NCBI RefSeq assembly: GCF_004342225.1
Contig: NZ_SMAR01000002.1
Location: forward strand, 124,001 to 188,000
Source: Martelella mediterranea
Lineage (GTDB): Bacteria > Pseudomonadota > Alphaproteobacteria > Rhizobiales > Rhizobiaceae
DNA length: 64,000 bases
Direction: 5' to 3'
A model generated the notes under the pieces. The model saw only the letters and a program-made list of their open reading frames with translations, had not been told where the DNA came from and did not search any database. Shown here in pieces: positions 1 through 64,000 of this stretch (positions within the stretch are counted from its first letter, which is position 1; each line of letters opens with the position of its first letter). The translations under genes were made by a program, and so were the position numbers.

Positions 1-1377
1 CAGGCGCTGACCGCGACTTGAGCGGACCCGGATTTTCTGCCCCAATCCACCACGAAACGTCCCTGCGCCACCACTGTCAGGGGCAAATTCCTTCTGTGTA
101 AAGATCAGCGGCGCTGCTGTCTCTGCAATCTCAACAGGAACACTGCCCACACCTGATGGAAATGCGGTCGTCGAAAGTCCGTCGGAGGCAGGGCGCGCGC
201 CCATGCCGCCAAGCGCCACATTCAACGAGGCAAAAGCCCCCTCACCTTCAGCGGAAATTGCCAGAACCCACAAAGCACCGGCACTTTCAGCCAGAATACG
301 CCCTGGCATCGCTTTGGCAAGACAGCCCAGCATGAGATCCGGCAAAGCCTGCCCGACAACGTGACGCGCCGTAACAGGCCATGGCCGCTCGGCGCTGACA
401 ACAAGCCCGGGCTCAGCATCAATGCGGATTGGCTCAAGCGAGGCATGGTTGTTCGGCACATCTGGCGCAACGGCCACCTTGATGCCGAAGGACGCATAGG
501 CCTGACTATAGCTCAGCGGGCAGTTGATACCTTTGTCGATAGCGGGCGATGAACCGGAAAGGTCAACGCTGATTGTTCCGTCCTTCACCACCATCCGGGC
601 TTTTAACCGGATTGGCTTGTCATATCCGTCAAGCTCGGCCTCAGCGCAGTATTCTCCGGGTGGGACCTCGGCAATCGCAGCGTGAGTGGCGCGCGCTGAT
701 CTTTCGAAAATAAAGTCTGCCAGTGATCCCAGCGACGACATGTTATATTCGTCCATCAGCGCGACCAGCCGCTTGCGCCCCTCATCATTGCAGCTCATCA
801 GCGAGACAATATCGCCGCGTGCTTCACGTGGAACACGCGAATTGGCCGCCACAAGTGCCAGAAGCTCATCATTGATGACACCTTCACGGCGCAGCTTCGT
901 CACCGGTATGGTCACACCTTCCTCAAAAACCGAGCGGGCTTCTGCCGACCAGCCGAGACCGCCAATATCAACGACATGGCAGGTGGAAGCGATATAGCCG
1001 ACGATCATCTGATCTTTAAAAACCGGCGTGACCACCACAAAGTCAAACACATGCCCTGCACCCAGCCACGGATCATTGGTAACCAGCACATCGCCGTCTT
1101 TCAGCGTTTCGGGCGGCGCGTAGGCCAGCATCGCCAGAACCGATCTGGCCATTGTGTTCACATGGCCCGGCGTTCCCGTGACGGCCTGCGCCATCATCCG
1201 GCCTTCGGCATCGAATATGCCTGCGGAAAGATCGCCGGCCTCGCGCACAATTGCGCCGAAAGCAACGCGCAACAAAGCGTTCGCCTGCTCTTCACAAACA
1301 GAAATCAGCCGGTTCCACATCACATTCATGGCGATGATATCGGCATCGGAAAGGTCGCTCTTGCCCTGAAACGTCAT
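1..1377 (-). CDS. hyuB: Hydantoinase/oxoprolinase subunit B (HyuB), 3' end cut by window edge
   Basis: Reading leftward, 459 sense codons are open with no stop before the window edge, so the C-terminus is missing (the family is usually about 550-600 residues). The N-terminus begins MTFQGKSDLSDADIIAMNV and contains the HyuB motif NDPWLGAGH and a STCHVVDIGG segment. Near the edge the translation still reads like the family's Gly-rich C-terminal part (GGAGTFRGGLGQKIRV). HyuB partners HyuA in ATP-dependent opening of hydantoin or 5-oxoproline-type rings in the cytosol. Its ATG overlaps the hyuA stop as ATGA, so the two are translationally coupled. The substrate (N-methylhydantoin, 5-oxoproline, or acetone-carboxylase-like chemistry) cannot be read from sequence. 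Confidence 0.9.
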   Translation of the reverse strand, partial: MTFQGKSDLSDADIIAMNVMWNRLISVCEEQANALLRVAFGAIVREAGDLSAGIFDAEGRMMAQAVTGTPGHVNTMARSVLAMLAYAPPETLKDGDVLVTNDPWLGAGHVFDFVVVTPVFKDQMIVGYIASTCHVVDIGGLGWSAEARSVFEEGVTIPVTKLRREGVINDELLALVAANSRVPREARGDIVSLMSCNDEGRKRLVALMDEYNMSSLGSLADFIFERSARATHAAIAEVPPGEYCAEAELDGYDKPIRLKARMVVKDGTISVDLSGSSPAIDKGINCPLSYSQAYASFGIKVAVAPDVPNNHASLEPIRIDAEPGLVVSAERPWPVTARHVVGQALPDLMLGCLAKAMPGRILAESAGALWVLAISAEGEGAFASLNVALGGMGARPASDGLSTTAFPSGVGSVPVEIAETAAPLIFTQKEFAPDSGGAGTFRGGLGQKIRVRSSRGQRL

Positions 1378-3452
1378 TGGCTGGCCTCCCGTTCGAGCAC
1401 GATATGTCCAAATGGATGGAAAACACCACGCCAGCCGGTTGGCGTATAGGTTGTCGTCTGGTCTTCAGAAACGAGCGCCGGGCCTGCAAACGAAGCGCCT
1501 GCAGCCGCATTGTGCCGAAGTACCTGCCCCGCCTCAACCATTCCGCCAGCTGATGTTTCGAACAGAGGCACCCGCGCATTTACTGTCGCAGGATGAAGCT
1601 TTCCGGCCATGGGCCTCTCAGCTGTTGGCTGCTCAGGCCCCTTTGCGGTCAGTGTCAGAGCGACCAGCTCAATGGCGTTGTCGCGCATAGCTGATCCATA
1701 TACGGCGTGATAGGTTTCGACAAAAGCTTGCATCATCACCGCAACATCGGCTTCACTTTCCACAGGCTTCGGCAATGCAACCCGCAAAGCATGCCCCTGC
1801 CCCTCGTAGCGCAGCTCAGCCGCCAGCACGATTTCGGCCGTGCCGGTTCCTTTAAGGGCCGGAGCAACAACTGCCAGCGCTTCGTCGGCCATTTCCGCCT
1901 GCAGCGCTGAAAGCCGGGCGATATCAATCTGGTCCGTTGAGGCAAGAACGCTGCGCGCCACTTCATAGGCAATCGGGGCGCTTAAAAAACCAACGGCCGA
2001 GCCCACGCCCGCAAATGCAGGAATAACGACCTTGGAGATGCCGAGTTTTTCAGCGATACGCACGGCGTGCAGCGGACCGGCACCACCGGATGCCATCAGC
2101 GTGTATCGCGAAACATCCTTGCCACGCTCAATCGCGTGTACGCGTGCGGCATTGGCCATGGCCTCCTCGCCGACCTCGACAATGCCTGCGGCGGCCCAGC
2201 CTTGACCACTCATACCCAATGGCTCGGCAACATTTCTGCTGACAGCATTTTCAGCCAGATCACGACGGAGGTTCAGTCGTCCGCCCGCGAACCCGTCTGG
2301 CAACAGTTTGCCCAAAACGACGTTGGCATCCGTGATCGTTGCATCGCTTCCGCCAAGACCGTAGCAGGCAGGACCTGGCACAGCGCCTGAACTTTGCGGA
2401 CCGACGGCAAGACGCCCGAGCCTGTCACGCCGGGCGATGGATCCGCCACCGGCCCCGATCTCCACCAGTTCTGTGGTCGGAATGCGCACAGGCAGGCCAC
2501 TGCCTTTCTTGTTGCGCCAGGCCCGTGCAATCTCAAAGCGTCGTGCCGTATCAGGCGTTCCAGCATCGAGAAAACAGATCTTGGCTGTGGTTCCGCCCAT
2601 ATCCAGCGCCAGCATGTGCTCAATTTCAAGCTCGCGGGAAACCCGCGCTCCAAGCGCGACACCACCCGCCGGCCCTGATTCCAGCAGGCGGATCGGCATG
2701 CGTGCCGCCTGTTCCACAGTCGTGAGCCCGCCACCAGACAGCATCAGCATAAATTCACCGGAAAAGCCACGCAAACGAAGCGCGTCGTCGAACCGGTGCA
2801 GATAGCGGGACATCAAAGGCCGGACATAGGCATTGGCGCAAACGGTGGAGAACCGTTCATATTCACGGATTTCCGGCGACACTTCGCTGCTGAGGCAGAT
2901 CGTCACCTCAGGATCGAGACGTCTTGAAAGCCAGTCTGCGACGCGGCGTTCGTGCGCGTCATTCGCAGTTGAATGCAGAAAGCCGATAGCAACCGCCTCG
3001 ACGTTCTCCCTTTTCAACACGTCCGCAATGCGATCAATCTCAGCCTCATCAGGCTCTGTCAGCGGCTGGCCATAAGCGTCCATACGCTCTTTAACCGGAA
3101 GCCGCAGTTCTCGTGGCACCAAAGGCTCAGGAAGTTCAATATCGACATCATATTGATCGAAGCGGCGTTCATAGGCCATCTCCAGCACATCACGAAAGCC
3201 TTCCGTGGTGATCAGCGCAGTTCGGGCACCGCGCCTTTCAATGAGCGCATTTGTCGCCAGTGTCGTTCCGTGGACAACGGTTGAAAGCGAGCTGAAAGAG
3301 ACGCCAGATGCATCAAGCAAAGCCGATGCACCTTCCATCGCCGCGACCTCAGGTGTCTGCGGCGTCGTCAGGACTTTCAGTGAGGTGAGGCCACCACTTT
3401 CCAGAACGATGTCTGTGAATGTGCCGCCAATATCGATCGCAAGTCTGTTCAT
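1374..3452 (-). CDS. hyuA: Hydantoinase/oxoprolinase subunit A (HyuA)
   Basis: The 692-residue protein starts MNRLAIDIGGTFTDIVLESG, the phosphate-binding loop of the ASKHA-fold hydantoinase A/5-oxoprolinase family, followed by HGTTLATNALIERRGAR and a GPACYGLGG segment. Length is normal for a separate HyuA; in eukaryotic 5-oxoprolinase A and B are fused. It should form the ATP-hydrolysing half of a cytosolic A/B complex with the downstream gene, with which it overlaps by 4 nt. No transporter or regulator of the usual hydantoin clusters lies on the right; such genes may lie beyond the left edge. A short GTACGTAC palindrome stands 10 nt ahead of the ATG. Confidence 0.92.
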   Translation of the reverse strand: MNRLAIDIGGTFTDIVLESGGLTSLKVLTTPQTPEVAAMEGASALLDASGVSFSSLSTVVHGTTLATNALIERRGARTALITTEGFRDVLEMAYERRFDQYDVDIELPEPLVPRELRLPVKERMDAYGQPLTEPDEAEIDRIADVLKRENVEAVAIGFLHSTANDAHERRVADWLSRRLDPEVTICLSSEVSPEIREYERFSTVCANAYVRPLMSRYLHRFDDALRLRGFSGEFMLMLSGGGLTTVEQAARMPIRLLESGPAGGVALGARVSRELEIEHMLALDMGGTTAKICFLDAGTPDTARRFEIARAWRNKKGSGLPVRIPTTELVEIGAGGGSIARRDRLGRLAVGPQSSGAVPGPACYGLGGSDATITDANVVLGKLLPDGFAGGRLNLRRDLAENAVSRNVAEPLGMSGQGWAAAGIVEVGEEAMANAARVHAIERGKDVSRYTLMASGGAGPLHAVRIAEKLGISKVVIPAFAGVGSAVGFLSAPIAYEVARSVLASTDQIDIARLSALQAEMADEALAVVAPALKGTGTAEIVLAAELRYEGQGHALRVALPKPVESEADVAVMMQAFVETYHAVYGSAMRDNAIELVALTLTAKGPEQPTAERPMAGKLHPATVNARVPLFETSAGGMVEAGQVLRHNAAAGASFAGPALVSEDQTTTYTPTGWRGVFHPFGHIVLEREASQ

Positions 3453-3460
3453 GCTCTTAT

Positions 3461-3472
3461 TAGTACGTACAT
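3461..3472 (-). promoter_or_regulatory. GTACGTAC palindrome just upstream of hyuA
   Basis: Positions 3463-3470 are a perfect GTACGTAC palindrome inside TAGTACGTACAT, ending 10 nt before the hyuA start codon. The shape fits a GntR-type operator (xGTxxxxACx), but no GntR gene is in view, so its role is inferred only. Confidence 0.3.
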
Positions 3473-3579
3473 TTCAAGGTGCGTCAATCACAGCCCGGAT
3501 ATTCGTTCAACTTTTCCGTAAAAGATTGAACCACTATAGCATGTCGCCAGACACCCGCATCATTAGACTTCAACTGGAA

Positions 3580-3612
3580 ACAAGAAAGCCGGCCACCTGA
3601 TGGCAACCGGCT
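3580..3612 (-). terminator. Rho-independent terminator after the BCCT transporter gene
   Basis: On the minus strand AGCCGG and CCGGCT (3587-3612) form a stem around a 14-nt loop, followed by TTCTTG. It lies about 60 nt past the stop of the 3671-5287 gene, beyond a longer palindrome at 3621-3658. Confidence 0.55.
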
Positions 3613-3620
3613 GAAGAACT

Positions 3621-3658
3621 TACAGCATCGTGCATCCGAATGGATGCACGATGCTGTA
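3621..3658. repeat. Perfect 17-bp-arm palindrome, half-copy of the dispersed RIME-like repeat
   Basis: Arms 3621-3637 and 3642-3658 are perfectly complementary around the loop GAAT. The core GTGCATCC-GAAT-GGATGCAC is the same module found in the larger two-hairpin repeats near 20461 and 54885. The second module (GCATCGGCCCGAAAATCG) is absent here. Confidence 0.7.
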
Positions 3659-3670
3659 ATGTTGTATCTG

Positions 3671-5287
3671 TTAGCTGCGCGGTTCGTTCCGCAATCCCTG
3701 CACAATCGAGAAACATGCCAGAAGCAGGATGATTGTGAATGGGAAACCGGTTGAAACAGCCATCGCCTGCAAGGCAGCCAGTCCGCCCCCCAAAAGCAGT
3801 GCGATTGCGACAAGGCCCTCAAACGTTGCCCAGAAAACACGCTGCGGCACCGGCGCATCGACCTTACCGCCAGCAGTGATTGTATCGATAACGATTGAGC
3901 CGGAGTCAGACGATGTCACAAAGAATACGATCACCAGAACGATCCCGATGAAGGATGTGATCGCCTGAAGCGGAAGAGCTTCCAGCATCACAAAGAGCTT
4001 CAGCGAAAGCGGTGCCTGAGCCAGCGCTTCGTAATTGTTGACGATGATTTCGCGGATAGCCGTGTCACCAAAGACCGTCATCCAGATCACGGAGACAACC
4101 GAAGGAATGACCAGAACACAGGTCACGAACTCACGAACAGTACGGCCGCGCGACACACGCGCAATAAACATGCCCACAAACGGCGACCAGGAGATCCACC
4201 ATGCCCAGTAAAACGCCGTCCAGCCGTGCAGGAAGTTTTTGTCTGTCCGCCCAAAGGGATTGGCAAGCTCCGGCAGATAGCGACCATACTCATAAAGATT
4301 GGAGAAAAAGCCGCTGATAATCGCCCAGGTCGGACCCACGATAACGACGAACATCATCAAAAGGAAAGCCAGCCCCATATTGATCTCTGACAAGCGCTTA
4401 ACACCCGAATCCATACCCGCAACGACTGATATCAGCGCGACCCCGGTAATCGCGAGGATCAAAATCACCTTGGAATAGTCATTCACCGGCATGCCGAAGA
4501 TATGATTGAGCCCGGAAGCCGCCTGTTCTGCGCCAACACCCAATGAGGTGGCAAGACCAAACAAAGTTGCGAGCACAGCCAGAATATCGATGATATGGCC
4601 GGTCCAGCCCCACACGCGCTCGCCGAAGATCGGATAAAAGACCGAACGGACCGACAAGGGCAGCCCCTTGTTGTAGGCAAAAAGCGCAAGCGCGAGGCCA
4701 ACGACGGCATAAATCGCCCACGGGTGAAGCGCCCAATGGAAGATCGTGGCGGCCATCGCCAGACTACGGGCCTCAGCCTCGTTTCCCGGTGCGCCTCCCA
4801 AAGGCGCCCAGCTTTCAGGAGCGCCTGCATTTGCCGCCACGGAACTGGTATAATGCGAGATCGGCTCAGACACGCCATAAAACATCAGCCCGATGCCCAT
4901 ACCGGCGGCAAACAGCATCGCAAACCAGCCGGAGTAAGAATAGTCTGGCGTTGCGTCTTCACCACCTAGCCGGATTTTGCCGTAGGGCGAGAAAATCAGA
5001 AATATGCCGAGAAGAACGAAAATGTTCCCGGCCAGAAGAAAGAACCAGTCGAACGTTGATGTCAGCCAGTCACGCATGCCGTTAAACAGAGAGGCGGCTT
5101 CCTGCTGGAATGCCAGCGTCCCCATAACAAATGCGACGACCATGAGTCCGGAAACGAGAAAAACCGGGTTATGAACATCAAGGCCGAACGGACCGATATT
5201 GGTGGTAATATTGTCCTGACCGATCTCGTAATCGGTGTCGATAACCTCCGTTTCACCTTCTGGCTCGGGAATACCCGTGTCGCTCAT
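3671..5287 (-). CDS. BCCT-family compatible-solute (betaine/carnitine/choline) transporter
   Basis: The 538-residue polytopic protein has the BCCT fold: a soluble acidic N-terminus of about 40 residues, then about 12 predicted membrane helices. Residues 129-142 read GMGIGLMFYGVSEP, the unwound TM3 glycine stretch; the GMGIG form is that of the betaine carrier BetP. The Trp-rich family signature FYWAWWISWSPFVGMF lies in the middle. The C-terminus is short, lacking the long cytosolic osmosensing tail of BetT/BetP-type carriers. A good ribosome site (AGGAGAGAA) precedes the ATG. It probably takes up glycine betaine or a related quaternary amine with Na+. A universal stress protein gene lies upstream on the same strand, a pairing also seen for some osmolyte transporters (TeaD type). 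Substrate not proven. Confidence 0.9.
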   Translation of the reverse strand: MSDTGIPEPEGETEVIDTDYEIGQDNITTNIGPFGLDVHNPVFLVSGLMVVAFVMGTLAFQQEAASLFNGMRDWLTSTFDWFFLLAGNIFVLLGIFLIFSPYGKIRLGGEDATPDYSYSGWFAMLFAAGMGIGLMFYGVSEPISHYTSSVAANAGAPESWAPLGGAPGNEAEARSLAMAATIFHWALHPWAIYAVVGLALALFAYNKGLPLSVRSVFYPIFGERVWGWTGHIIDILAVLATLFGLATSLGVGAEQAASGLNHIFGMPVNDYSKVILILAITGVALISVVAGMDSGVKRLSEINMGLAFLLMMFVVIVGPTWAIISGFFSNLYEYGRYLPELANPFGRTDKNFLHGWTAFYWAWWISWSPFVGMFIARVSRGRTVREFVTCVLVIPSVVSVIWMTVFGDTAIREIIVNNYEALAQAPLSLKLFVMLEALPLQAITSFIGIVLVIVFFVTSSDSGSIVIDTITAGGKVDAPVPQRVFWATFEGLVAIALLLGGGLAALQAMAVSTGFPFTIILLLACFSIVQGLRNEPRS

Positions 5288-5439
5288 ATGTTCTCTCCTG
5301 TTTGAATTCCAGTTTCAAATGGCACTGACCGACGCAAAAGCCAGTCTTCCCCCGCACCTTTTTGAACAGATAACTTATATTCAACCGCCCTTTTGCCGCA
5401 CGACCCGGTGCCTTGCGTTCCCAAGGGCCTCTCTATGGC

Positions 5440-5856
5440 TCAGCCACGCACGAGGAAAATCGAAGCGCTGGTGTGTGTTGCCACCTGTCCGCCATGTGAG
5501 TGCATGAAATGATCTCCCAGTCTGGGAACATGTGTCGCCATAACAACGAGATCACATCCGGTTTCTGTGATTGCGTCAGCAAGGTTCCGGTTCATATCGA
5601 CAGCAGGATCGTGAGAAATCACAACGTAACTTTCGGCAGAAATGCCATACTCGCGAGCCTGGGCCTCACAGAAAGCCTTGAGCCGCGCCGCGTATTCGCG
5701 CGGATTGTGCCCCAGAGAACCCGGCGCAGACGAAGTCACACCAACATAGACAACCGGCGCATCAAAGTGTTTTGACATATCGGCAGCCACTGACAGGCCC
5801 CGGTTCAGCTTGTCGACATGTGCCAGGTCGACTGGCACCATAATCTTTGAAAACAT
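5440..5856 (-). CDS. Universal stress protein (UspA family)
   Basis: A single 138-residue Usp domain starting MFSKIMVPVDLAH, with the first-strand Asp (VPVDLA) and a C-terminal THTSASIFLVRG strand. The usual ATP-binding G-x2-G-x9-G-S/T pattern is incomplete: the segment reads GDHFMHSHGGQVATHTSAS, so nucleotide binding may be weak or altered. It lies 152 bp upstream of the BCCT gene on the same strand, so a shared transcript and a role in regulating or stabilising the transporter are plausible, by analogy with TeaD beside TeaABC. A perfect dyad lies 72-96 nt ahead of the ATG. Confidence 0.85.
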   Translation of the reverse strand: MFSKIMVPVDLAHVDKLNRGLSVAADMSKHFDAPVVYVGVTSSAPGSLGHNPREYAARLKAFCEAQAREYGISAESYVVISHDPAVDMNRNLADAITETGCDLVVMATHVPRLGDHFMHSHGGQVATHTSASIFLVRG

Positions 5857-5927
5857 ATACTATTCCGGTCCCCGGCCGGTCTCGATCCTGAGCGTTGAAC
5901 TACGCCCGTTCATCCAGATAATTTCTG

Positions 5928-5952
5928 CATCCGGGCGTGTATTACCCGGATG
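5928..5952. other. 8-bp dyad upstream of the universal stress protein gene
   Basis: CATCCGGG (5928-5935) and CCCGGATG (5945-5952) are perfect inverted repeats with a 9-nt spacer in the 249-bp spacer between fcl and the usp gene. It could be a protein site or a leader hairpin. There is no T-run, so it is not a typical terminator. Confidence 0.4.
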
Positions 5953-6105
5953 TACTGTGCGTCAAAAATTTAACTTTTGTTGAATTAACATGGCCGGAAC
6001 AACCACGCAAATCAACCTTATCACACAAAATCAATTTAAGGTTGTAGTGGTGCCGAAGCCTTTGCCATCTCGGGCCGGACCGTGTGGCAAATGATCGGCA
6101 GACGC

Positions 6106-7053
6106 CTAATGGCGAAGAGCGTAATCGTGCTTCAGGAAAGACTGGTAGGCATCTTCAATGCCATCTTCGAGGGTTATTTCGGGAGTCCAGCCCATGGACC
6201 GCAGCTTCCCTGAATCCATCAGTTTACGCGGTGTTCCATCCGGCTTTGAAAGATCGTGAACAATCTGCCCCTTAAAACCGACGACGCGGCAAACGAGTTT
6301 TGTGAGTTCCAGAATCGATATTTCGCTTCCCGAGCCGACATTGACATGGTCATAGCCGGAATAATGTTTCAGAAGAAAAGTCAGTGCATCGGCGCAGTCA
6401 TCCGCGTGCAGGAATTCCCGCAAGGGCTTGCCGGTTCCCCATACCGTGATTTCTTTCGCTCCGGCTTCTTTGGCCTCATGCGCTTTCCGGATAAGGGCGG
6501 GCATAACGTGGCTGGCGTTCAGATCGTAATTGTCACCGGGCCCATAAAGATTGGTCGGCATTGCCGAAATATAGTCACGTCCGTGCTGCTTGCGATAAGC
6601 CTGCGCAAGCTTGATACCCGCGATCTTCGCAATCGCATACCACTCATTCGTGGGCTCAAGAGCGCCGGTGAGCAGCGCATCTTCACGGATCGGCTGAGGG
6701 GCCATTCTTGGATAGATGCAGGACGATCCGAGAAAAAGAAGGCGTCCGACATCATTGCGGTGTGCAGCCTCGATGATATTCGTCTCGATCATCAGGTTAT
6801 CGTACAAAAAATCAGCGGGGTAGGTATCGTTGGCCCAGATCCCTCCGACCCTTGCAGCCGCAATGACAATAGCGTCCGGTCTCGCATCGGCGACAAAAGC
6901 TTCAACCGAGGCCTGGCGCCTCAGGTCAACAATCTCGCGCCCGGCGGTAATGGTCTTACAGGATTCGCGTTCAAGTCTGCGGACAATGGCAGAGCCAACC
7001 ATGCCGCGGTGCCCGGCAACCCAGACCCGCTTTCCTGAAAGATCATACCCCAT
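6106..7053 (-). CDS. fcl: GDP-L-fucose synthase
   Basis: Extended short-chain dehydrogenase of 315 residues. The NADP Rossmann motif is GHRGMVGSAIVRRL near residue 15, and the active site shows the catalytic Ser in SSCIYP and Tyr-x3-Lys in WYAIAKIAG. It converts GDP-4-keto-6-deoxy-D-mannose to GDP-L-fucose by 3,5-epimerisation and NADPH reduction. The upstream gene is gmd, whose product is its substrate, with a 50-bp gap. Length and motifs are typical of bacterial WcaG/Fcl. It presumably supplies fucose for exopolysaccharide, LPS or capsule; no fucosyltransferase is seen in the window. Confidence 0.95.
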   Translation of the reverse strand: MGYDLSGKRVWVAGHRGMVGSAIVRRLERESCKTITAGREIVDLRRQASVEAFVADARPDAIVIAAARVGGIWANDTYPADFLYDNLMIETNIIEAAHRNDVGRLLFLGSSCIYPRMAPQPIREDALLTGALEPTNEWYAIAKIAGIKLAQAYRKQHGRDYISAMPTNLYGPGDNYDLNASHVMPALIRKAHEAKEAGAKEITVWGTGKPLREFLHADDCADALTFLLKHYSGYDHVNVGSGSEISILELTKLVCRVVGFKGQIVHDLSKPDGTPRKLMDSGKLRSMGWTPEITLEDGIEDAYQSFLKHDYALRH

Positions 7054-7103
7054 AGCGCCGAACCTCGTTTAAACGCTTTGTATCCGCATTATCTGAAAGA
7101 GCA

Positions 7104-8222
7104 TCAGCCCTCAAAACTCACCGGCAGGTCCAATCCATGCTGCTTCAGCAAGGCATGACGCTGTGCGGTTTTATAATCCGATGCAACCATTTCAGCACAC
7201 ATCTCACGCGCGGTAATCTCCGGAACCCAGCCGAGTTTTTCTCTGGCTCTGGACGGGTCGCCCAGAAGGGTATCCACCTCAGCTGGCCGAAAGTAACGCG
7301 GATCGATGCGGACAATGACATCTCCTGGTTTCACATCCGGAGCGAGGTCACCTTCCACTGCGGAAACAATGCCGGTTTCCTCCACACCGCTCCCGGAAAA
7401 CTCTATGGAAATTCCAAGATCCGCAGCAGCCCAGGTGATAAATTCCCGAACGGAGTACTGTTTTCCAGTGGCAATCACAAAGTCTTCCGGCTCATCCTGC
7501 TGAAGCATCATCCACTGCATACGGACATAATCTTTTGCATGTCCCCAATCGCGCATGCTATCGATATTGCCCATGAACAGACAGGTTTCCAGCCCAAGCG
7601 CGATATTGGCAAGACCACGCGTAATTTTGCGCGTCACAAACGTCTCACCGCGGCGCGGGCTTTCATGATTGAAAAGGATGCCGTTGCAGGCGTAGACCCC
7701 ATAAGCCTCACGATAGTTCACCGTGATCCAGTAGGCATAGAGCTTCGCAACAGCATAGGGAGAACGTGGGTGAAACGGTGTCGTCTCGCGCTGCGGCGTT
7801 TCCTGCACAAGCCCGTATAGCTCGGAGGTTGAAGCCTGATAAAAGCGCGTCGTCTTATCGAGCCCGAGAAACCGGACCGCTTCCAGAAGGCGCAAAGTCC
7901 CGACCGCATCAACATCGGCGGTATATTCCGGCGCCTCAAATGACACGGCGACGTGCGACTGCGCACCAAGATTATAAACCTCATCCGGCTTTATGTCGCT
8001 GAGCAGGCGTGTCAGACTGGAGGTATCCGACAAGTCGCCGTAATGAAGCTTCATACCAGCCGCACCGCTGTGAGGATCCTCATAGAGATGATCGATGCGC
8101 TGCGTGTTAAACAGGGATGACCGGCGCTTGATGCCGTGCACCTCGTAGCCCTTCTCAAGCAGGAGCTCGGTCAGGTAAGAGCCATCCTGCCCTGTTATGC
8201 CTGTAATCAGCGCCTTCTTCAT
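7104..8222 (-). CDS. gmd: GDP-mannose 4,6-dehydratase
   Basis: The 372-residue protein opens [20 protein letters not shown], the invariant Gmd NADP-binding motif, with the catalytic Thr/Ser region STSELYG and Tyr-x3-Lys in [12 protein letters not shown]. It makes GDP-4-keto-6-deoxy-D-mannose from GDP-D-mannose in the cytosol. It stands directly upstream of fcl on the same strand, a standard two-gene GDP-L-fucose unit. A GAGG ribosome site lies 5-6 nt before the ATG. GDP-mannose synthesis (manB/manC) is not encoded in this window and must come from elsewhere. Confidence 0.95.
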
Positions 8223-8390
8223 GACCGACCGCCTCTTCTTTTTCAGCCGCCCACGGCTTGCTCAACCGCTGACGGAACAGCTGCCTTTTCGCCGTCCGGC
8301 AATGAAGCCCTTTTCGGCCGGCATTCAAGAACCGGCAGACGCAAAGCCTTTGGAGACCCGCTGGACGCCCAGAGCAACCAGTATCAGTAA

Positions 8391-10229
8391 TCAGTTTTGG
8401 TTCTCTTCAAGCTGCGGCAGGATCTGCAGCTCATAGAGACGCCGGTATGGACCGTCATGGGATAGCAGCTCTTCCTGACGTCCCTGCTCCAGGATCTTGC
8501 CGTTCTCCAGCACGACGATGTTGTCAGCCGAAGTAATCGTCGCAAGACGATGCGCAATGACAATGGTCGTTCGGTTTTCCGTCAGGCGTTTGAGCGCATC
8601 CTGCACCTGCGCTTCTGCGTGAGAGTCGAGCGCGCTCGTTGCCTCATCGAGAATTAGGATGTCTGCATCGCGCAGCATTGCGCGTGCAATCGCGATCCGC
8701 TGTTTTTGACCACCGGAAAGATTCCCGCCATTTTCACCAACCGGTGAATTATAGCCATTCGACATATGCATGATGAAGTCATGCGCGTTGGCTGATTTTG
8801 CGGCCTCAATCACTTCCTCTTCTGTCGCGCCTTCACGTCCAAGAGCAATGTTCTCAAGGATGGTTCCGTTAAACAGAAAGGTATCCTGTCCGACATAAGC
8901 CATGTGATTGCGCAGCGATTCAAACGAAATCTCACGCAGATCAAGACCGTTCACACGAATTGAACCCTGCTCCGGATCGAACAGGCGCATGACGAGATTG
9001 ATGATCGTCGACTTGCCGCCACCCGAGGCACCAACCAGGGCCGTGGTTTTACCCGCCGGAAACGACAGATTGAGATTTTCAAACAGCGGTTTCTTGGGGT
9101 CGTAAGAAAATCCGACATTCTCGAACTCGATATCCCCGTGACCAGCAGGAACCGGTTGTGCGTCAGGTTTTTCCTCGAGGCGGATTGGATGATCCTTAAG
9201 CTCATACATCATCCGAACGCCAACCATTGCGGCTTCCAGATTAATGCGCATCCGTGCCAGCCGTTTTGCAGGCTCATAAGCCAGGAGAAGCGCTGTGATG
9301 AAAGACATCAACTCGCCAGGTGTCTTGCCACCATCGACAACCCAATACCCGCTCAGAGCGATAACACCGGCAATCGCCAGTCCGGACAGGGTTTCCATCA
9401 TCGGTGAGGTTGCAGCAGAAAGCCGAGCAATAGAGTTTGCACGCTGTTCAACCTGTGACACATATTTGTCCATACGCTCACGCATGTAACCTTCAAGACC
9501 GAAAGCCTTGATAATGCGAACGCCAATGGTCATTTCCTGAACATTCTGGATGATCATACCGAGCGAGGCGAGCTCCTGCTGCATGATCGCACGCACTTTG
9601 AGGGTGAGATGCCGGATCCCCCAAAACGCCAGCGGCCCGATGATAATTGAAACAATTGTCAGCATCGGCTGCTGAATGACCATAACCGCCATCAGGCCGA
9701 TCAACGAGAACAGGTCCCGCACAGCAGACGTCAGCACGAGGTCCATCACAGTCCTTGCAGCCTGCGCGTTGTTGGTCAGGCGCATGACCAGTTCAGAAGA
9801 CGGGAACCTCATGAAAAAGTTCAGATCCTGCTTCAAAATCCGATCAAAAATGGTCTTCTGAGCCGTGGCAATAATACTGTTTCCGGCCTTGCTCAGAATG
9901 ACCATCTGGAAATAAGTTGCGACCCCTTTGACAATGAAAATGCCAGCAACGCCAACAGCCAGCGATAACACCCGCTGCATGTTCTGCGAGACCACCGTTT
10001 CATTCACGATGTCTTTCATGATCCAGGCGGAAAGCGAGGTCATGCCGGCAACGATCAGCATGGCAATCGTCGCCAGACCATACCAGGGCGCCTGCGCCTT
10101 CAGATTTTCCGAAAGCAACCGGTATAGCAGGCTGCGATTGGCGATCGGGATAAAACGCGCGGCCAGTGAAGCACCTATACGCGCAAATAAACGTGAGCCG
10201 GCATTATCGGTTTTGGTCTGCATAAGCAT
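8391..10229 (-). CDS. Fused ABC exporter (MsbA-like half transporter)
   Basis: A half-transporter of 612 residues from the chosen ATG: six predicted membrane helices (about residues 35-310), then an ATPase with Walker A GASGGGKST, signature LSGGQKQRIAIARA, Walker B ILILDEATSALD and the H-loop His in IVIAHRLATI. It should act as a homodimer in the inner membrane, exporting a lipid-linked or hydrophobic substrate. The open frame extends up to 10361, but those 44 extra residues are Arg-rich and unlike a membrane-protein start; AAAGG lies ahead of the ATG at 10229. Placement between gmd/fcl and beta-mannosidase suggests a role in glycan or glycolipid export, but the substrate is unknown. Confidence 0.88.
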   Translation of the reverse strand: MLMQTKTDNAGSRLFARIGASLAARFIPIANRSLLYRLLSENLKAQAPWYGLATIAMLIVAGMTSLSAWIMKDIVNETVVSQNMQRVLSLAVGVAGIFIVKGVATYFQMVILSKAGNSIIATAQKTIFDRILKQDLNFFMRFPSSELVMRLTNNAQAARTVMDLVLTSAVRDLFSLIGLMAVMVIQQPMLTIVSIIIGPLAFWGIRHLTLKVRAIMQQELASLGMIIQNVQEMTIGVRIIKAFGLEGYMRERMDKYVSQVEQRANSIARLSAATSPMMETLSGLAIAGVIALSGYWVVDGGKTPGELMSFITALLLAYEPAKRLARMRINLEAAMVGVRMMYELKDHPIRLEEKPDAQPVPAGHGDIEFENVGFSYDPKKPLFENLNLSFPAGKTTALVGASGGGKSTIINLVMRLFDPEQGSIRVNGLDLREISFESLRNHMAYVGQDTFLFNGTILENIALGREGATEEEVIEAAKSANAHDFIMHMSNGYNSPVGENGGNLSGGQKQRIAIARAMLRDADILILDEATSALDSHAEAQVQDALKRLTENRTTIVIAHRLATITSADNIVVLENGKILEQGRQEELLSHDGPYRRLYELQILPQLEENQN

Positions 10230-10394
10230 GATTGTTCGGGCGCCTTTAAAAACTGAGCAATTGCACGGCGTTGCGCTTCGCCACCTGATCTTCGCAATCT
10301 GACGCGACTGATAGGCCAATCGCCTTGCGTGAGCAAGCAATTGTTGATCGTACAGGTGCAAAGGAGCTCCGCCGCTGTGACAATTCCGCCGCGC

Positions 10395-12842
10395 CTACCC
10401 CTTCAGAAACAGGATCTCCGGCTTATCACCACCTTTCAGATGTGAGCGACGTTCACGCATGACTTTAAGAACTTTCGGCTCGCCCGGCAGCAGTGTGAAG
10501 CAATTGTCAGAATAGACACTATCGCCGCCGTGATCATAGGTCACGAAGAGTGCAGGGCGCTCGGCCTTTAGAATAATCCGGCGTTCTCCCTCCTCCTCGA
10601 TAACCTCTGAGGTAATCCCCGGATCGCCGAACCGATAGTGTTTCGGACGGTGCGGCAGGTACTCGTTCTCGCCAAGCAGCTGACCAGCGCTGTCATACCA
10701 GTCGAAAACCAGAAAGACGCTTTCCGGCAGAGCTTCAACCGATATCCGGGTCACCGCAGCAACATCTGAAGGTGTCGTCAAAACATCATGGCGTCCAATC
10801 TCCTCAATGCTGTTGCTGTTGATATCGACACTGCGAATGCGCACGGAGATATTCCGGTTTTCGGCCAGATCCGATATCGCATGCAGCACGATTTCACCTG
10901 TTTCAGCATCGGGCTGCGCAGTCACCAGAATGTCGGCGTAAAAACGGCGTGCGAGGTAATGCGTTGTCTTCCAACCGCCGCCATATTCAAGGCTGGCCCA
11001 GCTTGCAACCGGCCAGGTATCATTGAGCTGCCAGTACAGCGTGCCCATCGTGCGCGGCTTGTTCGAGCGCCAGAATTCAATGGCTGTCTTCATGGCCAGT
11101 CCCTGACTGAGCTGGCTGAGATACACCATGTCATCGAAGCGCTCCGGGAAACGGAAATAGCGTGCTATCGTCTCAACGATACGGCTGTTTCCGCCTTCAT
11201 TGCGCTGATGCACATCCATCACAGACGAGGAGACATTCCGGTCTTCAGGATCCGTGAAACTTTTCACCACGCGCATGGACGGAAACGACTGAAAGCCGAA
11301 CTCAGAACAAAACCGCGGACGCACCGAACGATAGTGTTCGAAATCCTTCGCCGAGTGCCAGACATCCCAGAAATGCATGTCGCCGGAACGATCCTCGTGC
11401 CAGCCATCACCGAAATTCAGCCGGCCGACGGACGGTGAGGACGGCCAGAATGGGACGCCGGTTGCCTCATTTTCGAAAGCTTCTTCCAAAGCATGATTCA
11501 GCCGGTCGTAAATAGCGAGATAACGATCCCGGTCGCGCCGGGTTTCCGGATACCATTTCAACGCCCCGACAAGCTCGTTATCGCCACACCACAGTGCAAT
11601 ACTGGCAAAACGCGAGAGACGGCGCAGCTGCTGTCGTGCCTCTTTGCGCACCAGATCCAGCCAATGACGCTGATGGGCCGGATAAAGATTGCAGGCGAAC
11701 ATGAAGTCATGCCAGATCATCAGGCCAAGCTCATCACAAAGCTCGTAGAACCAGTCAGCTTCATACTGACCACCGCCCCAGATGCGGATCATGTTCATAT
11801 TGGCATCAACCGCCGACTGAAGCAGATCTCTGACCTGTTCAGGTGTCGCGCGTTCCGGCAATGCGTCACCCGGTATCCAGTTGGCCCCCTTCATAAAGAT
11901 CTCACGACCGTTGACCTGAAACGCAAACCGGTTGCCGATCGTATCCGCATCCGTCAAAAGCTTCACATCTCTAAGGCCGATGCGAAATTCACGCGTCTGA
12001 CCGGCAATGGATGCATCCAGCTCATAGAAAACCTGTTCTCCCTGTCCGGAAGGCCACCACAGCGTCGGGTTTTCAATACGCGCTGTCAGTGTGATCTGAT
12101 TATCTCCGGGCAGCGCATTGAGCGTTGCTGAAACTGTCTGGCCATCAATCGTCAGGCTTGCCTCTGACGAGCCGCCAGAAAACGCAAACACATGAAATGT
12201 AACATCCAGCTCAACAGCGCCGCCCTCATGGCGTTGCCGGACGGCAAGATCATCAAGCCGCAAATTCTCATTCCGGATCAGTGCGATATCACCATAAAAG
12301 CCCAATGGAGAAAGAGCGATGTTCCAGTCCCATCCGCCATGACACTGCGTCTTGCGCAGATAGTTCAAATGACCGATGCGGCTGTTTCCTTCCATATAGG
12401 GCGTCGGTATCTCGGAACCTTCCGCGCGTTTGCGGGCCTCCAGAGTGTTGGAGAGAAATCGCACTTCCAGCGTGTTTTCGCCGGCCACAAGATGATCACC
12501 AACCTCAAAATCATGACGCAGAAACTGGCTTTCGCATGTGCCAGCCTTCTGCCCGTTGACGAGGATTTCAGCCAGGCAGTCGACACTCTCAAAGCGCAGT
12601 GTGAAGTGGCCGTCAGCGACCTCGCCGAGGTGAAAGCGCTTGCGGGCAATCCAGATGGTTTCGTGAATCCAATCCAGACTGGTTTCATTGTCGCGCCAGT
12701 AGGGGTCCTCAATCAGGCCCGCGGCCAGAAGTGCAGAATGCACGTCGCCGGGAACATTGAGCGCAACCGGCGCTCCGCCTTTTTCCGGCTCAACTGTCCA
12801 GCCATCGTTAAGTTTGAGAATCTGCGGCAATGCTGCTGTCAT
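10395..12842 (-). CDS. Beta-mannosidase, glycoside hydrolase family 2
   Basis: The 815-residue GH2 protein has an N-terminal sugar-binding jelly roll (MTAALPQILKLNDGWTVEPE), an Ig-like domain and a TIM barrel. The acid/base Glu is in ALWCGDNE and the nucleophile Glu in CSEFGFQSFP, both as in beta-mannosidases rather than beta-galactosidases. There is no signal peptide, so it is probably cytosolic and removes terminal beta-mannose from imported oligosaccharides, for example mannan fragments or N-glycan cores. It lies upstream of the ABC exporter on the same strand with a gap of about 165 bp. No dedicated importer is adjacent. Confidence 0.92.
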   Translation of the reverse strand: MTAALPQILKLNDGWTVEPEKGGAPVALNVPGDVHSALLAAGLIEDPYWRDNETSLDWIHETIWIARKRFHLGEVADGHFTLRFESVDCLAEILVNGQKAGTCESQFLRHDFEVGDHLVAGENTLEVRFLSNTLEARKRAEGSEIPTPYMEGNSRIGHLNYLRKTQCHGGWDWNIALSPLGFYGDIALIRNENLRLDDLAVRQRHEGGAVELDVTFHVFAFSGGSSEASLTIDGQTVSATLNALPGDNQITLTARIENPTLWWPSGQGEQVFYELDASIAGQTREFRIGLRDVKLLTDADTIGNRFAFQVNGREIFMKGANWIPGDALPERATPEQVRDLLQSAVDANMNMIRIWGGGQYEADWFYELCDELGLMIWHDFMFACNLYPAHQRHWLDLVRKEARQQLRRLSRFASIALWCGDNELVGALKWYPETRRDRDRYLAIYDRLNHALEEAFENEATGVPFWPSSPSVGRLNFGDGWHEDRSGDMHFWDVWHSAKDFEHYRSVRPRFCSEFGFQSFPSMRVVKSFTDPEDRNVSSSVMDVHQRNEGGNSRIVETIARYFRFPERFDDMVYLSQLSQGLAMKTAIEFWRSNKPRTMGTLYWQLNDTWPVASWASLEYGGGWKTTHYLARRFYADILVTAQPDAETGEIVLHAISDLAENRNISVRIRSVDINSNSIEEIGRHDVLTTPSDVAAVTRISVEALPESVFLVFDWYDSAGQLLGENEYLPHRPKHYRFGDPGITSEVIEEEGERRIILKAERPALFVTYDHGGDSVYSDNCFTLLPGEPKVLKVMRERRSHLKGGDKPEILFLKG

Positions 12843-13167
12843 GGAGGGACCCGTTTTCTTTGCTGCGTTTTCAAGTTCGTCAGGCTACAACCGGCGCCAA
12901 TCGAGCTCCGGGACCAACAGTTTTAACCGTTTTATGATGTTTTGATGTAAACGCGAACCGTCCGGACAGTGTTTTTTTGCTTATTCGAACAGGCTTTCAA
13001 GCTGAATCAATGGTCAGCGCCGAACGCGCTGCAGATGCCAGCGCTTTGCCTCGCCCCCACCCCAGCGAAAACGGTGAGGCTGGTCAATAATATGCAAAGC
13101 GCGAAGAGCGATCGTAGGCTTGCAAAAAAGCCAGGCGGTCATCGCCAGATCAAATCCGTGGCGATTG
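12843..13167. other. 325-bp intergenic region between cysQ and beta-mannosidase genes
   Basis: Holds the presumed leftward promoter of the beta-mannosidase gene (an AT-rich stretch at about 12915-12980 with TTTTA and TTTTG runs) and the cysQ terminator at its right end. Short open frames here have neither ribosome sites nor recognisable sequence; I do not call a gene. Confidence 0.5.
13121..13165 (-). terminator. Probable terminator after cysQ
   Basis: Three bases past the cysQ stop, ATCGCCA and TGGCGAT (13141-13165) form a 7-bp stem on the minus strand. An 11-nt GC-rich stretch and six T residues (13124-13129) follow. The gap between stem and T-run makes it imperfect. Confidence 0.45.
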
Positions 13168-13989
13168 TCAGATAGCGTTGCTGAAGGCTGCTGCAATCTC
13201 CGCCTTGCCCCATGCGATGAAGTGAGGGTTGGCGAAGTCACTGTCGTGTTGCTGACCGGTTTTGCCATAGCTGAAGGGCAGGCCTTCGGGATCATAGGTC
13301 ATGCCACCGGCGGCGCGCAGAACGGCATCGCCTGCTGCCGTATCCCATTCCATAGTGCGGCCCATGCGCGGGTAGACATCCGCTGTACCATCGGCCAGAA
13401 GGCAGAATTTCAGCGAGGAACCGACCGAGACAATATGTGTCGCGCCGATTTCTTTCAGGTAAGCATCCGTTTCAGGCGTGTTGAATGAGCGGCTGGCAAC
13501 GGCCGTCATCGCACCTTGCCGCACACGACACGCGATTGAAGCCGTTTGCACGGCCTTTCCATCGATGATTGTCAGCTTTTCAGCGCCGCCTTCGGTCGTG
13601 CGATAGGCAACACCCTTCGCCGGAGCATAGACAATGCCTGCAACGGGTGTACCGGCTTCGACCAGCGCGATATTGACGGTAAAATCTTCCCGGCGATTGA
13701 CGAATTCCTTCGTGCCATCGAGCGGATCGACCAGAAAAAAACGGCCACCGGAAATGTCAGGCACATCGCCTGCCGAAACGGCTTCCTCCGCAACCACAGG
13801 AATATCCGGCCAATGTTCCTGCAGATGCTCAAGAATAATCGCCTCGCCGGCCTGATCGGCTACGGTGACCGGAGAGGCATCGTTCTTATAATCAACATCA
13901 AAATTGGTTCTGAACACCGACATGATCTTTTCGCCGGCTTCCAGCGCAGCTTGCAGCAGAATGTTTTCCATCATCACGTCAGTCTTCAT
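13168..13989 (-). CDS. cysQ: 3'(2'),5'-bisphosphate nucleotidase CysQ
   Basis: Inositol-monophosphatase-fold phosphatase of 273 residues. Metal-binding motifs are visible: the EE of [16 protein letters not shown] and the C-terminal [15 protein letters not shown]. It hydrolyses 3'-phosphoadenosine 5'-phosphate (PAP) and can recycle PAPS to APS, protecting against PAP build-up when PAPS is consumed. Its frame overlaps the end of cysNC by 11 bp; two further in-frame ATGs at 13974 and 13971 are alternative starts. Co-transcription with cysD-cysNC marks a PAPS-producing and PAP-clearing unit. Confidence 0.93.
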
Positions 13990-15883
13990 TTTGAAAATGC
14001 GCGGTCAGATAATCATCGATCATACTTGCCAGATCAACGGGCTGTGTATTCTCGGTCAAAAGGCACATCTCTGGCTTCTCTGGCACCTCATAGGGCGATG
14101 AAATGCCGGTGAAGTTTGCAATCTCACCTGCCATTGCCTTTTTATAAAGCCCTTTAGGATCCCGTTCGGCACAAACTTCCAGCGGCGTATCGACGAAAAC
14201 CTCCACGAACTCGCCGTCATCCATCATCTCACGCGCCAGCCGCCGCTCCGACCTGAACGGCGAAATGAACGAAACCAGCACGATCAGACCGGCATCGGCC
14301 ATGAGTTTTGCCACTTCGGCAATCCGGCGAATGTTTTCCACCCGGTCTTCCGCCGTAAAGCCAAGATCCCGGTTCAGCCCGTGGCGGATATTGTCGCCAT
14401 CCAGCAGATAGGTGTGCTTGCCCTTGGCATGGAGGATCTTCTCAAGTGTATTGGCAATGGTGGATTTGCCGGACCCGGAAAGCCCGGTAAACCAGAGCAC
14501 CGCCGGTTTCTGTGCTTTCAGCGCGGCATGGGCCTGCTTGTTTACCTCAATCGCCTGCCAGTGGACATTCTGCGAGCGTCGCAGCGCAAAGTCGATCATG
14601 CCCGCACCCACCGTGCGGTTCGTCAGCCGGTCGATGATCACGAAATTACCGGTGACGCGGTTGTCGCCATATGGATCGAACACAATCGGCGACTGCGTAG
14701 AAAGATTGCAGACGCCGACTTCGTTCATATTCAGAGCCTTGGCCGCCTCATGGGCAAAGCTGTTGACATCAACCTGATATTTCAGCGCGGTGATCGTGGC
14801 GGGCGTGCTGTCGGCTTCCGTGCGCAGAAGATAGGAACGACCGGGGATCATCGGTGCGGCATCAAACCAGATTACCCTGGCCTGAAACTGATCGGCGACA
14901 GCAGGCCGGTCTTCAGGGGCAACCAGAATATTGCCGCGCGAGACCTCGATCTCGTCTTCCAGAACCAGAGTCACCGCCTGTCCGGCTTCGGCCCGTTCAA
15001 GGTCGCCATCCATCGTAACGATCCGGCTCACTTTCGAGGCCTGCCCCGATTTGGCAACCACGACCTCATCCCCGACGCCAACCCGGCCGGAAGCCACTTG
15101 GCCCGCAAAACCGCGGAAGTTCAGATCAGGCCGCGACACAAGCTGCACCGGCATGCGGAAGGCCTTATCCGCCATATCCGTTTCCACCGGCACAGTTTCC
15201 AGATGCTCCAGCAGGACCGGGCCTTTATACCAGTCCATATGCTCCGAACGCATCGTAACATTGTCGCCATAGCGTGCCGACATCGGGATCGGCACAATGG
15301 TCTCAAAGCCCAGATCCTTTGCGAATTCCAGATAGTCAGCGACGATCCTGTCATAGACGTCTTCAGAATAGCTCATCAGGTCGATCTTGTTGATCGCAAC
15401 CACGATGTGACGGATGCCCAGCAGTGAGGCGATATAGGAATGGCGCCGCGTCTGCGGCAGAATGCCCTGACGGCTGTCGACCAGCACCACCGCCAGATCC
15501 GCCGTCGAGGCGCCGGTGGCCATATTGCGGGTATATTCCTCATGACCGGGCGTATCGGCGACGATGAACTTCCGCTTTGCCGTGGCAAAGAAGCGGTAGG
15601 CCACGTCAATCGTGATCCCCTGCTCGCGTTCGGATTCCAGCCCGTCGACCAGAAGCGCAAAGTCGATATCGGTTCCCGTTGTGCCGTGTCTGGCACTGTC
15701 GCTTTCAAGGGCTGCCAACTGGTCTTCAAAAATCAGCTTTGTGTCATAAAGCAGCCGCCCGATCAGCGTCGATTTGCCATCATCCACCGAACCACAGGTT
15801 AAAAAACGAAGCAGCGACTTTTGCTCCTGTGCTGCGAGATATTCAATCATGTCACCGCTGAAATCTTCGATCGTGGCGTCCAT
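13979..15883 (-). CDS. cysNC: Bifunctional sulfate adenylyltransferase GTPase subunit / APS kinase (CysN-CysC fusion)
   Basis: The 634-residue fusion has an EF-Tu-like GTPase in its N-terminal two thirds (G1 [16 protein letters not shown]3 [12 protein letters not shown]4 NKIDLM) that powers ATP sulfurylase with CysD. The last roughly 190 residues are APS kinase (P-loop [25 protein letters not shown]), which turns APS into PAPS. This NodQ/CysNC fusion is common in rhizobia and other proteobacteria. The start overlaps the cysD stop as TGATG, and the end overlaps cysQ. No PAPS reductase or sulfotransferase is present in the window, so the PAPS consumer is elsewhere. Confidence 0.95.
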
Positions 15884-16782
15884 CAGAAATACCCCTCGCG
15901 CTTCTTCTTCTCCATCGAACCGACTTCGTCCTTGTCGATCATCCGGCCCTGTCGTTCAGAAGTGCGCGACGTCAGCATTTCCCGCACAATGCCTTCCAGC
16001 GTGGTCGCTTCCGATTCAACCGCACCCGTCAGCGGATAACAGCCGAGCGTGCGAAAGCGGACCATCTTTTCTTCTACACGATCCTCTGGCCCGAGCGGCA
16101 TGCGCGCGTCATCAACCATGATCAGCGCACCGTCCTTTTCCACCACCGGACGGCGGGCGGCATAATAAAGCGGCACAATCGGGATGCTTTCTTTGAGAAT
16201 ATACTGCCAGATATCAAGCTCGGTCCAGTTTGAAAGCGGAAAGACCCGGATCGATTCACCCGGTCCGACACGGGTGTTATAGGTCTTCCACATTTCCGGG
16301 CGCTGGCTTTTCGGGTCCCAGGCATGGCTGGCATTGCGAAACGAAAAGATCCGCTCCTTCGCACGGGACTTCTCCTCATCCCGCCGCGCGCCACCGAAGG
16401 CGGCATCAAAACCATACTTCTCAAGCGCCTGCCTTAAGCCAACCGTCTTCCAGATATGGGTATGCGTATTCGACCCGTGATCAAACGGATTGACCTTGCC
16501 TTCCACGCCTTCCGGATTGACATGCACCAGAAGATCAATCCCCAGTTCATGCGTCATGCGCTCACGAAACGCATACATCTCCTGAAACTTCCAGGTCGTA
16601 TCGACATGCAGAAACGGAAATGGCGGCTTGGCGGGATAAAACGCCTTCATCGCCAGATGCATCATCACCGAGGAATCCTTACCAATCGAATAAAGCATCA
16701 CTGGCTTTGAAAACGTCGCGGCAACTTCCCGCAAAATATGAATCGATTCAGCCTCAAGGCGCTGGAGATGGGTAAGTGGCAC
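15883..16782 (-). CDS. cysD: Sulfate adenylyltransferase subunit 2 (CysD)
   Basis: The 299-residue N-type ATP pyrophosphatase carries the PP-loop in [19 protein letters not shown] and the [18 protein letters not shown] segment. It adenylylates sulfate to APS, driven by GTP hydrolysis in CysNC. It is first in the cysD-cysNC-cysQ operon, and its stop shares a base with the cysNC ATG. A 314-bp spacer precedes it on the right. Length and motifs are normal. The operon could serve cysteine synthesis, sulfation of surface glycans, or both. Confidence 0.96.
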
Positions 16783-17096
16783 GATCTTGAATACTCTTGG
16801 ATAATGGGTTGCTTTGCAGGCGTTTTATACCACCCTTGTGACGGATACGAAAAAGCTTGCCACCCAATGACAGCGCGGACAGGCATTTTTATTTCTTTCG
16901 CAAAAGCATGCTTTGGAAAAACTTTCGGCCAATTGTGCGTTTTAGCAACAGCTGACACAAGAAACAAAAAGCGATAATGCGCTCAATCCTGCCTGACGTT
17001 GGCAGGCTTTACGGCTGATGCTCTGCGCTCTCGCGCAGAAGTGATTTTCCCCATCTGCGGGTCTGAGACATTCTGGCAATAAAAAGGAGGACAAGG
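16783..17096. other. 314-bp divergent intergenic region between cysD and the DsbA-like gene
   Basis: Must hold the leftward cysD promoter and the rightward promoter of the DsbA-like gene. I see two small hairpins: CCTGCC/GGCAGG at 16988-17006 and TCTGCGC/GCGCAGA at about 17022-17038. No clear named operator and no gene were recognised. Confidence 0.5.
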
Positions 17097-17720
17097 ATGC
17101 CAAACCGACGCACCCTGCTGAAGGGCATGGCCGCCAGTGCAGGTTTTACACTTCTGCCATTTGGCACCAACGTTTCTGCCGTTGCGCACGAACCATCACC
17201 GGAAATGGTATTTGACGACCCGGCTGCTCCGGTTCTGGGAAATCCGGATGGAGATGTCACAGTCGTTGAATATTTTGATGTTCAGTGTGGCTATTGCAAG
17301 CGCGATTATCCGATGATGCGTGATGTTGTTGCCAGAGATGGCGGCGTGAAGCTGGTCATGAAAGACTGGCCAATTTTCGGTCCGGTTTCCGTCTTTGCCG
17401 CACAAGCGATGCAAGCAGCTGCAGAACTGGGCGAATATGAAACCGCACTTGACGCATTGATGCGCTCGCAAGGCCGGCTAAGCCATGAGCAGATAGAAGG
17501 TATCCTGACCGGGGCAGGGCTTGATATGGGCTCGCTCACGACAGCCGTGGTTCGAAACGAAAAGAAAATTTCGGATCTGCTCGATCGCAATTACCACCAG
17601 GCAGAAGCCTTCCAGTTCGTTGGCACGCCATCTTTCGTCATTGGCAAGACCATCTATCCCGGCGTTTTGAACAAATCGTTGCTGGAAGAAGCAATCGCCA
17701 AAGCGCGTCGGGAAACGTAA
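17097..17720 (+). CDS. Exported DsbA-family thiol oxidoreductase with twin-arginine signal
   Basis: The 207-residue protein begins MPNRRTLLKGMAASAGFTLL, a twin-arginine-like signal (RRTLLKG) with a hydrophobic stretch, so export by Tat is likely. The mature part is a DsbA/Com1-type thioredoxin fold with C64-G-Y-C67 in FDVQCGYCKRD and the cis-proline loop VGTPSFVIG. It should introduce or shuffle disulfides in periplasmic proteins. A strong AAAGGAGG site precedes the ATG. It stands alone, with no DsbB or ScsB partner adjacent. A catalytic centre CGYC differs from the CPHC of classical DsbA, as in DsbA-like DSBA_Com1 proteins. Confidence 0.88.
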   Translation: MPNRRTLLKGMAASAGFTLLPFGTNVSAVAHEPSPEMVFDDPAAPVLGNPDGDVTVVEYFDVQCGYCKRDYPMMRDVVARDGGVKLVMKDWPIFGPVSVFAAQAMQAAAELGEYETALDALMRSQGRLSHEQIEGILTGAGLDMGSLTTAVVRNEKKISDLLDRNYHQAEAFQFVGTPSFVIGKTIYPGVLNKSLLEEAIAKARRET

Positions 17721-17869
17721 CTGTCGCGAACCGACATTTGGCAATTGATGAAATGCTGGACGGTACGCCGAACCAGCGCTAGTTTCCCCTTTTTGAATCC
17801 GTGAGTTTGTCTGCACCGGCTGTGCGGCTCCTTGTTATCTTCCCATCACGATCATCTGACAGGCTTTTC

Positions 17870-19672
17870 ATGAGCACACTCACCCGTTTTTCTGTTTCCC
17901 CACTGTCCTCCATGACGCGGCGACTGGCCGATGTCGCCTCTGGCCGCGCCGAACCGGATCTTGTCATTACCGGCGCAAGAGCGCTTTCCACCTATTCCGA
18001 GCGCACGCTGGATAACCGCGAATTCTGGATCAGCGGTGGCCGGATTGCCGCCATGCACCCGGCAGGCCGTTATCAGGGTTCAGCCGCGAAGCGTTATGAC
18101 GCAAAGGGCGGCATTATTGCGCCGGGCCTGGTTGATCCGCATATCCATATCGAAAGCAGCATGGTGACGGCCTGCGCCTATGCAGAGGCAGCGCTTTTGA
18201 ACGGCACAACGACCATCTTTTGCGACAGCCATGAAATTGGCAATGTCATGGATGTCGCCGGTGTGGAAGCCATGCTGGAAGATGCCCGGCAGGCCCCGCT
18301 TTCGATTTTTCTGACTGTGCCCTCCACCGTTCCGGCGACTTCACCGGAGATGGAGACAGCCGGCGGCGATCTCACGCCGGAGAAAATCGCGGAAATCTTC
18401 GACAGATGGCCGGAGGCCCTGGCACTGGGTGAGAAGATGGACTTCGTGCCGGTGGCCATGAGCGATGAACGTTCACACGCCATTATTGCAGAATCGCTGA
18501 AGCGCGGTCGCCCGGTCTCTGGCCATGTCTATGGTCGTGAATTCGTTGCCGCCTATGCGGCCGGAGGAGTAACAGACACCCATGAGGCCATCGATCACGA
18601 GATTGCCAATGATCTGATGGAAGCCGGCGTCTGGCTGTTCCTGCGCGGCGGGCCACCGACCACACCGTGGCATTCGCTGCCAGAGGCGATCAAAGCGATT
18701 ACCGAGCTTGGCGCTTCCCACAAACGCGTTGCCGTATGCACGGATGACCGCGATGCCGACGACCTGCTGATCTTCGGTCAGGACTGGGTCACACGACAGG
18801 CCATCAAGGCGGGCATGAGCCCGGAACAGGCCTGGTCTATGGGCTCGCTCCATGGCGCGACCCGCTTTGGCCTGGGTGACGAAATCGGCGGTCTTGGCGG
18901 CGGGCGCCGCGCCGATCTTGTGCTGCTTGATGATGACCTGAAGCCGGTGAACACATGGTATGGCGGTGAGCTCGTCGTCGAAAACAGCAAGGTGACACCG
19001 ATCCTCGACGCAGCCCTTGAGAAGCCATATCGCTATCCGGAAGCCGCCTACCATACAGTGAAACTGCCTGACGCGGTGAAGCTGACACCGGCCCTGCCTA
19101 CCGTCTCTGTCAAAGCGCACTGCATCCGCACCGAGATGCCCGGCATCACACTCGTCCACGAGACGATCGATCTGACACCGGAAAACGACTGGCAAGAGCA
19201 TTTCGACAAACACGGTCTCTGCTTTGTCTCGGTCATCGAGCGCCACGAAAAATCTGCGGGCAATGTTGCCCATGGCCTGCTGTCCAATTTCAATCTGAAA
19301 AAGGGTGCTGTGGCCTCCTCCGTTGGCCATGACAGCCACAACATCATCATCGCTGGCACCAATGAGGCAGACATGCAGGTGGCATTGCGTGCGCTGGAGA
19401 AAACGCAAGGTGGTGTCTGCGTCGTCGACGAGGGCAAAGTGACCGCGATGGTGGAGCTGCCGATTGCCGGTCTTCTGTCTGACAAACGGGTTCATGCCGT
19501 TGCCGAAGAGGTCAAGGCACTGAAAGCCGAATGGGCGAAAGCAGGCTGCGCGATCCCTTATATGGGCTTCAACCTGATTCCGCTTTCGGTCATCCCGGAA
19601 ATCCGTATCACGGACAAAGGTCTGGTTCTGGTTCCGCAAATGGAGATCGTCGAACTGTTCGAAACGCTTTGA
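17870..19672 (+). CDS. ade: Adenine deaminase
   Basis: Amidohydrolase-superfamily enzyme of about 600 residues. Metal ligands are in [15 protein letters not shown] (HxH), [11 protein letters not shown] and a distal [10 protein letters not shown] Asp; the C-terminal region has [19 protein letters not shown], diagnostic of bacterial adenine deaminase. It converts adenine to hypoxanthine and ammonia for purine salvage. I take the ATG at 17870; a GTG in frame at 17801 would add 23 residues without family resemblance. It is followed by a strong terminator, so it is probably monocistronic. Confidence 0.93.
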
Positions 19673-19701
19673 ATTTTCGAAAATTCTGACTTTTTTGGCT
19701 G

Positions 19702-19736
19702 AATCCGGATGTCATGGAGGACATGATATCCGGATT
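19702..19736 (+). terminator. Long hairpin terminator after adenine deaminase
   Basis: AATCCGGAT (19702-19710) pairs with ATCCGGATT (19728-19736), and an inner TCATG/CATGA extends the stem. TATCTATTTGTTTT follows. A second, smaller palindrome, GAATTTTCGAAAATTC (19671-19686), overlaps the ade stop codon and is followed by six T residues. Confidence 0.7.
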
Positions 19737-19865
19737 TATCTATTTGTTTTATATGAATATTTTTGCAACCTTTCCCGAGCTTTGCATTCCATGCATAGGG
19801 GCATTGTCCAAATCCCCCTGCCTCACACGATCTGATCTGAGTATATGTAGGTCAACAAGACGAAC

Positions 19866-19883
19866 GGAGCGGATAAACGCTCC
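19866..19883 (+). other. Leader hairpin ahead of the DUF1127 gene
   Basis: GGAGCG (19866-19871) and CGCTCC (19878-19883) are perfect inverted repeats around GATAAA, 46 nt before the ATG at 19929. The stem could mask or protect the leader of this small gene. Its role is unknown. Confidence 0.4.
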
Positions 19884-19928
19884 CGGATGAAAGACTTCTT
19901 AAGACCTAAACCAAGAAGGAGACCTGAC

Positions 19929-20072
19929 ATGAGCATGACACGTTCTTTTAACAACTGGCTCAAATACCGTCAGACGGTTACCGAGCTTGGTCGTATGAGC
20001 AACCGCGAACTGCACGATCTCGGTATCGAGCGCGAAGATATTCGCAGCGTCGCACGCAGGGCTGCTCTTTAA
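19929..20072 (+). CDS. DUF1127 small protein
   Basis: A 47-residue basic protein: MSMTRSFNNWLKYRQTVTEL, then the DUF1127 core LGRMSNRELHDLGIEREDIR. AAGGAGA is 6 nt ahead of the ATG, which decides against the upstream in-frame start at 19887. The family (YjiS-like) is abundant in alphaproteobacteria; short members in Agrobacterium are reported to affect RNA turnover and phosphate or carbon physiology. The gene is monocistronic, with a leader hairpin and a strong terminator 120 nt downstream. The molecular role here is not known. Confidence 0.88.
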   Translation: MSMTRSFNNWLKYRQTVTELGRMSNRELHDLGIEREDIRSVARRAAL

Positions 20073-20195
20073 AACAGATCTCTCCGACACTAAATAGTCG
20101 GTACAAAAGTTTTCGAAGTCGCGCTCTCCTCCTCCCGGCGCGCTTCGAACAGGGCAGACGATACTCCTCCTCCCAATCGTCAACCCTACCCAATG

Positions 20196-20237
20196 ACGCC
20201 CACCGGATCCTCCTCCCCCGGTGGGCGTTGTTTTTTA
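20196..20237 (+). terminator. Strong rho-independent terminator downstream of the DUF1127 gene
   Basis: ACGCCCACCGG (20196-20206) pairs perfectly with CCGGTGGGCGT (20218-20228) around a pyrimidine-rich loop, followed by TGTTTTTT. Between the DUF1127 stop and this stem lies a run of CTCCTCC-type motifs (about 20125-20218) that are anti-Shine-Dalgarno-binding complements. Confidence 0.8.
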
Positions 20238-20386
20238 TCTGGATTCATCTCATCGAATTTCTGTTGCCCGACTGTCATGCGACAAACGCATGGTCCGGGC
20301 CCTTTTCTCATGCCAGATTGCTCTGCTTTTTTCTGACACAGATCCCTGGACGCAGACATTTGGGCACAGACAAAAAAGAAAACCGG

Positions 20387-20486
20387 CTACGCATCGGCCC
20401 GAAAATCGGAATCGATTTTCGGGCCGATGCGTAGATTCAATAGGTTAGAGCGTTCTTGGTGCGTCCGAATGGATGCACGGCGCTCT
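20387..20486. repeat. Full two-hairpin RIME-like repeat copy, araD side
   Basis: The first hairpin has perfect 22-bp arms (20387-20408 and 20413-20434) around GAAT, with core GCATCGGCCCGAAAATCG. A 12-nt link (ATTCAATAGGTT) leads to a second, imperfect hairpin, AGAGCG...GCGTCC-GAAT-GGATGCAC...CGCTCT. The same two modules in the opposite orientation occur at 54869-54961, and degenerate or half copies at 46340 and 3621. The architecture matches the RIME/Bru-RS class of intergenic mosaic elements known from rhizobia and Brucella. Confidence 0.8.
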
Positions 20487-20506
20487 ATACGCCGGGTTCC
20501 ACTGTG

Positions 20507-21205
20507 TCACTCTTCAGGCTGGCCGTAATAGGCTGTAGCCCCGTGCTTTCGAAGAAAGTGCTTGTCCAGCAGTTCCCGCTCAATCGCCTGAAGTCCCGGA
20601 TTAAGCTGCATCGACATCCATGCCATATGCGCAATGCACTCTACGGCAACAGCCACTTCAACCGCTTTGGCAACCGTTTTACCCCAGGTAAACGGAGCAT
20701 GCCGATTAACCAGAACGCCGGGAAAATCAAGCGGATTCAGTCCACTGAACCGTTCCAGGATCACATTGCCGGTTTCCCATTCATACCCACCTGAAATTTC
20801 TTCCGGCGTCATTTTCCGAGTCACCGGGATTTCACCGTAGAAATAATCGGCGTGGGTTGTCCCGAAATTCGGGATCGGCTTTCCGGCCTGTGCAAAGGCT
20901 GTGGCACGGGTCGAGTGTGTGTGCACAACACCGCCGATCTCTTCAAACGCCAGAAGCAGGCAGCGATGCGTCGGCGTATCGGAGGAGGGCCGAAGATTGC
21001 CCTCCACGATTTTGCCCTCGAAATCGACGATCACCATGCTTTCAGGTGTCAGATCGTCATAATCCACACCACTTGGCTTGATGGCGAAGACACCCTTATC
21101 ACGGTCAGCAGCACTGGCATTGCCGAACGTCAGATTGATCAGGCCCTGACGCGGCAAGGCCAGATTGGCCTCGTAGACCTGTTCTCTGATGTCCTTGTAC
21201 ATCAT
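20507..21205 (-). CDS. araD: L-ribulose-5-phosphate 4-epimerase
   Basis: The 232-residue class II aldolase-fold protein carries the substrate loop NLTFGNASAAD, KPSGVDYDDL, the Zn-binding HTH of VVHTHSTRATAFAQAG and SSDTPTHRCLL. It interconverts L-ribulose 5-phosphate and D-xylulose 5-phosphate, the last step of L-arabinose entry into the pentose phosphate pathway. It follows araA by 15 bp on the same strand and ends the operon; the repeat at 20387-20486 lies just past its stop. Length is normal for AraD/UlaF; operon context decides for AraD. Confidence 0.93.
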   Translation of the reverse strand: MMYKDIREQVYEANLALPRQGLINLTFGNASAADRDKGVFAIKPSGVDYDDLTPESMVIVDFEGKIVEGNLRPSSDTPTHRCLLLAFEEIGGVVHTHSTRATAFAQAGKPIPNFGTTHADYFYGEIPVTRKMTPEEISGGYEWETGNVILERFSGLNPLDFPGVLVNRHAPFTWGKTVAKAVEVAVAVECIAHMAWMSMQLNPGLQAIERELLDKHFLRKHGATAYYGQPEE

Positions 21206-21220
21206 CGCGAAATGCTCCCT

Positions 21221-22729
21221 TTAAGCCTTGATACCCAGTCCGAGGTGCCAGTAGATTTCATTGTTGCGCAGATCCTGCTTGAAGCGATCAAGGCGCGTAT
21301 CATCGTCGATCACAGCCAGCTCGATACCGGCCATGGTGGCGAAATCTTCCAGCATTTCGGTGGTTACATCATTGGAATAGGCCGTGTGGTGAGCGCCGCC
21401 AGCCAGAATCCAGGCTGAAAGTGCGGTCTTGAAGTCCGGTTTGCATTCCCAGACCGCCCGCGCAACCGGCAGGTTCGGCAGATCGGGATGTTCCACCGAT
21501 GTCACTTCATTGACCAGAAGACGGAAACGGTTGCCCATATCCATCAGCGAGGCATTCAGCGCCGGGCCAAGCTTGGAATTGAAGACCAGCCGAACCGGAT
21601 CCGCCTTGCCGCCAATTCCCAGCGGGTGAATTTCCACCGACGGCTTGTCGCGGGCAATCGATGGGCAGACTTCCAGCATATGAGAGCCGAGAACCTGCTC
21701 CTGGCCGGGTGCCATGTGATAGGTATAGTCTTCCATGAAGGATGTTGCACCGGAAAGCCCGTGCCCCATCACCTTCAGTGCACGCACCAGCGCGACGGTC
21801 TTCCAGTCACCCTCACCGGCAAAGCCATAACCTGCAGCCATCATCCGTTGTGCGGACATGCCCGGCAGCGTCTCCATGCTGTGAAGGTCTTCGAATGTAT
21901 CGGTGAAGCCCTTGAATTCGCCAGCTTCGAGGAATTTCTTCAATCCCAGCTCCTGACGTGCCGCTTCGAGCAGCGAGGCGTGGCGATCACCACCCTTTTT
22001 CAGGATATCCTGAACATTGTACAGATTTTCATATTCAGCAGCGAGAGCGGCCACATCGCTGTCGGAAATCTCGTTCATCACATCAACGAGATCCATAATT
22101 CCGTAGCCATTCACAGAGAAGCCAAGCTTCATTTCAGCGGCCACCTTGTCGCCTTCGGTGACGGCAACTTCACGCATATTGTCGCCGAAGCGGCAGAAAC
22201 GGCCACCCTGCCAGTCGTCCCAGGCGCGGGCTGCACGCATCCACGCATCGATGCGTGCGTGAACGTCCTTGTCGGTCCAGTGCCCGGCAACGACCTTGCG
22301 ACCAAGGCGCAGACGCGTATGGATAAACCCGGCCTCACGGTCGCCATGAGCAGACTGGTTGAGGTTCATGTAATCCATGTCGATGGTATCCCACGGCAGG
22401 TCGCGGGCATACTGGGTGTGCAGATGCATGAACGGCTTGACCAGCTGCGACAGACCGCGGATCCACATTTTCGACGGCGAGAATGTGTGCATCCACAGGA
22501 TCAGACCACCGCATTCAGGATCGGAATTCGCACGCACGCAAAGCTCAGTCGCTTCCGACGGGCTTTTGACGACAGGCTGCGGCACGATTTCGAGCGGAAA
22601 ACCGCCTTCTTTCGAAAGCGCATCGGAAATGGCGCGAAACTGCGCATCGACTTCCGCCAGCGCTTCGGGACCGTAAAGATGCTGCGAACCGCAGACAAAC
22701 CAGATTTTAAGAGGCTTCAGGCCAATCAT
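21221..22729 (-). CDS. araA: L-arabinose isomerase
   Basis: The 502-residue protein ([20 protein letters not shown]) matches AraA along its whole length: the [15 protein letters not shown] segment, the Mn-ligand Glu region [12 protein letters not shown] and the C-terminal histidines in GAHHTAYS. It isomerises L-arabinose to L-ribulose in the cytosol. It is second in the araBAD part of the operon, 106 bp after araB and 15 bp before araD. Confidence 0.96.
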
Positions 22730-22835
22730 TGTTCAAATCCTTCCAGGCAACTTTATTCAGGTCTTTCCGGATGCGAACGACCGGATCTTCGCGTCATCAC
22801 GGTCGCCGCTTCCGTTTGTGCAAAGCTTGCTCGTC

Positions 22836-24494
22836 TTAACGCAGCACAGCTTCGCGGATATCAATCAGTTCTTTCATCACGCGCGACATGTCGGCATCCC
22901 GCGTGATGCCGCCAAAGCCGTCGTGAAGCGTCAGGTAAAGGCCATAGAGTTCCTCATAGACCTTCACATTTTCCGGATTGGGCTCGTAGCGAATATCCTT
23001 CAGTCCCGTCATCGCCTTGGTGGTTTCGCCAATCGTTTCATGTGCGCCACCAACAGACGCAGCAGCTATGGCGGCCCCCAATGCACAGGTTTGCGCCGAG
23101 CGGGTGACGAGCATGGTACGGTTCATCACATCGGCATAGATCTGCATCAGCATCGGGTTCTTTTCGGCAATCCCCCCGGCACAAACGACCTTGTTGATCG
23201 GAACGCCATAATCCGTCATGCGCTCAACAATCGCCCTTGCGCCAAAAGCGGTCGCTTCCACCAGCGCCCGGTAAATTTCGGAACGCGTGGTATAAAGCGT
23301 CTGTCCCATGATCAGGCCGGTGAGGCGCTGATCCACAAGGATCGTCCGGTTGCCATTGTTCCAGTCCAGCGCCAGAAGGCCGCTTTGACCGGGTTTAAGC
23401 GCCGAAGCTTCCGCGGTCAGCTTGCTGTGAAGGGCGGCATCGCCTTCGCAAACGCGCTCAACCCACCACTTGAAGATATCGCCAACCGCAGACTGGCCAG
23501 CTTCAATTCCGAAAAAGCCCGGCAGAATGGAACCCTCAACAATTCCGCAAACACCGGGGATTGTGTCGGATTTCGACAGATCAACGATGGCACAGTCACA
23601 GGTCGAGGTGCCGATTACCTTGATCAGCATGCCTTCTTCAATGCCGCAACCAATCGAACCCAGATGGTTATCAAAGGCACCGGTTGCGATCTTGATACCT
23701 GCCGGCAGGCCCAGCTTTTCCGCCCATTCGGCTGAAAGCGCGCCAGCCGGGACAGAGATATCCTGCGCCGTATCATAAAGACGGTCCCTCAGATCCGCGA
23801 TCTTGGGGTCGAGCTTGCCGAGAAATTCCTTATCCGGAAGTCCACCCCATCTGGGATTATAAAGGCCCTTGTGTCCAGCAGCACACACGCCGCGCTTCAC
23901 ATCTGCCGGGTTTTTGACTCCGGCCAGAACGGAGGGAATCCAGTCGGCAAGCTCAACCCACGAGGCCGCCGCATCAAACACTTCAGGGGCAACATTCAGG
24001 CAATGCCAGATCTTAGACCACCACCATTCAGACGAATAGGTGTCACCGACCATGGCGAGGTATTCGGGCCGCTCGGCCTTTCCGAGTTTCGTGATCTTTT
24101 CAGCCTCGCGCCAGCTGGTGTGATCCTTCCAGAGCCAGCAATAGGCATTCAGATTGTCCTTGAATTCCGGTACCATGGAAAGGGCGCCATTCTCGGCATC
24201 GACCGGCAATGGGCTGGAACCAGTGGAATCCACTCCGATACCAATGACCCTGGCGGCATCGAATTTCTCGTGTTTGGCAGCCTCGGCGAGAGCGCCGCGA
24301 ATGCTGACCTCCAGCCCTTCAAGGTAATCTGCAGCACTCTGGCGGGCCAGAAGCGGATCCGCCGGATCAAGCAGAACGCCCTGATCGCCGCTGGGATAGT
24401 TAAAGACATGCGTGCCGTATTCAAAGCCGTCATCGCAGCCGACAACGAGAGCGCGGACCGAATTGGTGCCGTAGTCAATGCCGATGGAAAACAT
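22836..24494 (-). CDS. araB: L-ribulokinase
   Basis: FGGY kinase of 552 residues; the N-terminus MFSIGIDYGTNSVRALVVG is the ATPase phosphate-1 loop of AraB, and the C-terminal half has VVCAGGIAEKNPMLMQIYAD. It phosphorylates L-ribulose to L-ribulose 5-phosphate. The ATG at 24494 has AAGGTGAGG 6 nt upstream, better than the in-frame GTG at 24506. It follows the transporter genes on the same strand, separated by an 88-bp gap with a 10-bp hairpin. Confidence 0.95.
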   Translation of the reverse strand: MFSIGIDYGTNSVRALVVGCDDGFEYGTHVFNYPSGDQGVLLDPADPLLARQSAADYLEGLEVSIRGALAEAAKHEKFDAARVIGIGVDSTGSSPLPVDAENGALSMVPEFKDNLNAYCWLWKDHTSWREAEKITKLGKAERPEYLAMVGDTYSSEWWWSKIWHCLNVAPEVFDAAASWVELADWIPSVLAGVKNPADVKRGVCAAGHKGLYNPRWGGLPDKEFLGKLDPKIADLRDRLYDTAQDISVPAGALSAEWAEKLGLPAGIKIATGAFDNHLGSIGCGIEEGMLIKVIGTSTCDCAIVDLSKSDTIPGVCGIVEGSILPGFFGIEAGQSAVGDIFKWWVERVCEGDAALHSKLTAEASALKPGQSGLLALDWNNGNRTILVDQRLTGLIMGQTLYTTRSEIYRALVEATAFGARAIVERMTDYGVPINKVVCAGGIAEKNPMLMQIYADVMNRTMLVTRSAQTCALGAAIAAASVGGAHETIGETTKAMTGLKDIRYEPNPENVKVYEELYGLYLTLHDGFGGITRDADMSRVMKELIDIREAVLR

Positions 24495-24537
24495 GGAGTG
24501 CCTCACCTTGGATTAAGTCTTGTTCTTGTCTCGAACG

Positions 24538-24566
24538 CTGCACCGCAGTTCTGGAATGCGGTGCAG
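24538..24566 (-). other. Intercistronic hairpin between yjfF-type permease and araB
   Basis: CTGCACCGCA (24538-24547) and TGCGGTGCAG (24557-24566) are perfect 10-bp arms around a 9-nt loop. There is no T-run, so it more likely protects mRNA ends or marks a processing site than terminates. Confidence 0.55.
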
Positions 24567-24582
24567 AATTCTAAGGATTTAG

Positions 24583-25554
24583 TCAGGCCGCAGCCGTTCG
24601 CGCAGTGGTCAGCTTCAACAGGCCTTTCTGGAGCAGAATGAACAACAGCAGCAGAATGCCGATTGCCATTTTTGTCCACCAACTGGAAAGCGTACCGTCG
24701 AAAACGATATATGTCTGGATGAGACCCATCGTCAGGACACCGAACAGCGTGCCGAAAACATAGCCTGCACCGCCTGTTAAAAGCGTGCCGCCGATGACAA
24801 CCGTTGCAATTGCTGTGAGCTCCGTTCCGACCGTGGCCAGCGGATATCCCGAGCCCGTGTAAATCGCGAACACGATTCCCGAAAGACCTGCCATAAAACC
24901 GGAGAAGGCATAAATCATAACCGTCGTGCGGCCAACCTTTGCACCCATAAGCTTTGCAGTCTGCTCGCCACCGCCAATGGCGAAAACGCTTGCACCGAAA
25001 CGGGTCTTGTGGGCCACGAAATGACCGATAACAAAGGCCACAAGCATGATGACACCAATCAGCGTAAGCCGTCCTTTTCCCGGCATCAGCCAGTAAGCGC
25101 GCTGCAGGGTTTCAAAAAACGCGTTGTCGATCGGCACTGAATCAATCGTCAGCATATAAGCAAGCCCACGCGCCAGAAACATGCCGGCCAGTGTGACAAT
25201 GAAGGCGGGCATGCCGAGCGTATAAATCAGCCATCCCATGGCTGCGCCGAAAGCGGTCGTCAGCACCAGAAGCATGGCAAAGACCACCATCGGATGCAGA
25301 CCGGTATCGCGCAGCATCACGGCTATGAAAACGCCGGCAAAAGCAACGACGGAACCAACCGAAAGATCAATCCCGCCAGACAGGATCACCACCGTCATCC
25401 CCACTGCGACAATGCCGAGATAGGCATTATCTGTCAGGAGGTTACCGGCAACACGCGTTGACAGCATAAACGGAAACTGAACGTAACAGACCGCATAGGC
25501 CAGAATGAAGATCGCGATGGTTGCGTAAAGCGGATAGAGACGCGGATTTTTCAT
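24583..25554 (-). CDS. yjfF: Sugar ABC transporter permease, YjfF type
   Basis: The 323-residue permease of the BPD_transp_2 (ribose/galactose class) family carries the signature VILSGGIDLSVGSVVAFAG and about eight to ten membrane helices. It pairs with the second permease encoded immediately upstream (ATGA overlap). The gene order binding protein, ATPase, permease, permease is that of E. coli ytfQRT-yjfF (galactofuranose). Related systems next to araBAD in other bacteria carry L-arabinose, whose furanose form resembles galactofuranose. I infer L-arabinose uptake from the araBAD genes that follow. Confidence 0.9.
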   Translation of the reverse strand: MKNPRLYPLYATIAIFILAYAVCYVQFPFMLSTRVAGNLLTDNAYLGIVAVGMTVVILSGGIDLSVGSVVAFAGVFIAVMLRDTGLHPMVVFAMLLVLTTAFGAAMGWLIYTLGMPAFIVTLAGMFLARGLAYMLTIDSVPIDNAFFETLQRAYWLMPGKGRLTLIGVIMLVAFVIGHFVAHKTRFGASVFAIGGGEQTAKLMGAKVGRTTVMIYAFSGFMAGLSGIVFAIYTGSGYPLATVGTELTAIATVVIGGTLLTGGAGYVFGTLFGVLTMGLIQTYIVFDGTLSSWWTKMAIGILLLLFILLQKGLLKLTTARTAAA

Positions 25555-26579
25555 TTGCTTGCCTCCCGCAGCTTAGCCTCACCCGATTTTCCGCCACCGA
25601 ACAGATTCTGCTTCAGGAATTTCAGGTCTCCGGTGACATTGGGTGATTGCAGGACGAGGATGATAACAACAAGTGTTGCCTTGATGACGAGGTTGTATTC
25701 CGACGGGAAGCCCGCCAGCAAAATTCCGGTATCGATGGTCTGGATGATCAGCGCGCCAATCACCGAAGCCGAGATCGAGAACCGCCCGCCCATCAGCGAG
25801 TTGCCGCCGATCACTGTTGCCAGAACGGCATCAAGCTCCAGCCACAAACCGGCATTATTGGCATCCGCACCGCGAATATCCGCGGTGATGATGATACCGG
25901 CCAGCGCAGCGCAAAGGCCCGACGCCATGTAGACGGCGATCATCAGCACACGTGCATTAATACCGGCAAGTGCACTCGCCCGGCGATTAATGCCGATGGA
26001 TTCCACCAGCATGCCCAGTGCTGTGCGCCGCATGATGAGAATGACCAGCGCTGCTGTGATGATCCAGATCCAGGTTGGGACCGGGATACCGAGCACATCG
26101 CCCGAACCAAGAAAAGCAAAGCCGGGCAGGTTGAAGGTCAGAATGCGACCCTCCGTGATCAGTTGCGCGATGCCGCGCCCCGATATCATCAGGATCAACG
26201 TTGCCACAATTGGCTGAATGCCGATAAAGGCAACGAGAATACCGTTGAAAAGCCCGGCGGCCAGACCGGCAGCAAGGGCCATGAAAATCGCCGCAAACAT
26301 GCCATATCCGGCGACAATGGTTGCCGCGGCAACGGCACCGGTAATGGCAATCACGGTACCGACAGAAAGGTCGATACCCTTGGTCGCAACGACAAGCGTC
26401 ATGCCGATGGCAAGCAGCGCCACCGGTGCTCCACGCTTCAGCACATCGATAACCGGGCCAACAAAGCGGCCATTGGAATAATCGATCTGCATAAAGCTCG
26501 GGAAAAAGATACTGACCAGCGCCACCAGAACAGCCAGCGTGATCAGCTGCGGGATAACCCGTTTCAGTCCTCCGGGCAT
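25551..26579 (-). CDS. ytfT: Sugar ABC transporter permease, YtfT type
   Basis: The 342-residue inner-membrane permease of the ribose-class importer family has the motif VVATKGIDLSVGTVIAITG and about eight to ten hydrophobic helices. It overlaps the ATPase gene upstream (TGATG) and the second permease downstream (ATGA), so all three are translationally coupled. It forms a heterodimeric channel with the YjfF-type partner. Confidence 0.9.
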   Translation of the reverse strand: MPGGLKRVIPQLITLAVLVALVSIFFPSFMQIDYSNGRFVGPVIDVLKRGAPVALLAIGMTLVVATKGIDLSVGTVIAITGAVAAATIVAGYGMFAAIFMALAAGLAAGLFNGILVAFIGIQPIVATLILMISGRGIAQLITEGRILTFNLPGFAFLGSGDVLGIPVPTWIWIITAALVILIMRRTALGMLVESIGINRRASALAGINARVLMIAVYMASGLCAALAGIIITADIRGADANNAGLWLELDAVLATVIGGNSLMGGRFSISASVIGALIIQTIDTGILLAGFPSEYNLVIKATLVVIILVLQSPNVTGDLKFLKQNLFGGGKSGEAKLREASK

Positions 26580-28099
26580 CAGGCCGCCTCCTCTTTGTTT
26601 TTCTTCTCGGAGCTGGCAATCGCCTTGACGATATTCTCCGATGCAATTTCCGAACCCGTCAGCTCGGCCACATGGCGACGATCGCGCACAACGATCACGC
26701 GGTCAGAAACAGCAATCAACTCATCCAGTTCGGAAGAAATGACCAGGATCGACATGCCTTCAGCCGTGATATCGCGCACAAGATGCAGAATTTCGGCATG
26801 TGCGCCGACATCAATACCGCGGGTCGGCTCATCGAGGATCAGGAAGCGCGGGTTCATCACCAGCCAGCGCGCCAGCACAACTTTCTGCTGATTGCCGCCG
26901 GAAAGCTCGCCCACAGCCTTTTCCGGGCTTGAGGTTCTGATATCGAGTTTCTTGATATAATCGGCGGCAAGACGATCCTGCTCGGACCGTGGAATAGGAC
27001 GCGCCCATCCACGCCGCGCCTGAAGGGCAAGCGCGATATTCTCGCGGATCGACAGATCGGCAATGATGCCGTCCGTCTTCCGATCCTCCGGCGCAAAGCC
27101 AAACCCGCAGGCGATGGCATCACGCGGACTGCCGATCTTCAATGGTCCGCTTGAATCGGAAATCGTGCCCGTCTGGGCTGTATGCACGCCGAAAATCAGC
27201 TCCGCTGTTTCCGTACGACCGGAACCAAGAAGACCGGCAAGGCCCACGACCTCGCCCTTGTGAACCTCAAGATCGAAAGGTTCAACATAGCTTTTGCGGC
27301 CAACGCCTTCGAAGGTCAGAAGCGGTTCCGCGCTGACACGGCCTTCTGTTGCACGGCGTGTTCCTCCCTCTTCTTCTTCATCGAGTGAACGACCAAGCAT
27401 GTGCTCGATCAGCTTCACACGGTCCAGATCGGCGGTCACTTCGGTTGTGATCTTGCAGCCATTGCGCAATACCGTCAGCCGGTCGGTGATTTCAAACACC
27501 TGATCGAGAAAGTGCGAAACGAAAATAATGCCCAGTCCCTTGTCGCGCAGCTGGCGCACGACATCGAACAGCATTTTCACCTCACGCGTATCCAGACTGG
27601 CGGTCGGCTCATCAAGAATGAGAACCTTGCCGGAAAGAGCCACGGCCCGGGCAATGGCAATGATCTGCTGAATGGCAACCGAATAGGAGCCTAGATCGCG
27701 GGAAACATCGATATCGAGGCCGTAACCTTCCAGCATCGCCTCGGCGTCGCGCTTTTGAGCGCGTGCATCGATAACGCCGAAACGACGTTTTTCCCGGCCA
27801 AAGGTCAGATTCTGGGCAACCGTCAGGTTGGGCAGAAGGTTCACTTCCTGGTAGACCGTACCGATTCCCAGTTCCTGCGCTTCCGATGTCGAGCGCGGAG
27901 AAATCTGCTTGCCTTCCAGTGTTATCGTGCCTTCGTCACGGGTATAGGCGCCGGTCAGACACTTGATCAGCGTCGACTTGCCCGCACCGTTTTCGCCGAG
28001 CAGCGCGTGTACTTCACCGGCTGCCAGTTCGAAATCAACGCGGTCGAGCGCCTTCATACCAACGAAGGTCTTTGTAAGATTTTGAATGGTGAGAAGCAT
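26579..28099 (-). CDS. ytfR: Sugar ABC transporter ATPase with two nucleotide-binding domains, YtfR type
   Basis: The 506-residue tandem ATPase of the RbsA/AraG/YtfR class has an N-terminal domain with GENGAGKSTLIKCLTGAY and Walker B ILDEPTASLD, and a C-terminal domain with the altered P-loop GLLGSGRTETAELIFG, the signature LSGGNQQKVVLARWL and ILDEPTRGIDVG. The second P-loop's Arg replacement of Lys is normal for the class. It energises the two adjacent permeases. A 95-bp gap with a strong hairpin separates it from the binding-protein gene. Confidence 0.94.
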   Translation of the reverse strand: MLLTIQNLTKTFVGMKALDRVDFELAAGEVHALLGENGAGKSTLIKCLTGAYTRDEGTITLEGKQISPRSTSEAQELGIGTVYQEVNLLPNLTVAQNLTFGREKRRFGVIDARAQKRDAEAMLEGYGLDIDVSRDLGSYSVAIQQIIAIARAVALSGKVLILDEPTASLDTREVKMLFDVVRQLRDKGLGIIFVSHFLDQVFEITDRLTVLRNGCKITTEVTADLDRVKLIEHMLGRSLDEEEEGGTRRATEGRVSAEPLLTFEGVGRKSYVEPFDLEVHKGEVVGLAGLLGSGRTETAELIFGVHTAQTGTISDSSGPLKIGSPRDAIACGFGFAPEDRKTDGIIADLSIRENIALALQARRGWARPIPRSEQDRLAADYIKKLDIRTSSPEKAVGELSGGNQQKVVLARWLVMNPRFLILDEPTRGIDVGAHAEILHLVRDITAEGMSILVISSELDELIAVSDRVIVVRDRRHVAELTGSEIASENIVKAIASSEKKNKEEAA

Positions 28100-28151
28100 T
28101 TTTTAGCACCCTGGCGCAATCCTTCGGCGCGGTTAAGCGCCGTCTTGTGAT

Positions 28152-28179
28152 GCGGCCGGGGTGAAAACACCCCGACCGC
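28152..28179 (-). other. Hairpin between binding-protein and ATPase genes of the arabinose importer
   Basis: GCGGCCGGGGTG (28152-28163) and CACCCCGACCGC (28168-28179) form a 12-bp stem with one mismatch and an AAAA/TTTT loop, 16 nt past the binding-protein stop. It probably sets the excess of binding protein over membrane parts by attenuation or by shielding mRNA from 3' decay. Confidence 0.6.
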
Positions 28180-28194
28180 GTCCGGGAGGATGGA

Positions 28195-29142
28195 TCAGTA
28201 GCCAAGACCCTTGCGACGTTCGTATTCACCTTCCGGATCATCAGCCTGAGTATAGATTTTTGAATCCGTCTGGATGAATTTCTGTGGCATTGTGCCATCA
28301 GCCCAATAGGCTTCCAGTGCATCAAAGGCGGGACCAGCCATGTTCGGCGTCAGTTCCACGGTGGCATTGGCTTCACCATTGGCCATCGCCTTGAAGTAAT
28401 CCGGAACGCCATCAATTGATACCGTCAGAATGTCCTTACCGGGCTGCAGACCAGCTTCCTTGATGGCCTGGATTGCGCCGACCGCCATGTCATCATTGTG
28501 CGCGAAGAGGGCGCAAATGTTTTCGCCGCCATTTTCAGCCTGAATGAAGCTTTCCATGACTTCCTTGCCGCCAGAACGGGTAAAATCGCCAGTCTGACTG
28601 CGGATGATCTTGACGTTTGGATGATCGGCGATTGCCTTTTCAAAGCCTTCCTTGCGCTCAATCGCGACGGACGATCCCGTCGTACCCTGAAGCTCGACAA
28701 CGTTGCAGTCCTTGCCGTCAACCGTGTCAACCAGCCATCCGCCAGCGACTTCGCCTTCATGTACGCTGTCCGCACCGACGGCGGTCATATAAAGGTCGTC
28801 CGAAGCATCGATCTGGCGGTCGAGCAGGATGACAGGAATGTCCGATTCCTTGGCTTCTTCCAGGGCACTGTCCCAGCCGGTGGCAACAACGGGGGCCAGC
28901 AGAATGGCATCAACGCCCTGCGCCACAAAGGCGCGGATTGCAGCAATCTGGTTTTCCTGCTTCTGCTGAGCGTCAGAGAATTTCAGATCGATGCCGCGTT
29001 CTTCAGCCTGCTGTTTGGTCAGCGTGGTTTCGGCTGCGCGCCAACCCGATTCAGAACCGATCTGCGAAAAGCCGACGGTCTGAGCCGAAGCGGCCGCGGC
29101 AAATGCCAGGCTTGCAACTGTTGCGGCGAGTAGAACTTTCAT
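28195..29142 (-). CDS. ytfQ: Periplasmic sugar-binding protein, YtfQ type
   Basis: The 315-residue protein has a clear signal peptide (MKVLLAATVASLAFAAAASA), then the type I periplasmic-binding fold: VGFSQIGSESGWRAAETTLT is the YtfQ family start, and DAILLAPVVATGWDSALEEA and HNDDMAVGAIQAIKEAG follow. It captures the sugar for the importer encoded downstream. AGGAGGAAATGTTTC lies ahead of the ATG. It is the first gene of a seven-gene leftward unit ending in araD; a divergent LysR gene lies 342 bp to the right. Confidence 0.92.
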   Translation of the reverse strand: MKVLLAATVASLAFAAAASAQTVGFSQIGSESGWRAAETTLTKQQAEERGIDLKFSDAQQKQENQIAAIRAFVAQGVDAILLAPVVATGWDSALEEAKESDIPVILLDRQIDASDDLYMTAVGADSVHEGEVAGGWLVDTVDGKDCNVVELQGTTGSSVAIERKEGFEKAIADHPNVKIIRSQTGDFTRSGGKEVMESFIQAENGGENICALFAHNDDMAVGAIQAIKEAGLQPGKDILTVSIDGVPDYFKAMANGEANATVELTPNMAGPAFDALEAYWADGTMPQKFIQTDSKIYTQADDPEGEYERRKGLGY

Positions 29143-29484
29143 GAAACATTTCCTCCTGTTTCAAACGTAAGCGGCACCGGCAAACGGCAAGCCGCTATCG
29201 TCTTCCGGCAACCCTTTTCAAAAGGCGCCGGTCTCCCCAATGGCCAGCCTTCCGCCGCAAACATAAGACGGTGGAACGCACTGACCTCGAATTGTCCGAA
29301 GTCTCCCCCCGGAGATAACCTGCAGCATTTCCTCCTGTGCAGGTCTGACAGGCTTTGTGCTCTTGCGGTACCGCATGGAACGGGCCACACTGACCCAAAG
29401 CATGTCCTTCTGACAGCGAAAGTGTTGCAATTGTAACGCAACTGGACAAATGAATAATCGTTTTTCTGATATAGCAGAATTGGT
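29143..29484. promoter_or_regulatory. 342-bp divergent regulatory region, ytfQ-ara operon versus LysR gene
   Basis: The region holds both divergent promoters. The clearest signal is the dyad GTTGC-N9-GCAAC at 29424-29442, just 43 nt upstream of the LysR ATG, which fits the T-N11-A shape of a LysR operator. An AT-rich stretch (29443-29484) follows. The remainder, nearer ytfQ, shows nothing I can name. Confidence 0.55.
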
Positions 29485-30486
29485 ATGAATGATCTGAACA
29501 AGGGCAATGAGCGCGTCGGACAGGATGAATTCATCAGGCGTGGCCTGCGGTTTTCGCAGCTCAGACTGATCTCGCTTCTTGACCGGAAAGGGCAGATTTC
29601 ATCTGCCGCAGCGCAGCTTGGCATGACCCAGTCAGCAGCATCTCGGCTGCTGTCCGAGCTTGAATACACAGTTGGTGCCAAACTCTATGAACGCCACGGG
29701 CGCGGTGTGGTTCTCACCGAGGCGGGGCAGGCTCTTGCACGGCAGGCGCTGATCGTGCTCAATCAACTGGATGGCGCGCATGATGAACTGGCGCAAATCG
29801 TTGAGGGCGCACGCGGTCTTGTGCGCGTCGGCGCGGTAACCGGTCCCTCGCTTGATCTTGTCATGCCGGTGATCAGGCAGCTCAGGGCTGGCTATCCGGG
29901 AATCGAAATTTCCGTTCTGGTTGATACCTCTGACAAGCTGGCAGAGGCTTTATTCTCGTACAATCTGGATTTCTATATTGGCCGCTTACCGGAAGAAATG
30001 GACGCGAAGTCTGTAACCATGCGCCCGATCGGTGTTGAGCCAATCACCATGGTCGCGCGGCTGGACCATCCACTGGGCCAGCACCACACCATTTCGATCG
30101 GCGACTGCCTCGACTATGACTGGATTCTGCAACCCGTTGGCTCGCCCATGCGACGATCAATCGAGTCTCATCTGCTCGCAAACCGGTTCACCCTGCCCGA
30201 GCATGTCTTCGTGACCGCGTCGCCCTTGCTAGCGTTATCGATCATCAGTGAGACCGATGCTGTGACCCCGATGGCCAAGCCTGTCGCCGATTTTCTCTAC
30301 AAAGGCGGGTCGCTGGGTGCCAATATCTGCAAACTGCCGGTTCGTGAGCACATTGATGTCAGTCCTTACTCGATTATCCAGCGCGCCTCCGTGGTTCAGA
30401 CGCCACCGGTGAAGCGGGTTCTGGCTCTGATCGAAGAGGAGCTTGAACGGCAAGGCGAAGAACGGGACTCATCCGAAACGTCCTGA
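29485..30486 (+). CDS. LysR-family regulator, GbpR-like
   Basis: The 333-residue regulator has a winged HTH at about residues 20-80 (FSQLRLISLLDRKGQISSAA, then QSAASRLLSELE) and a LysR effector domain. N-terminal wording and neighbourhood resemble GbpR of Agrobacterium, which responds to sugars such as D-galactose and L-arabinose. It is divergent from the ytfQ-araD operon and runs in the same direction as the galactose-dehydrogenase gene 70-140 bp downstream. I infer that it controls arabinose uptake and catabolism, taking the place of AraC. It probably binds the dyad 29424-29442. Confidence 0.85.
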   Translation: MNDLNKGNERVGQDEFIRRGLRFSQLRLISLLDRKGQISSAAAQLGMTQSAASRLLSELEYTVGAKLYERHGRGVVLTEAGQALARQALIVLNQLDGAHDELAQIVEGARGLVRVGAVTGPSLDLVMPVIRQLRAGYPGIEISVLVDTSDKLAEALFSYNLDFYIGRLPEEMDAKSVTMRPIGVEPITMVARLDHPLGQHHTISIGDCLDYDWILQPVGSPMRRSIESHLLANRFTLPEHVFVTASPLLALSIISETDAVTPMAKPVADFLYKGGSLGANICKLPVREHIDVSPYSIIQRASVVQTPPVKRVLALIEEELERQGEERDSSETS

Positions 30487-30623
30487 CCATCGGAAGCGTT
30501 GACAAGCCACCGGCCGCCCAACAACACACTTTTCATGCTCTGAAACGCAGTATAACCATGAACGTCTTACCGCCTGAGAAAACCACTGCTGACCAGGCTT
30601 CCTTCGAGGGTCTCATATCCGCG

Positions 30624-31541
30624 ATGAAAATTGCGATCATCGGGTTTGGAAAAATCGCGCACGACGAACATGCGCCGGCAATTGCGGAAAGTGGCACCTT
30701 TTCGCTTGTGGCTGCTGTCAGCCGTGGCAAAGGCCCGGCCGGGCTGCCATGCTTTCAGGACGTTGAAACATTGTTGCATTCAGGGCCGGATTTCGATGCG
30801 GTTTCGATCTGTCTGCCGCCACAGGTGCGCTTCGATGCCGCTGCTGCAGCGCTTTCAGCGGGCAAGCATGTGCTTCTGGAAAAGCCGCCGGGCGCCACAC
30901 TCGGCGAGGTCGCGCAGCTCGGAAGACTGGCTGAAGCCAACAACGTCAGCCTTTACACCAGCTGGCATTCACGCCATGCACCGGGCGTTGAAAAGGCGCG
31001 TATCTGGCTTTCCGGAAGGACAGTTCAGCGGTTTCACCTGTCCTGGTGTGAAGATGTGCGCATCTGGCACCCCGATCAGCAATGGATATGGCAGCCCGGC
31101 GGAATGGGTGTTTTTGATACCGGTATGAACGGGCTGGCACTGGCAGAGGCAGTTTTGCCGCAATCCTTCGCGCTGAAATCCGCCCGGCTTGATATCCCTG
31201 AAAACCGTTTTGCGCCTATTGCGGCAGGCCTGGATTTCACCTGCACAGACGGCACCGGTTTACGCGCCGACTTCAACTGGTCGCATTCCGGAGCCGACCA
31301 CAAGGCTCTGATTGCGGAAACGGCTGAAGGCATGCTGATCCTGGACAAAGGCGGGGAGCGGCTTGTCATCAACGGACAATGCCTTATCGATGAGCCGCAG
31401 CGTGAATATGCGGCAATTTATAACCGTTTTTCACATCTGATCGCCGCAGGGGAAAGCGACATTGACACCACACCACTCGCCCATGTGGCCGATGCTTTCA
31501 TGATCGGAGAACGCAAAACCGTCGAAGCGTTTGAAGACTGA
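30624..31541 (+). CDS. gal: D-galactose 1-dehydrogenase (Gfo/Idh/MocA family), may also act on L-arabinose
   Basis: A 305-residue oxidoreductase with Rossmann motif IIGFGKIAHDEHAPAI and the Gfo/Idh EKPPGAT motif. The segments TSWHSRHAPGVEKAR and FHLSWCEDVRIWHPDQQWIW match the rhizobial/Azospirillum sugar 1-dehydrogenase branch. It oxidises D-galactose and often L-arabinose to the lactone with NAD(P). The ATG at 30624 starts directly at the Rossmann strand; an ATG at 30558 would add 22 residues. It follows the LysR gene and abuts the opposing gene: the two stop codons form TGATCA at 31539-31544. Confidence 0.85.
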   Translation: MKIAIIGFGKIAHDEHAPAIAESGTFSLVAAVSRGKGPAGLPCFQDVETLLHSGPDFDAVSICLPPQVRFDAAAAALSAGKHVLLEKPPGATLGEVAQLGRLAEANNVSLYTSWHSRHAPGVEKARIWLSGRTVQRFHLSWCEDVRIWHPDQQWIWQPGGMGVFDTGMNGLALAEAVLPQSFALKSARLDIPENRFAPIAAGLDFTCTDGTGLRADFNWSHSGADHKALIAETAEGMLILDKGGERLVINGQCLIDEPQREYAAIYNRFSHLIAAGESDIDTTPLAHVADAFMIGERKTVEAFED

Positions 31542-32852
31542 TCAGAACTGCTTGGTCAGAAATGCCGCAAACGTACTTTTGTTGTAGTCGTAAAGATCGA
31601 CATTCGAAAAATTCTGGCCGTAGGCATATTCCAGGCGCGGAGCGAACCCCTTGAATGCGAAATTTCTGAATGTCGCACCAACAGCGACATCGATGCGCCG
31701 GTCGAGACGCGGTTTTGTCATCAGCGGAAAATCGCCGGCATAATCGCGCAGGGTTCCGCCAATCTCGATGTCAGTCAGAATGCCGCCAGACCATTCACGC
31801 GCATATTTGGCATTCAGATTATATCCAGCGTAGGAGTTATGATCCTTCTTCGCATGAACATAACTAAAACCACCGCCAACACGGATACTGCTTGCCGAAT
31901 CCAGCGCGTAACGATGATTTATGCTGAAACCGGTGCTGTAGCCGTCATAAGCGTCCATATTCGTATAGTCGAGCCATTGAAATGCAACATTGGCAGATGT
32001 CACGCCGAAGGCACCGAAGGAACGGCGGACAGAAAACACCGGACCAAAGCCGGTGCGATATGGTTCATTGCCCATCAGCACGTATTCGCCTGTGAGGCCA
32101 CCACTGAAGATCCACGGATCCATTCGCCAGGAGAGCTGTGAAAAGCCGCCAAACTGCGTTTGGTTATAGGTTGCTGCCTCATAGGCAAGGCCAGTCACAG
32201 AGCCGCCAAATGTCAGAGACAGATCGTCCTGCAACTGAAACGAGTATGTACCGTTGAGGCCGTAATTCAGCCCGACGCCACTTTCCGCCTTCGTGCCGGG
32301 TCGCAGCGGAATGCCGCCAACCTGAATCATATCCTGATCCGTCGCATTCGAGATGTTGGTGCTCGGCGCAATTGCGATATAGCCACCGAGCGTCCAGGGC
32401 CGGTCGATATTCACGCGGTCAATAAAATCCTCGTAAAACGAACGCAGGGATTCACTTGGCGCGGTATCCGCCAGCATCTGAAAATGATAGAGCGCCGCCT
32501 TCTTCTCGCCCATCAGGGACAACGTATGCGCCAGTTCCTGCCGCACGCGGGAAAAATTCGGCTCTTCAATGAGGATATCGCGCATGAGAACGGCGGCCTC
32601 TTTAAGGCGGCCTTCGTGCTTGAGGATCAGCGCACGGGTAAACTGTTGCGACAGCGCCGATAACGCCGGGTCGCCGGACAGCTGCGCGGAAAGCGCCATC
32701 GCCTCTTGATACTGCCCGGATTCAATCAGAACCTTGATCTGCGGAAACGGGTTCGCCGCCACTTTAGCCGGGGCCCCCGCAGCAAATCCGAAGCAGAACG
32801 CTGCAACATACAAGCACTTCAAAAATGAAAATTTTCCGGCAGCTGGACGCAT
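31542..32852 (-). CDS. Slam-like outer-membrane translocator (TPR plus beta-barrel)
   Basis: The 436-residue protein has a signal peptide (about residues 1-33), a TPR-rich periplasmic part (about 36-145: GQYQEAMALSAQLSGDPAL, RQELAHTLSLMGEKKAALYH), then a C-terminal barrel of about 270 residues rich in alternating aromatic strands and ending in KQF, the terminal Phe of Bam substrates. This is the architecture of Slam (surface lipoprotein assembly modulator, DUF560). The upstream gene on the same strand encodes a TbpB-like lipoprotein, the expected client. By analogy it would move that lipoprotein across the outer membrane. Assignment rests on architecture and the pairing; I could not run an alignment. 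Confidence 0.82.
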   Translation of the reverse strand: MRPAAGKFSFLKCLYVAAFCFGFAAGAPAKVAANPFPQIKVLIESGQYQEAMALSAQLSGDPALSALSQQFTRALILKHEGRLKEAAVLMRDILIEEPNFSRVRQELAHTLSLMGEKKAALYHFQMLADTAPSESLRSFYEDFIDRVNIDRPWTLGGYIAIAPSTNISNATDQDMIQVGGIPLRPGTKAESGVGLNYGLNGTYSFQLQDDLSLTFGGSVTGLAYEAATYNQTQFGGFSQLSWRMDPWIFSGGLTGEYVLMGNEPYRTGFGPVFSVRRSFGAFGVTSANVAFQWLDYTNMDAYDGYSTGFSINHRYALDSASSIRVGGGFSYVHAKKDHNSYAGYNLNAKYAREWSGGILTDIEIGGTLRDYAGDFPLMTKPRLDRRIDVAVGATFRNFAFKGFAPRLEYAYGQNFSNVDLYDYNKSTFAAFLTKQF

Positions 32853-32884
32853 GAAACACTCAAATACGCGAAGAAAAGACCAAG

Positions 32885-32911
32885 AACCGGTCAGTAATTT
32901 ACAGACCGGTT
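32885..32911 (-). other. Attenuator-like hairpin between lipoprotein and Slam-like genes
   Basis: AACCGGTC (32885-32892) and GACCGGTT (32904-32911) form a perfect 8-bp stem, followed on the minus strand by CTTGGTCTTTTC. It could partly terminate, giving more lipoprotein than translocator. Confidence 0.5.
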
Positions 32912-32970
32912 TTCATGTGCGCCCGCAGATTGGCGATGGCCTCGAACAAACGGGACAAACGTGCGCACTA

Positions 32971-33786
32971 TCAGCGCGTTCTCTCACCGACGAAATTACC
33001 AAGCATACCGGCGCCGTCCAGTCCATTGTCGCCATTGATCAGATATGTCCCGGCCATGCCTTTCGCATTGTCGCCATAAAACCCGCCATCAACACCGGAT
33101 GCGCCCTGGTCGATCAGGCTTCGGTCTCCATTCAGAGCGATTGAGCCGTTGTTGGAGCTGAAATTTGGCCCATCGATGGAGCCATCAAAGGTAACATCAC
33201 CCACGCTGGTTGCCATGGCACCGTTCATGGATGCATTTCCAAAGTCCACATTCGCGGCGAAACTGCCTTCAATATCATAGACATCATCGCCAGGGATAGC
33301 GGCGATGCCAAAGTGACCACCTTCATAGCGGGCTGTGCCGGCGCGCGGCATATTGGTGGTCATGCCCTCGGTTGCGCGATAGGTCGAAAAAGTCGAATTC
33401 GTACCGCCGCCATCAACCTCGATCAATGCCACAACCGGTTCATCGCCGTTGATCGACGGATCGTCAAAGCTGTCCAGAACCATATAGGCTCTTGCACCGT
33501 CATCGAGATCGGCAACATACTGATCGCTTCCGTAATCGTAGTAGAAGGTTGCCTCATCACCGCTGTAAGGCCCCTCGTCAACTCGGACAGTCACACTGTC
33601 ATCGTCATTGAGGCTGATGTTTGCTTTGGAACGGCCCGAGCCGTCAAAACGGTCCGAATAGAAATTGGTGTCAGCATAGTAACCGACTGCGTTCGAGGCG
33701 ACGCCGTTGCTGCCGCCACCGCCGCCGCACCCTGCCAGAAACGCGAGCGATGTCGCCCCCAACGACGTCAATAGAACTTTTCTCAT
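32971..33786 (-). CDS. Surface lipoprotein with TbpB-like C-terminal barrel (putative Slam client)
   Basis: The 271-residue protein has a lipoprotein signal ending in the lipobox LAGC followed by GGGGG, a flexible anchor typical of surface lipoproteins. The C-terminal roughly 120 residues follow the TbpB barrel pattern: GTARYEGGHFGIA, GSFAANVDFGNASMNGAM, then GGFYGDNAKGMAGTYLI. It is acidic, Gly/Asp/Ser-rich and has no other Cys. It corresponds to one lobe of a transferrin-binding-protein-like molecule, in size closer to fHbp or HpuA-type proteins. The ATG at 33786 is chosen over 33831 because GGAG stands ahead of it and the signal peptide begins there. No TonB-dependent receptor is adjacent, so the ligand is unknown. 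Confidence 0.82.
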   Translation of the reverse strand: MRKVLLTSLGATSLAFLAGCGGGGGSNGVASNAVGYYADTNFYSDRFDGSGRSKANISLNDDDSVTVRVDEGPYSGDEATFYYDYGSDQYVADLDDGARAYMVLDSFDDPSINGDEPVVALIEVDGGGTNSTFSTYRATEGMTTNMPRAGTARYEGGHFGIAAIPGDDVYDIEGSFAANVDFGNASMNGAMATSVGDVTFDGSIDGPNFSSNNGSIALNGDRSLIDQGASGVDGGFYGDNAKGMAGTYLINGDNGLDGAGMLGNFVGERTR

Positions 33787-34025
33787 GAGCTCCGTCCCGT
33801 TCCCTAACAACCCGTAAATTTTCTCAACCAAAAGTTACATTGTCAATAGTGCCAAGGTTTATCAATGTCTCGATGAACGTCACTTGAACAGAAGAAAGCC
33901 ATGGCACGCACCTGTTTTCTCGCAGAACTGAATATTTCACAGATACGTCATATCCTGTTCAAAACGCTGTCATGCTGCGGCATGATTTTCGCGGCTCCGC
34001 CGATCAACGGGTTTTTGCAGCTCAA

Positions 34026-34811
34026 ATGAACATATCTCCACGACAAACGAAAATCATTGCCATGGTCGGCGAGCATGGCTCAATGACCATTGAAAGCCTT
34101 GCAGAACACTTCGGCGTAACACCGCAGACCATTCGCCGCGATGTGAATGCGTTGTGCCGCGCCAATCAGTTGCGGCGCAGTCATGGCGGCGTCGAACGCA
34201 TCAGTGCCGGGATCAACCTTCCCTATGATACGCGCCGCCTTGCCCGCCCCGAGGCAAAGCGAAAAATCGGAACACTGGTGGCAAGCCTGATTCCCAACCG
34301 CGCCTCGCTGATGTTTTCGATCGGCACCACGCCCGAGCTGGTGGCAGCAGCACTTTCCGATCATGACGATCTGACGGTGGTAACGAACAACCTCAATGTT
34401 GCCATGGCGTTAAGCGGCAATGCATCCAACAGGATCTTTCTTCCAGGTGGCATGGTGCGACTGCCCGACCGGGATTTTCTCGGGCATGATGTGGAGGAGA
34501 TGTTTTCCGGTTATCGCGCTGATTTCGGTATCTATGGCGTCGCCGGGATTGAGCCGGATGGGGTCCTCGTCGACTTTGACCAGTCTGAAGCCATGGCCCG
34601 CGAAGCGATCCGCACCAGTTGCCGGAAATCGATCCTCGTTGCCGACAGGACCAAGTTCTGCCGGCCAGCGCCAGCCCAGCGCGGACGCCTTGGCGATGTC
34701 GACCTTCTGGTTCTTGACGGGCCACCGGAAGGTGAGCTTGCGACATTGATTGAGTCGGAAGGTGTTGAGGTGCTTTACCCGGAAGCAAAAGCACCTCTTG
34801 CCCGCTATTAA
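34026..34811 (+). CDS. DeoR-family transcriptional repressor
   Basis: The 261-residue regulator has the DeoR HTH at about residues 3-55 (GSMTIESLAEHFGVTPQTIR, RDVNALC) and a sugar-phosphate-sensing domain (FSIGTTPELVAAAL, VTNNLNVAMAL, FDQSEAMAREA). GlpR-type sequences have this layout. The frame is open from 33972, but the HTH begins right after the ATG at 34026. It converges on the SAH-hydrolase-like gene with an 11-bp gap. Its target may be the FGGY kinase and neighbours, or genes elsewhere; I see no operator that decides this. Confidence 0.88.
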   Translation: MNISPRQTKIIAMVGEHGSMTIESLAEHFGVTPQTIRRDVNALCRANQLRRSHGGVERISAGINLPYDTRRLARPEAKRKIGTLVASLIPNRASLMFSIGTTPELVAAALSDHDDLTVVTNNLNVAMALSGNASNRIFLPGGMVRLPDRDFLGHDVEEMFSGYRADFGIYGVAGIEPDGVLVDFDQSEAMAREAIRTSCRKSILVADRTKFCRPAPAQRGRLGDVDLLVLDGPPEGELATLIESEGVEVLYPEAKAPLARY

Positions 34812-34822
34812 TCTGATTTTTG

Positions 34823-35935
34823 TTAATCCGCCTCGGGGCACGCCCGCTCCCAGACGGATCTGGGCAAAAGATAGACACCCGCCTGTGCTTTTTCACCTTC
34901 ACCGACGATGTGGCCGATGCCCTCGGCCATTACAGCAAGCGTCATATCGAAGGCATTCAGACTATCGCCCTCGCCACCGGTCAGATTGGCCATGGCACCG
35001 CCAACGAACAGATGGATTTCTGCGCCCGAGGGAAGCTGATAGGTCGTTATGGCAGGCAGGGATTGTTCCGATGGCAGGTTACTGAGGGGCCCCAGCTCGA
35101 TCTCATCGATCCGGTGACCGGAATTCAGCAGGATACAGCCATCTTTCAGCGCGGTGATTACAGAGAAGGGCACAACATGGTGGCCGCCCGTGCCGGTGAC
35201 AATTACGTCAGCTTCCGGCGCAAGCGCCGCCACTGTGCCGGTCTGCCAGCCATCATAGCGTGCCTGCAAACGGCGAGCCGGGTCGATTTCTGCCACCATG
35301 ACCGTGCCGCCAAAGGCCTTTGCACTGGCGGCAAGCCCCTGACCGACGGAGCCATAGCCCACAACCAGAACGTTTTTCTCATGAAGACTTAAAAGCGTGC
35401 GTGAGAAGAAGGCATTCCATGTCGTCAGACCGACCATGTGACGGTTATGAAGCCCCTCCTTCACCGGAAGGTCATCCCAGTTGAAAATCGGCCATGGCGG
35501 CAAATTACCCTGTAAGCGGTTAATACCGGAGCCAGTCGCCTCCAGACCAGCTTTGATATCCGGCATGGGAAGATCGTTTTTCAGGAGGTAGTGGGTATAA
35601 TCCGAACCCATTTCGCAAAGATGCGTGGGGCTCCAGTCCAACCCGGCAGCAATGGCTCTCTGCCAGTCGGCCTCTGGCATATCTTTTTCAGCCGCCACCT
35701 GCGCGCCACATGCGCGCATTGCCGCCACAACATCGTTGCGGACCGTTGCAGGATTACAGGTGGTGATGAACAGGTCTGCGCCGCGGCGGGCCAGACCTTC
35801 GACCAGCGGCAACATTTTCATGTCGAGATGCATGCTCATTGCCAGCCGGATGCCGGACATATCGGGCAGGGCGTTAACAGCACGGGCAACGCGCGGCATA
35901 TGCCGTGCTGCCCAGGCTCGGGTGATTTCGCTCAT
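34823..35935 (-). CDS. Adenosylhomocysteinase-like protein with divergent active site
   Basis: The 370-residue protein has the SAH hydrolase fold: substrate-domain motifs MSMHLDMKMLPL and TTCNPATVRNDVVAAM and the NAD loop VVGYGSVGQGLAASAKAFG. It is about 60-100 residues shorter than true AhcY and lacks the C-terminal Lys/Tyr tail that closes the NAD site. By hand alignment to human SAHH, His55, Glu156, Lys186, Asn191 and His301 have counterparts, while Thr57, Asn181, Asp190, Cys195 and His353 are changed. It is last in the polyol operon, 44 bp after the FGGY kinase, which is an odd place for methyl-cycle function. I infer oxidation/elimination chemistry on another riboside or sugar; the substrate is unknown. 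Confidence 0.78.
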   Translation of the reverse strand: MSEITRAWAARHMPRVARAVNALPDMSGIRLAMSMHLDMKMLPLVEGLARRGADLFITTCNPATVRNDVVAAMRACGAQVAAEKDMPEADWQRAIAAGLDWSPTHLCEMGSDYTHYLLKNDLPMPDIKAGLEATGSGINRLQGNLPPWPIFNWDDLPVKEGLHNRHMVGLTTWNAFFSRTLLSLHEKNVLVVGYGSVGQGLAASAKAFGGTVMVAEIDPARRLQARYDGWQTGTVAALAPEADVIVTGTGGHHVVPFSVITALKDGCILLNSGHRIDEIELGPLSNLPSEQSLPAITTYQLPSGAEIHLFVGGAMANLTGGEGDSLNAFDMTLAVMAEGIGHIVGEGEKAQAGVYLLPRSVWERACPEAD

Positions 35936-35979
35936 GCTTTCATGGCTCCTGATCGTTTTCCGGCTTCACGATTAGGCCT

Positions 35980-37554
35980 TCACACTATGGTTTTCAATCG
36001 CTCCCGCGTTTCCTGCAACAGTTTCAGTCGCTCATATTGCCGGTCAAAATCCCCTGAGACCGTTCTGTCAGGCAAAACGGGCTCTGTCTGCCCCTGCATC
36101 GCCACGGCTGCAGATGAGAGTGTCGCAAATGCACCCGAAGCTGTGGCTGCATTGATGGCCGAACCAAGCAATACCGCATCTTCAGAGGCGGCGGCAATCA
36201 GCTGTCGTCCGGTGACATCGGCATAAAGGCGCGTCAGCAGCGGGTTGCGGGTATGGCCGCCAGCCAGAAACAGCCGTTTTGATGGGATGCCGTTTTCATC
36301 CAGCATATCCAGTATCTGCCGAAGAGAAAGGGCAATTGCCACCAGGGCCCGCCAGTATAAACGGCAAAGCCCGTCAAACGAGCGATCCAGTGTCAGGCCC
36401 GAGATCATCCCCGTCAGGTCAGGGTCGGCAAATGGCGAGCGGTTGCCATGAAAGTCCGGCAAAATATCAATACCATCAGCAAAGCCCGGACCGTTTTCGG
36501 CAATCAGTGCCACGATCCGCTCAATCACATCGGCATGAAGCGCTTCTGTGGCTGTGCCGCCGGCGCTGTGAAACTCAAGAAGATGATTCAGCAGGCCGCC
36601 CGTTGCAGATTGACCGGCTTCGAACAGCCAGCAATCCGGGTAGAGTGCTGACCGGTATGGCCCCCAGAGGCTTCTGGCAAATTGCGGTTCTTCGGCATAA
36701 CCGACGATGCAGCTTGATGTTCCGCCAATCAGCGCAAGGTCACCTTCCAGCTTTTGCAAAGGCGAGGGCATGGCACCAAGAGCGCCTGCATAGGCATCAA
36801 TCATACCGGCAGCCACCACAACACCTTCATCAAGTCCAAAGATGCCGGCTGCGTCCGCTGTCAGATTTCCGATCGCCTGGCCGGGATGAACCGGTTTTCG
36901 GTTAATGCCGGTTTTCTCTTCGAGATCCTCAAGGCTGATGGCCGACAAAAGGTCGGCCGGAAAGCCCTGCGCCTCAGCAATATTGAAGAACCACTTGGAT
37001 GTCAGCGTTGATAACGAGCGGACAGCGCTTCCGGTGGCCCGGAAGGTCAGAAAGTCAGCAAGGTCAAAACAATAACCGCACCTTGCCCAGAAATCAGGAC
37101 GGTTGCGCTTCAGCCATAAGAGCTTCGGGATCTGCATTTCCGGAGAAACCGTGCCTCCGGAATGCAAAACGGCGGGATGCCCGGTTGCGGTGATCTCTTC
37201 AGCTTCGGCGCGTGCGCGATGATCAAACCACCCGATCGTATCAAACGAAGCGCTGTCATCAGCAAAAAGCGGCAGGGGCTGGCCGTTTCGATCCAGTAAA
37301 ACGAGCGAACAGGTTGCCCCGAAAGCAAGACCTGCAACCGCATCCGGTGCAATTGCGGCAGTTTTAAGCGCGGCGCGAACAGCTAGCGCTGCCGCCTGCC
37401 AGATATCTGCAGAGGCATAAACGCCTTCGTGCGGGGCAGGACGCTTCAGCCGCAGCGCCTCTGTGCAGCGGGCAACGAGCAGCCCCTGCCGGTCGAACAC
37501 ACCGGCGCGAACACTTGCCGTGCCGACATCGACCGCAACCACATGATCGCGCAT
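35980..37554 (-). CDS. FGGY-family pentulose kinase (D-ribulokinase-like)
   Basis: The 524-residue kinase starts MRDHVVAVDVGTASVRAGVF; the internal segments TIGWFDHRARAEAEEI and PEMQIPKLLWLKRNRPDFW are typical of the pentulose kinase group that includes D-ribulokinase, and LFLAGGHTRNPLLTRLYADV is the C-terminal nucleotide motif. It probably phosphorylates the ketose (D-ribulose or D-xylulose) made by the polyol dehydrogenase encoded upstream. AGGATTGAAGCC precedes the ATG at 37554; a longer frame to 37692 would run into the neighbouring HAD gene. Ten bp separate it from that gene. Confidence 0.85.
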   Translation of the reverse strand: MRDHVVAVDVGTASVRAGVFDRQGLLVARCTEALRLKRPAPHEGVYASADIWQAAALAVRAALKTAAIAPDAVAGLAFGATCSLVLLDRNGQPLPLFADDSASFDTIGWFDHRARAEAEEITATGHPAVLHSGGTVSPEMQIPKLLWLKRNRPDFWARCGYCFDLADFLTFRATGSAVRSLSTLTSKWFFNIAEAQGFPADLLSAISLEDLEEKTGINRKPVHPGQAIGNLTADAAGIFGLDEGVVVAAGMIDAYAGALGAMPSPLQKLEGDLALIGGTSSCIVGYAEEPQFARSLWGPYRSALYPDCWLFEAGQSATGGLLNHLLEFHSAGGTATEALHADVIERIVALIAENGPGFADGIDILPDFHGNRSPFADPDLTGMISGLTLDRSFDGLCRLYWRALVAIALSLRQILDMLDENGIPSKRLFLAGGHTRNPLLTRLYADVTGRQLIAAASEDAVLLGSAINAATASGAFATLSSAAVAMQGQTEPVLPDRTVSGDFDRQYERLKLLQETRERLKTIV

Positions 37555-37564
37555 GGCTTCAATC

Positions 37565-38254
37565 CTACCCCTGCTCCTCACCAGCTTCTCTGATACGTTG
37601 GACGAGTTCGTCCATCGCGTCAAACATGAGGTCAGGTTCAAGCCTGGCAATTTCCTGCCGATGGTCTGCAGCAAGAGCGTGGCTGCCACCAAGATAGGCG
37701 AAAGCCTTCATGCCAGCAGCTTTCGCGGCTTCAATTCCGGCAGGGCTATCTTCAATGACAATGCAGTCTTCAGGGTTACGCCCCATGTTTTCGGCCGCAT
37801 AAAGAAAGAGGTCCGGCGCAGGCTTGCCGTTCTTCACCATGGTTGCCGAATATAGCGGCGGGCAGAAGCGCGGCAGAAGACCGGTGACTTCCAGCGAAAG
37901 CCGGATCCTTTCCGGCTTGGACGATGATGCAACGCACCAGCTGAAACCCGCAGCTTTCAGCGCGTCCCAGGCAGACACAACTCCCTGTGTGGGTTTAAGC
38001 TCTGCCCGAAACCGCGCATACAGCCTGGCACGCATACGCTCCTCAAGATCATCACCAATGCTCAGGCCATATTCCTGCTCAATCACTTTTACCATTTTGG
38101 CAATCGACCGGCCCAGGAACCGCCTTCGTGTATCGTCTTCACTCAGCAGCAGACCATCTTCGGCCAGAACCTCGCGCAATGTTCCAAGCGATATCGGCTC
38201 ACTGTCGACCAGAACCCCGTCACAATCGAAAATCACGAGCGGTTTTGAAGACAT
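37565..38254 (-). CDS. HAD-superfamily phosphatase, beta-phosphoglucomutase-like
   Basis: The 229-residue HAD subfamily IA enzyme has motif I FDCDGVLVDSEPIS, motif II Ser in CVASSSKPERI, the Lys motif in KNGKPAPDLFLYA and motif IV CIVIEDSPAGIEAAKAAGM. It dephosphorylates or isomerises a small sugar phosphate. HAD proteins of this type are usual members of Smo/Mtl polyol clusters in alphaproteobacteria. It is 21 bp after mtlK and 10 bp before the FGGY kinase, within one transcript. It may remove dead-end sugar phosphates; the substrate is not predictable. Confidence 0.87.
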   Translation of the reverse strand: MSSKPLVIFDCDGVLVDSEPISLGTLREVLAEDGLLLSEDDTRRRFLGRSIAKMVKVIEQEYGLSIGDDLEERMRARLYARFRAELKPTQGVVSAWDALKAAGFSWCVASSSKPERIRLSLEVTGLLPRFCPPLYSATMVKNGKPAPDLFLYAAENMGRNPEDCIVIEDSPAGIEAAKAAGMKAFAYLGGSHALAADHRQEIARLEPDLMFDAMDELVQRIREAGEEQG

Positions 38255-38275
38255 AACGGGGCACCTTTATTCTGT

Positions 38276-39757
38276 TTATTGCAAGTCTCCGTCTATATAG
38301 CGTTTCAGGGTCTTCATCGCCCCGAGATTCTGCAGGCTTTCCAGTGCATTTTTGAAACGCCCGGCAAACACCGGATTGTCAGCCAGATCGCCAAAAATAT
38401 CCCGCTCCTGCAGAAAGGTAAGCGGGTCTTCTCTTGAAGCCAGTGCCGCCTTATGCAGCCGGTCGGCGTTCTCATCGTTAAACGCAATGTCGCGACCACT
38501 GTCGGACTTGCCCTGAAAATAACGGCACCAAAGCGCAGAAACAAGCGCCAGTCCGACAACATCGTCGCCATTGTCCAGCCGGGCGCGTGTTGAAGGCAGA
38601 ACGAATTTTGGCTGACGGTTGGAGCCATCGAGCGCCAGCCGCGCGATCGTGTCGCCGATTTTGGGATTTGCGAAGCGCCGGGCAATCAGATCATAGTAGT
38701 CCTCAAGTACGGTATCTGGCACTGGGGGTACTATGGAAATGATTTCCTCTTTCTCAAGCTTCTCCAGGAAACCGGCAATCAGCGGGTTTTCCATCGCCTC
38801 GTGCACATAGTGAATGTCGAGCAGTTCGCCCGGATAGGCAATCGCCGCATGGCCGCCGTTCAGAATTCGAAGCTTCATCACCTCATAGGGGCTGACGTCA
38901 TCAACAAAGGTGACCCCCACATCCTCCAGAGCCGGTCGGCCAAGCGGAAAATGGTCTTCCAGCACCCACTGCCGGAAGCCCTCGCAGAAGACCGGCCCGT
39001 TATCTTCTACGCCATAATCTTCCCGTACAATCCTGCGTTCACGCTCGCCGGTCGCAGGCGTGATACGATCCACCATGCCGTTGGGGAAGGCGACGTTATC
39101 GTTGATCCACTGCGAAAAATCCGCATCAGACAGCGCGGCAAGTCCGCAAACCGTTGCCTTTGTTACCAAACCGTTATGCGGAATATTATCACAGCACATG
39201 ACGGTGAAAGGCGGAACACCCGCCGCCCGCCGCTTTTTAAGCCCTGCAATGATGAGGCCGAACGCCGTTTTCGGCCGTGCCGGATTTTCACCATCCGCGA
39301 CAATGGCCGGATGGCTGGCATCAAACCTCCCGGTCGCCGGATCGATGAAATAGCCGCCTTCTGTAACGGTCAGAGACACAATCCGGGTCATAGGATCGGC
39401 CAGCCGCTCGATCATGGTGTCGAAATCCGGCGGAGCGATCATATCGACCATCGCGCCGGTAATGGTCGCGCCAGAATGTTCAGCTTCCTGCTCCACCACC
39501 GTTGTCAGAAAATCCTGTTCTGCCAGCACCTCGCGCATTTTCGCATCAGTTGCCATCACACCTGCGCCGATGATGGCCCAGTCATGGTCACGCCCCTGAT
39601 TGAACAAATCATGCAAATAGACCGCCTGATGCGCACGGTGGAAATTACCGACGCCGAAATGGACGATACCGGGCTTCAGGTCGCTGCGCTGATAGGTCGG
39701 GATTCCGGCTTTTGGCGCATGGTTCGCCAGCGTGTTGAGTGTAAGTTTCTCGGTCAT
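38276..39757 (-). CDS. mtlK: Mannitol 2-dehydrogenase family polyol dehydrogenase
   Basis: The 493-residue long-chain dehydrogenase matches Mtl[20 protein letters not shown] near the N-terminus, [16 protein letters not shown] and the catalytic Lys in the [14 protein letters not shown] segment. It oxidises a C5 or C6 polyol (mannitol, arabinitol or sorbitol) to the ketose with NAD. Its ATG overlaps the smoK stop as ATGA. Together with the downstream pentulose kinase this suggests arabinitol as one substrate, although mannitol to fructose is equally possible. Confidence 0.92.
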
Positions 39758-40767
39758 GATGTTTCGGCCTGAATTGCGAGCCCCTGATCATCGAAGCGGT
39801 AAAGCCGCTCGGTATCGGGGGTGATGAAAACCTTGTCGCCATAGCGCACCGGCACTTCGCCATCGGTGCGGGTGGTCATGTGTCCAAGACCCGGTACATC
39901 GACATGCAAAAACGTGTCAGAGCCCAGATGCTCAGCGACGGCGACCTTGCCCTCCCATTCACCGCTTTCGGTTGAAAGTGAAAGGTGTTCGGGGCGGATA
40001 CCAATCGTGTGGGCATTGTGCCCGGCGGCGATTTTGCCCTCGATAAAGTTCATCTTGGGCGAGCCAATAAAGCCGGCAACGAAGAGATTGGCCGGGCTGC
40101 GGTATAGCTCCAGAGGAGATCCCACCTGCTCGATATTGCCCGCCCTGAGCACCACGATCTTGTCTGCCATGGTCATGGCTTCCACCTGATCGTGGGTCAC
40201 ATAAATCGAGGTGGCGCCTAGCTGCTGATGCAGCTCCGAGATTTCCAGCCGCATGTTGACCCTGAGTGCCGCATCCAGATTGGAAAGCGGTTCGTCGAAC
40301 AGGAAGCATTCCGGTGACCGGACAATGGCGCGCCCAATGGCGACGCGCTGGCGCTGTCCGCCGGAGAGCGCACGCGGCTTGCGTTCCAGATAGTCTGTCA
40401 GGTTGAGGATACTGGCCGCATCTTCCACCTTTTTGTTGACTTCGGCCTTGTCCGCGCCCGCCATTTTCAGCGGAAAACCGATATTGGCCCGCACACTCAT
40501 ATGCGGGTAAAGCGCATAGGACTGAAACACCATGGCAAGGCCACGCTTGGCCGGAGGTTTTTCTGTCGCGTCATCGCCATCGATCAGGATACGACCGCCC
40601 GATACATCCTCCAGTCCGGCGATGAGCCGTAAAAGCGTGGATTTGCCACAACCGGACGGTCCGACGAAGACGACGAACTCACCATTGTTGATTTCAAGGT
40701 CGATAGAGGGAATGACCACATGATCGCCGAAGGCTTTGGTCACCTTTTCAAGTCTGATGCTGCCCAT
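39754..40767 (-). CDS. smoK: Polyol ABC transporter ATPase (SmoK/MalK class)
   Basis: The 337-residue ATPase carries Walker [12 protein letters not shown], signature [16 protein letters not shown], Walker [14 protein letters not shown] and a C-terminal OB-like regulatory domain with [10 protein letters not shown], as in MalK/UgpC. It drives uptake through SmoF/SmoG. It lies 11 bp after smoG and overlaps mtlK by 4 bp. Confidence 0.93.
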
Positions 40768-40778
40768 TGGTCTTGTCC

Positions 40779-41609
40779 TTATTTAACCGCGCCGAAGGTG
40801 AGGCCGCGCACCAGCTGCTTCTGGCTGAACCAGCCCAGAATAACGATTGGGGCGATGGCCATGGTGGAGGCTGCGGAAAGCTTGGCGTAGAACAGCCCTT
40901 CCGGGCTCGAATATGAAGCGATGAAGGCCGTCAGCGGTGCGGCTTTGGAAGCTGTCAGGTTAAGGGTCCAGAAGGCCTCGTTCCATGACAGGATGACGTT
41001 TAAAAGAAGCGTCGAAGCGATGCCGGGAATGGCCATGGGGGTCAGAACATAAATCAGCTCCTTACCCAGCGTTGCACCATCCATGCGCGCGGCCTCAAGG
41101 ATCTCGCCGGGGATTTCCTTGAAGTAGGTGTAGAGCATCCACACCATGATCGGCAGGTTGATCAGCATCATCACGACAATCAGACCGATGCGGGTATCCA
41201 GAAGGCCGAAATCGCGGAAGATGATATAGATCGGGACCAGTACGCCAACGGCGGGCAGCATTTTCGTCGACAGCATCCAGAGAAGAACGTCCTTGGTGCG
41301 TTTTGTCGGCGAAAATGCCATGGCCCAGGCCGCCGGAACCGAGACAATCAGCCCGAAGAGCGTCGAGCCGAAAGAAATCGCCACCGAATTCCAGAAATGA
41401 TGGAAATAGTCCGAACGCGCCTGCACTTCGACATAGTTTTCCAGTGTCCAGTGGAAAAACAGGAAGCTTGGCGGCGTGGCAATCGCCTCACCTTCGGTTT
41501 TGAAACTGGTCAGAACCGTCCAGAGGATCGGAAAAAAAATGATGAGGCCGATGATCCAGGCAAGCGCTGTGTAAGCGACCTTTTTCTGTGTTGAAACCTG
41601 ACGTGCCAT
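40779..41609 (-). CDS. smoG: Polyol ABC transporter permease SmoG (MalG class)
   Basis: The 276-residue inner-membrane permease has six predicted helices and the EAA loop [20 protein letters not shown] that docks the ATPase. It is the MalG-type partner of SmoF, starting 2 bp after its stop. The order smoE-smoF-smoG-smoK-mtlK matches sorbitol/mannitol transporter operons of Rhodobacter and rhizobia. Confidence 0.92.
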
Positions 41610-41611
41610 GA

Positions 41612-42484
41612 TCAGTCCTCCAGGTTCTTGCCGATCATCCGGATCAGGAAGATGGCGACAATATTGGCGAGGATGACTGCGACAATGCCGCCCGCAGATG
41701 CGCCACCGACATCAAACTGCAGGAGCGCCTGCATATAGACGAGGTAGGTCAGATTGGTGCTTTGCGTGCCGGGGCCGCCATTGGTGGTCACGAGAATTTC
41801 CGCAAAGACAGAAAGCAGGAAGATTGTCTCGATCAGGATAACGACCGTGATTGCCCGCGCCATATGCGGCAGAATGATGTAAATCAGACGGGCAAAGGCA
41901 TTGGCCCCGTCCATTTCTGCGGCCTCGCGCTGCTCTTCGGAAAGCGATTGCAGTGAGGTCAGCAAAATAAGCGTGGCAAAGGGTAGCCACTCCCACGCAA
42001 TAATCACACTAATGGAAGACAGCGGAAACGAAGACAGAAAATCGATTGGCTGAAAGCCGAGCGTGTTCGCAACCCATGCAAAAAGCCCGTTGACCGGGTT
42101 CATCAGCATGTTTTTCCACACCAGAGCCGAGACAGTCGGCATGACGAAGAAGGGCGCAATCACAAGGATGCGCACAATGCCCTGGCCGAACATTGGCTGA
42201 TCCAGCAAAAGCGCAAGTCCTATGCCGCCAACAACTGTGGCGAACAGCACACCGCCAACGAGGATCAGGGTGTTGCCGATGGCCTGAAAAAACGCCGGAT
42301 CGGTTAAAAAGAACCGATAGTTCATGAAACCGGCAAAACTTTCCGTGCCCGGCATCAGCAGATTGTAGCGCAGGAACGAGAAATAGAGCGTCATCGAAAG
42401 CGGCACCAGCATCCACAGAAGGAGCATGATGACGGAAGGCGCCATCATCAGCCGGGCCGCATTGCGGGTATGGGTCGTCGCCAT
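41612..42484 (-). CDS. smoF: Polyol ABC transporter permease SmoF (MalF class)
   Basis: The 290-residue permease has six predicted helices and the EAA loop EAAEMDGANAFARLIYIILP. It forms the membrane channel with SmoG. It lies 161 bp downstream of the binding-protein gene, with a strong hairpin between them. Confidence 0.92.
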   Translation of the reverse strand: MATTHTRNAARLMMAPSVIMLLLWMLVPLSMTLYFSFLRYNLLMPGTESFAGFMNYRFFLTDPAFFQAIGNTLILVGGVLFATVVGGIGLALLLDQPMFGQGIVRILVIAPFFVMPTVSALVWKNMLMNPVNGLFAWVANTLGFQPIDFLSSFPLSSISVIIAWEWLPFATLILLTSLQSLSEEQREAAEMDGANAFARLIYIILPHMARAITVVILIETIFLLSVFAEILVTTNGGPGTQSTNLTYLVYMQALLQFDVGGASAGGIVAVILANIVAIFLIRMIGKNLED

Positions 42485-42601
42485 GGTGATAATCTCCGCA
42501 GGCGTTTCCTCAGCAAGGCCGGATAGTGAAACCCCATCCGGCCAGCGCTTTTTGAATGAGCACCAGACCGGAAACGGGATGAAAAGGCTCCGGGGGGAGT
42601 G

Positions 42602-42625
42602 GGCCGGACGTTTAAAAGTCCGGCC
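42602..42625 (-). other. Hairpin between smoE and smoF
   Basis: GGCCGGAC (42602-42609) and GTCCGGCC (42618-42625) make a perfect 8-bp stem with loop GTTTAAAA, 20 nt past the smoE stop. As in mal operons, it probably lowers permease expression relative to binding protein. Confidence 0.6.
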
Positions 42626-42645
42626 ACAGGAGGAAAACGGCTTGC

Positions 42646-43959
42646 TTACTTGATGTAGCCGGCTTTCATCATTTCGCGCTTTGTCAGCTGCTGGGCATTG
42701 GAAAGCGCCTGTTCAGCCGAGGAACTGCCGGCAACTGCTGCGGAAAACTGCTGGCCAACTGCTGTGCCAATTCCCTGAAACTCGGGAATGGATACAAACT
42801 GCGCGCCGGTATAGGGGATCTCCTGAACCGAAGGCTTTTTGGTATTGACCGCATTGATCGATTCCAGCGTCATCTCGGCAAAGGGTGCTGCCTTCTGGTA
42901 ATCCGGGTTATCATAAAGCGACTTCCGGGTGCCGGGCGGTGCAGCGCGCCAGCCTTCTTTCTCTGCGACCAGATCGGTGTAATGTTTCGAGGTTGCCCAG
43001 GCGACAAATGCCTTTGCTGCATCGCCCTTCGTGGTGGAAGCCGGAATGGCCAGGTTCCAGGACCACAGCCAGTTGCCGCGATTGCCGATGTCACCCTTTT
43101 CAGGGAACAGCGCAAAGCCAACCTTGTCGGCGACCGTGGATTCGTCCGGGTCGGTCACAAAGGAGGCAGCGACCGTAGCGTCAATCCACATGCCGCATTT
43201 GCCCTGCTGGAAAAGCGCCAGATTTTCATTGAAGCCGTTGGAAGAAGCGCCGGGCGGGCCGTAATTTTCCATCAGATCAAGATAATCGGTCAGCGTGGCT
43301 TTCCACTCCGGACTGTCAAACTGCGGCTCCCAGTTCATATCAAACCAGCGTGCCCCGTAAGAGTTTGACATGGCACCGAGAAAGGCCATGTTTTCACCCC
43401 ATCCGGCCTTGCCGCGAAGGCAGATACCGTAAATACCGGCATCCTTATCGGTCATGGCTGCGGCGGCTTTCTTGATCTCATCCCATGTCGACTGATCAGA
43501 GATTGTCACGCCGGCCTTTTCAGCAAGATCCTTGCGATACATCACCATCGCGCTTTCGCCGTAAAACGGCGCAGCGTAGAGCGTGCCGTCGGTGGAAAGT
43601 CCGCCGGCAATGGCGGGAAGAAGGTCCGCTTTGTCATAGCCTTCCGGCATATCATCAAGCGGCATCAGCCAGTTCTGTTTTGCCCAGATCGGAACCTCAT
43701 AATTGCCGATGGTCAGAACGTCATACTGGCCGCCATTTGTGGCGATATCCGTGGTCACGCGCTGGCGCAGCACATTTTCTTCCAGCGTCACCCATTCCAG
43801 ATCGATATCGGGATTTTGTTTTTTGAAATCATCTGTCAGCTGCTGCATGCGGATCATGTCACCATTGTTGACGGTCGCAATTGTCAGCGTTTCGGCCGAG
43901 GCTATGCCAGTAAAAGCAAGCACCGAGCACGCACCGAGAAGCATTGTATGAACTCTCAT
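42646..43959 (-). CDS. smoE: Polyol ABC transporter substrate-binding protein SmoE
   Basis: The 437-residue extracellular solute-binding family 1 protein has the signal peptide MRVHTMLLGACSVLAFTGIA cleaved near ASAE. The mature N-terminus TLTIATVNNGDMIRMQQL and the GGQYDVLTIGNYEVPIWAKQ segment are typical of SmoE/MtlE. The ATG at 43959 has GGAGGAAAG ahead of it; an upstream ATG at 43992 is disfavoured. It captures a hexitol or pentitol in the periplasm. First gene of the eight-gene leftward operon. Confidence 0.92.
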   Translation of the reverse strand: MRVHTMLLGACSVLAFTGIASAETLTIATVNNGDMIRMQQLTDDFKKQNPDIDLEWVTLEENVLRQRVTTDIATNGGQYDVLTIGNYEVPIWAKQNWLMPLDDMPEGYDKADLLPAIAGGLSTDGTLYAAPFYGESAMVMYRKDLAEKAGVTISDQSTWDEIKKAAAAMTDKDAGIYGICLRGKAGWGENMAFLGAMSNSYGARWFDMNWEPQFDSPEWKATLTDYLDLMENYGPPGASSNGFNENLALFQQGKCGMWIDATVAASFVTDPDESTVADKVGFALFPEKGDIGNRGNWLWSWNLAIPASTTKGDAAKAFVAWATSKHYTDLVAEKEGWRAAPPGTRKSLYDNPDYQKAAPFAEMTLESINAVNTKKPSVQEIPYTGAQFVSIPEFQGIGTAVGQQFSAAVAGSSSAEQALSNAQQLTKREMMKAGYIK

Positions 43960-43976
43960 TCTTTCCTCCCTCAGAA

Positions 43977-44059
43977 ATGAGCATAAGATCAATATGTGGG
44001 CAATTACTCAATATAAACCTATCATCTGTCAAGTGGGCGAATGCTCATTTTTTGAGCAT
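43977..44059 (-). promoter_or_regulatory. Candidate SmoC operator: TGAGCAT dyad and repeat half-site upstream of smoE
   Basis: ATGCTCA (44041-44047) and TGAGCAT (44053-44059) form a perfect dyad with spacer TTTTT, about 82 nt before the smoE ATG. The half-site ATGAGCAT recurs at 43977-43984, close to the start. The arrangement suits a SorC/SmoC-type multimeric regulator acting at an upstream activator site and a downstream site. The spacer between smoE and smoC otherwise holds only AT-rich promoter sequence. Confidence 0.55.
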
Positions 44060-44177
44060 ATACCCGAAGCGTCTGTTTTATCAGTCGAATTGACGACGGA
44101 AAATTTTGTCGCGCAGAACGCTATGGAGAAGAAGGGCCGGCTTTGGGCAAAAACGGCCTCAAGGAGAGAACCTGACT

Positions 44178-45131
44178 TCAGTCTTTCAGAAGGAAGCGCG
44201 CAGCATTCTCATCGGTGATCAGCGCGTTGATGTGACCACCTTTAAGAGCCGCGCGGATGGCACGGTGCTTGCGGTTTCCGCAGGCAAGCGCAAAGACAGT
44301 CGCATTTTCTCGGGATGGCAGCGGGATGCTGGCAACACGGGCATTGGCCGGATGATCCAGCAACGCGCCATTATCATCAAAAATCCAGCCACAGATCTCG
44401 CCAGCGGCTCCGGCGGCGGTCAGCTCCTCCATCTCACTGGCCGTGAGAAAGCCATCGAGCAACAGCGGTGCAGTTTCCCCGATTTCGCCGATGCCGACAA
44501 AGGCAATATCCGCTTTTCGGCCAAGTTCGCGGGCAGGCTGGACAAGAGGCTGGGCATGCAGCAATGCGCGCTCTTCACCAGAGGACACCAGAACCGGCAG
44601 CGGCATCGGAAAATGCGGCGCCTTGATCGCGTCCGCCATCAGGAAGATCACGTTGTAATAAGCCGCGGATCCATCGGGATTGATGTTGCCTGTGAGTGAG
44701 ACAATGCGGTGGCGGGGGCATTCTATCGGCGACAATTGTTCGACGGCAGCACGCAGGGTCCGCCCGGTTCCGATCGCCAGCACCAGCGGTTCCTCGCGCT
44801 TCAGCCAGCGCTCGATTTCCTGCGCGCCCTGACCGGCAATACCCACCGTCGCGGAATCGGATTGCGGATCCGACGGCAAAACCTCCACCTGTTTCAGATC
44901 GTACTTCTGTGTAAGGCGTTCGCAAAGCGCCATACATTCGGCAATCGGGTGATCAAGGCGCACCTTGACCAATCGCTCGGACATTGCAAGTGAGACGAGG
45001 CGCTGGGCGCTCTGGCGTGAAATGCCCATGGATGCAGCAATCTCATCCTGCGTACGGCCTGCCACATAGTAAAGCCAGCCAGCGCGAGCTGCATCGTCCA
45101 GACGGGATCCGCTTGCCGGTTTGCGTGCCAT
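44178..45131 (-). CDS. smoC: SorC-family sugar-binding transcriptional regulator SmoC
   Basis: The 317-residue regulator has an N-terminal HTH (GRTQDEIAASMGISRQSAQR) and a SorC sugar-binding domain with the phosphosugar loop VLAIGTGRTLRAAVEQL. It lies immediately upstream of smoE on the same strand and is the likely local regulator, responding to polyol or its phosphorylated product. The frame is open to 45287, but the family-like sequence begins MARKPASGSRLDDAARAG at 45131. The ribosome site is weak, so the start is moderately certain. Confidence 0.9.
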   Translation of the reverse strand: MARKPASGSRLDDAARAGWLYYVAGRTQDEIAASMGISRQSAQRLVSLAMSERLVKVRLDHPIAECMALCERLTQKYDLKQVEVLPSDPQSDSATVGIAGQGAQEIERWLKREEPLVLAIGTGRTLRAAVEQLSPIECPRHRIVSLTGNINPDGSAAYYNVIFLMADAIKAPHFPMPLPVLVSSGEERALLHAQPLVQPARELGRKADIAFVGIGEIGETAPLLLDGFLTASEMEELTAAGAAGEICGWIFDDNGALLDHPANARVASIPLPSRENATVFALACGNRKHRAIRAALKGGHINALITDENAARFLLKD

Positions 45132-45319
45132 AATCTTAAGTCTGCCCTCTTTGCCGAAACTGATCTGTGACGATAACCCGCAAGCGCTGCTTCTGTCATC
45201 TGCCTGTCTTTGCGTCGTTACGGTTTGACTGAAAATCGAGAACGCTGCAACATCGCTCCGATCCCGTAGGAGGCAGCGCGACCGCACTGCCGCGCAACTC
45301 AGATGATCAAGAGGAAACC

Positions 45320-46213
45320 ATGACCGGACGTATCGTGTTCACCGGCGGCAGCGGCAAGGCTGGCCGCGACGTCATTCCATATCTGGCCGAAAAGGGCTAT
45401 GACATCTTAAATCTCGATCTCAAACCGCTCGATCAGCCCGACGTCAATACGCTGGTGACCGATCTGACGGATCAGGGACAGGTCTTCAATGCTCTTTCGA
45501 TGCATTTCGGGCTGGATCGCTACGAAGGCGGCGGATTACCGACAGCGCCGGATGCCGTCGTGCATTTCGCCGCAATTCCACGAATCATGATTACGCCCGA
45601 CAACGTCACCTATCAGACCAATGTCGTTTCAACCTATAACGTCATCGAAGCCGCCATGAAGCTTGGCGTGCGCAAGGTCATCATCGCGTCCAGCGAGACC
45701 ACCTACGGTGTTTGCTTTGCCGAGGGTGACAAGGATTTCCATACCTTCCCGCTCGAGGAAGACTATGACGTTGACCCGATGGACAGTTATGGCCTGTCAA
45801 AGGTCTGCAATGAGAAAACCGCCCGTGCCTTCGCGATGCGTTTTAATGCCGACATTTATGCACTTCGGATCGCCAATGTGATTTCGCCGGAAGATTATGC
45901 CAATTTCCCCGGTTTTCTGGCCGATCCGCCATCGCGCAAACGCAATGCCTGGAGCTATATCGATGCGCGCGATCTCGGCCAGATTGTGGATCTGTGCATT
46001 CAGAAGGATGGCCTCGGCTTTGAGGTTTTCAATGCCGCAAACGATACGATCACCGCACTTGAACCAACCGAAGCCTTTCTGGCGAAATACGCGCCGGATA
46101 CACCGGTCACGCGCGAAATGGGCGCACATGAGGCCCCGATCTCGAACCGTAAAATCCGCGAGGTCCTGGGCTTCAGGGAACAGCATGACTGGCGCAAATA
46201 TGTGAAGGTGTAA
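45320..46213 (+). CDS. NAD-dependent epimerase/dehydratase (extended SDR)
   Basis: The 297-residue extended SDR has NAD motif TGGSGKAGRDVIPYLAEKGY, the Ser region ASSETTYG and the catalytic Tyr-x3-Lys in SYGLSKVCNEKTAR. Such proteins include UDP-glucose 4-epimerase-like enzymes and uronate or tagaturonate-type dehydrogenases; the substrate cannot be assigned. AAGAGGAAACC precedes the ATG. It is divergent from smoC with a 188-bp spacer, so SmoC could affect it too. A strong hairpin terminator follows at 46317. Confidence 0.85.
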   Translation: MTGRIVFTGGSGKAGRDVIPYLAEKGYDILNLDLKPLDQPDVNTLVTDLTDQGQVFNALSMHFGLDRYEGGGLPTAPDAVVHFAAIPRIMITPDNVTYQTNVVSTYNVIEAAMKLGVRKVIIASSETTYGVCFAEGDKDFHTFPLEEDYDVDPMDSYGLSKVCNEKTARAFAMRFNADIYALRIANVISPEDYANFPGFLADPPSRKRNAWSYIDARDLGQIVDLCIQKDGLGFEVFNAANDTITALEPTEAFLAKYAPDTPVTREMGAHEAPISNRKIREVLGFREQHDWRKYVKV

Positions 46214-46316
46214 ACGGTTTCAAACAAAGACTGTTCAGGCCCCTTATGCCGCGCAAGGATGCGGGGATCAGACCCGGCATGACGGAGAAGGGGAAGCTGT
46301 TACCAGAACCACCTTC

Positions 46317-46340
46317 ACCCCGGCCTTTGGCCGGGGTTTA
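46317..46340 (+). terminator. Hairpin terminator downstream of the SDR epimerase gene
   Basis: ACCCCGGCC (46317-46325) and GGCCGGGGT (46329-46337) form a 9-bp stem with loop TTT, followed by TTA. The T-run is short. It lies about 100 nt past the stop codon. Confidence 0.55.
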
Positions 46341-46407
46341 CAGCATCGGCCCGAAACTCGGAATCGATTTTGGAAAGCACGATGCGTAGATTCAAAAGGT
46401 TGGAGCG
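46340..46407. repeat. Degenerate copy of the RIME-like repeat
   Basis: GCATCGGCCCGAAACTCG-GAAT-CGATTTTGGAAAG is a decayed first hairpin of the family, followed by ATGCGTAGATTCAAAAGGTTGG, nearly the same link as at 20430-20446. The GGATGCAC hairpin is missing. Confidence 0.65.
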
Positions 46408-46433
46408 AAACAGAAAAGCATCAGTGTTTTTAT

Positions 46434-46473
46434 GAAAACCGGTAGCCGCGCACCGTTGCCAGCGGCTACCGGT
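46434..46473 (-). terminator. Terminator overlapping the betA stop codon
   Basis: ACCGGTAGCCG (46438-46448) and CGGCTACCGGT (46463-46473) are perfect 11-bp arms. On the minus strand the stem begins within the last betA codons, contains its TAG, and is followed by TTTTCAT. It ends the betICBA transcript. Confidence 0.75.
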
Positions 46474-48127
46474 CCGAGGTTTCCCAGCGTGGATTGATCC
46501 ATGGCTCGGCATTTTCCGGCGCCAGCGGCTGACGACCGAGGATATGATCACTGGCCTTTTCACCCACCAGAATTGACGGGCCGTTGAGGTTACCATTGGT
46601 GATGCGCGGGAAAATCGAGCTGTCGGCGACCCTTAAACCCCCGACGCCAATCACCCGGCATTCAGGGTCGACAACTGCCATCGGATCGCTGGCGCGGCCC
46701 ATCTTCGCGGTACCACAGGGATGATAGGCACTTTCGGCATGTTCACGAATAAAATCGTCGATTGCCGCGTCACTCTGAACGTCGTCTCCGGGCTGAATCT
46801 CCTTGCCCCGATATGGGTCAAACGCCTTCTGGCTGAAAATTTCGCGCGTCAGCCGAACACAATGGCGGAAGTCGGCCCAGTCCTTTTCGTGGCTCATATA
46901 GTTGAACACGATCTTTGGCGCTTCATTGGGATCAGCACTCCTGAGCGTCACTTCTCCGCGTGACGGCGAACGCATCGGCCCGACATGAGCCTGAAACCCA
47001 TGGCCCTCTGCCGCTGCCTTGCCATCATAGCGCACGGCAATGGGCAGGAAATGATACTGGATATCCGGATAATCGACACCCGGTGCTGAGCGCAGGAAGG
47101 CCGCGCTCTCAAACTGGTTCGAAGCACCAACGCCCGTTTTGGTGAACAGCCACTGCGCACCGACATAGGCTTTGCCGAAGAGGTTCCAGTACTTGTACAG
47201 CGTGATCGGCTTGATGCTCGCCTGCTGAATATAGACCTCCAGGTGATCCTGCAGGTTTTTACCCACGCCGGGCCGGTCGGCAACGACTTCAATGCCATGC
47301 TCTCTCAGCTCTGTTGCCGGACCAATGCCCGACAACATCAGGAGTTTCGGCGTGTTGATGGATGAAGCCGCCAGAATAACCTCGCGCCGTGCCTTCACCA
47401 CCTCGGTTTTACCACCACGGACAATCTCAACGCCGGTTGCACGGCCATCTTCAATAATAACCCTCTGCGCCATGCAACGCACAAGATCGAGGTTCTGCCT
47501 CTTCAGCGCCGGTTTCAGATAGGCATTGGCCGCAGACCAGCGCCGCCCTTTCCAGACGGTCTGCTCCATCGGTCCGAACCCTTCCTGCTTCTCACCGTTA
47601 TAGTCTGCTGTCGGCTCAAAACCGGCCTGTTTGCCCGCCTCCACGAAAGCATGAAACAGCGGGTTATCCCGCTTGCCACGGGTCACATGCAGCGGTCCAC
47701 CCTTCCCGCGCCAGTCCGGGTCGCCGCCATGGCCGCTGTCATGCCAGTGTTCCATACGCTTGAAATAGGGCAGGACATCGGCATAGGACCAACCGGTCGC
47801 TCCGCTTTCCGCCCAGTGATCGTAGTCACGCGCATGACCGCGCACATAGACCATGCCGTTGATGGAGGAAGAACCACCGAGCACCTTGCCGCGCGGTGTA
47901 GCCAGCCTTCGATTGCCGAGATGTGGCTCAGGTTCAGACTGAAAGCCCCAGTCGTAAATCGGCATATTCATCGGATAAGACAAAGCACCAGGCATCTGAA
48001 TAAACGGTCCGGCATCGCTTCCACCAAATTCCAGCACCAGAACCGAATGCTTTCCATCCTCCGACAGGCGGGCGGCCATGGCCGAACCCGCTGAACCGGA
48101 GCCGACAATCACAAAATCTGCTTCCAT
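46466..48127 (-). CDS. betA: Choline dehydrogenase
   Basis: GMC oxidoreductase of 553 residues: FAD motif [23 protein letters not shown] signature [20 protein letters not shown], catalytic His in [12 protein letters not shown] and the C-terminal [14 protein letters not shown]. It oxidises choline to betaine aldehyde at the inner membrane, passing electrons to the respiratory chain. The frame opens with a TTG at 48148 that overlaps the betB stop; ATGs at 48130 and 48127 are more likely, the latter giving [11 protein letters not shown] as in other BetA proteins. Last gene of betICBA. Confidence 0.95.
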
Positions 48128-48144
48128 CATCTTATTTTCATTTC

Positions 48145-49608
48145 TCAATACGGGCTATCGACCTTGCCAAGCGCAACATGGATGGTTTTCAGCTGCGAAT
48201 AGAACGCCATAGCGGCCTTGCCATTTTCCCTGCCAAGTCCCGATTGCTTGACGCCACCGAAGGGTATTTCCACAGGCGTGAGATTGTAGGTGTTGATCCA
48301 GCAGATTCCGGCCTGAAGGCTGGCCGCAACCCGGTGCGCGCGCGTGATATCCTGCGTAAAGACACCCGCAGCCAGGCCGAACGGCGTGGCATTGGCGCGT
48401 GAGACCACTTCGTCTTCATCATCAAAGGGCAGGACCGCCATCACCGGACCGAAGATCTCCTCGCGCGCAATCGTCATGTCGTCGGTGACATCAGCGAAAA
48501 CAGTTGGCGTGACATAGAAACCCTTGTCGAAAAGCGTACCGGAGGGAACGTCGCCGCCAAGCACCAGACGCGCGCCTTCTGCCTTTCCCTTATCGATATA
48601 GGACAAAACTTTTTCCCGCTGTGCTTTAGAAACAAGCGGACCAAGATGGGTTTCCGGGTCAAGCGGATCACCGATGCGAATGGTCGCTGTTCGCTCCGCC
48701 AGACGCTGCAGAAAACGGCCATAAAGACCGCGCTGAACGAAAACCCGCGTGCCATTGGAGCAAATCTGTCCGGTGGAATAAAAATTCCCGAGCATCGCGC
48801 CGCCGATTGCATCTTCCAGATCGGCATCGTCAAAGACAATCATCGGCGATTTTCCGCCAAGCTCCATGGTCACATGACGCATCCCCGCAGCAGCCGAGGC
48901 ATAGACCTTGCCACCCGTCGGCACAGAACCGGTGAGCGAGACCTTGGCGCAGTCCTTATGGGTGGATAGTGCAGCACCGACATCGCCATAGCCCTGAACC
49001 ACATTGAAAAGCCCCTTCGGAGCGCCTGCCTCGATGAAGATCTCGGCCAGCTTCAATGCGCAAAGCGGCGTCAGCTCGGAGGGTTTGAAGATCATGGCAT
49101 TGCCGCAGGCCAGTGCCGGAGCCGCCTTCCAGCAGGCAATCTGGGTCGGATAGTTCCAGGCACCAATGCCGACACAGACGCCAAGCGGCTCGCGCACCGT
49201 ATAGGCAAAATCAGTCCCCAGCGGCACACTTTCTCCGGACAGGCTGTGGGCCTGCGCCGAAAACCACTCAAGCGCATCGGCGCCGGAGGTTGCATCCGCC
49301 ACCAGCGTTTCCTGAATGGCCTTGCCGGTATCCAGTGTTTCCAGCTCTGACAAATCTTCGTTGCGTTCGCGGATGATATCGGCCGCGCGACGCAAAACCC
49401 TTGCACGCTCCACCGGCAACCACGAAGCCCATACTTTCTGAGCCTCAAGCGCCGCTGTGAAGGCCCGATCGATGATGGCAGGCGTCGCCCCGTGAAGCCG
49501 GGCGATTACACTACCATCAGCGGCATAAACGCATTCGATCACCTTGCCTGCAGTATCTTCAACATATTCGCCATTGATGAAATGGCTGGCGGTCGGCTGT
49601 GCTTTCAT
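48145..49608 (-). CDS. betB: Betaine aldehyde dehydrogenase
   Basis: NAD(P)-dependent aldehyde dehydrogenase of 487 residues with the general-base Glu in [11 protein letters not shown], the nucleophile Cys in [11 protein letters not shown] and the oxyanion Asn in GIGAWNYP. It converts betaine aldehyde to glycine betaine, an osmoprotectant and, in rhizobia, also a carbon and nitrogen source. It begins 3 nt after the betC stop and ends at the start of betA. Length and motifs are those of BetB. Confidence 0.95.
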
Positions 49609-49611
49609 GTG

Positions 49612-51129
49612 TCAGTCTCCACGCGGCCAGCGCTGGCTGGCTTCCACGATATTCAAGTCCATGTGATTGCGCATGTAGCGCTCGGAGGCCTTCTTCAGCG
49701 GCTGGAAATCCCAGGGGTAATAATTGCCATTGCGAAGTGCCTCATAAACGAGCAGCCGCCGGGCCTGGCTTTGCCGGACCTCGGCATCGAAGCCACTCAT
49801 ATCCCAAAGCGTATTCACCTTTTCAGCGAAGGCCTTGGCCGTTTCAACGTGCGCAGGGTCTTCAGCCAGATTGTTCAGTTCATGCGGATCGGTTTCCAGA
49901 TCGAAAAGCTGCGGCGGATCCAGCTCGCAATGGTTATATTTGAAGCGGTCTTCACGGACGGAAACCAGCGGCGCTTCCGATGCTTCAGCGGCATATTCGA
50001 TGCGGACCGGCATTTTCCGGCTTTCCCCTTCAGCAATCGGCAGAAGGCTTTCACCATCAGTCCATGGCGCGATTTCGGAAATATCGACCCCCGCCAGTTC
50101 GGCCAGCGTCGGGTTCACATCCAGCGTGGAAACCGGGGTTTCAACAAGTCCCGGTTTCATAGCCGGTGCGGCGACCATCAGCGGCACACGGGCAGAGCCT
50201 TCAAACAGGCTCATCTTGAACCAGAGGCCGCGCTCGCCCAGCATATCCCCGTGATCGGACAGGAACAGGATGATCGTATCATCGCTCAGCCCAACACTAT
50301 CCAGCGCTTCAAGAATTTCACCGATCTTGTCATCGAGATAGGAAATATTGGCAAAATAGGCCCGGCGGGAATCGCGGATGTTCTGCTGCGTAATTTCGAA
50401 GCTGCGCCAGTCATTCGCATCAAAGATGCGCTTGGAGTGATTGTCCTGCTCTTCATAACTGAAGGCAGGAATTTCGGGTTCCAGTTGCGCACAATCCTCG
50501 TAAAGATCCCAGTACTTCTTCCGCGCCACATATGGATCATGCGGATGGGTGAATGACACTGTCAGCATGAATGGCCGGTCATCCTGACGGCGGCCCAGAT
50601 CATAAATCTTACGGGTCGCTTCGTAGGCCACTTCATCATCGAATTCGAGCTGATTGGAGATCTCACCAACCCCCGCGCCGGTGACAGAGCCCATATTGTG
50701 GTACCACCAGTCAATCCGCTCGCCGGGCTTGCGATAGTCCGGCGTCCAGCCGAAATCAGCCGGATAGACGTCGGTCGTCAAACGTTCCTCAAAACCATGC
50801 AGCTGGTCAGGGCCGACAAAATGCATCTTGCCGGACAGTGTTGTCTGGTAGCCCGCACGCCGCAGATGATGCGCGTAGGTGGGGATATCGGAGGAAAACT
50901 CGGCGGCATTGTCGTAAACGCGGGTGCGGCGCGGCAATTGCCCGCTCATGAAGCTCGCCCGACCCGGCGCGCACAGCGGCGATCCGGTATAGGTATTCTT
51001 GAACCGGGTGGAGCGGGCGGCAAGTTTTCTAAGGTTCGGCGTATGCAGAAAATCGGCAGGCCCGTCGGGAAACAGGGTGCCATTAAGCTGATCGACCATC
51101 AGAACGAGAATGTTCGGCCGTTTGCTCAC
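49612..51129 (-). CDS. betC: Choline-sulfatase
   Basis: The 505-residue type I sulfatase starts (GTG) MSKRPNILVLMVDQLNGTLF, with metal-binding Asp residues at the first strand and the formylglycine signature C53-A-P-G-R in SPLCAPGRASFMSGQ. A C-terminal segment RLLVYEALRNGNYYPWDFQP is diagnostic of BetC. It hydrolyses choline-O-sulfate to choline and sulfate in the cytosol, so the cell can use this plant and algal osmolyte. The GTG overlaps the betI stop as GTGA. Presence of betC within betICBA is typical of Sinorhizobium-like genomes. Confidence 0.95.
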   Translation of the reverse strand: MSKRPNILVLMVDQLNGTLFPDGPADFLHTPNLRKLAARSTRFKNTYTGSPLCAPGRASFMSGQLPRRTRVYDNAAEFSSDIPTYAHHLRRAGYQTTLSGKMHFVGPDQLHGFEERLTTDVYPADFGWTPDYRKPGERIDWWYHNMGSVTGAGVGEISNQLEFDDEVAYEATRKIYDLGRRQDDRPFMLTVSFTHPHDPYVARKKYWDLYEDCAQLEPEIPAFSYEEQDNHSKRIFDANDWRSFEITQQNIRDSRRAYFANISYLDDKIGEILEALDSVGLSDDTIILFLSDHGDMLGERGLWFKMSLFEGSARVPLMVAAPAMKPGLVETPVSTLDVNPTLAELAGVDISEIAPWTDGESLLPIAEGESRKMPVRIEYAAEASEAPLVSVREDRFKYNHCELDPPQLFDLETDPHELNNLAEDPAHVETAKAFAEKVNTLWDMSGFDAEVRQSQARRLLVYEALRNGNYYPWDFQPLKKASERYMRNHMDLNIVEASQRWPRGD

Positions 51130-51716
51130 TGTGCTTTCTCCTTTGCCAGTATGAGATCGAGATATTCCATCGTCATGGAAATGGCGCTTAAGCGATTGGC
51201 GGAAAAATCCTTCAACGCTGCGCGCAGATAAAAGCCGTCAATCATTGCACCAATGCCTGTGGCAATGCGTTCCGCCGCCGCCGGCGAAACCAGCTGCTTC
51301 AAGGCAAAAACAAGATTGGAATGCAGGCGACTTTCGTAAATCGACAGAAGGCGGCTGGCCGTACCGCCGCGCTGGGCCTGCACATAAAAGGCCAGCCATG
51401 CAGCGATCACAGCCGGGTCAAACTGATCCGGACCAAAACTCGCCTCGATGATCACTTTCAGACGGTCTTCCGGTGTTGACGTAGCATGATACCGCTCCTT
51501 GACGGAGCGGCCGAACTCTTCGAGGATACGGCGCATGGCAGCAAACAGGATCTGATCCTTGGAGCCGAAATAGTGATGTGCCAGAGCCGCAGAAACGCCG
51601 GCACGACGGGCGATCTTAGCGACCGTTACGTCTGTCATTCCAACCTGACCGACTTCTGCAATTGCAGCGCGCACAAGTGCGTCGCGGCGGATGGTCTCCA
51701 TTCCGACTTTCGGCAT
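51126..51716 (-). CDS. betI: TetR-family repressor BetI
   Basis: The 196-residue regulator starts MPKVGMETIRRDALVRAAI, close to E. coli BetI, with the TetR HTH TVAKIARRAGVSAALAHHYF and a choline-sensing C-terminal domain. A TTG at 51722 is an alternative start. It heads the leftward betICBA operon and is divergent from choX; a perfect 20-bp palindrome in the 159-bp spacer is the likely binding site. Choline should relieve repression. Confidence 0.94.
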   Translation of the reverse strand: MPKVGMETIRRDALVRAAIAEVGQVGMTDVTVAKIARRAGVSAALAHHYFGSKDQILFAAMRRILEEFGRSVKERYHATSTPEDRLKVIIEASFGPDQFDPAVIAAWLAFYVQAQRGGTASRLLSIYESRLHSNLVFALKQLVSPAAAERIATGIGAMIDGFYLRAALKDFSANRLSAISMTMEYLDLILAKEKAQ

Positions 51717-51815
51717 CGACAAAAACCCGCTGAAAAACTGCTCAATTTGATGGCGTGGCGAAGAAATATGCAGCCAGATGCGCTTCGCCGTTTACAGAAC
51801 TTAGCATATGTTATA

Positions 51816-51835
51816 TTGATTGATCGATCAATCAA
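51816..51835. promoter_or_regulatory. Perfect 20-bp palindrome between betI and choX, likely BetI operator
   Basis: The half-site TTGATTGATC (51816-51825) is followed directly by its exact complement GATCAATCAA (51826-51835). It lies 99 nt from the betI ATG and 40 nt before the choX ATG, where one TetR dimer or two could control both divergent operons. The ATAT-rich stretch just to its left (51805-51815) suits a promoter element. Confidence 0.7.
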
Positions 51836-51875
51836 AAAAGATTACCAGCAAACACACCTGAAAGGACATGCCAAC

Positions 51876-52814
51876 ATGCCCCATCACTTCCGTGTCACCT
51901 TTGCTGCGGTTGCCGCCGCGACGGCTCTTTCCGCTGGCGTTGCTAAGGCTCAGGAAACAGCTTGCGACAGCGTCAGCTTTTCCGACGTCGGCTGGACCGA
52001 CATCACCACCACAACCGCGACCGCCAAGCACCTCCTTGAAGGCCTTGGCTACGATGTTGATGTGAAGGTTCTTTCCGTTCCGGTGACCTTCGCTTCGCTG
52101 AAAAGCGACGATGTCGACGTTTTTCTCGGCAACTGGATGCCTGCACAGACCTCGGCCATCACATCCTACATTGAAGATGGCGAGATCGACGTGGTCGCCA
52201 CCAATCTCGAAGGCACCAAATATACGCTTGCCGTTCCGACTTATACCTACGAAAAAGGCCTGAAGACCTATGGCGATATCGCCAAGTTCGGCGATGAGCT
52301 GGACCACAAGATCTATGGCATTGAGCCGGGTAATGAAGGCAATGCCTACCTCGTTTCGCTGATCGAGGAAAACAAGCACGGACTGAAGGATTTCGAGGTC
52401 GTCGAAAGCTCGGAACAGGGCATGCTGGCCATGGTTGGCCGCAAATACCGCAAAGATGAACCGATTGTCTTCCTCGGCTGGGAACCGCATCCGATGAACG
52501 CAAGCTACGACCTGAAATATCTGACCGGCGGTGAAGACTTTTTCGGCGGTGAAGGAATCGTGCGGACAGTCACGCGTAAGGGCTTCACAGAGGAATGCCC
52601 CAATGTCGGCAAGCTGCTTGAAAACCTGAAGTTCTCGCTGCCGATGGAAAACGAGATCATGGGCGCGATCCTGAGTGACGGTGAAAATGAAGCCGATGCA
52701 ACGGCAGCATGGCTTGAGAAAAATCCGGACGTTCTGAACGGCTGGCTTGATGGTGTCACAACCACATCCGGTGAACCTGGCCTGCCGGCAGTCAAGGCCT
52801 CTCTTGGTCTTTAA
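51876..52814 (+). CDS. choX: Choline ABC transporter substrate-binding protein
   Basis: The 312-residue protein has signal peptide MPHHFRVTFAAVAAATALSA cleaved near AKAQ, then the OpuAC/ChoX fold: CDSVSFSDVGWTDITTTTAT, FLGNWMPAQ and FLGWEPHPMNASYDLKYLTG. The aromatic residues in these motifs form the quaternary-amine cage in S. meliloti ChoX. AAAGGA precedes the ATG by 9-10 nt; the longer open frame to 51486 runs through betI and is not real. It binds choline (and probably acetylcholine) in the periplasm. A terminator-like hairpin follows before choW. Confidence 0.94.
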   Translation: MPHHFRVTFAAVAAATALSAGVAKAQETACDSVSFSDVGWTDITTTTATAKHLLEGLGYDVDVKVLSVPVTFASLKSDDVDVFLGNWMPAQTSAITSYIEDGEIDVVATNLEGTKYTLAVPTYTYEKGLKTYGDIAKFGDELDHKIYGIEPGNEGNAYLVSLIEENKHGLKDFEVVESSEQGMLAMVGRKYRKDEPIVFLGWEPHPMNASYDLKYLTGGEDFFGGEGIVRTVTRKGFTEECPNVGKLLENLKFSLPMENEIMGAILSDGENEADATAAWLEKNPDVLNGWLDGVTTTSGEPGLPAVKASLGL

Positions 52815-52823
52815 GCTACTGAG

Positions 52824-52860
52824 ACCCGGAAGAGATTTTCTTTTCCGGGTTTTCTTCTTC
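52824..52860 (+). terminator. Partial terminator (attenuator) between choX and choW
   Basis: ACCCGGAA (52824-52831) and TTCCGGGT (52843-52850) form a perfect 8-bp stem, followed by TTTCTTCTTCT. It sits 10 nt past the choX stop and probably lets only part of the transcripts reach choWV. Confidence 0.65.
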
Positions 52861-53000
52861 TGCGAAAATGACCGGCGATATAACCGCTATATGCTTTGAA
52901 ATGTGCGGTGCTGGCGCGTGCTGTCACCAGCTACGACAAGGTTTCGCCAGGCCGGAACCTGAACCTGCTTCCGCCGGAATGTATCTGAGAGGAGTTTGCC

Positions 53001-53840
53001 TTGGACTGGCTGACTGAATATAAAATCCCACTTGGCGCATGGGCGCAGGATATCTTCGACTGGCTGCAACTTCACGGCGGCTGGTTTTTTGATGGCCTCG
53101 CCGATGTGATGAGCTGGCTCATCGACAAGCTGCTCTGGATCATGCAGGCGCCCGGTCCCATTGTGCTGACACTTGTGATTACCGCTGTTGCCTGGTGGCT
53201 GCAGCGCAACTGGAAAATCACGCTTTTCGTGTTCTTCGGCTTTCTTTTCATCATCAATCAGGGCTATTTCGAAGAGACCACCGAGAGCCTCGCTCTGGTG
53301 ATTTCATCCTGCATGATCTGCATGGTGGTTGGCGTTCCAATCGGGATTCTCACAGCCCACCGGCCTCGTCTTTATCAGGTGCTTCAGCCCATTCTCGACC
53401 TGATGCAGACGCTGCCGCCCTTCGTATACCTGATCCCGGCCATTGTCTTCTTCGGCATCGGCATGGTGCCGGGTCTTCTGGCCACCGTGATTTTCGTGGT
53501 GCCAGCGCCGATCCGCCTGACCTATCTCGGCATTTCATCGGTTCCGCAGCCGCTTCTGGAGGCCGCAGACGCCTTTGGCGGCACGCCATGGCAAAAGCTG
53601 ACCAAGGTTGAGCTTCACCATGCGCTGCCGCAGATCATGGCAGGCCTCAATCAGACCATCATGCTGTCGCTGTCCATGGTTGTGGTTGCCGCCCTTGTCG
53701 GCGCCGATGGCCTTGGTGTTCCCGTGGTTCGTGCTCTCAATCAGGTCAACCCTGCGCTCGGCTTTGAAAGCGGCTTCGTTATTGTTGTCGTCGCCATCAT
53801 TCTTGACCGTGTATTGAAGATCAGGAGGCAGAACGGATGA
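53001..53840 (+). CDS. choW: Choline ABC transporter permease
   Basis: The 279-residue ProW/OpuAB-type permease begins with TTG (MDWLTEYKIPLGAWAQ), chosen because GAGAGGAG lies 6 nt before it. It has about six to seven membrane helices and the coupling motif AADAFGGTPWQKLTKVELHH. With ChoV and ChoX it imports choline at high affinity. Its stop overlaps the choV ATG (ATGA). Confidence 0.94.
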   Translation: MDWLTEYKIPLGAWAQDIFDWLQLHGGWFFDGLADVMSWLIDKLLWIMQAPGPIVLTLVITAVAWWLQRNWKITLFVFFGFLFIINQGYFEETTESLALVISSCMICMVVGVPIGILTAHRPRLYQVLQPILDLMQTLPPFVYLIPAIVFFGIGMVPGLLATVIFVVPAPIRLTYLGISSVPQPLLEAADAFGGTPWQKLTKVELHHALPQIMAGLNQTIMLSLSMVVVAALVGADGLGVPVVRALNQVNPALGFESGFVIVVVAIILDRVLKIRRQNG

Positions 53841-54871
53841 CCGATGCTGTTGTTTTTGACGATGTGAACATCGTTTTCGGAGACAAACCCGAAACCGCAC
53901 TGCCGCTGATGGATGCGGGTAAAGACCGCGCTGAAGTGCAGGACGAAACCGGACAGGTTCTGGGCGTCCATAATTGTTCTCTCACCGTTGCCGAAGGCGA
54001 GCTTCTCGTGTTGATGGGCTTGTCCGGATCCGGCAAATCAACACTTTTGAGAGCCGTCAATCAGCTAAATCCGGTCTGCCGCGGCCGTGTTCTGGTGAAC
54101 GACGGAACGCAGATGACGGATGTGACCACTGCCGATAACAAGACACTGCGTCAGATCCGCCTGAACCGCGTTTCCATGGTGTTTCAGCAATTCGGCCTTC
54201 TGCCATGGCGCAATGTGCTTGATAATGTAGCGCTCGGGCTGGAATTTGCCGGCCTCAGCCAGAAAGAACGCACCGATCGCGCAAAGGCGCAGCTTGAGCT
54301 TGTCGGCCTTCAGGACTGGGGCGATCAGCTGGTCGGCGAACTGTCCGGCGGCATGCAGCAGCGCGTCGGCCTTGCCCGCGCCTTCGCCACCGAAGCCCCG
54401 ATCCTTCTGATGGACGAGCCGTTTTCCGCGCTTGATCCACTAATCCGCAACCGGCTTCAGGATGAATTGCTTGAGCTTCAGCACAATCTGAAGCGCACAA
54501 TCATCTTTGTCAGCCACGACCTTGATGAGGCGTTCAAGATCGGGGACCGGATTGCCATCATGGAAGGCGGACGGATCGTTCAGTGCGGCACGCCTTCGCA
54601 GATCGTACGCAAACCGGCAGATGCTTATGTCGCGGATTTCGTGGCCCACGTGAACCCGCTTGGCGTGTTACGCGCGGCAGATGTGATGAGCGAAACCGAG
54701 GCCCCCGCTGACGCCCCCACCGTGGGCCTTGATACAAAGCTTTCCGACATGATGGAGGCTTTGGGGCAGGGGACGATCATGCGCGTGACAGCAAGAGACG
54801 GCGCGGCTGCCGGAAGCGTCCGGCCACAGGATGTGGTCACGGCGCTTAACCCGGAAACAAGCCTGATCTAG
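53837..54871 (+). CDS. choV: Choline ABC transporter ATPase
   Basis: The 344-residue ATPase has Walker [17 protein letters not shown], signature ELSGGMQQRVGLARAFA, Walker B ILLMDEPFSALDPLIR and a short C-terminal extension in place of a full CBS pair. An N-terminal insert (PLMDAGKDRAEVQDETGQVLG) is characteristic of ChoV/ProV-type subunits. It is the last gene of choXWV. Its TAG stop codon lies inside the first arm of the RIME-like repeat. Confidence 0.94.
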   Translation: MTDAVVFDDVNIVFGDKPETALPLMDAGKDRAEVQDETGQVLGVHNCSLTVAEGELLVLMGLSGSGKSTLLRAVNQLNPVCRGRVLVNDGTQMTDVTTADNKTLRQIRLNRVSMVFQQFGLLPWRNVLDNVALGLEFAGLSQKERTDRAKAQLELVGLQDWGDQLVGELSGGMQQRVGLARAFATEAPILLMDEPFSALDPLIRNRLQDELLELQHNLKRTIIFVSHDLDEAFKIGDRIAIMEGGRIVQCGTPSQIVRKPADAYVADFVAHVNPLGVLRAADVMSETEAPADAPTVGLDTKLSDMMEALGQGTIMRVTARDGAAAGSVRPQDVVTALNPETSLI

Positions 54872-54961
54872 AGCGCCGTGCATCCATTCGGATGCACGGC
54901 GCTCTAACCTATTGAATCTACGCATCGGCCCGAAAATCGATTCCGATTTTCAGGCCGATGC
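54869..54961. repeat. Full two-hairpin RIME-like repeat, starting in the choV stop codon
   Basis: First hairpin: perfect 17-bp arms 54869-54885 and 54890-54906 (loop ATTC), the left arm beginning with the choV TAG. A 14-nt link with ATTGAATCTA leads to the second hairpin, GCATCGGCC-GAAAATCG arms at 54922-54939 and 54944-54961 with one mismatch. This is the copy at 20387-20486 in reverse orientation. It lies between convergent choV and the SDR gene, so it may end both transcripts. Confidence 0.8.
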
Positions 54962-54998
54962 TGTAAGCCATGCTATCCGGTCACATGACAAAAAGGCC

Positions 54999-55775
54999 TC
55001 AAAGCGTGTCGATAATCCCACCGTCAACACGCAAAGACGCGCCCGATGTCGCCGAAGCCTGCGGCGAACACGTATAGACAATGAGATTGGCAACCTCTTC
55101 AACCGTAGCCGCGCGCTGGATGATCGACGTCGGCCGCTCAGCCATCACGAATTCAGCGGCCACCTCTTCCTCCGGCCGGCCCGACTTCTTAACTTCATCC
55201 GAGATCATCTCACGGAAACCATCAGACAGCGTCGGCCCCGGCAAAACAGAATTGACAGTGACGCCGGTGCCTGCAAGCCGCTTGGCGAGGCCGCGCGCCA
55301 GAGAGACATCTGCAGACTTCGTCACGCCATAATGCACCATGTCCTGTGGGATATTGAAGGAAGATTCCGAGCCGAGCATCACGATACGGCCCCACCCTTT
55401 CTCAACCATTTTGGGCGCCAGCGCGCGCGAAAGGCGAACCGCACTCATGACATTGACTTGCCAATGATGCTCCCAGGCATCATCACCAGTTTCAAAAAAA
55501 TCCGATGGCACAAAGATTCCGGCATTGTTGACGAGTATGTCCACCTCACCAGCTTGTTCCAGCAACTTTTCGCAGCCCTCAGCCGTTCCCAGATCGGCAG
55601 CTATACCGCGCGCCTTTTCACCAATGGCCACTGCCGCTTTTTCGGTCGCTTCGTCCTTGCGCCCGTTTACAATGACATTTGCTCCGGCTTCAGCCAGCTG
55701 CTTTGCTGCTGCAAAGCCGATTCCCATCGTGGAGCCGGTGACCAGAGCTGTTTTGTTACTCAAATCGATTTTCAT
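54999..55775 (-). CDS. Short-chain dehydrogenase/reductase
   Basis: The 258-residue classical SDR has the cofactor motif TGSTMGIGFAAAKQLAEAGA, the NNAG motif in ILVNNAGIF, the catalytic Ser in LGSESSFN and Tyr-x3-Lys in YGVTKSADVSLA. The Asn-Gly-Arg after the second strand (VNGRKDEA) suggests NADP preference. The substrate is unknown; FabG-like and sugar or steroid-type reductases share these features. It stands alone, converging on choV. Confidence 0.85.
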   Translation of the reverse strand: MKIDLSNKTALVTGSTMGIGFAAAKQLAEAGANVIVNGRKDEATEKAAVAIGEKARGIAADLGTAEGCEKLLEQAGEVDILVNNAGIFVPSDFFETGDDAWEHHWQVNVMSAVRLSRALAPKMVEKGWGRIVMLGSESSFNIPQDMVHYGVTKSADVSLARGLAKRLAGTGVTVNSVLPGPTLSDGFREMISDEVKKSGRPEEEVAAEFVMAERPTSIIQRAATVEEVANLIVYTCSPQASATSGASLRVDGGIIDTL

Positions 55776-56001
55776 ACACTGTCTCCTTTAAAATTCGTTT
55801 TCGAAAGCTTTGAAGACATATGGCCATCTGGACAGCCACCTGCCAGCCTCGCGAACGCACCGGTTAAAAAAAGAGGTGTCTGGGCAGGCTCTGCTGGACT
55901 GTATCCCCGTCAAAGACTGCCATGAGGCGAAGCTCATGAACGTCATTAAAAAACGCCCGGGCCAGCTTACTTGTTTCAAAGCGACAGAGGAAGAAAGCGT
56001 A

Positions 56002-56994
56002 TCAGCGCGGCATCAGAAAGAATTCCAGCACACCGCACCGGATTGCGCGCCGCCGCATTTTGCTGCGAAACGGAAATGAAATGATGTTCCCAACAAGCCG
56101 ACAGAGCCTGTAGGGCTTATAAAACACCTCGATGCGTTCGCGCTCCGGATCGTGATCCGGAACGCGGATGCTGGCGTCCACATGCTTCTTGTAAAGCCCG
56201 AGCCACTCGTTATGCGTGTAGCACGTCATGAAGGAATTCGGATGCACCTTCATAAAGAAGGTCGGTTTTGACGGGACAAGATTAAACTGTTCAAAGGTCA
56301 GGAATACGAAATTCGACGCGAAATAGCGCTCGGTCTCTGCAATTGCACGTTCATTGTCATCATTGAAATACGCACAAGGAACACTGCGTCCGGCCTGCCT
56401 GAGCGCATTGATGAAAATATATTGCTCCGGCGTATACCGGTTGTAGCGCTTATTGTCCCGGTCCCAGCATGCTTCCTCTTCCGGCATCAGCGGGACATTA
56501 AAGAGGAGACGGATATCATCGGTTCGGCCGAAGAACGCAAGGTCTGACGGATGGAACGGGAACCGCGTGCGCGAACGCGGATTGCGTGAGAAATAGCTGG
56601 CCGCCAGAAGCTTCTCTGAAAAGAAGCGATACTGATCTTCTGCATGCGGAAAGGCACCGAAATACTGCAAGAACCGGTTTCCATCCAGTCTGAAATCCGT
56701 GCGCATACGAAAGCAGTAAGGCGTTTCAACACGTTCCAGACCGGCGCACGTGCCGACTATTTGCCGGTTCACATTGTTCATTTTATCGCCGGGCCTGTCC
56801 GAATAATAAAAGAAGCCGGGATCGTCAGACCGGACAACTTCATCACAATCAAGACCTTCGGTATCCATGCCGTGCCACGTCGACAGGATAACCCGTGCGC
56901 CATCAAAATGCCTGCGCAGATCTGCGAGTATCTCACGGACAATCTTTTTATCGACCGCGCCCTGCAGCAGAAATGTGATATCCTTGGCTTCCAT
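56002..56994 (-). CDS. WavE-family surface-polysaccharide protein
   Basis: The 330-residue protein resembles the WavE LPS-core family: MEAKDITFLLQGAVDKKIVR, then ILSTWHGMDTEGLDCDEVV, the acidic MRTDFRLDG (a DxD-like element) and the FPFHPSDLAFFG segment. WavE of Vibrio cholerae is needed for LPS core synthesis and is thought to be a glycosyltransferase. The gene is downstream of the five-gene cassette on the same strand after a 147-bp AT-rich gap. No signal peptide. The donor and acceptor are unknown. Confidence 0.75.
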   Translation of the reverse strand: MEAKDITFLLQGAVDKKIVREILADLRRHFDGARVILSTWHGMDTEGLDCDEVVRSDDPGFFYYSDRPGDKMNNVNRQIVGTCAGLERVETPYCFRMRTDFRLDGNRFLQYFGAFPHAEDQYRFFSEKLLAASYFSRNPRSRTRFPFHPSDLAFFGRTDDIRLLFNVPLMPEEEACWDRDNKRYNRYTPEQYIFINALRQAGRSVPCAYFNDDNERAIAETERYFASNFVFLTFEQFNLVPSKPTFFMKVHPNSFMTCYTHNEWLGLYKKHVDASIRVPDHDPERERIEVFYKPYRLCRLVGNIISFPFRSKMRRRAIRCGVLEFFLMPR

Positions 56995-57141
56995 CCCGAT
57001 GCCTACACTCTAGAAACAATCATCCAGACTTAAAGTTATGAAAAAGAGAATTCTTTTAGTCTGACCTAATTTTAATACACGATATTCGCTTACACTGAAT
57101 GGTATGTTTATACACGTTTAATCAGATAATTTTAATATACT

Positions 57142-57474
57142 TCAAGCCTCATACTTATCATTTTTTGCGCCCGGCTTCTTAACAACAGCGTTTACAGTCC
57201 CATCCTCAAGACACTCAAAATCGGTTGCCTCGCCCGGCTCCATCACAACGATATCGCCTTCGCCATATTCAACGCCATTCATTCGCACACGCCCGGATAT
57301 GATCACAGTGTACTCAGTCGCGATCTTATGAAAATGACGGGCCTCGCGATCGCCGCGATTGTAACGCTTCACCGCCACTTCCACATCTTCCGTGCGGCAG
57401 AGACTTGGCTCAAAATCACCGATGAACCAGCCTTTCACCATGCTATCCAGATGTGCTGTTTTCAATGCAGCCAT
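57142..57474 (-). CDS. Small cupin-domain protein
   Basis: A 110-residue single cupin: motif 1 RHFHKIATEYTVIISGRVRM (metal His/His/Glu pattern incomplete but recognisable) and motif 2 EGDIVVMEPGEATDFECLED. It overlaps the end of the upstream nucleotidyltransferase gene by 13 bp. Small cupins in surface-sugar loci can be sugar-nucleotide isomerases or epimerases, or regulatory. Its place as the last gene of the overlapping cassette suggests a role in the same pathway. Function not known. Confidence 0.72.
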   Translation of the reverse strand: MAALKTAHLDSMVKGWFIGDFEPSLCRTEDVEVAVKRYNRGDREARHFHKIATEYTVIISGRVRMNGVEYGEGDIVVMEPGEATDFECLEDGTVNAVVKKPGAKNDKYEA

Positions 57475-58202
57475 GCCTCTCTTTGTTCCTGCAGAAGTGA
57501 AATATACTGAGCAAGCTGCATCTCGGTCTTCAGTGGATGAAACTGCTCGTTTTCAATGAAATCGATACACACCTTCTTCTGACGCAGGATCATCTCATTC
57601 ACGGTCTGGCTGAGATAAAAAGCATTGTTGATCTTGCGGTCCTTACGCACCACGCTCTGGGCACAGCTCACGAAATCACGGCCACGGCGGAAATAGTAGA
57701 AACTTGCCAGTGCATGGCGGCTCACCGGCCGTTTTTCAGCCACTTCACGCACCATCCCGTCTTCTGAGACCAGTGCAAAAGAATAACGCGGATGGACAGA
57801 ACGAAATGCGACAACACCGGCATCACACGTCTTGTCGCGAAAGCCCTGAACGATCTCTCCAAAATCGGCGTCGATCAACTCATCAGCCGCCACGAGAACG
57901 ATCTCCTCATCCGTGTCGATGTGTTCCGCCGCGAGCAAAGCCGTGCAGACCGACCCCGCAGTCGCGCCGGGAACCTCAACACATGTCGCATTCTCGGCAC
58001 TTTGCTGAATGACATCATCAATACTGAAGTCACGTATATCGGCCTGCCGGACGCAAAAAATCATACTTGAGGGCACCAGCGAGCTGAAGCCGGCAATCTG
58101 CCGCTCCAGAATGATCTCTTCGTTGAATTCGGCAAGATAAAGCGGGTACAACTCACCTTTAATATCAAGGTTTCCACCGCCCATGAGCACAACGATTTTC
58201 AT
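57462..58202 (-). CDS. Nucleotidyltransferase-like protein, second of the cassette
   Basis: The 246-residue protein has a GT-A/nucleotidyltransferase fold: MKIVVLMGGGNLDIKGELYP in place of the usual GxGxR loop, then ILVAADEL-like VLVAADELIDADF as the metal Asp strand, and FYYFRRGRDFVSCAQ, similar to FNFRRGRDLVRASKAM of the first nucleotidyltransferase. The N-terminal loop lacks the Arg of active enzymes, so it may have changed activity or be a regulatory paralogue. Its ATG overlaps the stop of the HAD gene downstream of... the order of transcription (HAD upstream, ATGA overlap). Confidence 0.7.
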   Translation of the reverse strand: MKIVVLMGGGNLDIKGELYPLYLAEFNEEIILERQIAGFSSLVPSSMIFCVRQADIRDFSIDDVIQQSAENATCVEVPGATAGSVCTALLAAEHIDTDEEIVLVAADELIDADFGEIVQGFRDKTCDAGVVAFRSVHPRYSFALVSEDGMVREVAEKRPVSRHALASFYYFRRGRDFVSCAQSVVRKDRKINNAFYLSQTVNEMILRQKKVCIDFIENEQFHPLKTEMQLAQYISLLQEQREAWLH

Positions 58203-58849
58203 GCCGCCGACCCCGCTGACTTAACTGCGCCTTCAATTTCGGCAATACGCTGCTTGATATTGTCATAGGTAACTTCATCAACATCCTTGACCACGAGAAG
58301 ATGCCCCCCGGCGGCGCGCGCAGCTTTGATGCCATTCTGGTTGTCTTCAACAATGAGACACTCGGTTGGCTTAAGGCCGAGCTTTTCTATAGCGGTCAGA
58401 TATATTTCCGGATCAGGCTTCGATGCCTTAACATCCTGGTTGCTCAGCATAAAATCGAGATAAGCAGTGAGGCTTGCCTTTTCCATCATCAAGGTCACGG
58501 TATCGCGCATTGAGTTTGAGGCGACCCCGAGCCTGTAACCTTCCATCCGTAATCTCGACAACGCATACTCATGCTCGAAACGCGGGCGACAACGCTCATA
58601 GATGATTTCCATCGTATAACGCTGCTTCATCTCGTTGATGAAAGTATGGAGATAATCCGGCAACTTCTTTTCAACGGAAAGCCGCTTCAGCTTCGTGCGC
58701 GTTGGCAGGCCGTCGTAGGCTGTCGCATGCTCATAACGTTCGATTGTAAAACCAAACAGGCCCAACGCCCGGTTCAGGGCGTCGTAATGCCAGTCCTTGG
58801 CATCAATCAGAACACCGTCCATATCAAAGATGACAGCCTTGATCGTCAT
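58199..58849 (-). CDS. HAD-superfamily phosphatase of the surface-sugar cassette
   Basis: The 216-residue HAD IA enzyme has motif I VIFDMDGVLIDAKDWHYDAL, motif II in GVASNSMRDTV, motif III Lys in VKASKPDPEIYL and motif IV CLIVEDNQNGIKAARAAGG. It probably dephosphorylates a sugar or polyol phosphate. The start at 58849 overlaps the GDPD-like stop (ATGA); its own stop overlaps the next gene's ATG, so it is coupled on both sides. Close relatives usually sit in capsule or LPS loci. Confidence 0.82.
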   Translation of the reverse strand: MTIKAVIFDMDGVLIDAKDWHYDALNRALGLFGFTIERYEHATAYDGLPTRTKLKRLSVEKKLPDYLHTFINEMKQRYTMEIIYERCRPRFEHEYALSRLRMEGYRLGVASNSMRDTVTLMMEKASLTAYLDFMLSNQDVKASKPDPEIYLTAIEKLGLKPTECLIVEDNQNGIKAARAAGGHLLVVKDVDEVTYDNIKQRIAEIEGAVKSAGSAA

Positions 58850-59475
58850 TGCCGATCCTCGAAAAAAGCTTGCGCACCGAGCGGATCGTCGGTGCATAAC
58901 ATAAGGTCGCGACTACTGAAACTTCTCGTCATTTTTATGATACGCCATTGCATATCACAGTTGCGCCGATGCAGGTCGGCGGAAACAAGGCACACGCGTT
59001 TGCCCTGATCGATCAGTCCATCAATTATTCCCGGTCCATACCAGTCCGACCGAAAGCAATCCAGCCACACACCTTCGCATTTTTCAAGGAGCGGTGGGTG
59101 AGGCTGCAGATCACTCAAGCCTGTAAAGGCTTTCAGTCCATCTGCGACCTGACGGACAAGGTCAGGCGTCGACATATCGAAAACAAAATAATTCGTGTGT
59201 CCATAGTGTGCCAACAGCTCTTTCACAGCCGCACTCAGCCCGTCGGCTTTGATGTTGAGCGCCAGCGTCAGATTACGCCCCGCCATCAGTTCCAGCACTT
59301 CGGAAAACAGGATGACCTCACCGGTTGGCATATCATGCGCGATAACGATATCACCGTTATGATCGCGCAAATCCGTCTCGGTTCCCATACCGAGTTCGAA
59401 TGAGCGCGCAAAGGCCACCATACCGTTCTTCTCATCTGCGGTTTTCCAGAAGCCGCGATGCGAGAGGATTTCCAT
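58846..59475 (-). CDS. Glycerophosphodiester phosphodiesterase-like protein
   Basis: The 209-residue TIM-barrel protein keeps the GDPD residues: His-Arg in ILSHRGFWK, Glu-x-Asp in TETDLRDHNG and the general acid/base His in IVIAHDMP. The ENT motif is degenerate (EKNGM), and the protein is shorter than the usual 240-250 residues. There is no signal peptide, so it should act in the cytosol. In this cassette it may release a phospho-alcohol for activation by the nucleotidyltransferases, or it may have evolved another role. Its ATG shares a base with the upstream stop (TGATG). Confidence 0.78.
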   Translation of the reverse strand: MEILSHRGFWKTADEKNGMVAFARSFELGMGTETDLRDHNGDIVIAHDMPTGEVILFSEVLELMAGRNLTLALNIKADGLSAAVKELLAHYGHTNYFVFDMSTPDLVRQVADGLKAFTGLSDLQPHPPLLEKCEGVWLDCFRSDWYGPGIIDGLIDQGKRVCLVSADLHRRNCDMQWRIIKMTRSFSSRDLMLCTDDPLGAQAFFEDRQ

Positions 59476-60218
59476 CAGCGCACCTTTTCGGAGACAGGGT
59501 GGGACAAAAAGAAATCGAGATCGGAAGGAATGCCGAGGCCATACATGCCGTTATACTCCTCACCAATACCGTAGTGGCCGACCTTAAGGCCATCGCGGAT
59601 CAGATAGTTGTAGACCGGACAGATATAGAATTCACCATTGACCCGGAGATCGTCAGCAATCATGGCCTTTGAGGCGCGGACCAGATCCCGGCCGCGCCGG
59701 AAATTGAAAATACCAACCGCAGCATCGTTGGATATGACTCTCTTCTCGGCGGTTTCGACGACTTTGCCATTTTCCTCGCGCACAAAAGACCATTTCGGAT
59801 CATCGGCTTTCATGGTCATAACCAGTCCGTCAAAGCCACCCTTTTCCATGAAATCGAGATAGTCGTTAATGTCGAAATCAATATACTGATCCGAATTGGC
59901 GGTCATGACAGGTTCATCATTATCGATGAAATGCTCTGCCTCTAAAACCGAGCAGGCCTGTCCTTCGGTAATGCCGTCGATCCCGACAATCTCGACATTT
60001 TCCGCAAGAGCGCGAAGCTTCGGTTCAAGCCCATAGTCAGCTATATGCTGATTTTGACAGATGAATATGAAGCGATGCGGTGTCTGTGGCCGAAGATTGT
60101 CAACAACGACTTCGATCATGGGCTTTCCATGAACACGGATCAACGGCTTCGGGTCTTTGTAGCCAGCATTTGCGAACCGGCTCCCGCGACCGGCCATTGG
60201 CACTACGATATTCAGCAC
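59475..60218 (-). CDS. Sugar/alcohol-phosphate nucleotidyltransferase
   Basis: The 247-residue NTP-transferase has the activating loop VVPMAGRGSRFANAGYKDPK followed by PLIRVHGKPMIEVVVDNL, the typical GxGxRF...KPL signature, and metal-binding Asp in MTANSDQYIDFD. I choose the GTG at 60218 (giving MLNIVVPMAGRG), with GAGAGGG just ahead, over the ATG at 60260. It should activate a phosphorylated sugar or small alcohol with CTP, UTP or dTTP. First gene of the five-gene cassette. Confidence 0.83.
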   Translation of the reverse strand: MLNIVVPMAGRGSRFANAGYKDPKPLIRVHGKPMIEVVVDNLRPQTPHRFIFICQNQHIADYGLEPKLRALAENVEIVGIDGITEGQACSVLEAEHFIDNDEPVMTANSDQYIDFDINDYLDFMEKGGFDGLVMTMKADDPKWSFVREENGKVVETAEKRVISNDAAVGIFNFRRGRDLVRASKAMIADDLRVNGEFYICPVYNYLIRDGLKVGHYGIGEEYNGMYGLGIPSDLDFFLSHPVSEKVR

Positions 60219-60605
60219 AATCCCTCTCTCAGCGGTCCTTTCAAGGCTCTGACCGCCCAATCCAATCAGAAACTAGCACATCTTGTTTCAGACATACCCC
60301 CCCAAACAGACCATATTTCTACAAATATTTTAGCCGTTCTGTTGCTTTTCGTGAGGTCAGAAAGCCGGCGCGAATGAAGCTTGCTTCTGCCCGTGAATCA
60401 GAAGCGGAAGCAAGGTTCCGTTTCGTAAAGCCTGTGCATGACACAGGAATGATCACGCACTCTGACAAACTTCAAGGCGCATCGCCTCCGAATCAGGCAT
60501 GGCTTAAACAGCCTGAAAACGCGACATATTGATAACTATGATCAATGACGAACTATATATGGTATAGTTTCACTTCGGGCTGAATTCCATTTCGGGGGCC
60601 TGACA
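60219..60605. promoter_or_regulatory. 387-bp divergent region between nucleotidyltransferase gene and nrdD, with two dyads
   Basis: Near nrdD are two inverted repeats: TTGAT-N7-ATCAA (60529-60545) and AACTATA-N5-TATAGTT (60551-60569), 36-77 nt before the ATG. The first has FNR/FixK half-sites but a 7-nt rather than 4-nt spacer. The second is AT-rich and resembles in outline an NrdR box. The rest of the region shows no gene I can support. Confidence 0.5.
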
Positions 60606-62648
60606 ATGACTGAAACGAACGCTGCTGCATCTTTGCTGAAGGGGTCAAACCCGGGCTATGTGGTTAAACGCGATGGCCACAAAAAGCCTTTCGACGCCGG
60701 TAAAATTGAGCGCGCGATCCTCAAAGCTGGCGAAGCGACAGGCGCTTTCAGCGCACAGGAAGCCTATCGGCTGGCCGAACAGGTCATGAAAGTGCTGCGC
60801 CACTCAGTATCCGGCGAGGCGCTCGAAATCGAACGCATTCAGGACGTTGTTGAACAGGTTCTCATTTCCGGTGATTATTTCGAAACCGCGCGTGCCTATA
60901 TCGTCTATCGCGAAAAACACGCCAAGCTGCGTGAAACCGGCAAGGTTGCCGTCGATGTCATTTCCTCAATCGATGAATATCTCGATCGTTCCGACTGGCG
61001 GGTCAACGCCAATGCCAATCAGGGCTATTCGCTTGGCGGGCTGATCCTCAATGTTTCGGGAAAGGTGGTTGCCAATTACTGGCTTTCCCACGTTTATGAC
61101 CGCGCCATCGGAGAGGCACACCGCGCCGGTGATCTTCATATTCACGACCTCGACATGCTGTCGGGCTATTGCGCCGGCTGGTCGCTTCGAACGCTTCTGA
61201 CCGAAGGGCTGAACGGCGTGCCGGGCAAGGTCGAGGCCGATCCGCCGAAACACATGTCGTCGGCCGTCGGCCAGATCGTCAATTTCCTTGGCACGCTGCA
61301 GAATGAATGGGCCGGCGCCCAGGCGTTTTCCTCCTTCGACACCTATATGGCCCCCTTCATCCGCAAGGACGGCCTTTCCTATGAGGATGTGCTACAGTCC
61401 ATTCAGGAACTGATCTACAATCTGAACGTCCCCTCTCGCTGGGGCACGCAGACGCCGTTTACCAACCTCACCTTCGACTGGGTCTGCCCGGACGACCTGA
61501 AGGACGAGCGCCCGATCATCGGCGGTGAGGAAATGCCGTTTGCCTATGGCGAGCTGCAGGTCGAAATGGACATGATCAACCGTGCCTATATGGAGATCAT
61601 GACCAAGGGCGATGCCAAGGGCCGGGTGTTCACCTTCCCGATCCCGACCTACAACATCACGCCGGATTTCCCCTGGGAAAGCGAAAACGCCACGCGGCTG
61701 TTCGACATGACGGCGAAATACGGCCTGCCCTATTTCCAGAATTTCCTGAACTCCGAGCTGTCACCCAACATGGTGCGCTCGATGTGCTGCCGGCTGCAGC
61801 TCGACCTGACCGAACTCCTGAAGCGCGGCAACGGCCTGTTCGGCTCGGCCGAGCAGACCGGTTCGCTCGGCGTCGTCAGCATCAACTGCGCCCGTCTCGG
61901 CTTTACCCACAAGGGCGATGAGGCCGGTCTTCTGGCCCGTCTTGACGAGTTGCTTGATCTTGGCCGCGACAGCCTCGAAATCAAGCGCAAGGTGATCCAG
62001 CGTCTGATCGATGAGGGGCTTTTCCCCTATACCAAGCGCTATCTCGGTACACTGCGCAATCACTTCTCCACGCTTGGGGTGAACGGCATCAATGAAATGA
62101 TCCGCAATTTCACCGATAACCGCGAGGACATCACCACTGAGGAAGGCTATGCACTGGCGCTGAGACTGCTCGACCATGTGCGCGAAAAGATCGTCTCCTA
62201 TCAGGAAGAAACCGGTCACCTCTACAATCTGGAAGCCACACCCGCTGAAGGCACGGCGCACCGTTTTGCGCGTGAGGACCAGAAGCGTTTCCCCGGCATC
62301 ATCCAGGCCGGTACGGAAGAACAGGCCTATTACACCAATTCCAGCCAGTTGCCCGCCGGTTTCACCGATGATCCCTTCGAAGCCCTTTCGCGGCAGGAGG
62401 CCTTGCAGAAGAAATACACCGGCGGCACGGTTTTGCACCTTTATATGGGATCGCGGCTTTCGTCCGGTGAGGCCTGCAAAAACCTCGTGCGCCGCTCTCT
62501 GGAAAATTTCCGCCTGCCCTACATCACCGTCACGCCCACATTCTCGATCTGCCCGAAACACGGCTACATTGAGGGTGAGCATCAGTTCTGCCCGAAATGC
62601 GATGCGGAACTGATCGAACGCAAACGTCAATCCTGTGTCGAATGCTAG
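60606..62648 (+). CDS. nrdD: Anaerobic (class III) ribonucleoside-triphosphate reductase, core without glycyl-radical motif
   Basis: The 680-residue protein has an N-terminal ATP-cone (about 18-110: VVKRDGHKKPFDAGKIERAI) and the ten-stranded barrel with the thiyl-radical Cys189 in SGYCAGWSLRTLL and Cys394-Cys395 in RSMCCRLQLDL. The zinc region near the end has C649-PKH and C662-PKC, then an extra C677-VEC at the C-terminus. It ends there: the RVxGY glycyl-radical loop that normally follows is missing and is found in the next gene, in a different frame. It reduces NTPs to dNTPs without oxygen, using formate as reductant in related enzymes. Confidence 0.93.
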   Translation: MTETNAAASLLKGSNPGYVVKRDGHKKPFDAGKIERAILKAGEATGAFSAQEAYRLAEQVMKVLRHSVSGEALEIERIQDVVEQVLISGDYFETARAYIVYREKHAKLRETGKVAVDVISSIDEYLDRSDWRVNANANQGYSLGGLILNVSGKVVANYWLSHVYDRAIGEAHRAGDLHIHDLDMLSGYCAGWSLRTLLTEGLNGVPGKVEADPPKHMSSAVGQIVNFLGTLQNEWAGAQAFSSFDTYMAPFIRKDGLSYEDVLQSIQELIYNLNVPSRWGTQTPFTNLTFDWVCPDDLKDERPIIGGEEMPFAYGELQVEMDMINRAYMEIMTKGDAKGRVFTFPIPTYNITPDFPWESENATRLFDMTAKYGLPYFQNFLNSELSPNMVRSMCCRLQLDLTELLKRGNGLFGSAEQTGSLGVVSINCARLGFTHKGDEAGLLARLDELLDLGRDSLEIKRKVIQRLIDEGLFPYTKRYLGTLRNHFSTLGVNGINEMIRNFTDNREDITTEEGYALALRLLDHVREKIVSYQEETGHLYNLEATPAEGTAHRFAREDQKRFPGIIQAGTEEQAYYTNSSQLPAGFTDDPFEALSRQEALQKKYTGGTVLHLYMGSRLSSGEACKNLVRRSLENFRLPYITVTPTFSICPKHGYIEGEHQFCPKCDAELIERKRQSCVEC

Positions 62649-62671
62649 AATAGTCCCCGAAAGGAACCGAA

Positions 62672-62875
62672 ATGTCCGTTCTTGAGAAAACCCGGCCCGC
62701 TGATGCGCAGATCACGCTTACCGATGAAGAACGTCAGCCCTGCGAAATCTGGACCCGTGTGATGGGTTATCACCGTCCGGTTTCGTCTTTCAACCGAGGT
62801 AAGAAGGGTGAGTTTGCCGAGCGTCTTTATTTCAAGGAGGCGTCTAATGACGCAGAAACAGGTCAGCGCCGCTGA
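62672..62875 (+). CDS. Separate glycyl-radical domain of class III ribonucleotide reductase
   Basis: A 67-residue protein with RVMGYHRPVSSFN (residues 29-41; Gly32 is the expected radical site), then GKKGEFAERLYFKE. This is the C-terminal loop of NrdD, here with its own start, AAAGGAA ribosome site and a roughly 28-residue N-terminal extension. An in-frame TAG lies at 62651 and the frame differs from nrdD, so it is not a read-through. It starts 23 nt after the nrdD stop and overlaps nrdG by 29 bp, forming a coupled three-gene unit. By function it resembles a permanent version of the GrcA spare part of pyruvate formate-lyase. A frameshift in an ancestral fused gene is the alternative origin. 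Confidence 0.85.
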   Translation: MSVLEKTRPADAQITLTDEERQPCEIWTRVMGYHRPVSSFNRGKKGEFAERLYFKEASNDAETGQRR

Positions 62876-63509
62876 CCTGAGGGTTGGCGGTTTCGAACCG
62901 TTCTCGCTATGCGACTGGCCTGGCAAGATCGTCGCCACGGTATTCTGTCAGGGATGCCCATGGCGATGCCCCTATTGCCATAACCCTGCGCTTTGCGAGG
63001 CCGATGCAGAAACGGATTTCGATTTTTCCGAGATTCTCGATTTTCTCAAAAACCGTCGCGGGCTTCTGGATGGCGTTGTCTTTTCCGGCGGCGAGCCGAC
63101 ACTGCAAAAAGCCCTGCGTCCGGCCATTGAGGCCGTGCGCAGCATGGGCTTTCAGATTGGGCTTCACTCTGCCGGACCATATCCCGAGCAACTGAATGCG
63201 GTTCTGCCACTGATCGACTGGATCGGTCTCGACTTCAAGGCGCCCTTTGGTGCCTATGACCGGATGACAGCCACACCAAAAAGCGGAAAACGCGCCTTTG
63301 CCAGCCTGCGCCATGTGCTTGCAAGCGGTGTTGCGCATGAAATCAGGACAACGGTGCATCAGGATCTGATGAGTGAAATGGAACTGGGCCTTCTGAAAAA
63401 TGAACTGACGGCGCTTGGGGCTGGGCCGCCGGTCATTCAGAATTTTCGCGAAACCGGTGTAGACCGGCAACGCCTGGATGCCGCTCTTAAAGAACGCAAC
63501 ACTGGTTAG
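62847..63509 (+). CDS. nrdG: Anaerobic ribonucleotide reductase activating enzyme (radical SAM)
   Basis: The 220-residue radical SAM activase has the cluster motif CPWRCPYCHNP (C-x3-C-x2-C), the SAM-binding FSGGEPTLQ and LDFKAP segments. It installs the glycyl radical on NrdD, here presumably on Gly32 of the separate 67-residue protein. The ATG at 62847 has AAGGAGG just upstream, inside the previous gene. It is slightly longer than E. coli NrdG (154) and of the longer NrdG type of other proteobacteria. It converges on the permease gene with a 13-bp gap. Confidence 0.93.
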   Translation: MTQKQVSAADLRVGGFEPFSLCDWPGKIVATVFCQGCPWRCPYCHNPALCEADAETDFDFSEILDFLKNRRGLLDGVVFSGGEPTLQKALRPAIEAVRSMGFQIGLHSAGPYPEQLNAVLPLIDWIGLDFKAPFGAYDRMTATPKSGKRAFASLRHVLASGVAHEIRTTVHQDLMSEMELGLLKNELTALGAGPPVIQNFRETGVDRQRLDAALKERNTG

Positions 63510-63522
63510 GCGGCTTTTGCAC

Positions 63523-64000
63523 TCAGCCCTGCGGCTGAAGGCGGCCGGTTTTGCGCGCCACCGCACGCTCCAGCATGACAAACGCATCATGGATCAAAAG
63601 CGCCAGAACGCCCACCACCAGCCCGCCTTGAAGCACGAAGGCCGTGTTGTTGGACAATAACCCGGCAATAATGACCTCGCCCAGCGTTTTCGCAGCCACC
63701 GTGGAGCCGATAGTGGCTGTTGCCAGCGATATGACAACAGACAGTCTGACGCCGGCAAGAATGACGGGGAAGGCGAGGGGAAATTCAACCTGAACCAGCT
63801 TTTGCGCCTCGGTCATACCGGCACCCCGCGCCGCTTCGGAGACATTACCCGGCAGATTTGTGAGACCGGTCAGAGCGTTTTCGAAGATCGGCAGAAGGCC
63901 ATAAAGAAACAGCGCGATCAGGGTCGGGATTGGTCCGAAGCCAAACACCGGTACTGCCAGAGCCAGAACCGCGACAGGCGGAAAGGTCTGCCCGATATTG
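63523..64000 (-). CDS. OpuBB/ProW-like osmolyte ABC permease, 5' part beyond window
   Basis: The C-terminal 158 codons of a permease are present; the frame is open to the right edge (NIGQTFPPVAVLALAVPVFG), so the start is outside. The motif AARGAGMTEAQKLVQVEFPL is the EAA coupling loop, and IGSTVAAKTLGEVIIAGL is typical of the OpuBB/OpuCB/YehW branch. It would import glycine betaine, choline or a similar osmolyte with an ATPase and binding protein that should lie to the right. The C-terminus RKTGRLQPQG is short. Confidence 0.87.
   Translation of the reverse strand, partial: NIGQTFPPVAVLALAVPVFGFGPIPTLIALFLYGLLPIFENALTGLTNLPGNVSEAARGAGMTEAQKLVQVEFPLAFPVILAGVRLSVVISLATATIGSTVAAKTLGEVIIAGLLSNNTAFVLQGGLVVGVLALLIHDAFVMLERAVARKTGRLQPQG

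What the first reader, a model, noticed from the sequence alone, without database searches (positions are those of the whole stretch)
60606..62875. Split class III ribonucleotide reductase: glycyl-radical domain is its own gene
Seen directly: nrdD ends after a CVEC motif without the RVxGY loop, and a separate 67-codon gene with its own ribosome site carries RVMGYHRPVSSFN in a different frame, followed by nrdG. Known: in fused NrdD this loop bears the glycyl radical and inserts next to the catalytic Cys. Inference: the enzyme works with an exchangeable radical subunit, which could allow cheap replacement after oxygen cleaves the backbone at the glycine, as GrcA does for pyruvate formate-lyase. 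The extra C-terminal Cys pair of NrdD and the linker of the small protein (which has one Cys, residue 24) might form the joint.
Basis: partly seen in the sequence, partly recalled or inferred. Interest (0 to 1): 0.82.

Follow-up and report, generated by a model that had tools for sequence, protein, structure and literature searches.

The report
Anaerobic DNA-building enzyme with detachable radical part
The enzyme that makes DNA building blocks without oxygen is here encoded as two proteins, with its fragile oxygen-sensitive radical site on a tiny separate one, and viral sequences often carry a gene for that tiny part alone.

Summary
nrdD (60606-62648) ends after its zinc-type motif; the glycyl-radical loop lies in a separate 67-codon gene (62672-62875) in another frame with its own ribosome site, followed by nrdG (62847-63509). 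Together they fill the Pfam NRDD model (2-532 and 531-562).

It is not decay or sequencing error. Of 41 near genomes 11 have NRDD (own genome included) and all 11 are split. In a tree, split cores fall in one clade; its four fused members are most simply re-fusions. Tail frame relative to core is close to random (32/43/35 of 110). The tail is under purifying selection. In four genomes it is unlinked from the core. Cupriavidus necator H16, whose NrdDG is reported essential for complete denitrification, has the same split.

Best reading: an obligate two-chain class III reductase whose radical sits on a detachable subunit. The CVEC joint is not supported; a conserved lead (..DEERQPCE) is a better docking candidate.

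Beyond the window: 79 of 80 viral loci examined hold a stand-alone gene of this kind without a core in the flank held, and 68 of 80 in a second scan a fused-type one. These are candidate spare parts for a glycyl radical enzyme other than pyruvate formate-lyase. Activity is inferred, not shown.

The parts
60606..62648 (+). nrdD core subunit (680 aa): ATP-cone, barrel, active-site cysteines, zinc-type motif; no glycyl-radical loop
   Evidence: Pfam NRDD 2-532/562 and ATP-cone; AF2 model matches solved NrdD
60657..60923 (+). ATP-cone, residues 18-106
   Evidence: PF03477, E 7.3e-26
61170..61172 (+). Cys189 codon, invariant in 42 aligned split cores
   Evidence: the role (as Cys79 of T4 NrdD) is recalled
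61785..61790 (+). Cys394-Cys395 codons (MCCR), invariant; candidate radical-cysteine loop
   Evidence: SCCR of T. maritima NrdD lies a few columns away in the alignment; role inferred
62550..62600 (+). Zinc-type motif CPKHGYIEGEHQFCPKC, kept on the core
   Evidence: C649, H652, C662, C665 invariant in 42 split cores
62601..62645 (+). Core C-terminal extension (DAELIERKRQSCVEC), mostly predicted helix; CVEC end not conserved
62660..62665 (+). Shine-Dalgarno-like AAAGGA for the tail gene
   Evidence: sequence
62672..62875 (+). Glycyl-radical subunit (67 aa), gene of its own
   Evidence: Pfam NRDD 531-562/562; present in all 11 genomes with NRDD of 41 searched
62717..62746 (+). Lead LTDEERQPCE (residues 16-25), typical of split tails; candidate docking element
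   Evidence: R[QT]xCE in 104 of 105 host tails, 62 of 63 viral split-type tails, 4 of 60 stand-alone tails of the second scan
62765..62767 (+). Gly32 codon of RVMGY, predicted radical glycine
   Evidence: invariant
62834..62840 (+). Shine-Dalgarno AAGGAGG of nrdG, inside the tail gene
   Evidence: sequence
62847..63509 (+). nrdG, NrdG2-type radical SAM activase (220 aa)
   Evidence: TIGR02495 190.7 bits vs cut-off 131.15

Best explanation
A two-chain class III (anaerobic) ribonucleotide reductase. The large chain holds the ATP-cone, barrel, active-site cysteines and zinc-type motif. The 67-residue chain holds the glycine that stores the radical. NrdG puts the radical on Gly32 of the small chain; the small chain inserts its RVMGY loop into the barrel next to the cysteines, as the C-terminus of fused NrdD does, and catalysis runs as usual. 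Docking is probably non-covalent, through the conserved (D)EERQPCE lead against the core C-terminal region. A radical chain cut by oxygen could then be replaced by a new 67-residue chain instead of a new 680-residue enzyme. Shown here: two genes, conservation, most simply one old origin of the main clade, tail able to lie unlinked. From the literature, with caveat: an enzyme with this split is needed in C. necator. Inferred: docking mode, NrdG acting on the small chain, replacement after oxygen damage.
For: Complementary halves of one Pfam model. Split in all 11 genomes with NRDD of 41 searched, own included. Over I count 109 distinct genomes with an NRDD match: 47 split with linked tail, 4 with an unlinked tail only, 2 split in another NrdD type, 53 fused, 3 undetermined (arrangements read from the match tables; many fused ones from the table alone). 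Frames 0/1/2 = 32/43/35 of 110 split loci, one locus per genome and place. Split, unlinked and 4 fused rows on one side of a branch, 3 fused/split changes. Fused Simkaniaceae NrdD inside that clade still carries LTDEEREPCEVWTRVMGY. Tail with nrdG but no core (L085), and tail plus nrdG 8-9 kb from the core (L093) (nrdG read by eye). C. necator H16 core lacks the loop and has a 66-aa tail gene 142 nt on; NrdDG essential for its complete denitrification per a passage in PMC2864759. The glycyl radical domain of fused P. copri NrdD is mobile (PMC11226230, abstract and passages).
Against: No biochemical data. The tail alone has no confident fold (pLDDT 63.5), as expected for a part that folds on its partner but uninformative. 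The complex could not be modelled. The C. necator passage speaks of NrdDG; the tail gene is not named in what I read, and it adds that vitamin B12 offsets the loss. The core model is of moderate quality (pLDDT 75.4, pTM 0.67). Three of the four unlinked cases are drafts with core and tail on different contigs; only G707 shows both on one contig. Most split genomes show one tail, beside nrdG, so exchange may be rare.
Confidence: 0.87

Rival explanations
1. Broken copy or sequencing error: a frameshift split a fused nrdD.
For: Fused NrdD is common (53 of 109 genomes with a match).
Against: All 11 genomes with NRDD among 41 near ones are split; spacers vary and all three frames occur; tail dN/dS 0.05-0.10; four genomes have the tail elsewhere.
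Confidence: 0.01
2. Ribosomal frameshift or stop read-through makes a single fused chain.
For: Core and tail are adjacent in most split genomes; 32 of 110 are in the same frame, 17 of these with one stop between.
Against: Frame is not fixed, the distance from core stop to loop runs from 22 to 388 nt, some spacers hold several stops, and unlinked tails cannot be reached.
Confidence: 0.03
3. Ordinary neutral fission: two chains are needed but oxygen repair or exchange was never selected (compatible with the two-chain reading, not with its repair step).
For: Usually one tail gene, beside nrdG; no exchange data.
Against: Extra tail genes are close to the genome's own linked tail (8 comparisons in 7 genomes, rank 1 to 7 of 109), and many viral contigs carry tails alone, which suggests that free tails are useful.
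Confidence: 0.35
4. Phage-borne tails are not parts but decoys or inhibitors of the host enzyme or NrdG, or by-products of attachment sites in the host tail gene.
For: 14 of 80 viral split-type tails and 5 of 25 unlinked tails in genomes lie within 1.5 kb of an integrase-type gene, some at 100-130 nt.
Against: The radical glycine and its loop are invariant in the viral tails aligned; no integrase-type gene was found with seven queries in any of the 63 linked loci. A decoy is not excluded.
Confidence: 0.2

Closest known systems
Fused class III RNR NrdD (T4, T. maritima, P. copri, S. thermophilus)
   Same: Core fold, ATP-cone (not in all), active-site cysteines, zinc-type motif, glycyl-radical loop sequence, NrdG partner
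   Different: Glycyl-radical loop is a separate 67-aa protein with an extra conserved lead
GrcA/YfiD and T4 Y06I, spare part of pyruvate formate-lyase (PMC8683613, passages)
   Same: Small free protein carrying a glycyl-radical loop for a large partner; one in a host, one in a phage
   Different: The tail matches the NRDD family, not the PFL-like one; in split hosts it is the only radical loop, not a repair extra
Split class II RNR NrdJa/NrdJb of Pseudomonas aeruginosa (PMC4520616, listing; PMC9669993, passages)
   Same: An RNR divided into two chains
   Different: Class II; uses adenosylcobalamin, no glycyl radical
Phage nrdD genes interrupted by introns, inteins or endonuclease genes (PMC3653736, PMC12363816, passages)
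   Same: nrdD in pieces
   Different: Those are interruptions by mobile elements, some shown to be spliced out; here, in the main clade, the cut lies just before the radical loop and the tail has its own start

Membership tests
Class III RNR (NrdD) | NRDD domain | tested here: met
   Core 2-532, tail 531-562 of PF13597; NF006126 1123.6 bits over cut-off 548 for the core; the tail is below every NCBIfam cut-off
Class III RNR (NrdD) | Glycyl-radical loop on the catalytic chain | tested here: not met
   Core has no RVxGY; loop is on a second gene
Class III RNR (NrdD) | Active-site cysteines | tested here: met
   Cys189, Cys394, Cys395 invariant in 42 split cores; roles recalled
Class III RNR (NrdD) | RNR fold | tested here: met
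   Ranks 1-36 of the 50 PDB matches shown are class III RNR chains, E 1.2e-27 to 5.1e-17
Class III RNR (NrdD) | Radical SAM activase encoded nearby | tested here: met
   NrdG2 model over cut-off
Class III RNR (NrdD) | Ribonucleotide reduction and glycyl radical | not testable with these tools
   needs EPR and assay
GrcA autonomous glycyl radical cofactor | Member of the PFL-like Gly_radical family | tested here: not met
   At E up to 0.01 the tail matched only NRDD in Pfam
GrcA autonomous glycyl radical cofactor | Restores an oxygen-cut partner enzyme | not testable with these tools
   bench test

The most novel reading that the evidence does not exclude
Free NrdD glycyl-radical domains form a widespread class of interchangeable radical cartridges: obligate subunits in a large clade of mainly Pseudomonadota, present as extra copies in some genomes, and carried by many phages, for both split and fused NrdD, to keep or restart the host's anaerobic dNTP supply. 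They would be the first spare parts for a glycyl radical enzyme other than pyruvate formate-lyase.
Probability: 0.5. Interest if true: 0.88.

Novelty: new variant of a known kind. Interest (0 to 1): 0.78.

Why it matters
Tables in two RNR papers, seen as passages, place the class III radical on a glycine in the enzyme itself (PMC4390871; PMC2795772). Here it would sit on a separate subunit in a large bacterial clade. A 2021 paper on the PFL spare part says that only two spare parts are validated and that others for other glycyl radical enzymes are possible (PMC8683613, passages). This locus and the phage genes make that question directly testable in class III RNR. A detachable 67-residue radical subunit would also let activation, damage and radical transfer be studied on separate pieces. 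PHROG 4132, now of unknown function, would gain a likely function.

Tried and rejected
Rejected: frameshift or decay; programmed frameshift or read-through; Cys-pair joint; attachment-site origin as a general cause of the phage copies.

Led nowhere: FNR-type box (site at 60529 has 2 mismatches; 32 sites in the window against 31.25 by chance). Promoter- and terminator-like sites at 60250-63700 are 2 against 1.6 and 6 against 4.0 in shuffles. Cultured phages (INPHARED): two records at E 0.01 for the window tail and for a fused-type tail, three at E 1 for another split-type tail; the annotations of two speak of a reductase, and the third, unannotated (MT835493), carries the loop inside an 802-aa NrdD; so no stand-alone tail was seen there. 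PDB sequence search with the tail found nothing at E 10. Terminase_6N was found in only 9 of 38 viral records, 7 over the cut-off. The 1999 paper on the C. necator enzyme is not held; its content is not used. No tRNA in the window.

Limits: the named genomes were found with a split-type tail query and capped at 80 (60 split, 1 fused, 2 cut by contig ends, 17 without a core in the flank), so they give no split/fused ratio. Only the best 80 of 237 and of 82 viral matches were kept. Record-wide core checks covered 38 and 47 viral records, any of which may be a fragment. Of 78 viral split-type tails parsed, 58 have 2.5 kb held upstream and 49 have 1.5 kb on both sides. Neighbour scans used 109 of 122 direct neighbours, 124 of 130 proteins of ten viral loci, and 104 of 112 near unlinked tails. 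The tree is a quick search, SH-aLRT only, midpoint-rooted, without E. coli-type NrdD; 5 of 125 core rows (2 short, 3 near-duplicates) were left out, and long branches are flagged. The FUSED flag printed is wrong because the query set held fused proteins; it was ignored. One query (i132) reads like a helicase; one search recounts without it. One stand-alone tail of the second viral scan (L362) is the same contig and tail as L192. The match tables of the genome search scored at most three candidates a genome, so some tails are missing there (G042).

Full report
Observation. The window holds nrdD (60606-62648, 680 aa), a 67-codon gene (62672-62875) and nrdG (62847-63509) in a row on the + strand. 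The core ends 15 residues after its zinc-type motif and has no RVxGY loop; the small gene carries RVMGYHRPVSSFN. Pfam NRDD is covered without a gap by the two (2-532 and 531-562), and a search of the window's own genome finds only these two NRDD pieces. The two downstream genes each have a Shine-Dalgarno-like site (by eye). The same genome has another RNR-type gene of 739 aa, below the class II cut-off, probably class I, so class III would be its anaerobic alternative.

It is conserved. Of 41 genomes (own included) 11 have NRDD and all 11 are split; one of them is from another family of the order. Of 385 genomes of the class 46 match, and of 398 of the phylum 57 match. Across the three calls I count 109 distinct genomes with a match: 47 split with linked tail, 4 with an unlinked tail only (G143, G313, G339, G707), 53 fused, 2 with a separate split in an E. 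coli-like NrdD (G198, G750), 3 undetermined (G393 fragment, G417 tail only, G729 partial). Among 110 split loci, one per genome and place but with a few identical sequences from two collections, the tail is in frame 0, 1 or 2 of the core in 32, 43 and 35. The tail shows dN/dS of 0.054 to 0.102 in the 7 of 10 comparisons that are not saturated, against 0.045 to 0.105 for 240 core codons.

History. A tree of 120 cores (5 of 125 left out) puts all 103 split rows, the 4 with unlinked tails and 4 fused ones on one side of a branch (SH-aLRT 95); 9 other fused rows lie on the other side. Three fused/split changes suffice, most simply one old fission and two re-fusions; more fissions are not excluded, since inner branches are weak. 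The fused Simkaniaceae protein reads CDSILLKEKASLTDEEREPCEVWTRVMGY, a core end followed by a tail with its lead; two of the other three fused members also keep R-Q-x-C-E. The split clade includes MAGs named Acidobacteria and Actinobacteria, and isolates such as Sutterella wadsworthensis, Parasutterella secunda and Neorhizobium huautlense. In plasmids 28 records match the tail, some of them apparently inside full reductases; I opened three. Cupriavidus necator pHG1 has a 676-aa core without the loop and a 66-aa tail gene 142 nt on, which the record names nrdD.

Function. NrdDG of C. necator H16 is said to be essential for complete denitrification, the loss being offset by vitamin B12 (PMC2864759, passages, citing other papers). 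Since that core lacks the loop, the tail protein is the likely radical carrier. The zinc-type motif (C649, H652, C662, C665) and Cys189, Cys394, Cys395 are invariant in 42 aligned split cores. The core model (pLDDT 75) matches solved class III RNRs. In fused P. copri NrdD the radical domain is mobile while its loop is buried beside the cysteine (PMC11226230, abstract and passages), which makes a detached loop plausible. The tail alone is not confidently folded.

Joint. CVEC is peculiar to the window among near relatives: the 10 others end in IAC, LVN or AE, and 17 of 100 distinct core ends have two or more Cys. What is conserved is the lead just before the loop: R[QT]xCE in 104 of 105 host tails and 62 of 63 viral tails of this type, but in only 4 of 60 stand-alone tails of the second viral scan. 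I take it as the docking element (inference).

Tails on the move. In G313 the tail and an nrdG-like gene sit together beside rpsT- and dnaA-like genes (named by eye) while the core is on another contig with no tail after it; in G707 tail and nrdG-like gene are 8-9 kb from the core on one contig; in G143 and G339 the tail is on another contig, without core or nrdG beside it. Some genomes have an extra tail: eight comparisons in seven genomes (three metagenome-derived by title, four unnamed) place it at rank 1 to 7 of 109 in identity to the genome's own linked tail. Unlinked tails lie in prophage-like settings (L089: integrase, Rz-like spanin, endolysin), but also beside plain chromosomal genes such as those for a prolyl-tRNA synthetase and FtsZ (L247) or a ClpA/B-like protein (L240). 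Among 104 proteins near 21 unlinked tails five match Phage_integrase and three a cell wall hydrolase.

Phages. A scan of viral contigs with a tail alignment found 237 relatives; of the best 80 loci, 79 have no core in the flank held, up to 6 kb. Of 38 records searched whole, all have the tail and one has a core. A second scan with a fused-type tail found 82; of 80 kept, 68 are stand-alone by my rule (loop within 250 codons of the frame's start), 8 are long or fused, 1 is open and 3 were not parsed. Of 47 of those records searched whole, 43 have no core; 4 have a core whose NRDD match ends at 528-532, in two of them with the tail tens of kb away. Neighbours include integrases, endolysins, spanins, portal, tail and replication proteins; Terminase_6N is found in 9 of 38. 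All 5 split-type phage tails scanned match PHROG 4132, of unknown function, as does the window tail; of 5 fused-type ones 4 match PHROG 487, NrdD-like, and one nothing. No core remnant was found in the up to 2.5 kb before 77 of 78 viral tails; the exception is the locus with a core. No stand-alone tail was seen among cultured phages. That the viral genes are spare parts is inferred.

Prior knowledge. Ten paper searches and the passages read showed no description of a separate NrdD radical subunit; the 1999 C. necator paper could not be read. PMC8683613 (passages) says that spare parts for other glycyl radical enzymes are possible but not validated. The small gene is in databases under the name nrdD, so it is annotated but, as far as I found, not recognised as a subunit.

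Noticed in passing
L022, L079 (G198, G750): A separate split in an E. coli-like NrdD: core ends in a stop, then a reading frame of 60 aa from its first ATG with ARTRRITGYL follows in the same frame, in two genomes of one genus.
   Followed up: partly
L089:1727-1909: Stand-alone NrdD radical-domain gene in a prophage-like region with integrase, spanin and endolysin genes.
   Followed up: yes
L121-L200, L284-L363: Many viral contigs with stand-alone NrdD radical-domain genes of two sequence types; the split-type ones scanned match PHROG 4132 of unknown function.
   Followed up: yes
viral records G831, G846, G860, G863: Viral records with an nrdD core whose NRDD match ends before the loop and a separate tail gene, in two of them tens of kb apart.
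   Followed up: no
viral record G829 (L295, L298): One viral record with two stand-alone tails of the fused type.
   Followed up: no
L052 (Bradyrhizobium japonicum plasmid): nrdD core interrupted by an IS element while tail and nrdG remain.
   Followed up: no
L092 (G109:C238): Odd tail-like gene EKYSRIMGYFQTISAANIGKRAEFRQRRFF, outside both main types.
   Followed up: no
L141:3356-5809: 818-aa core in a viral record with an interruption of the NRDD match near its middle, perhaps an intein.
   Followed up: no
core and tail C-termini: Short Cys-rich ends (CVEC, ACAC, SCCA, CPCSR) recur: two or more Cys on 17 of 100 core ends, a Cys pair after the loop in 38 of 105 host tails and 12 of 63 viral tails; a redox role is possible.
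   Followed up: partly
L126, L127, L135, L136, L138, L144, L145, L249, L251, L263: Tails 100-130 nt from an integrase-type gene, as if carried at the attachment end of the phage.
   Followed up: partly
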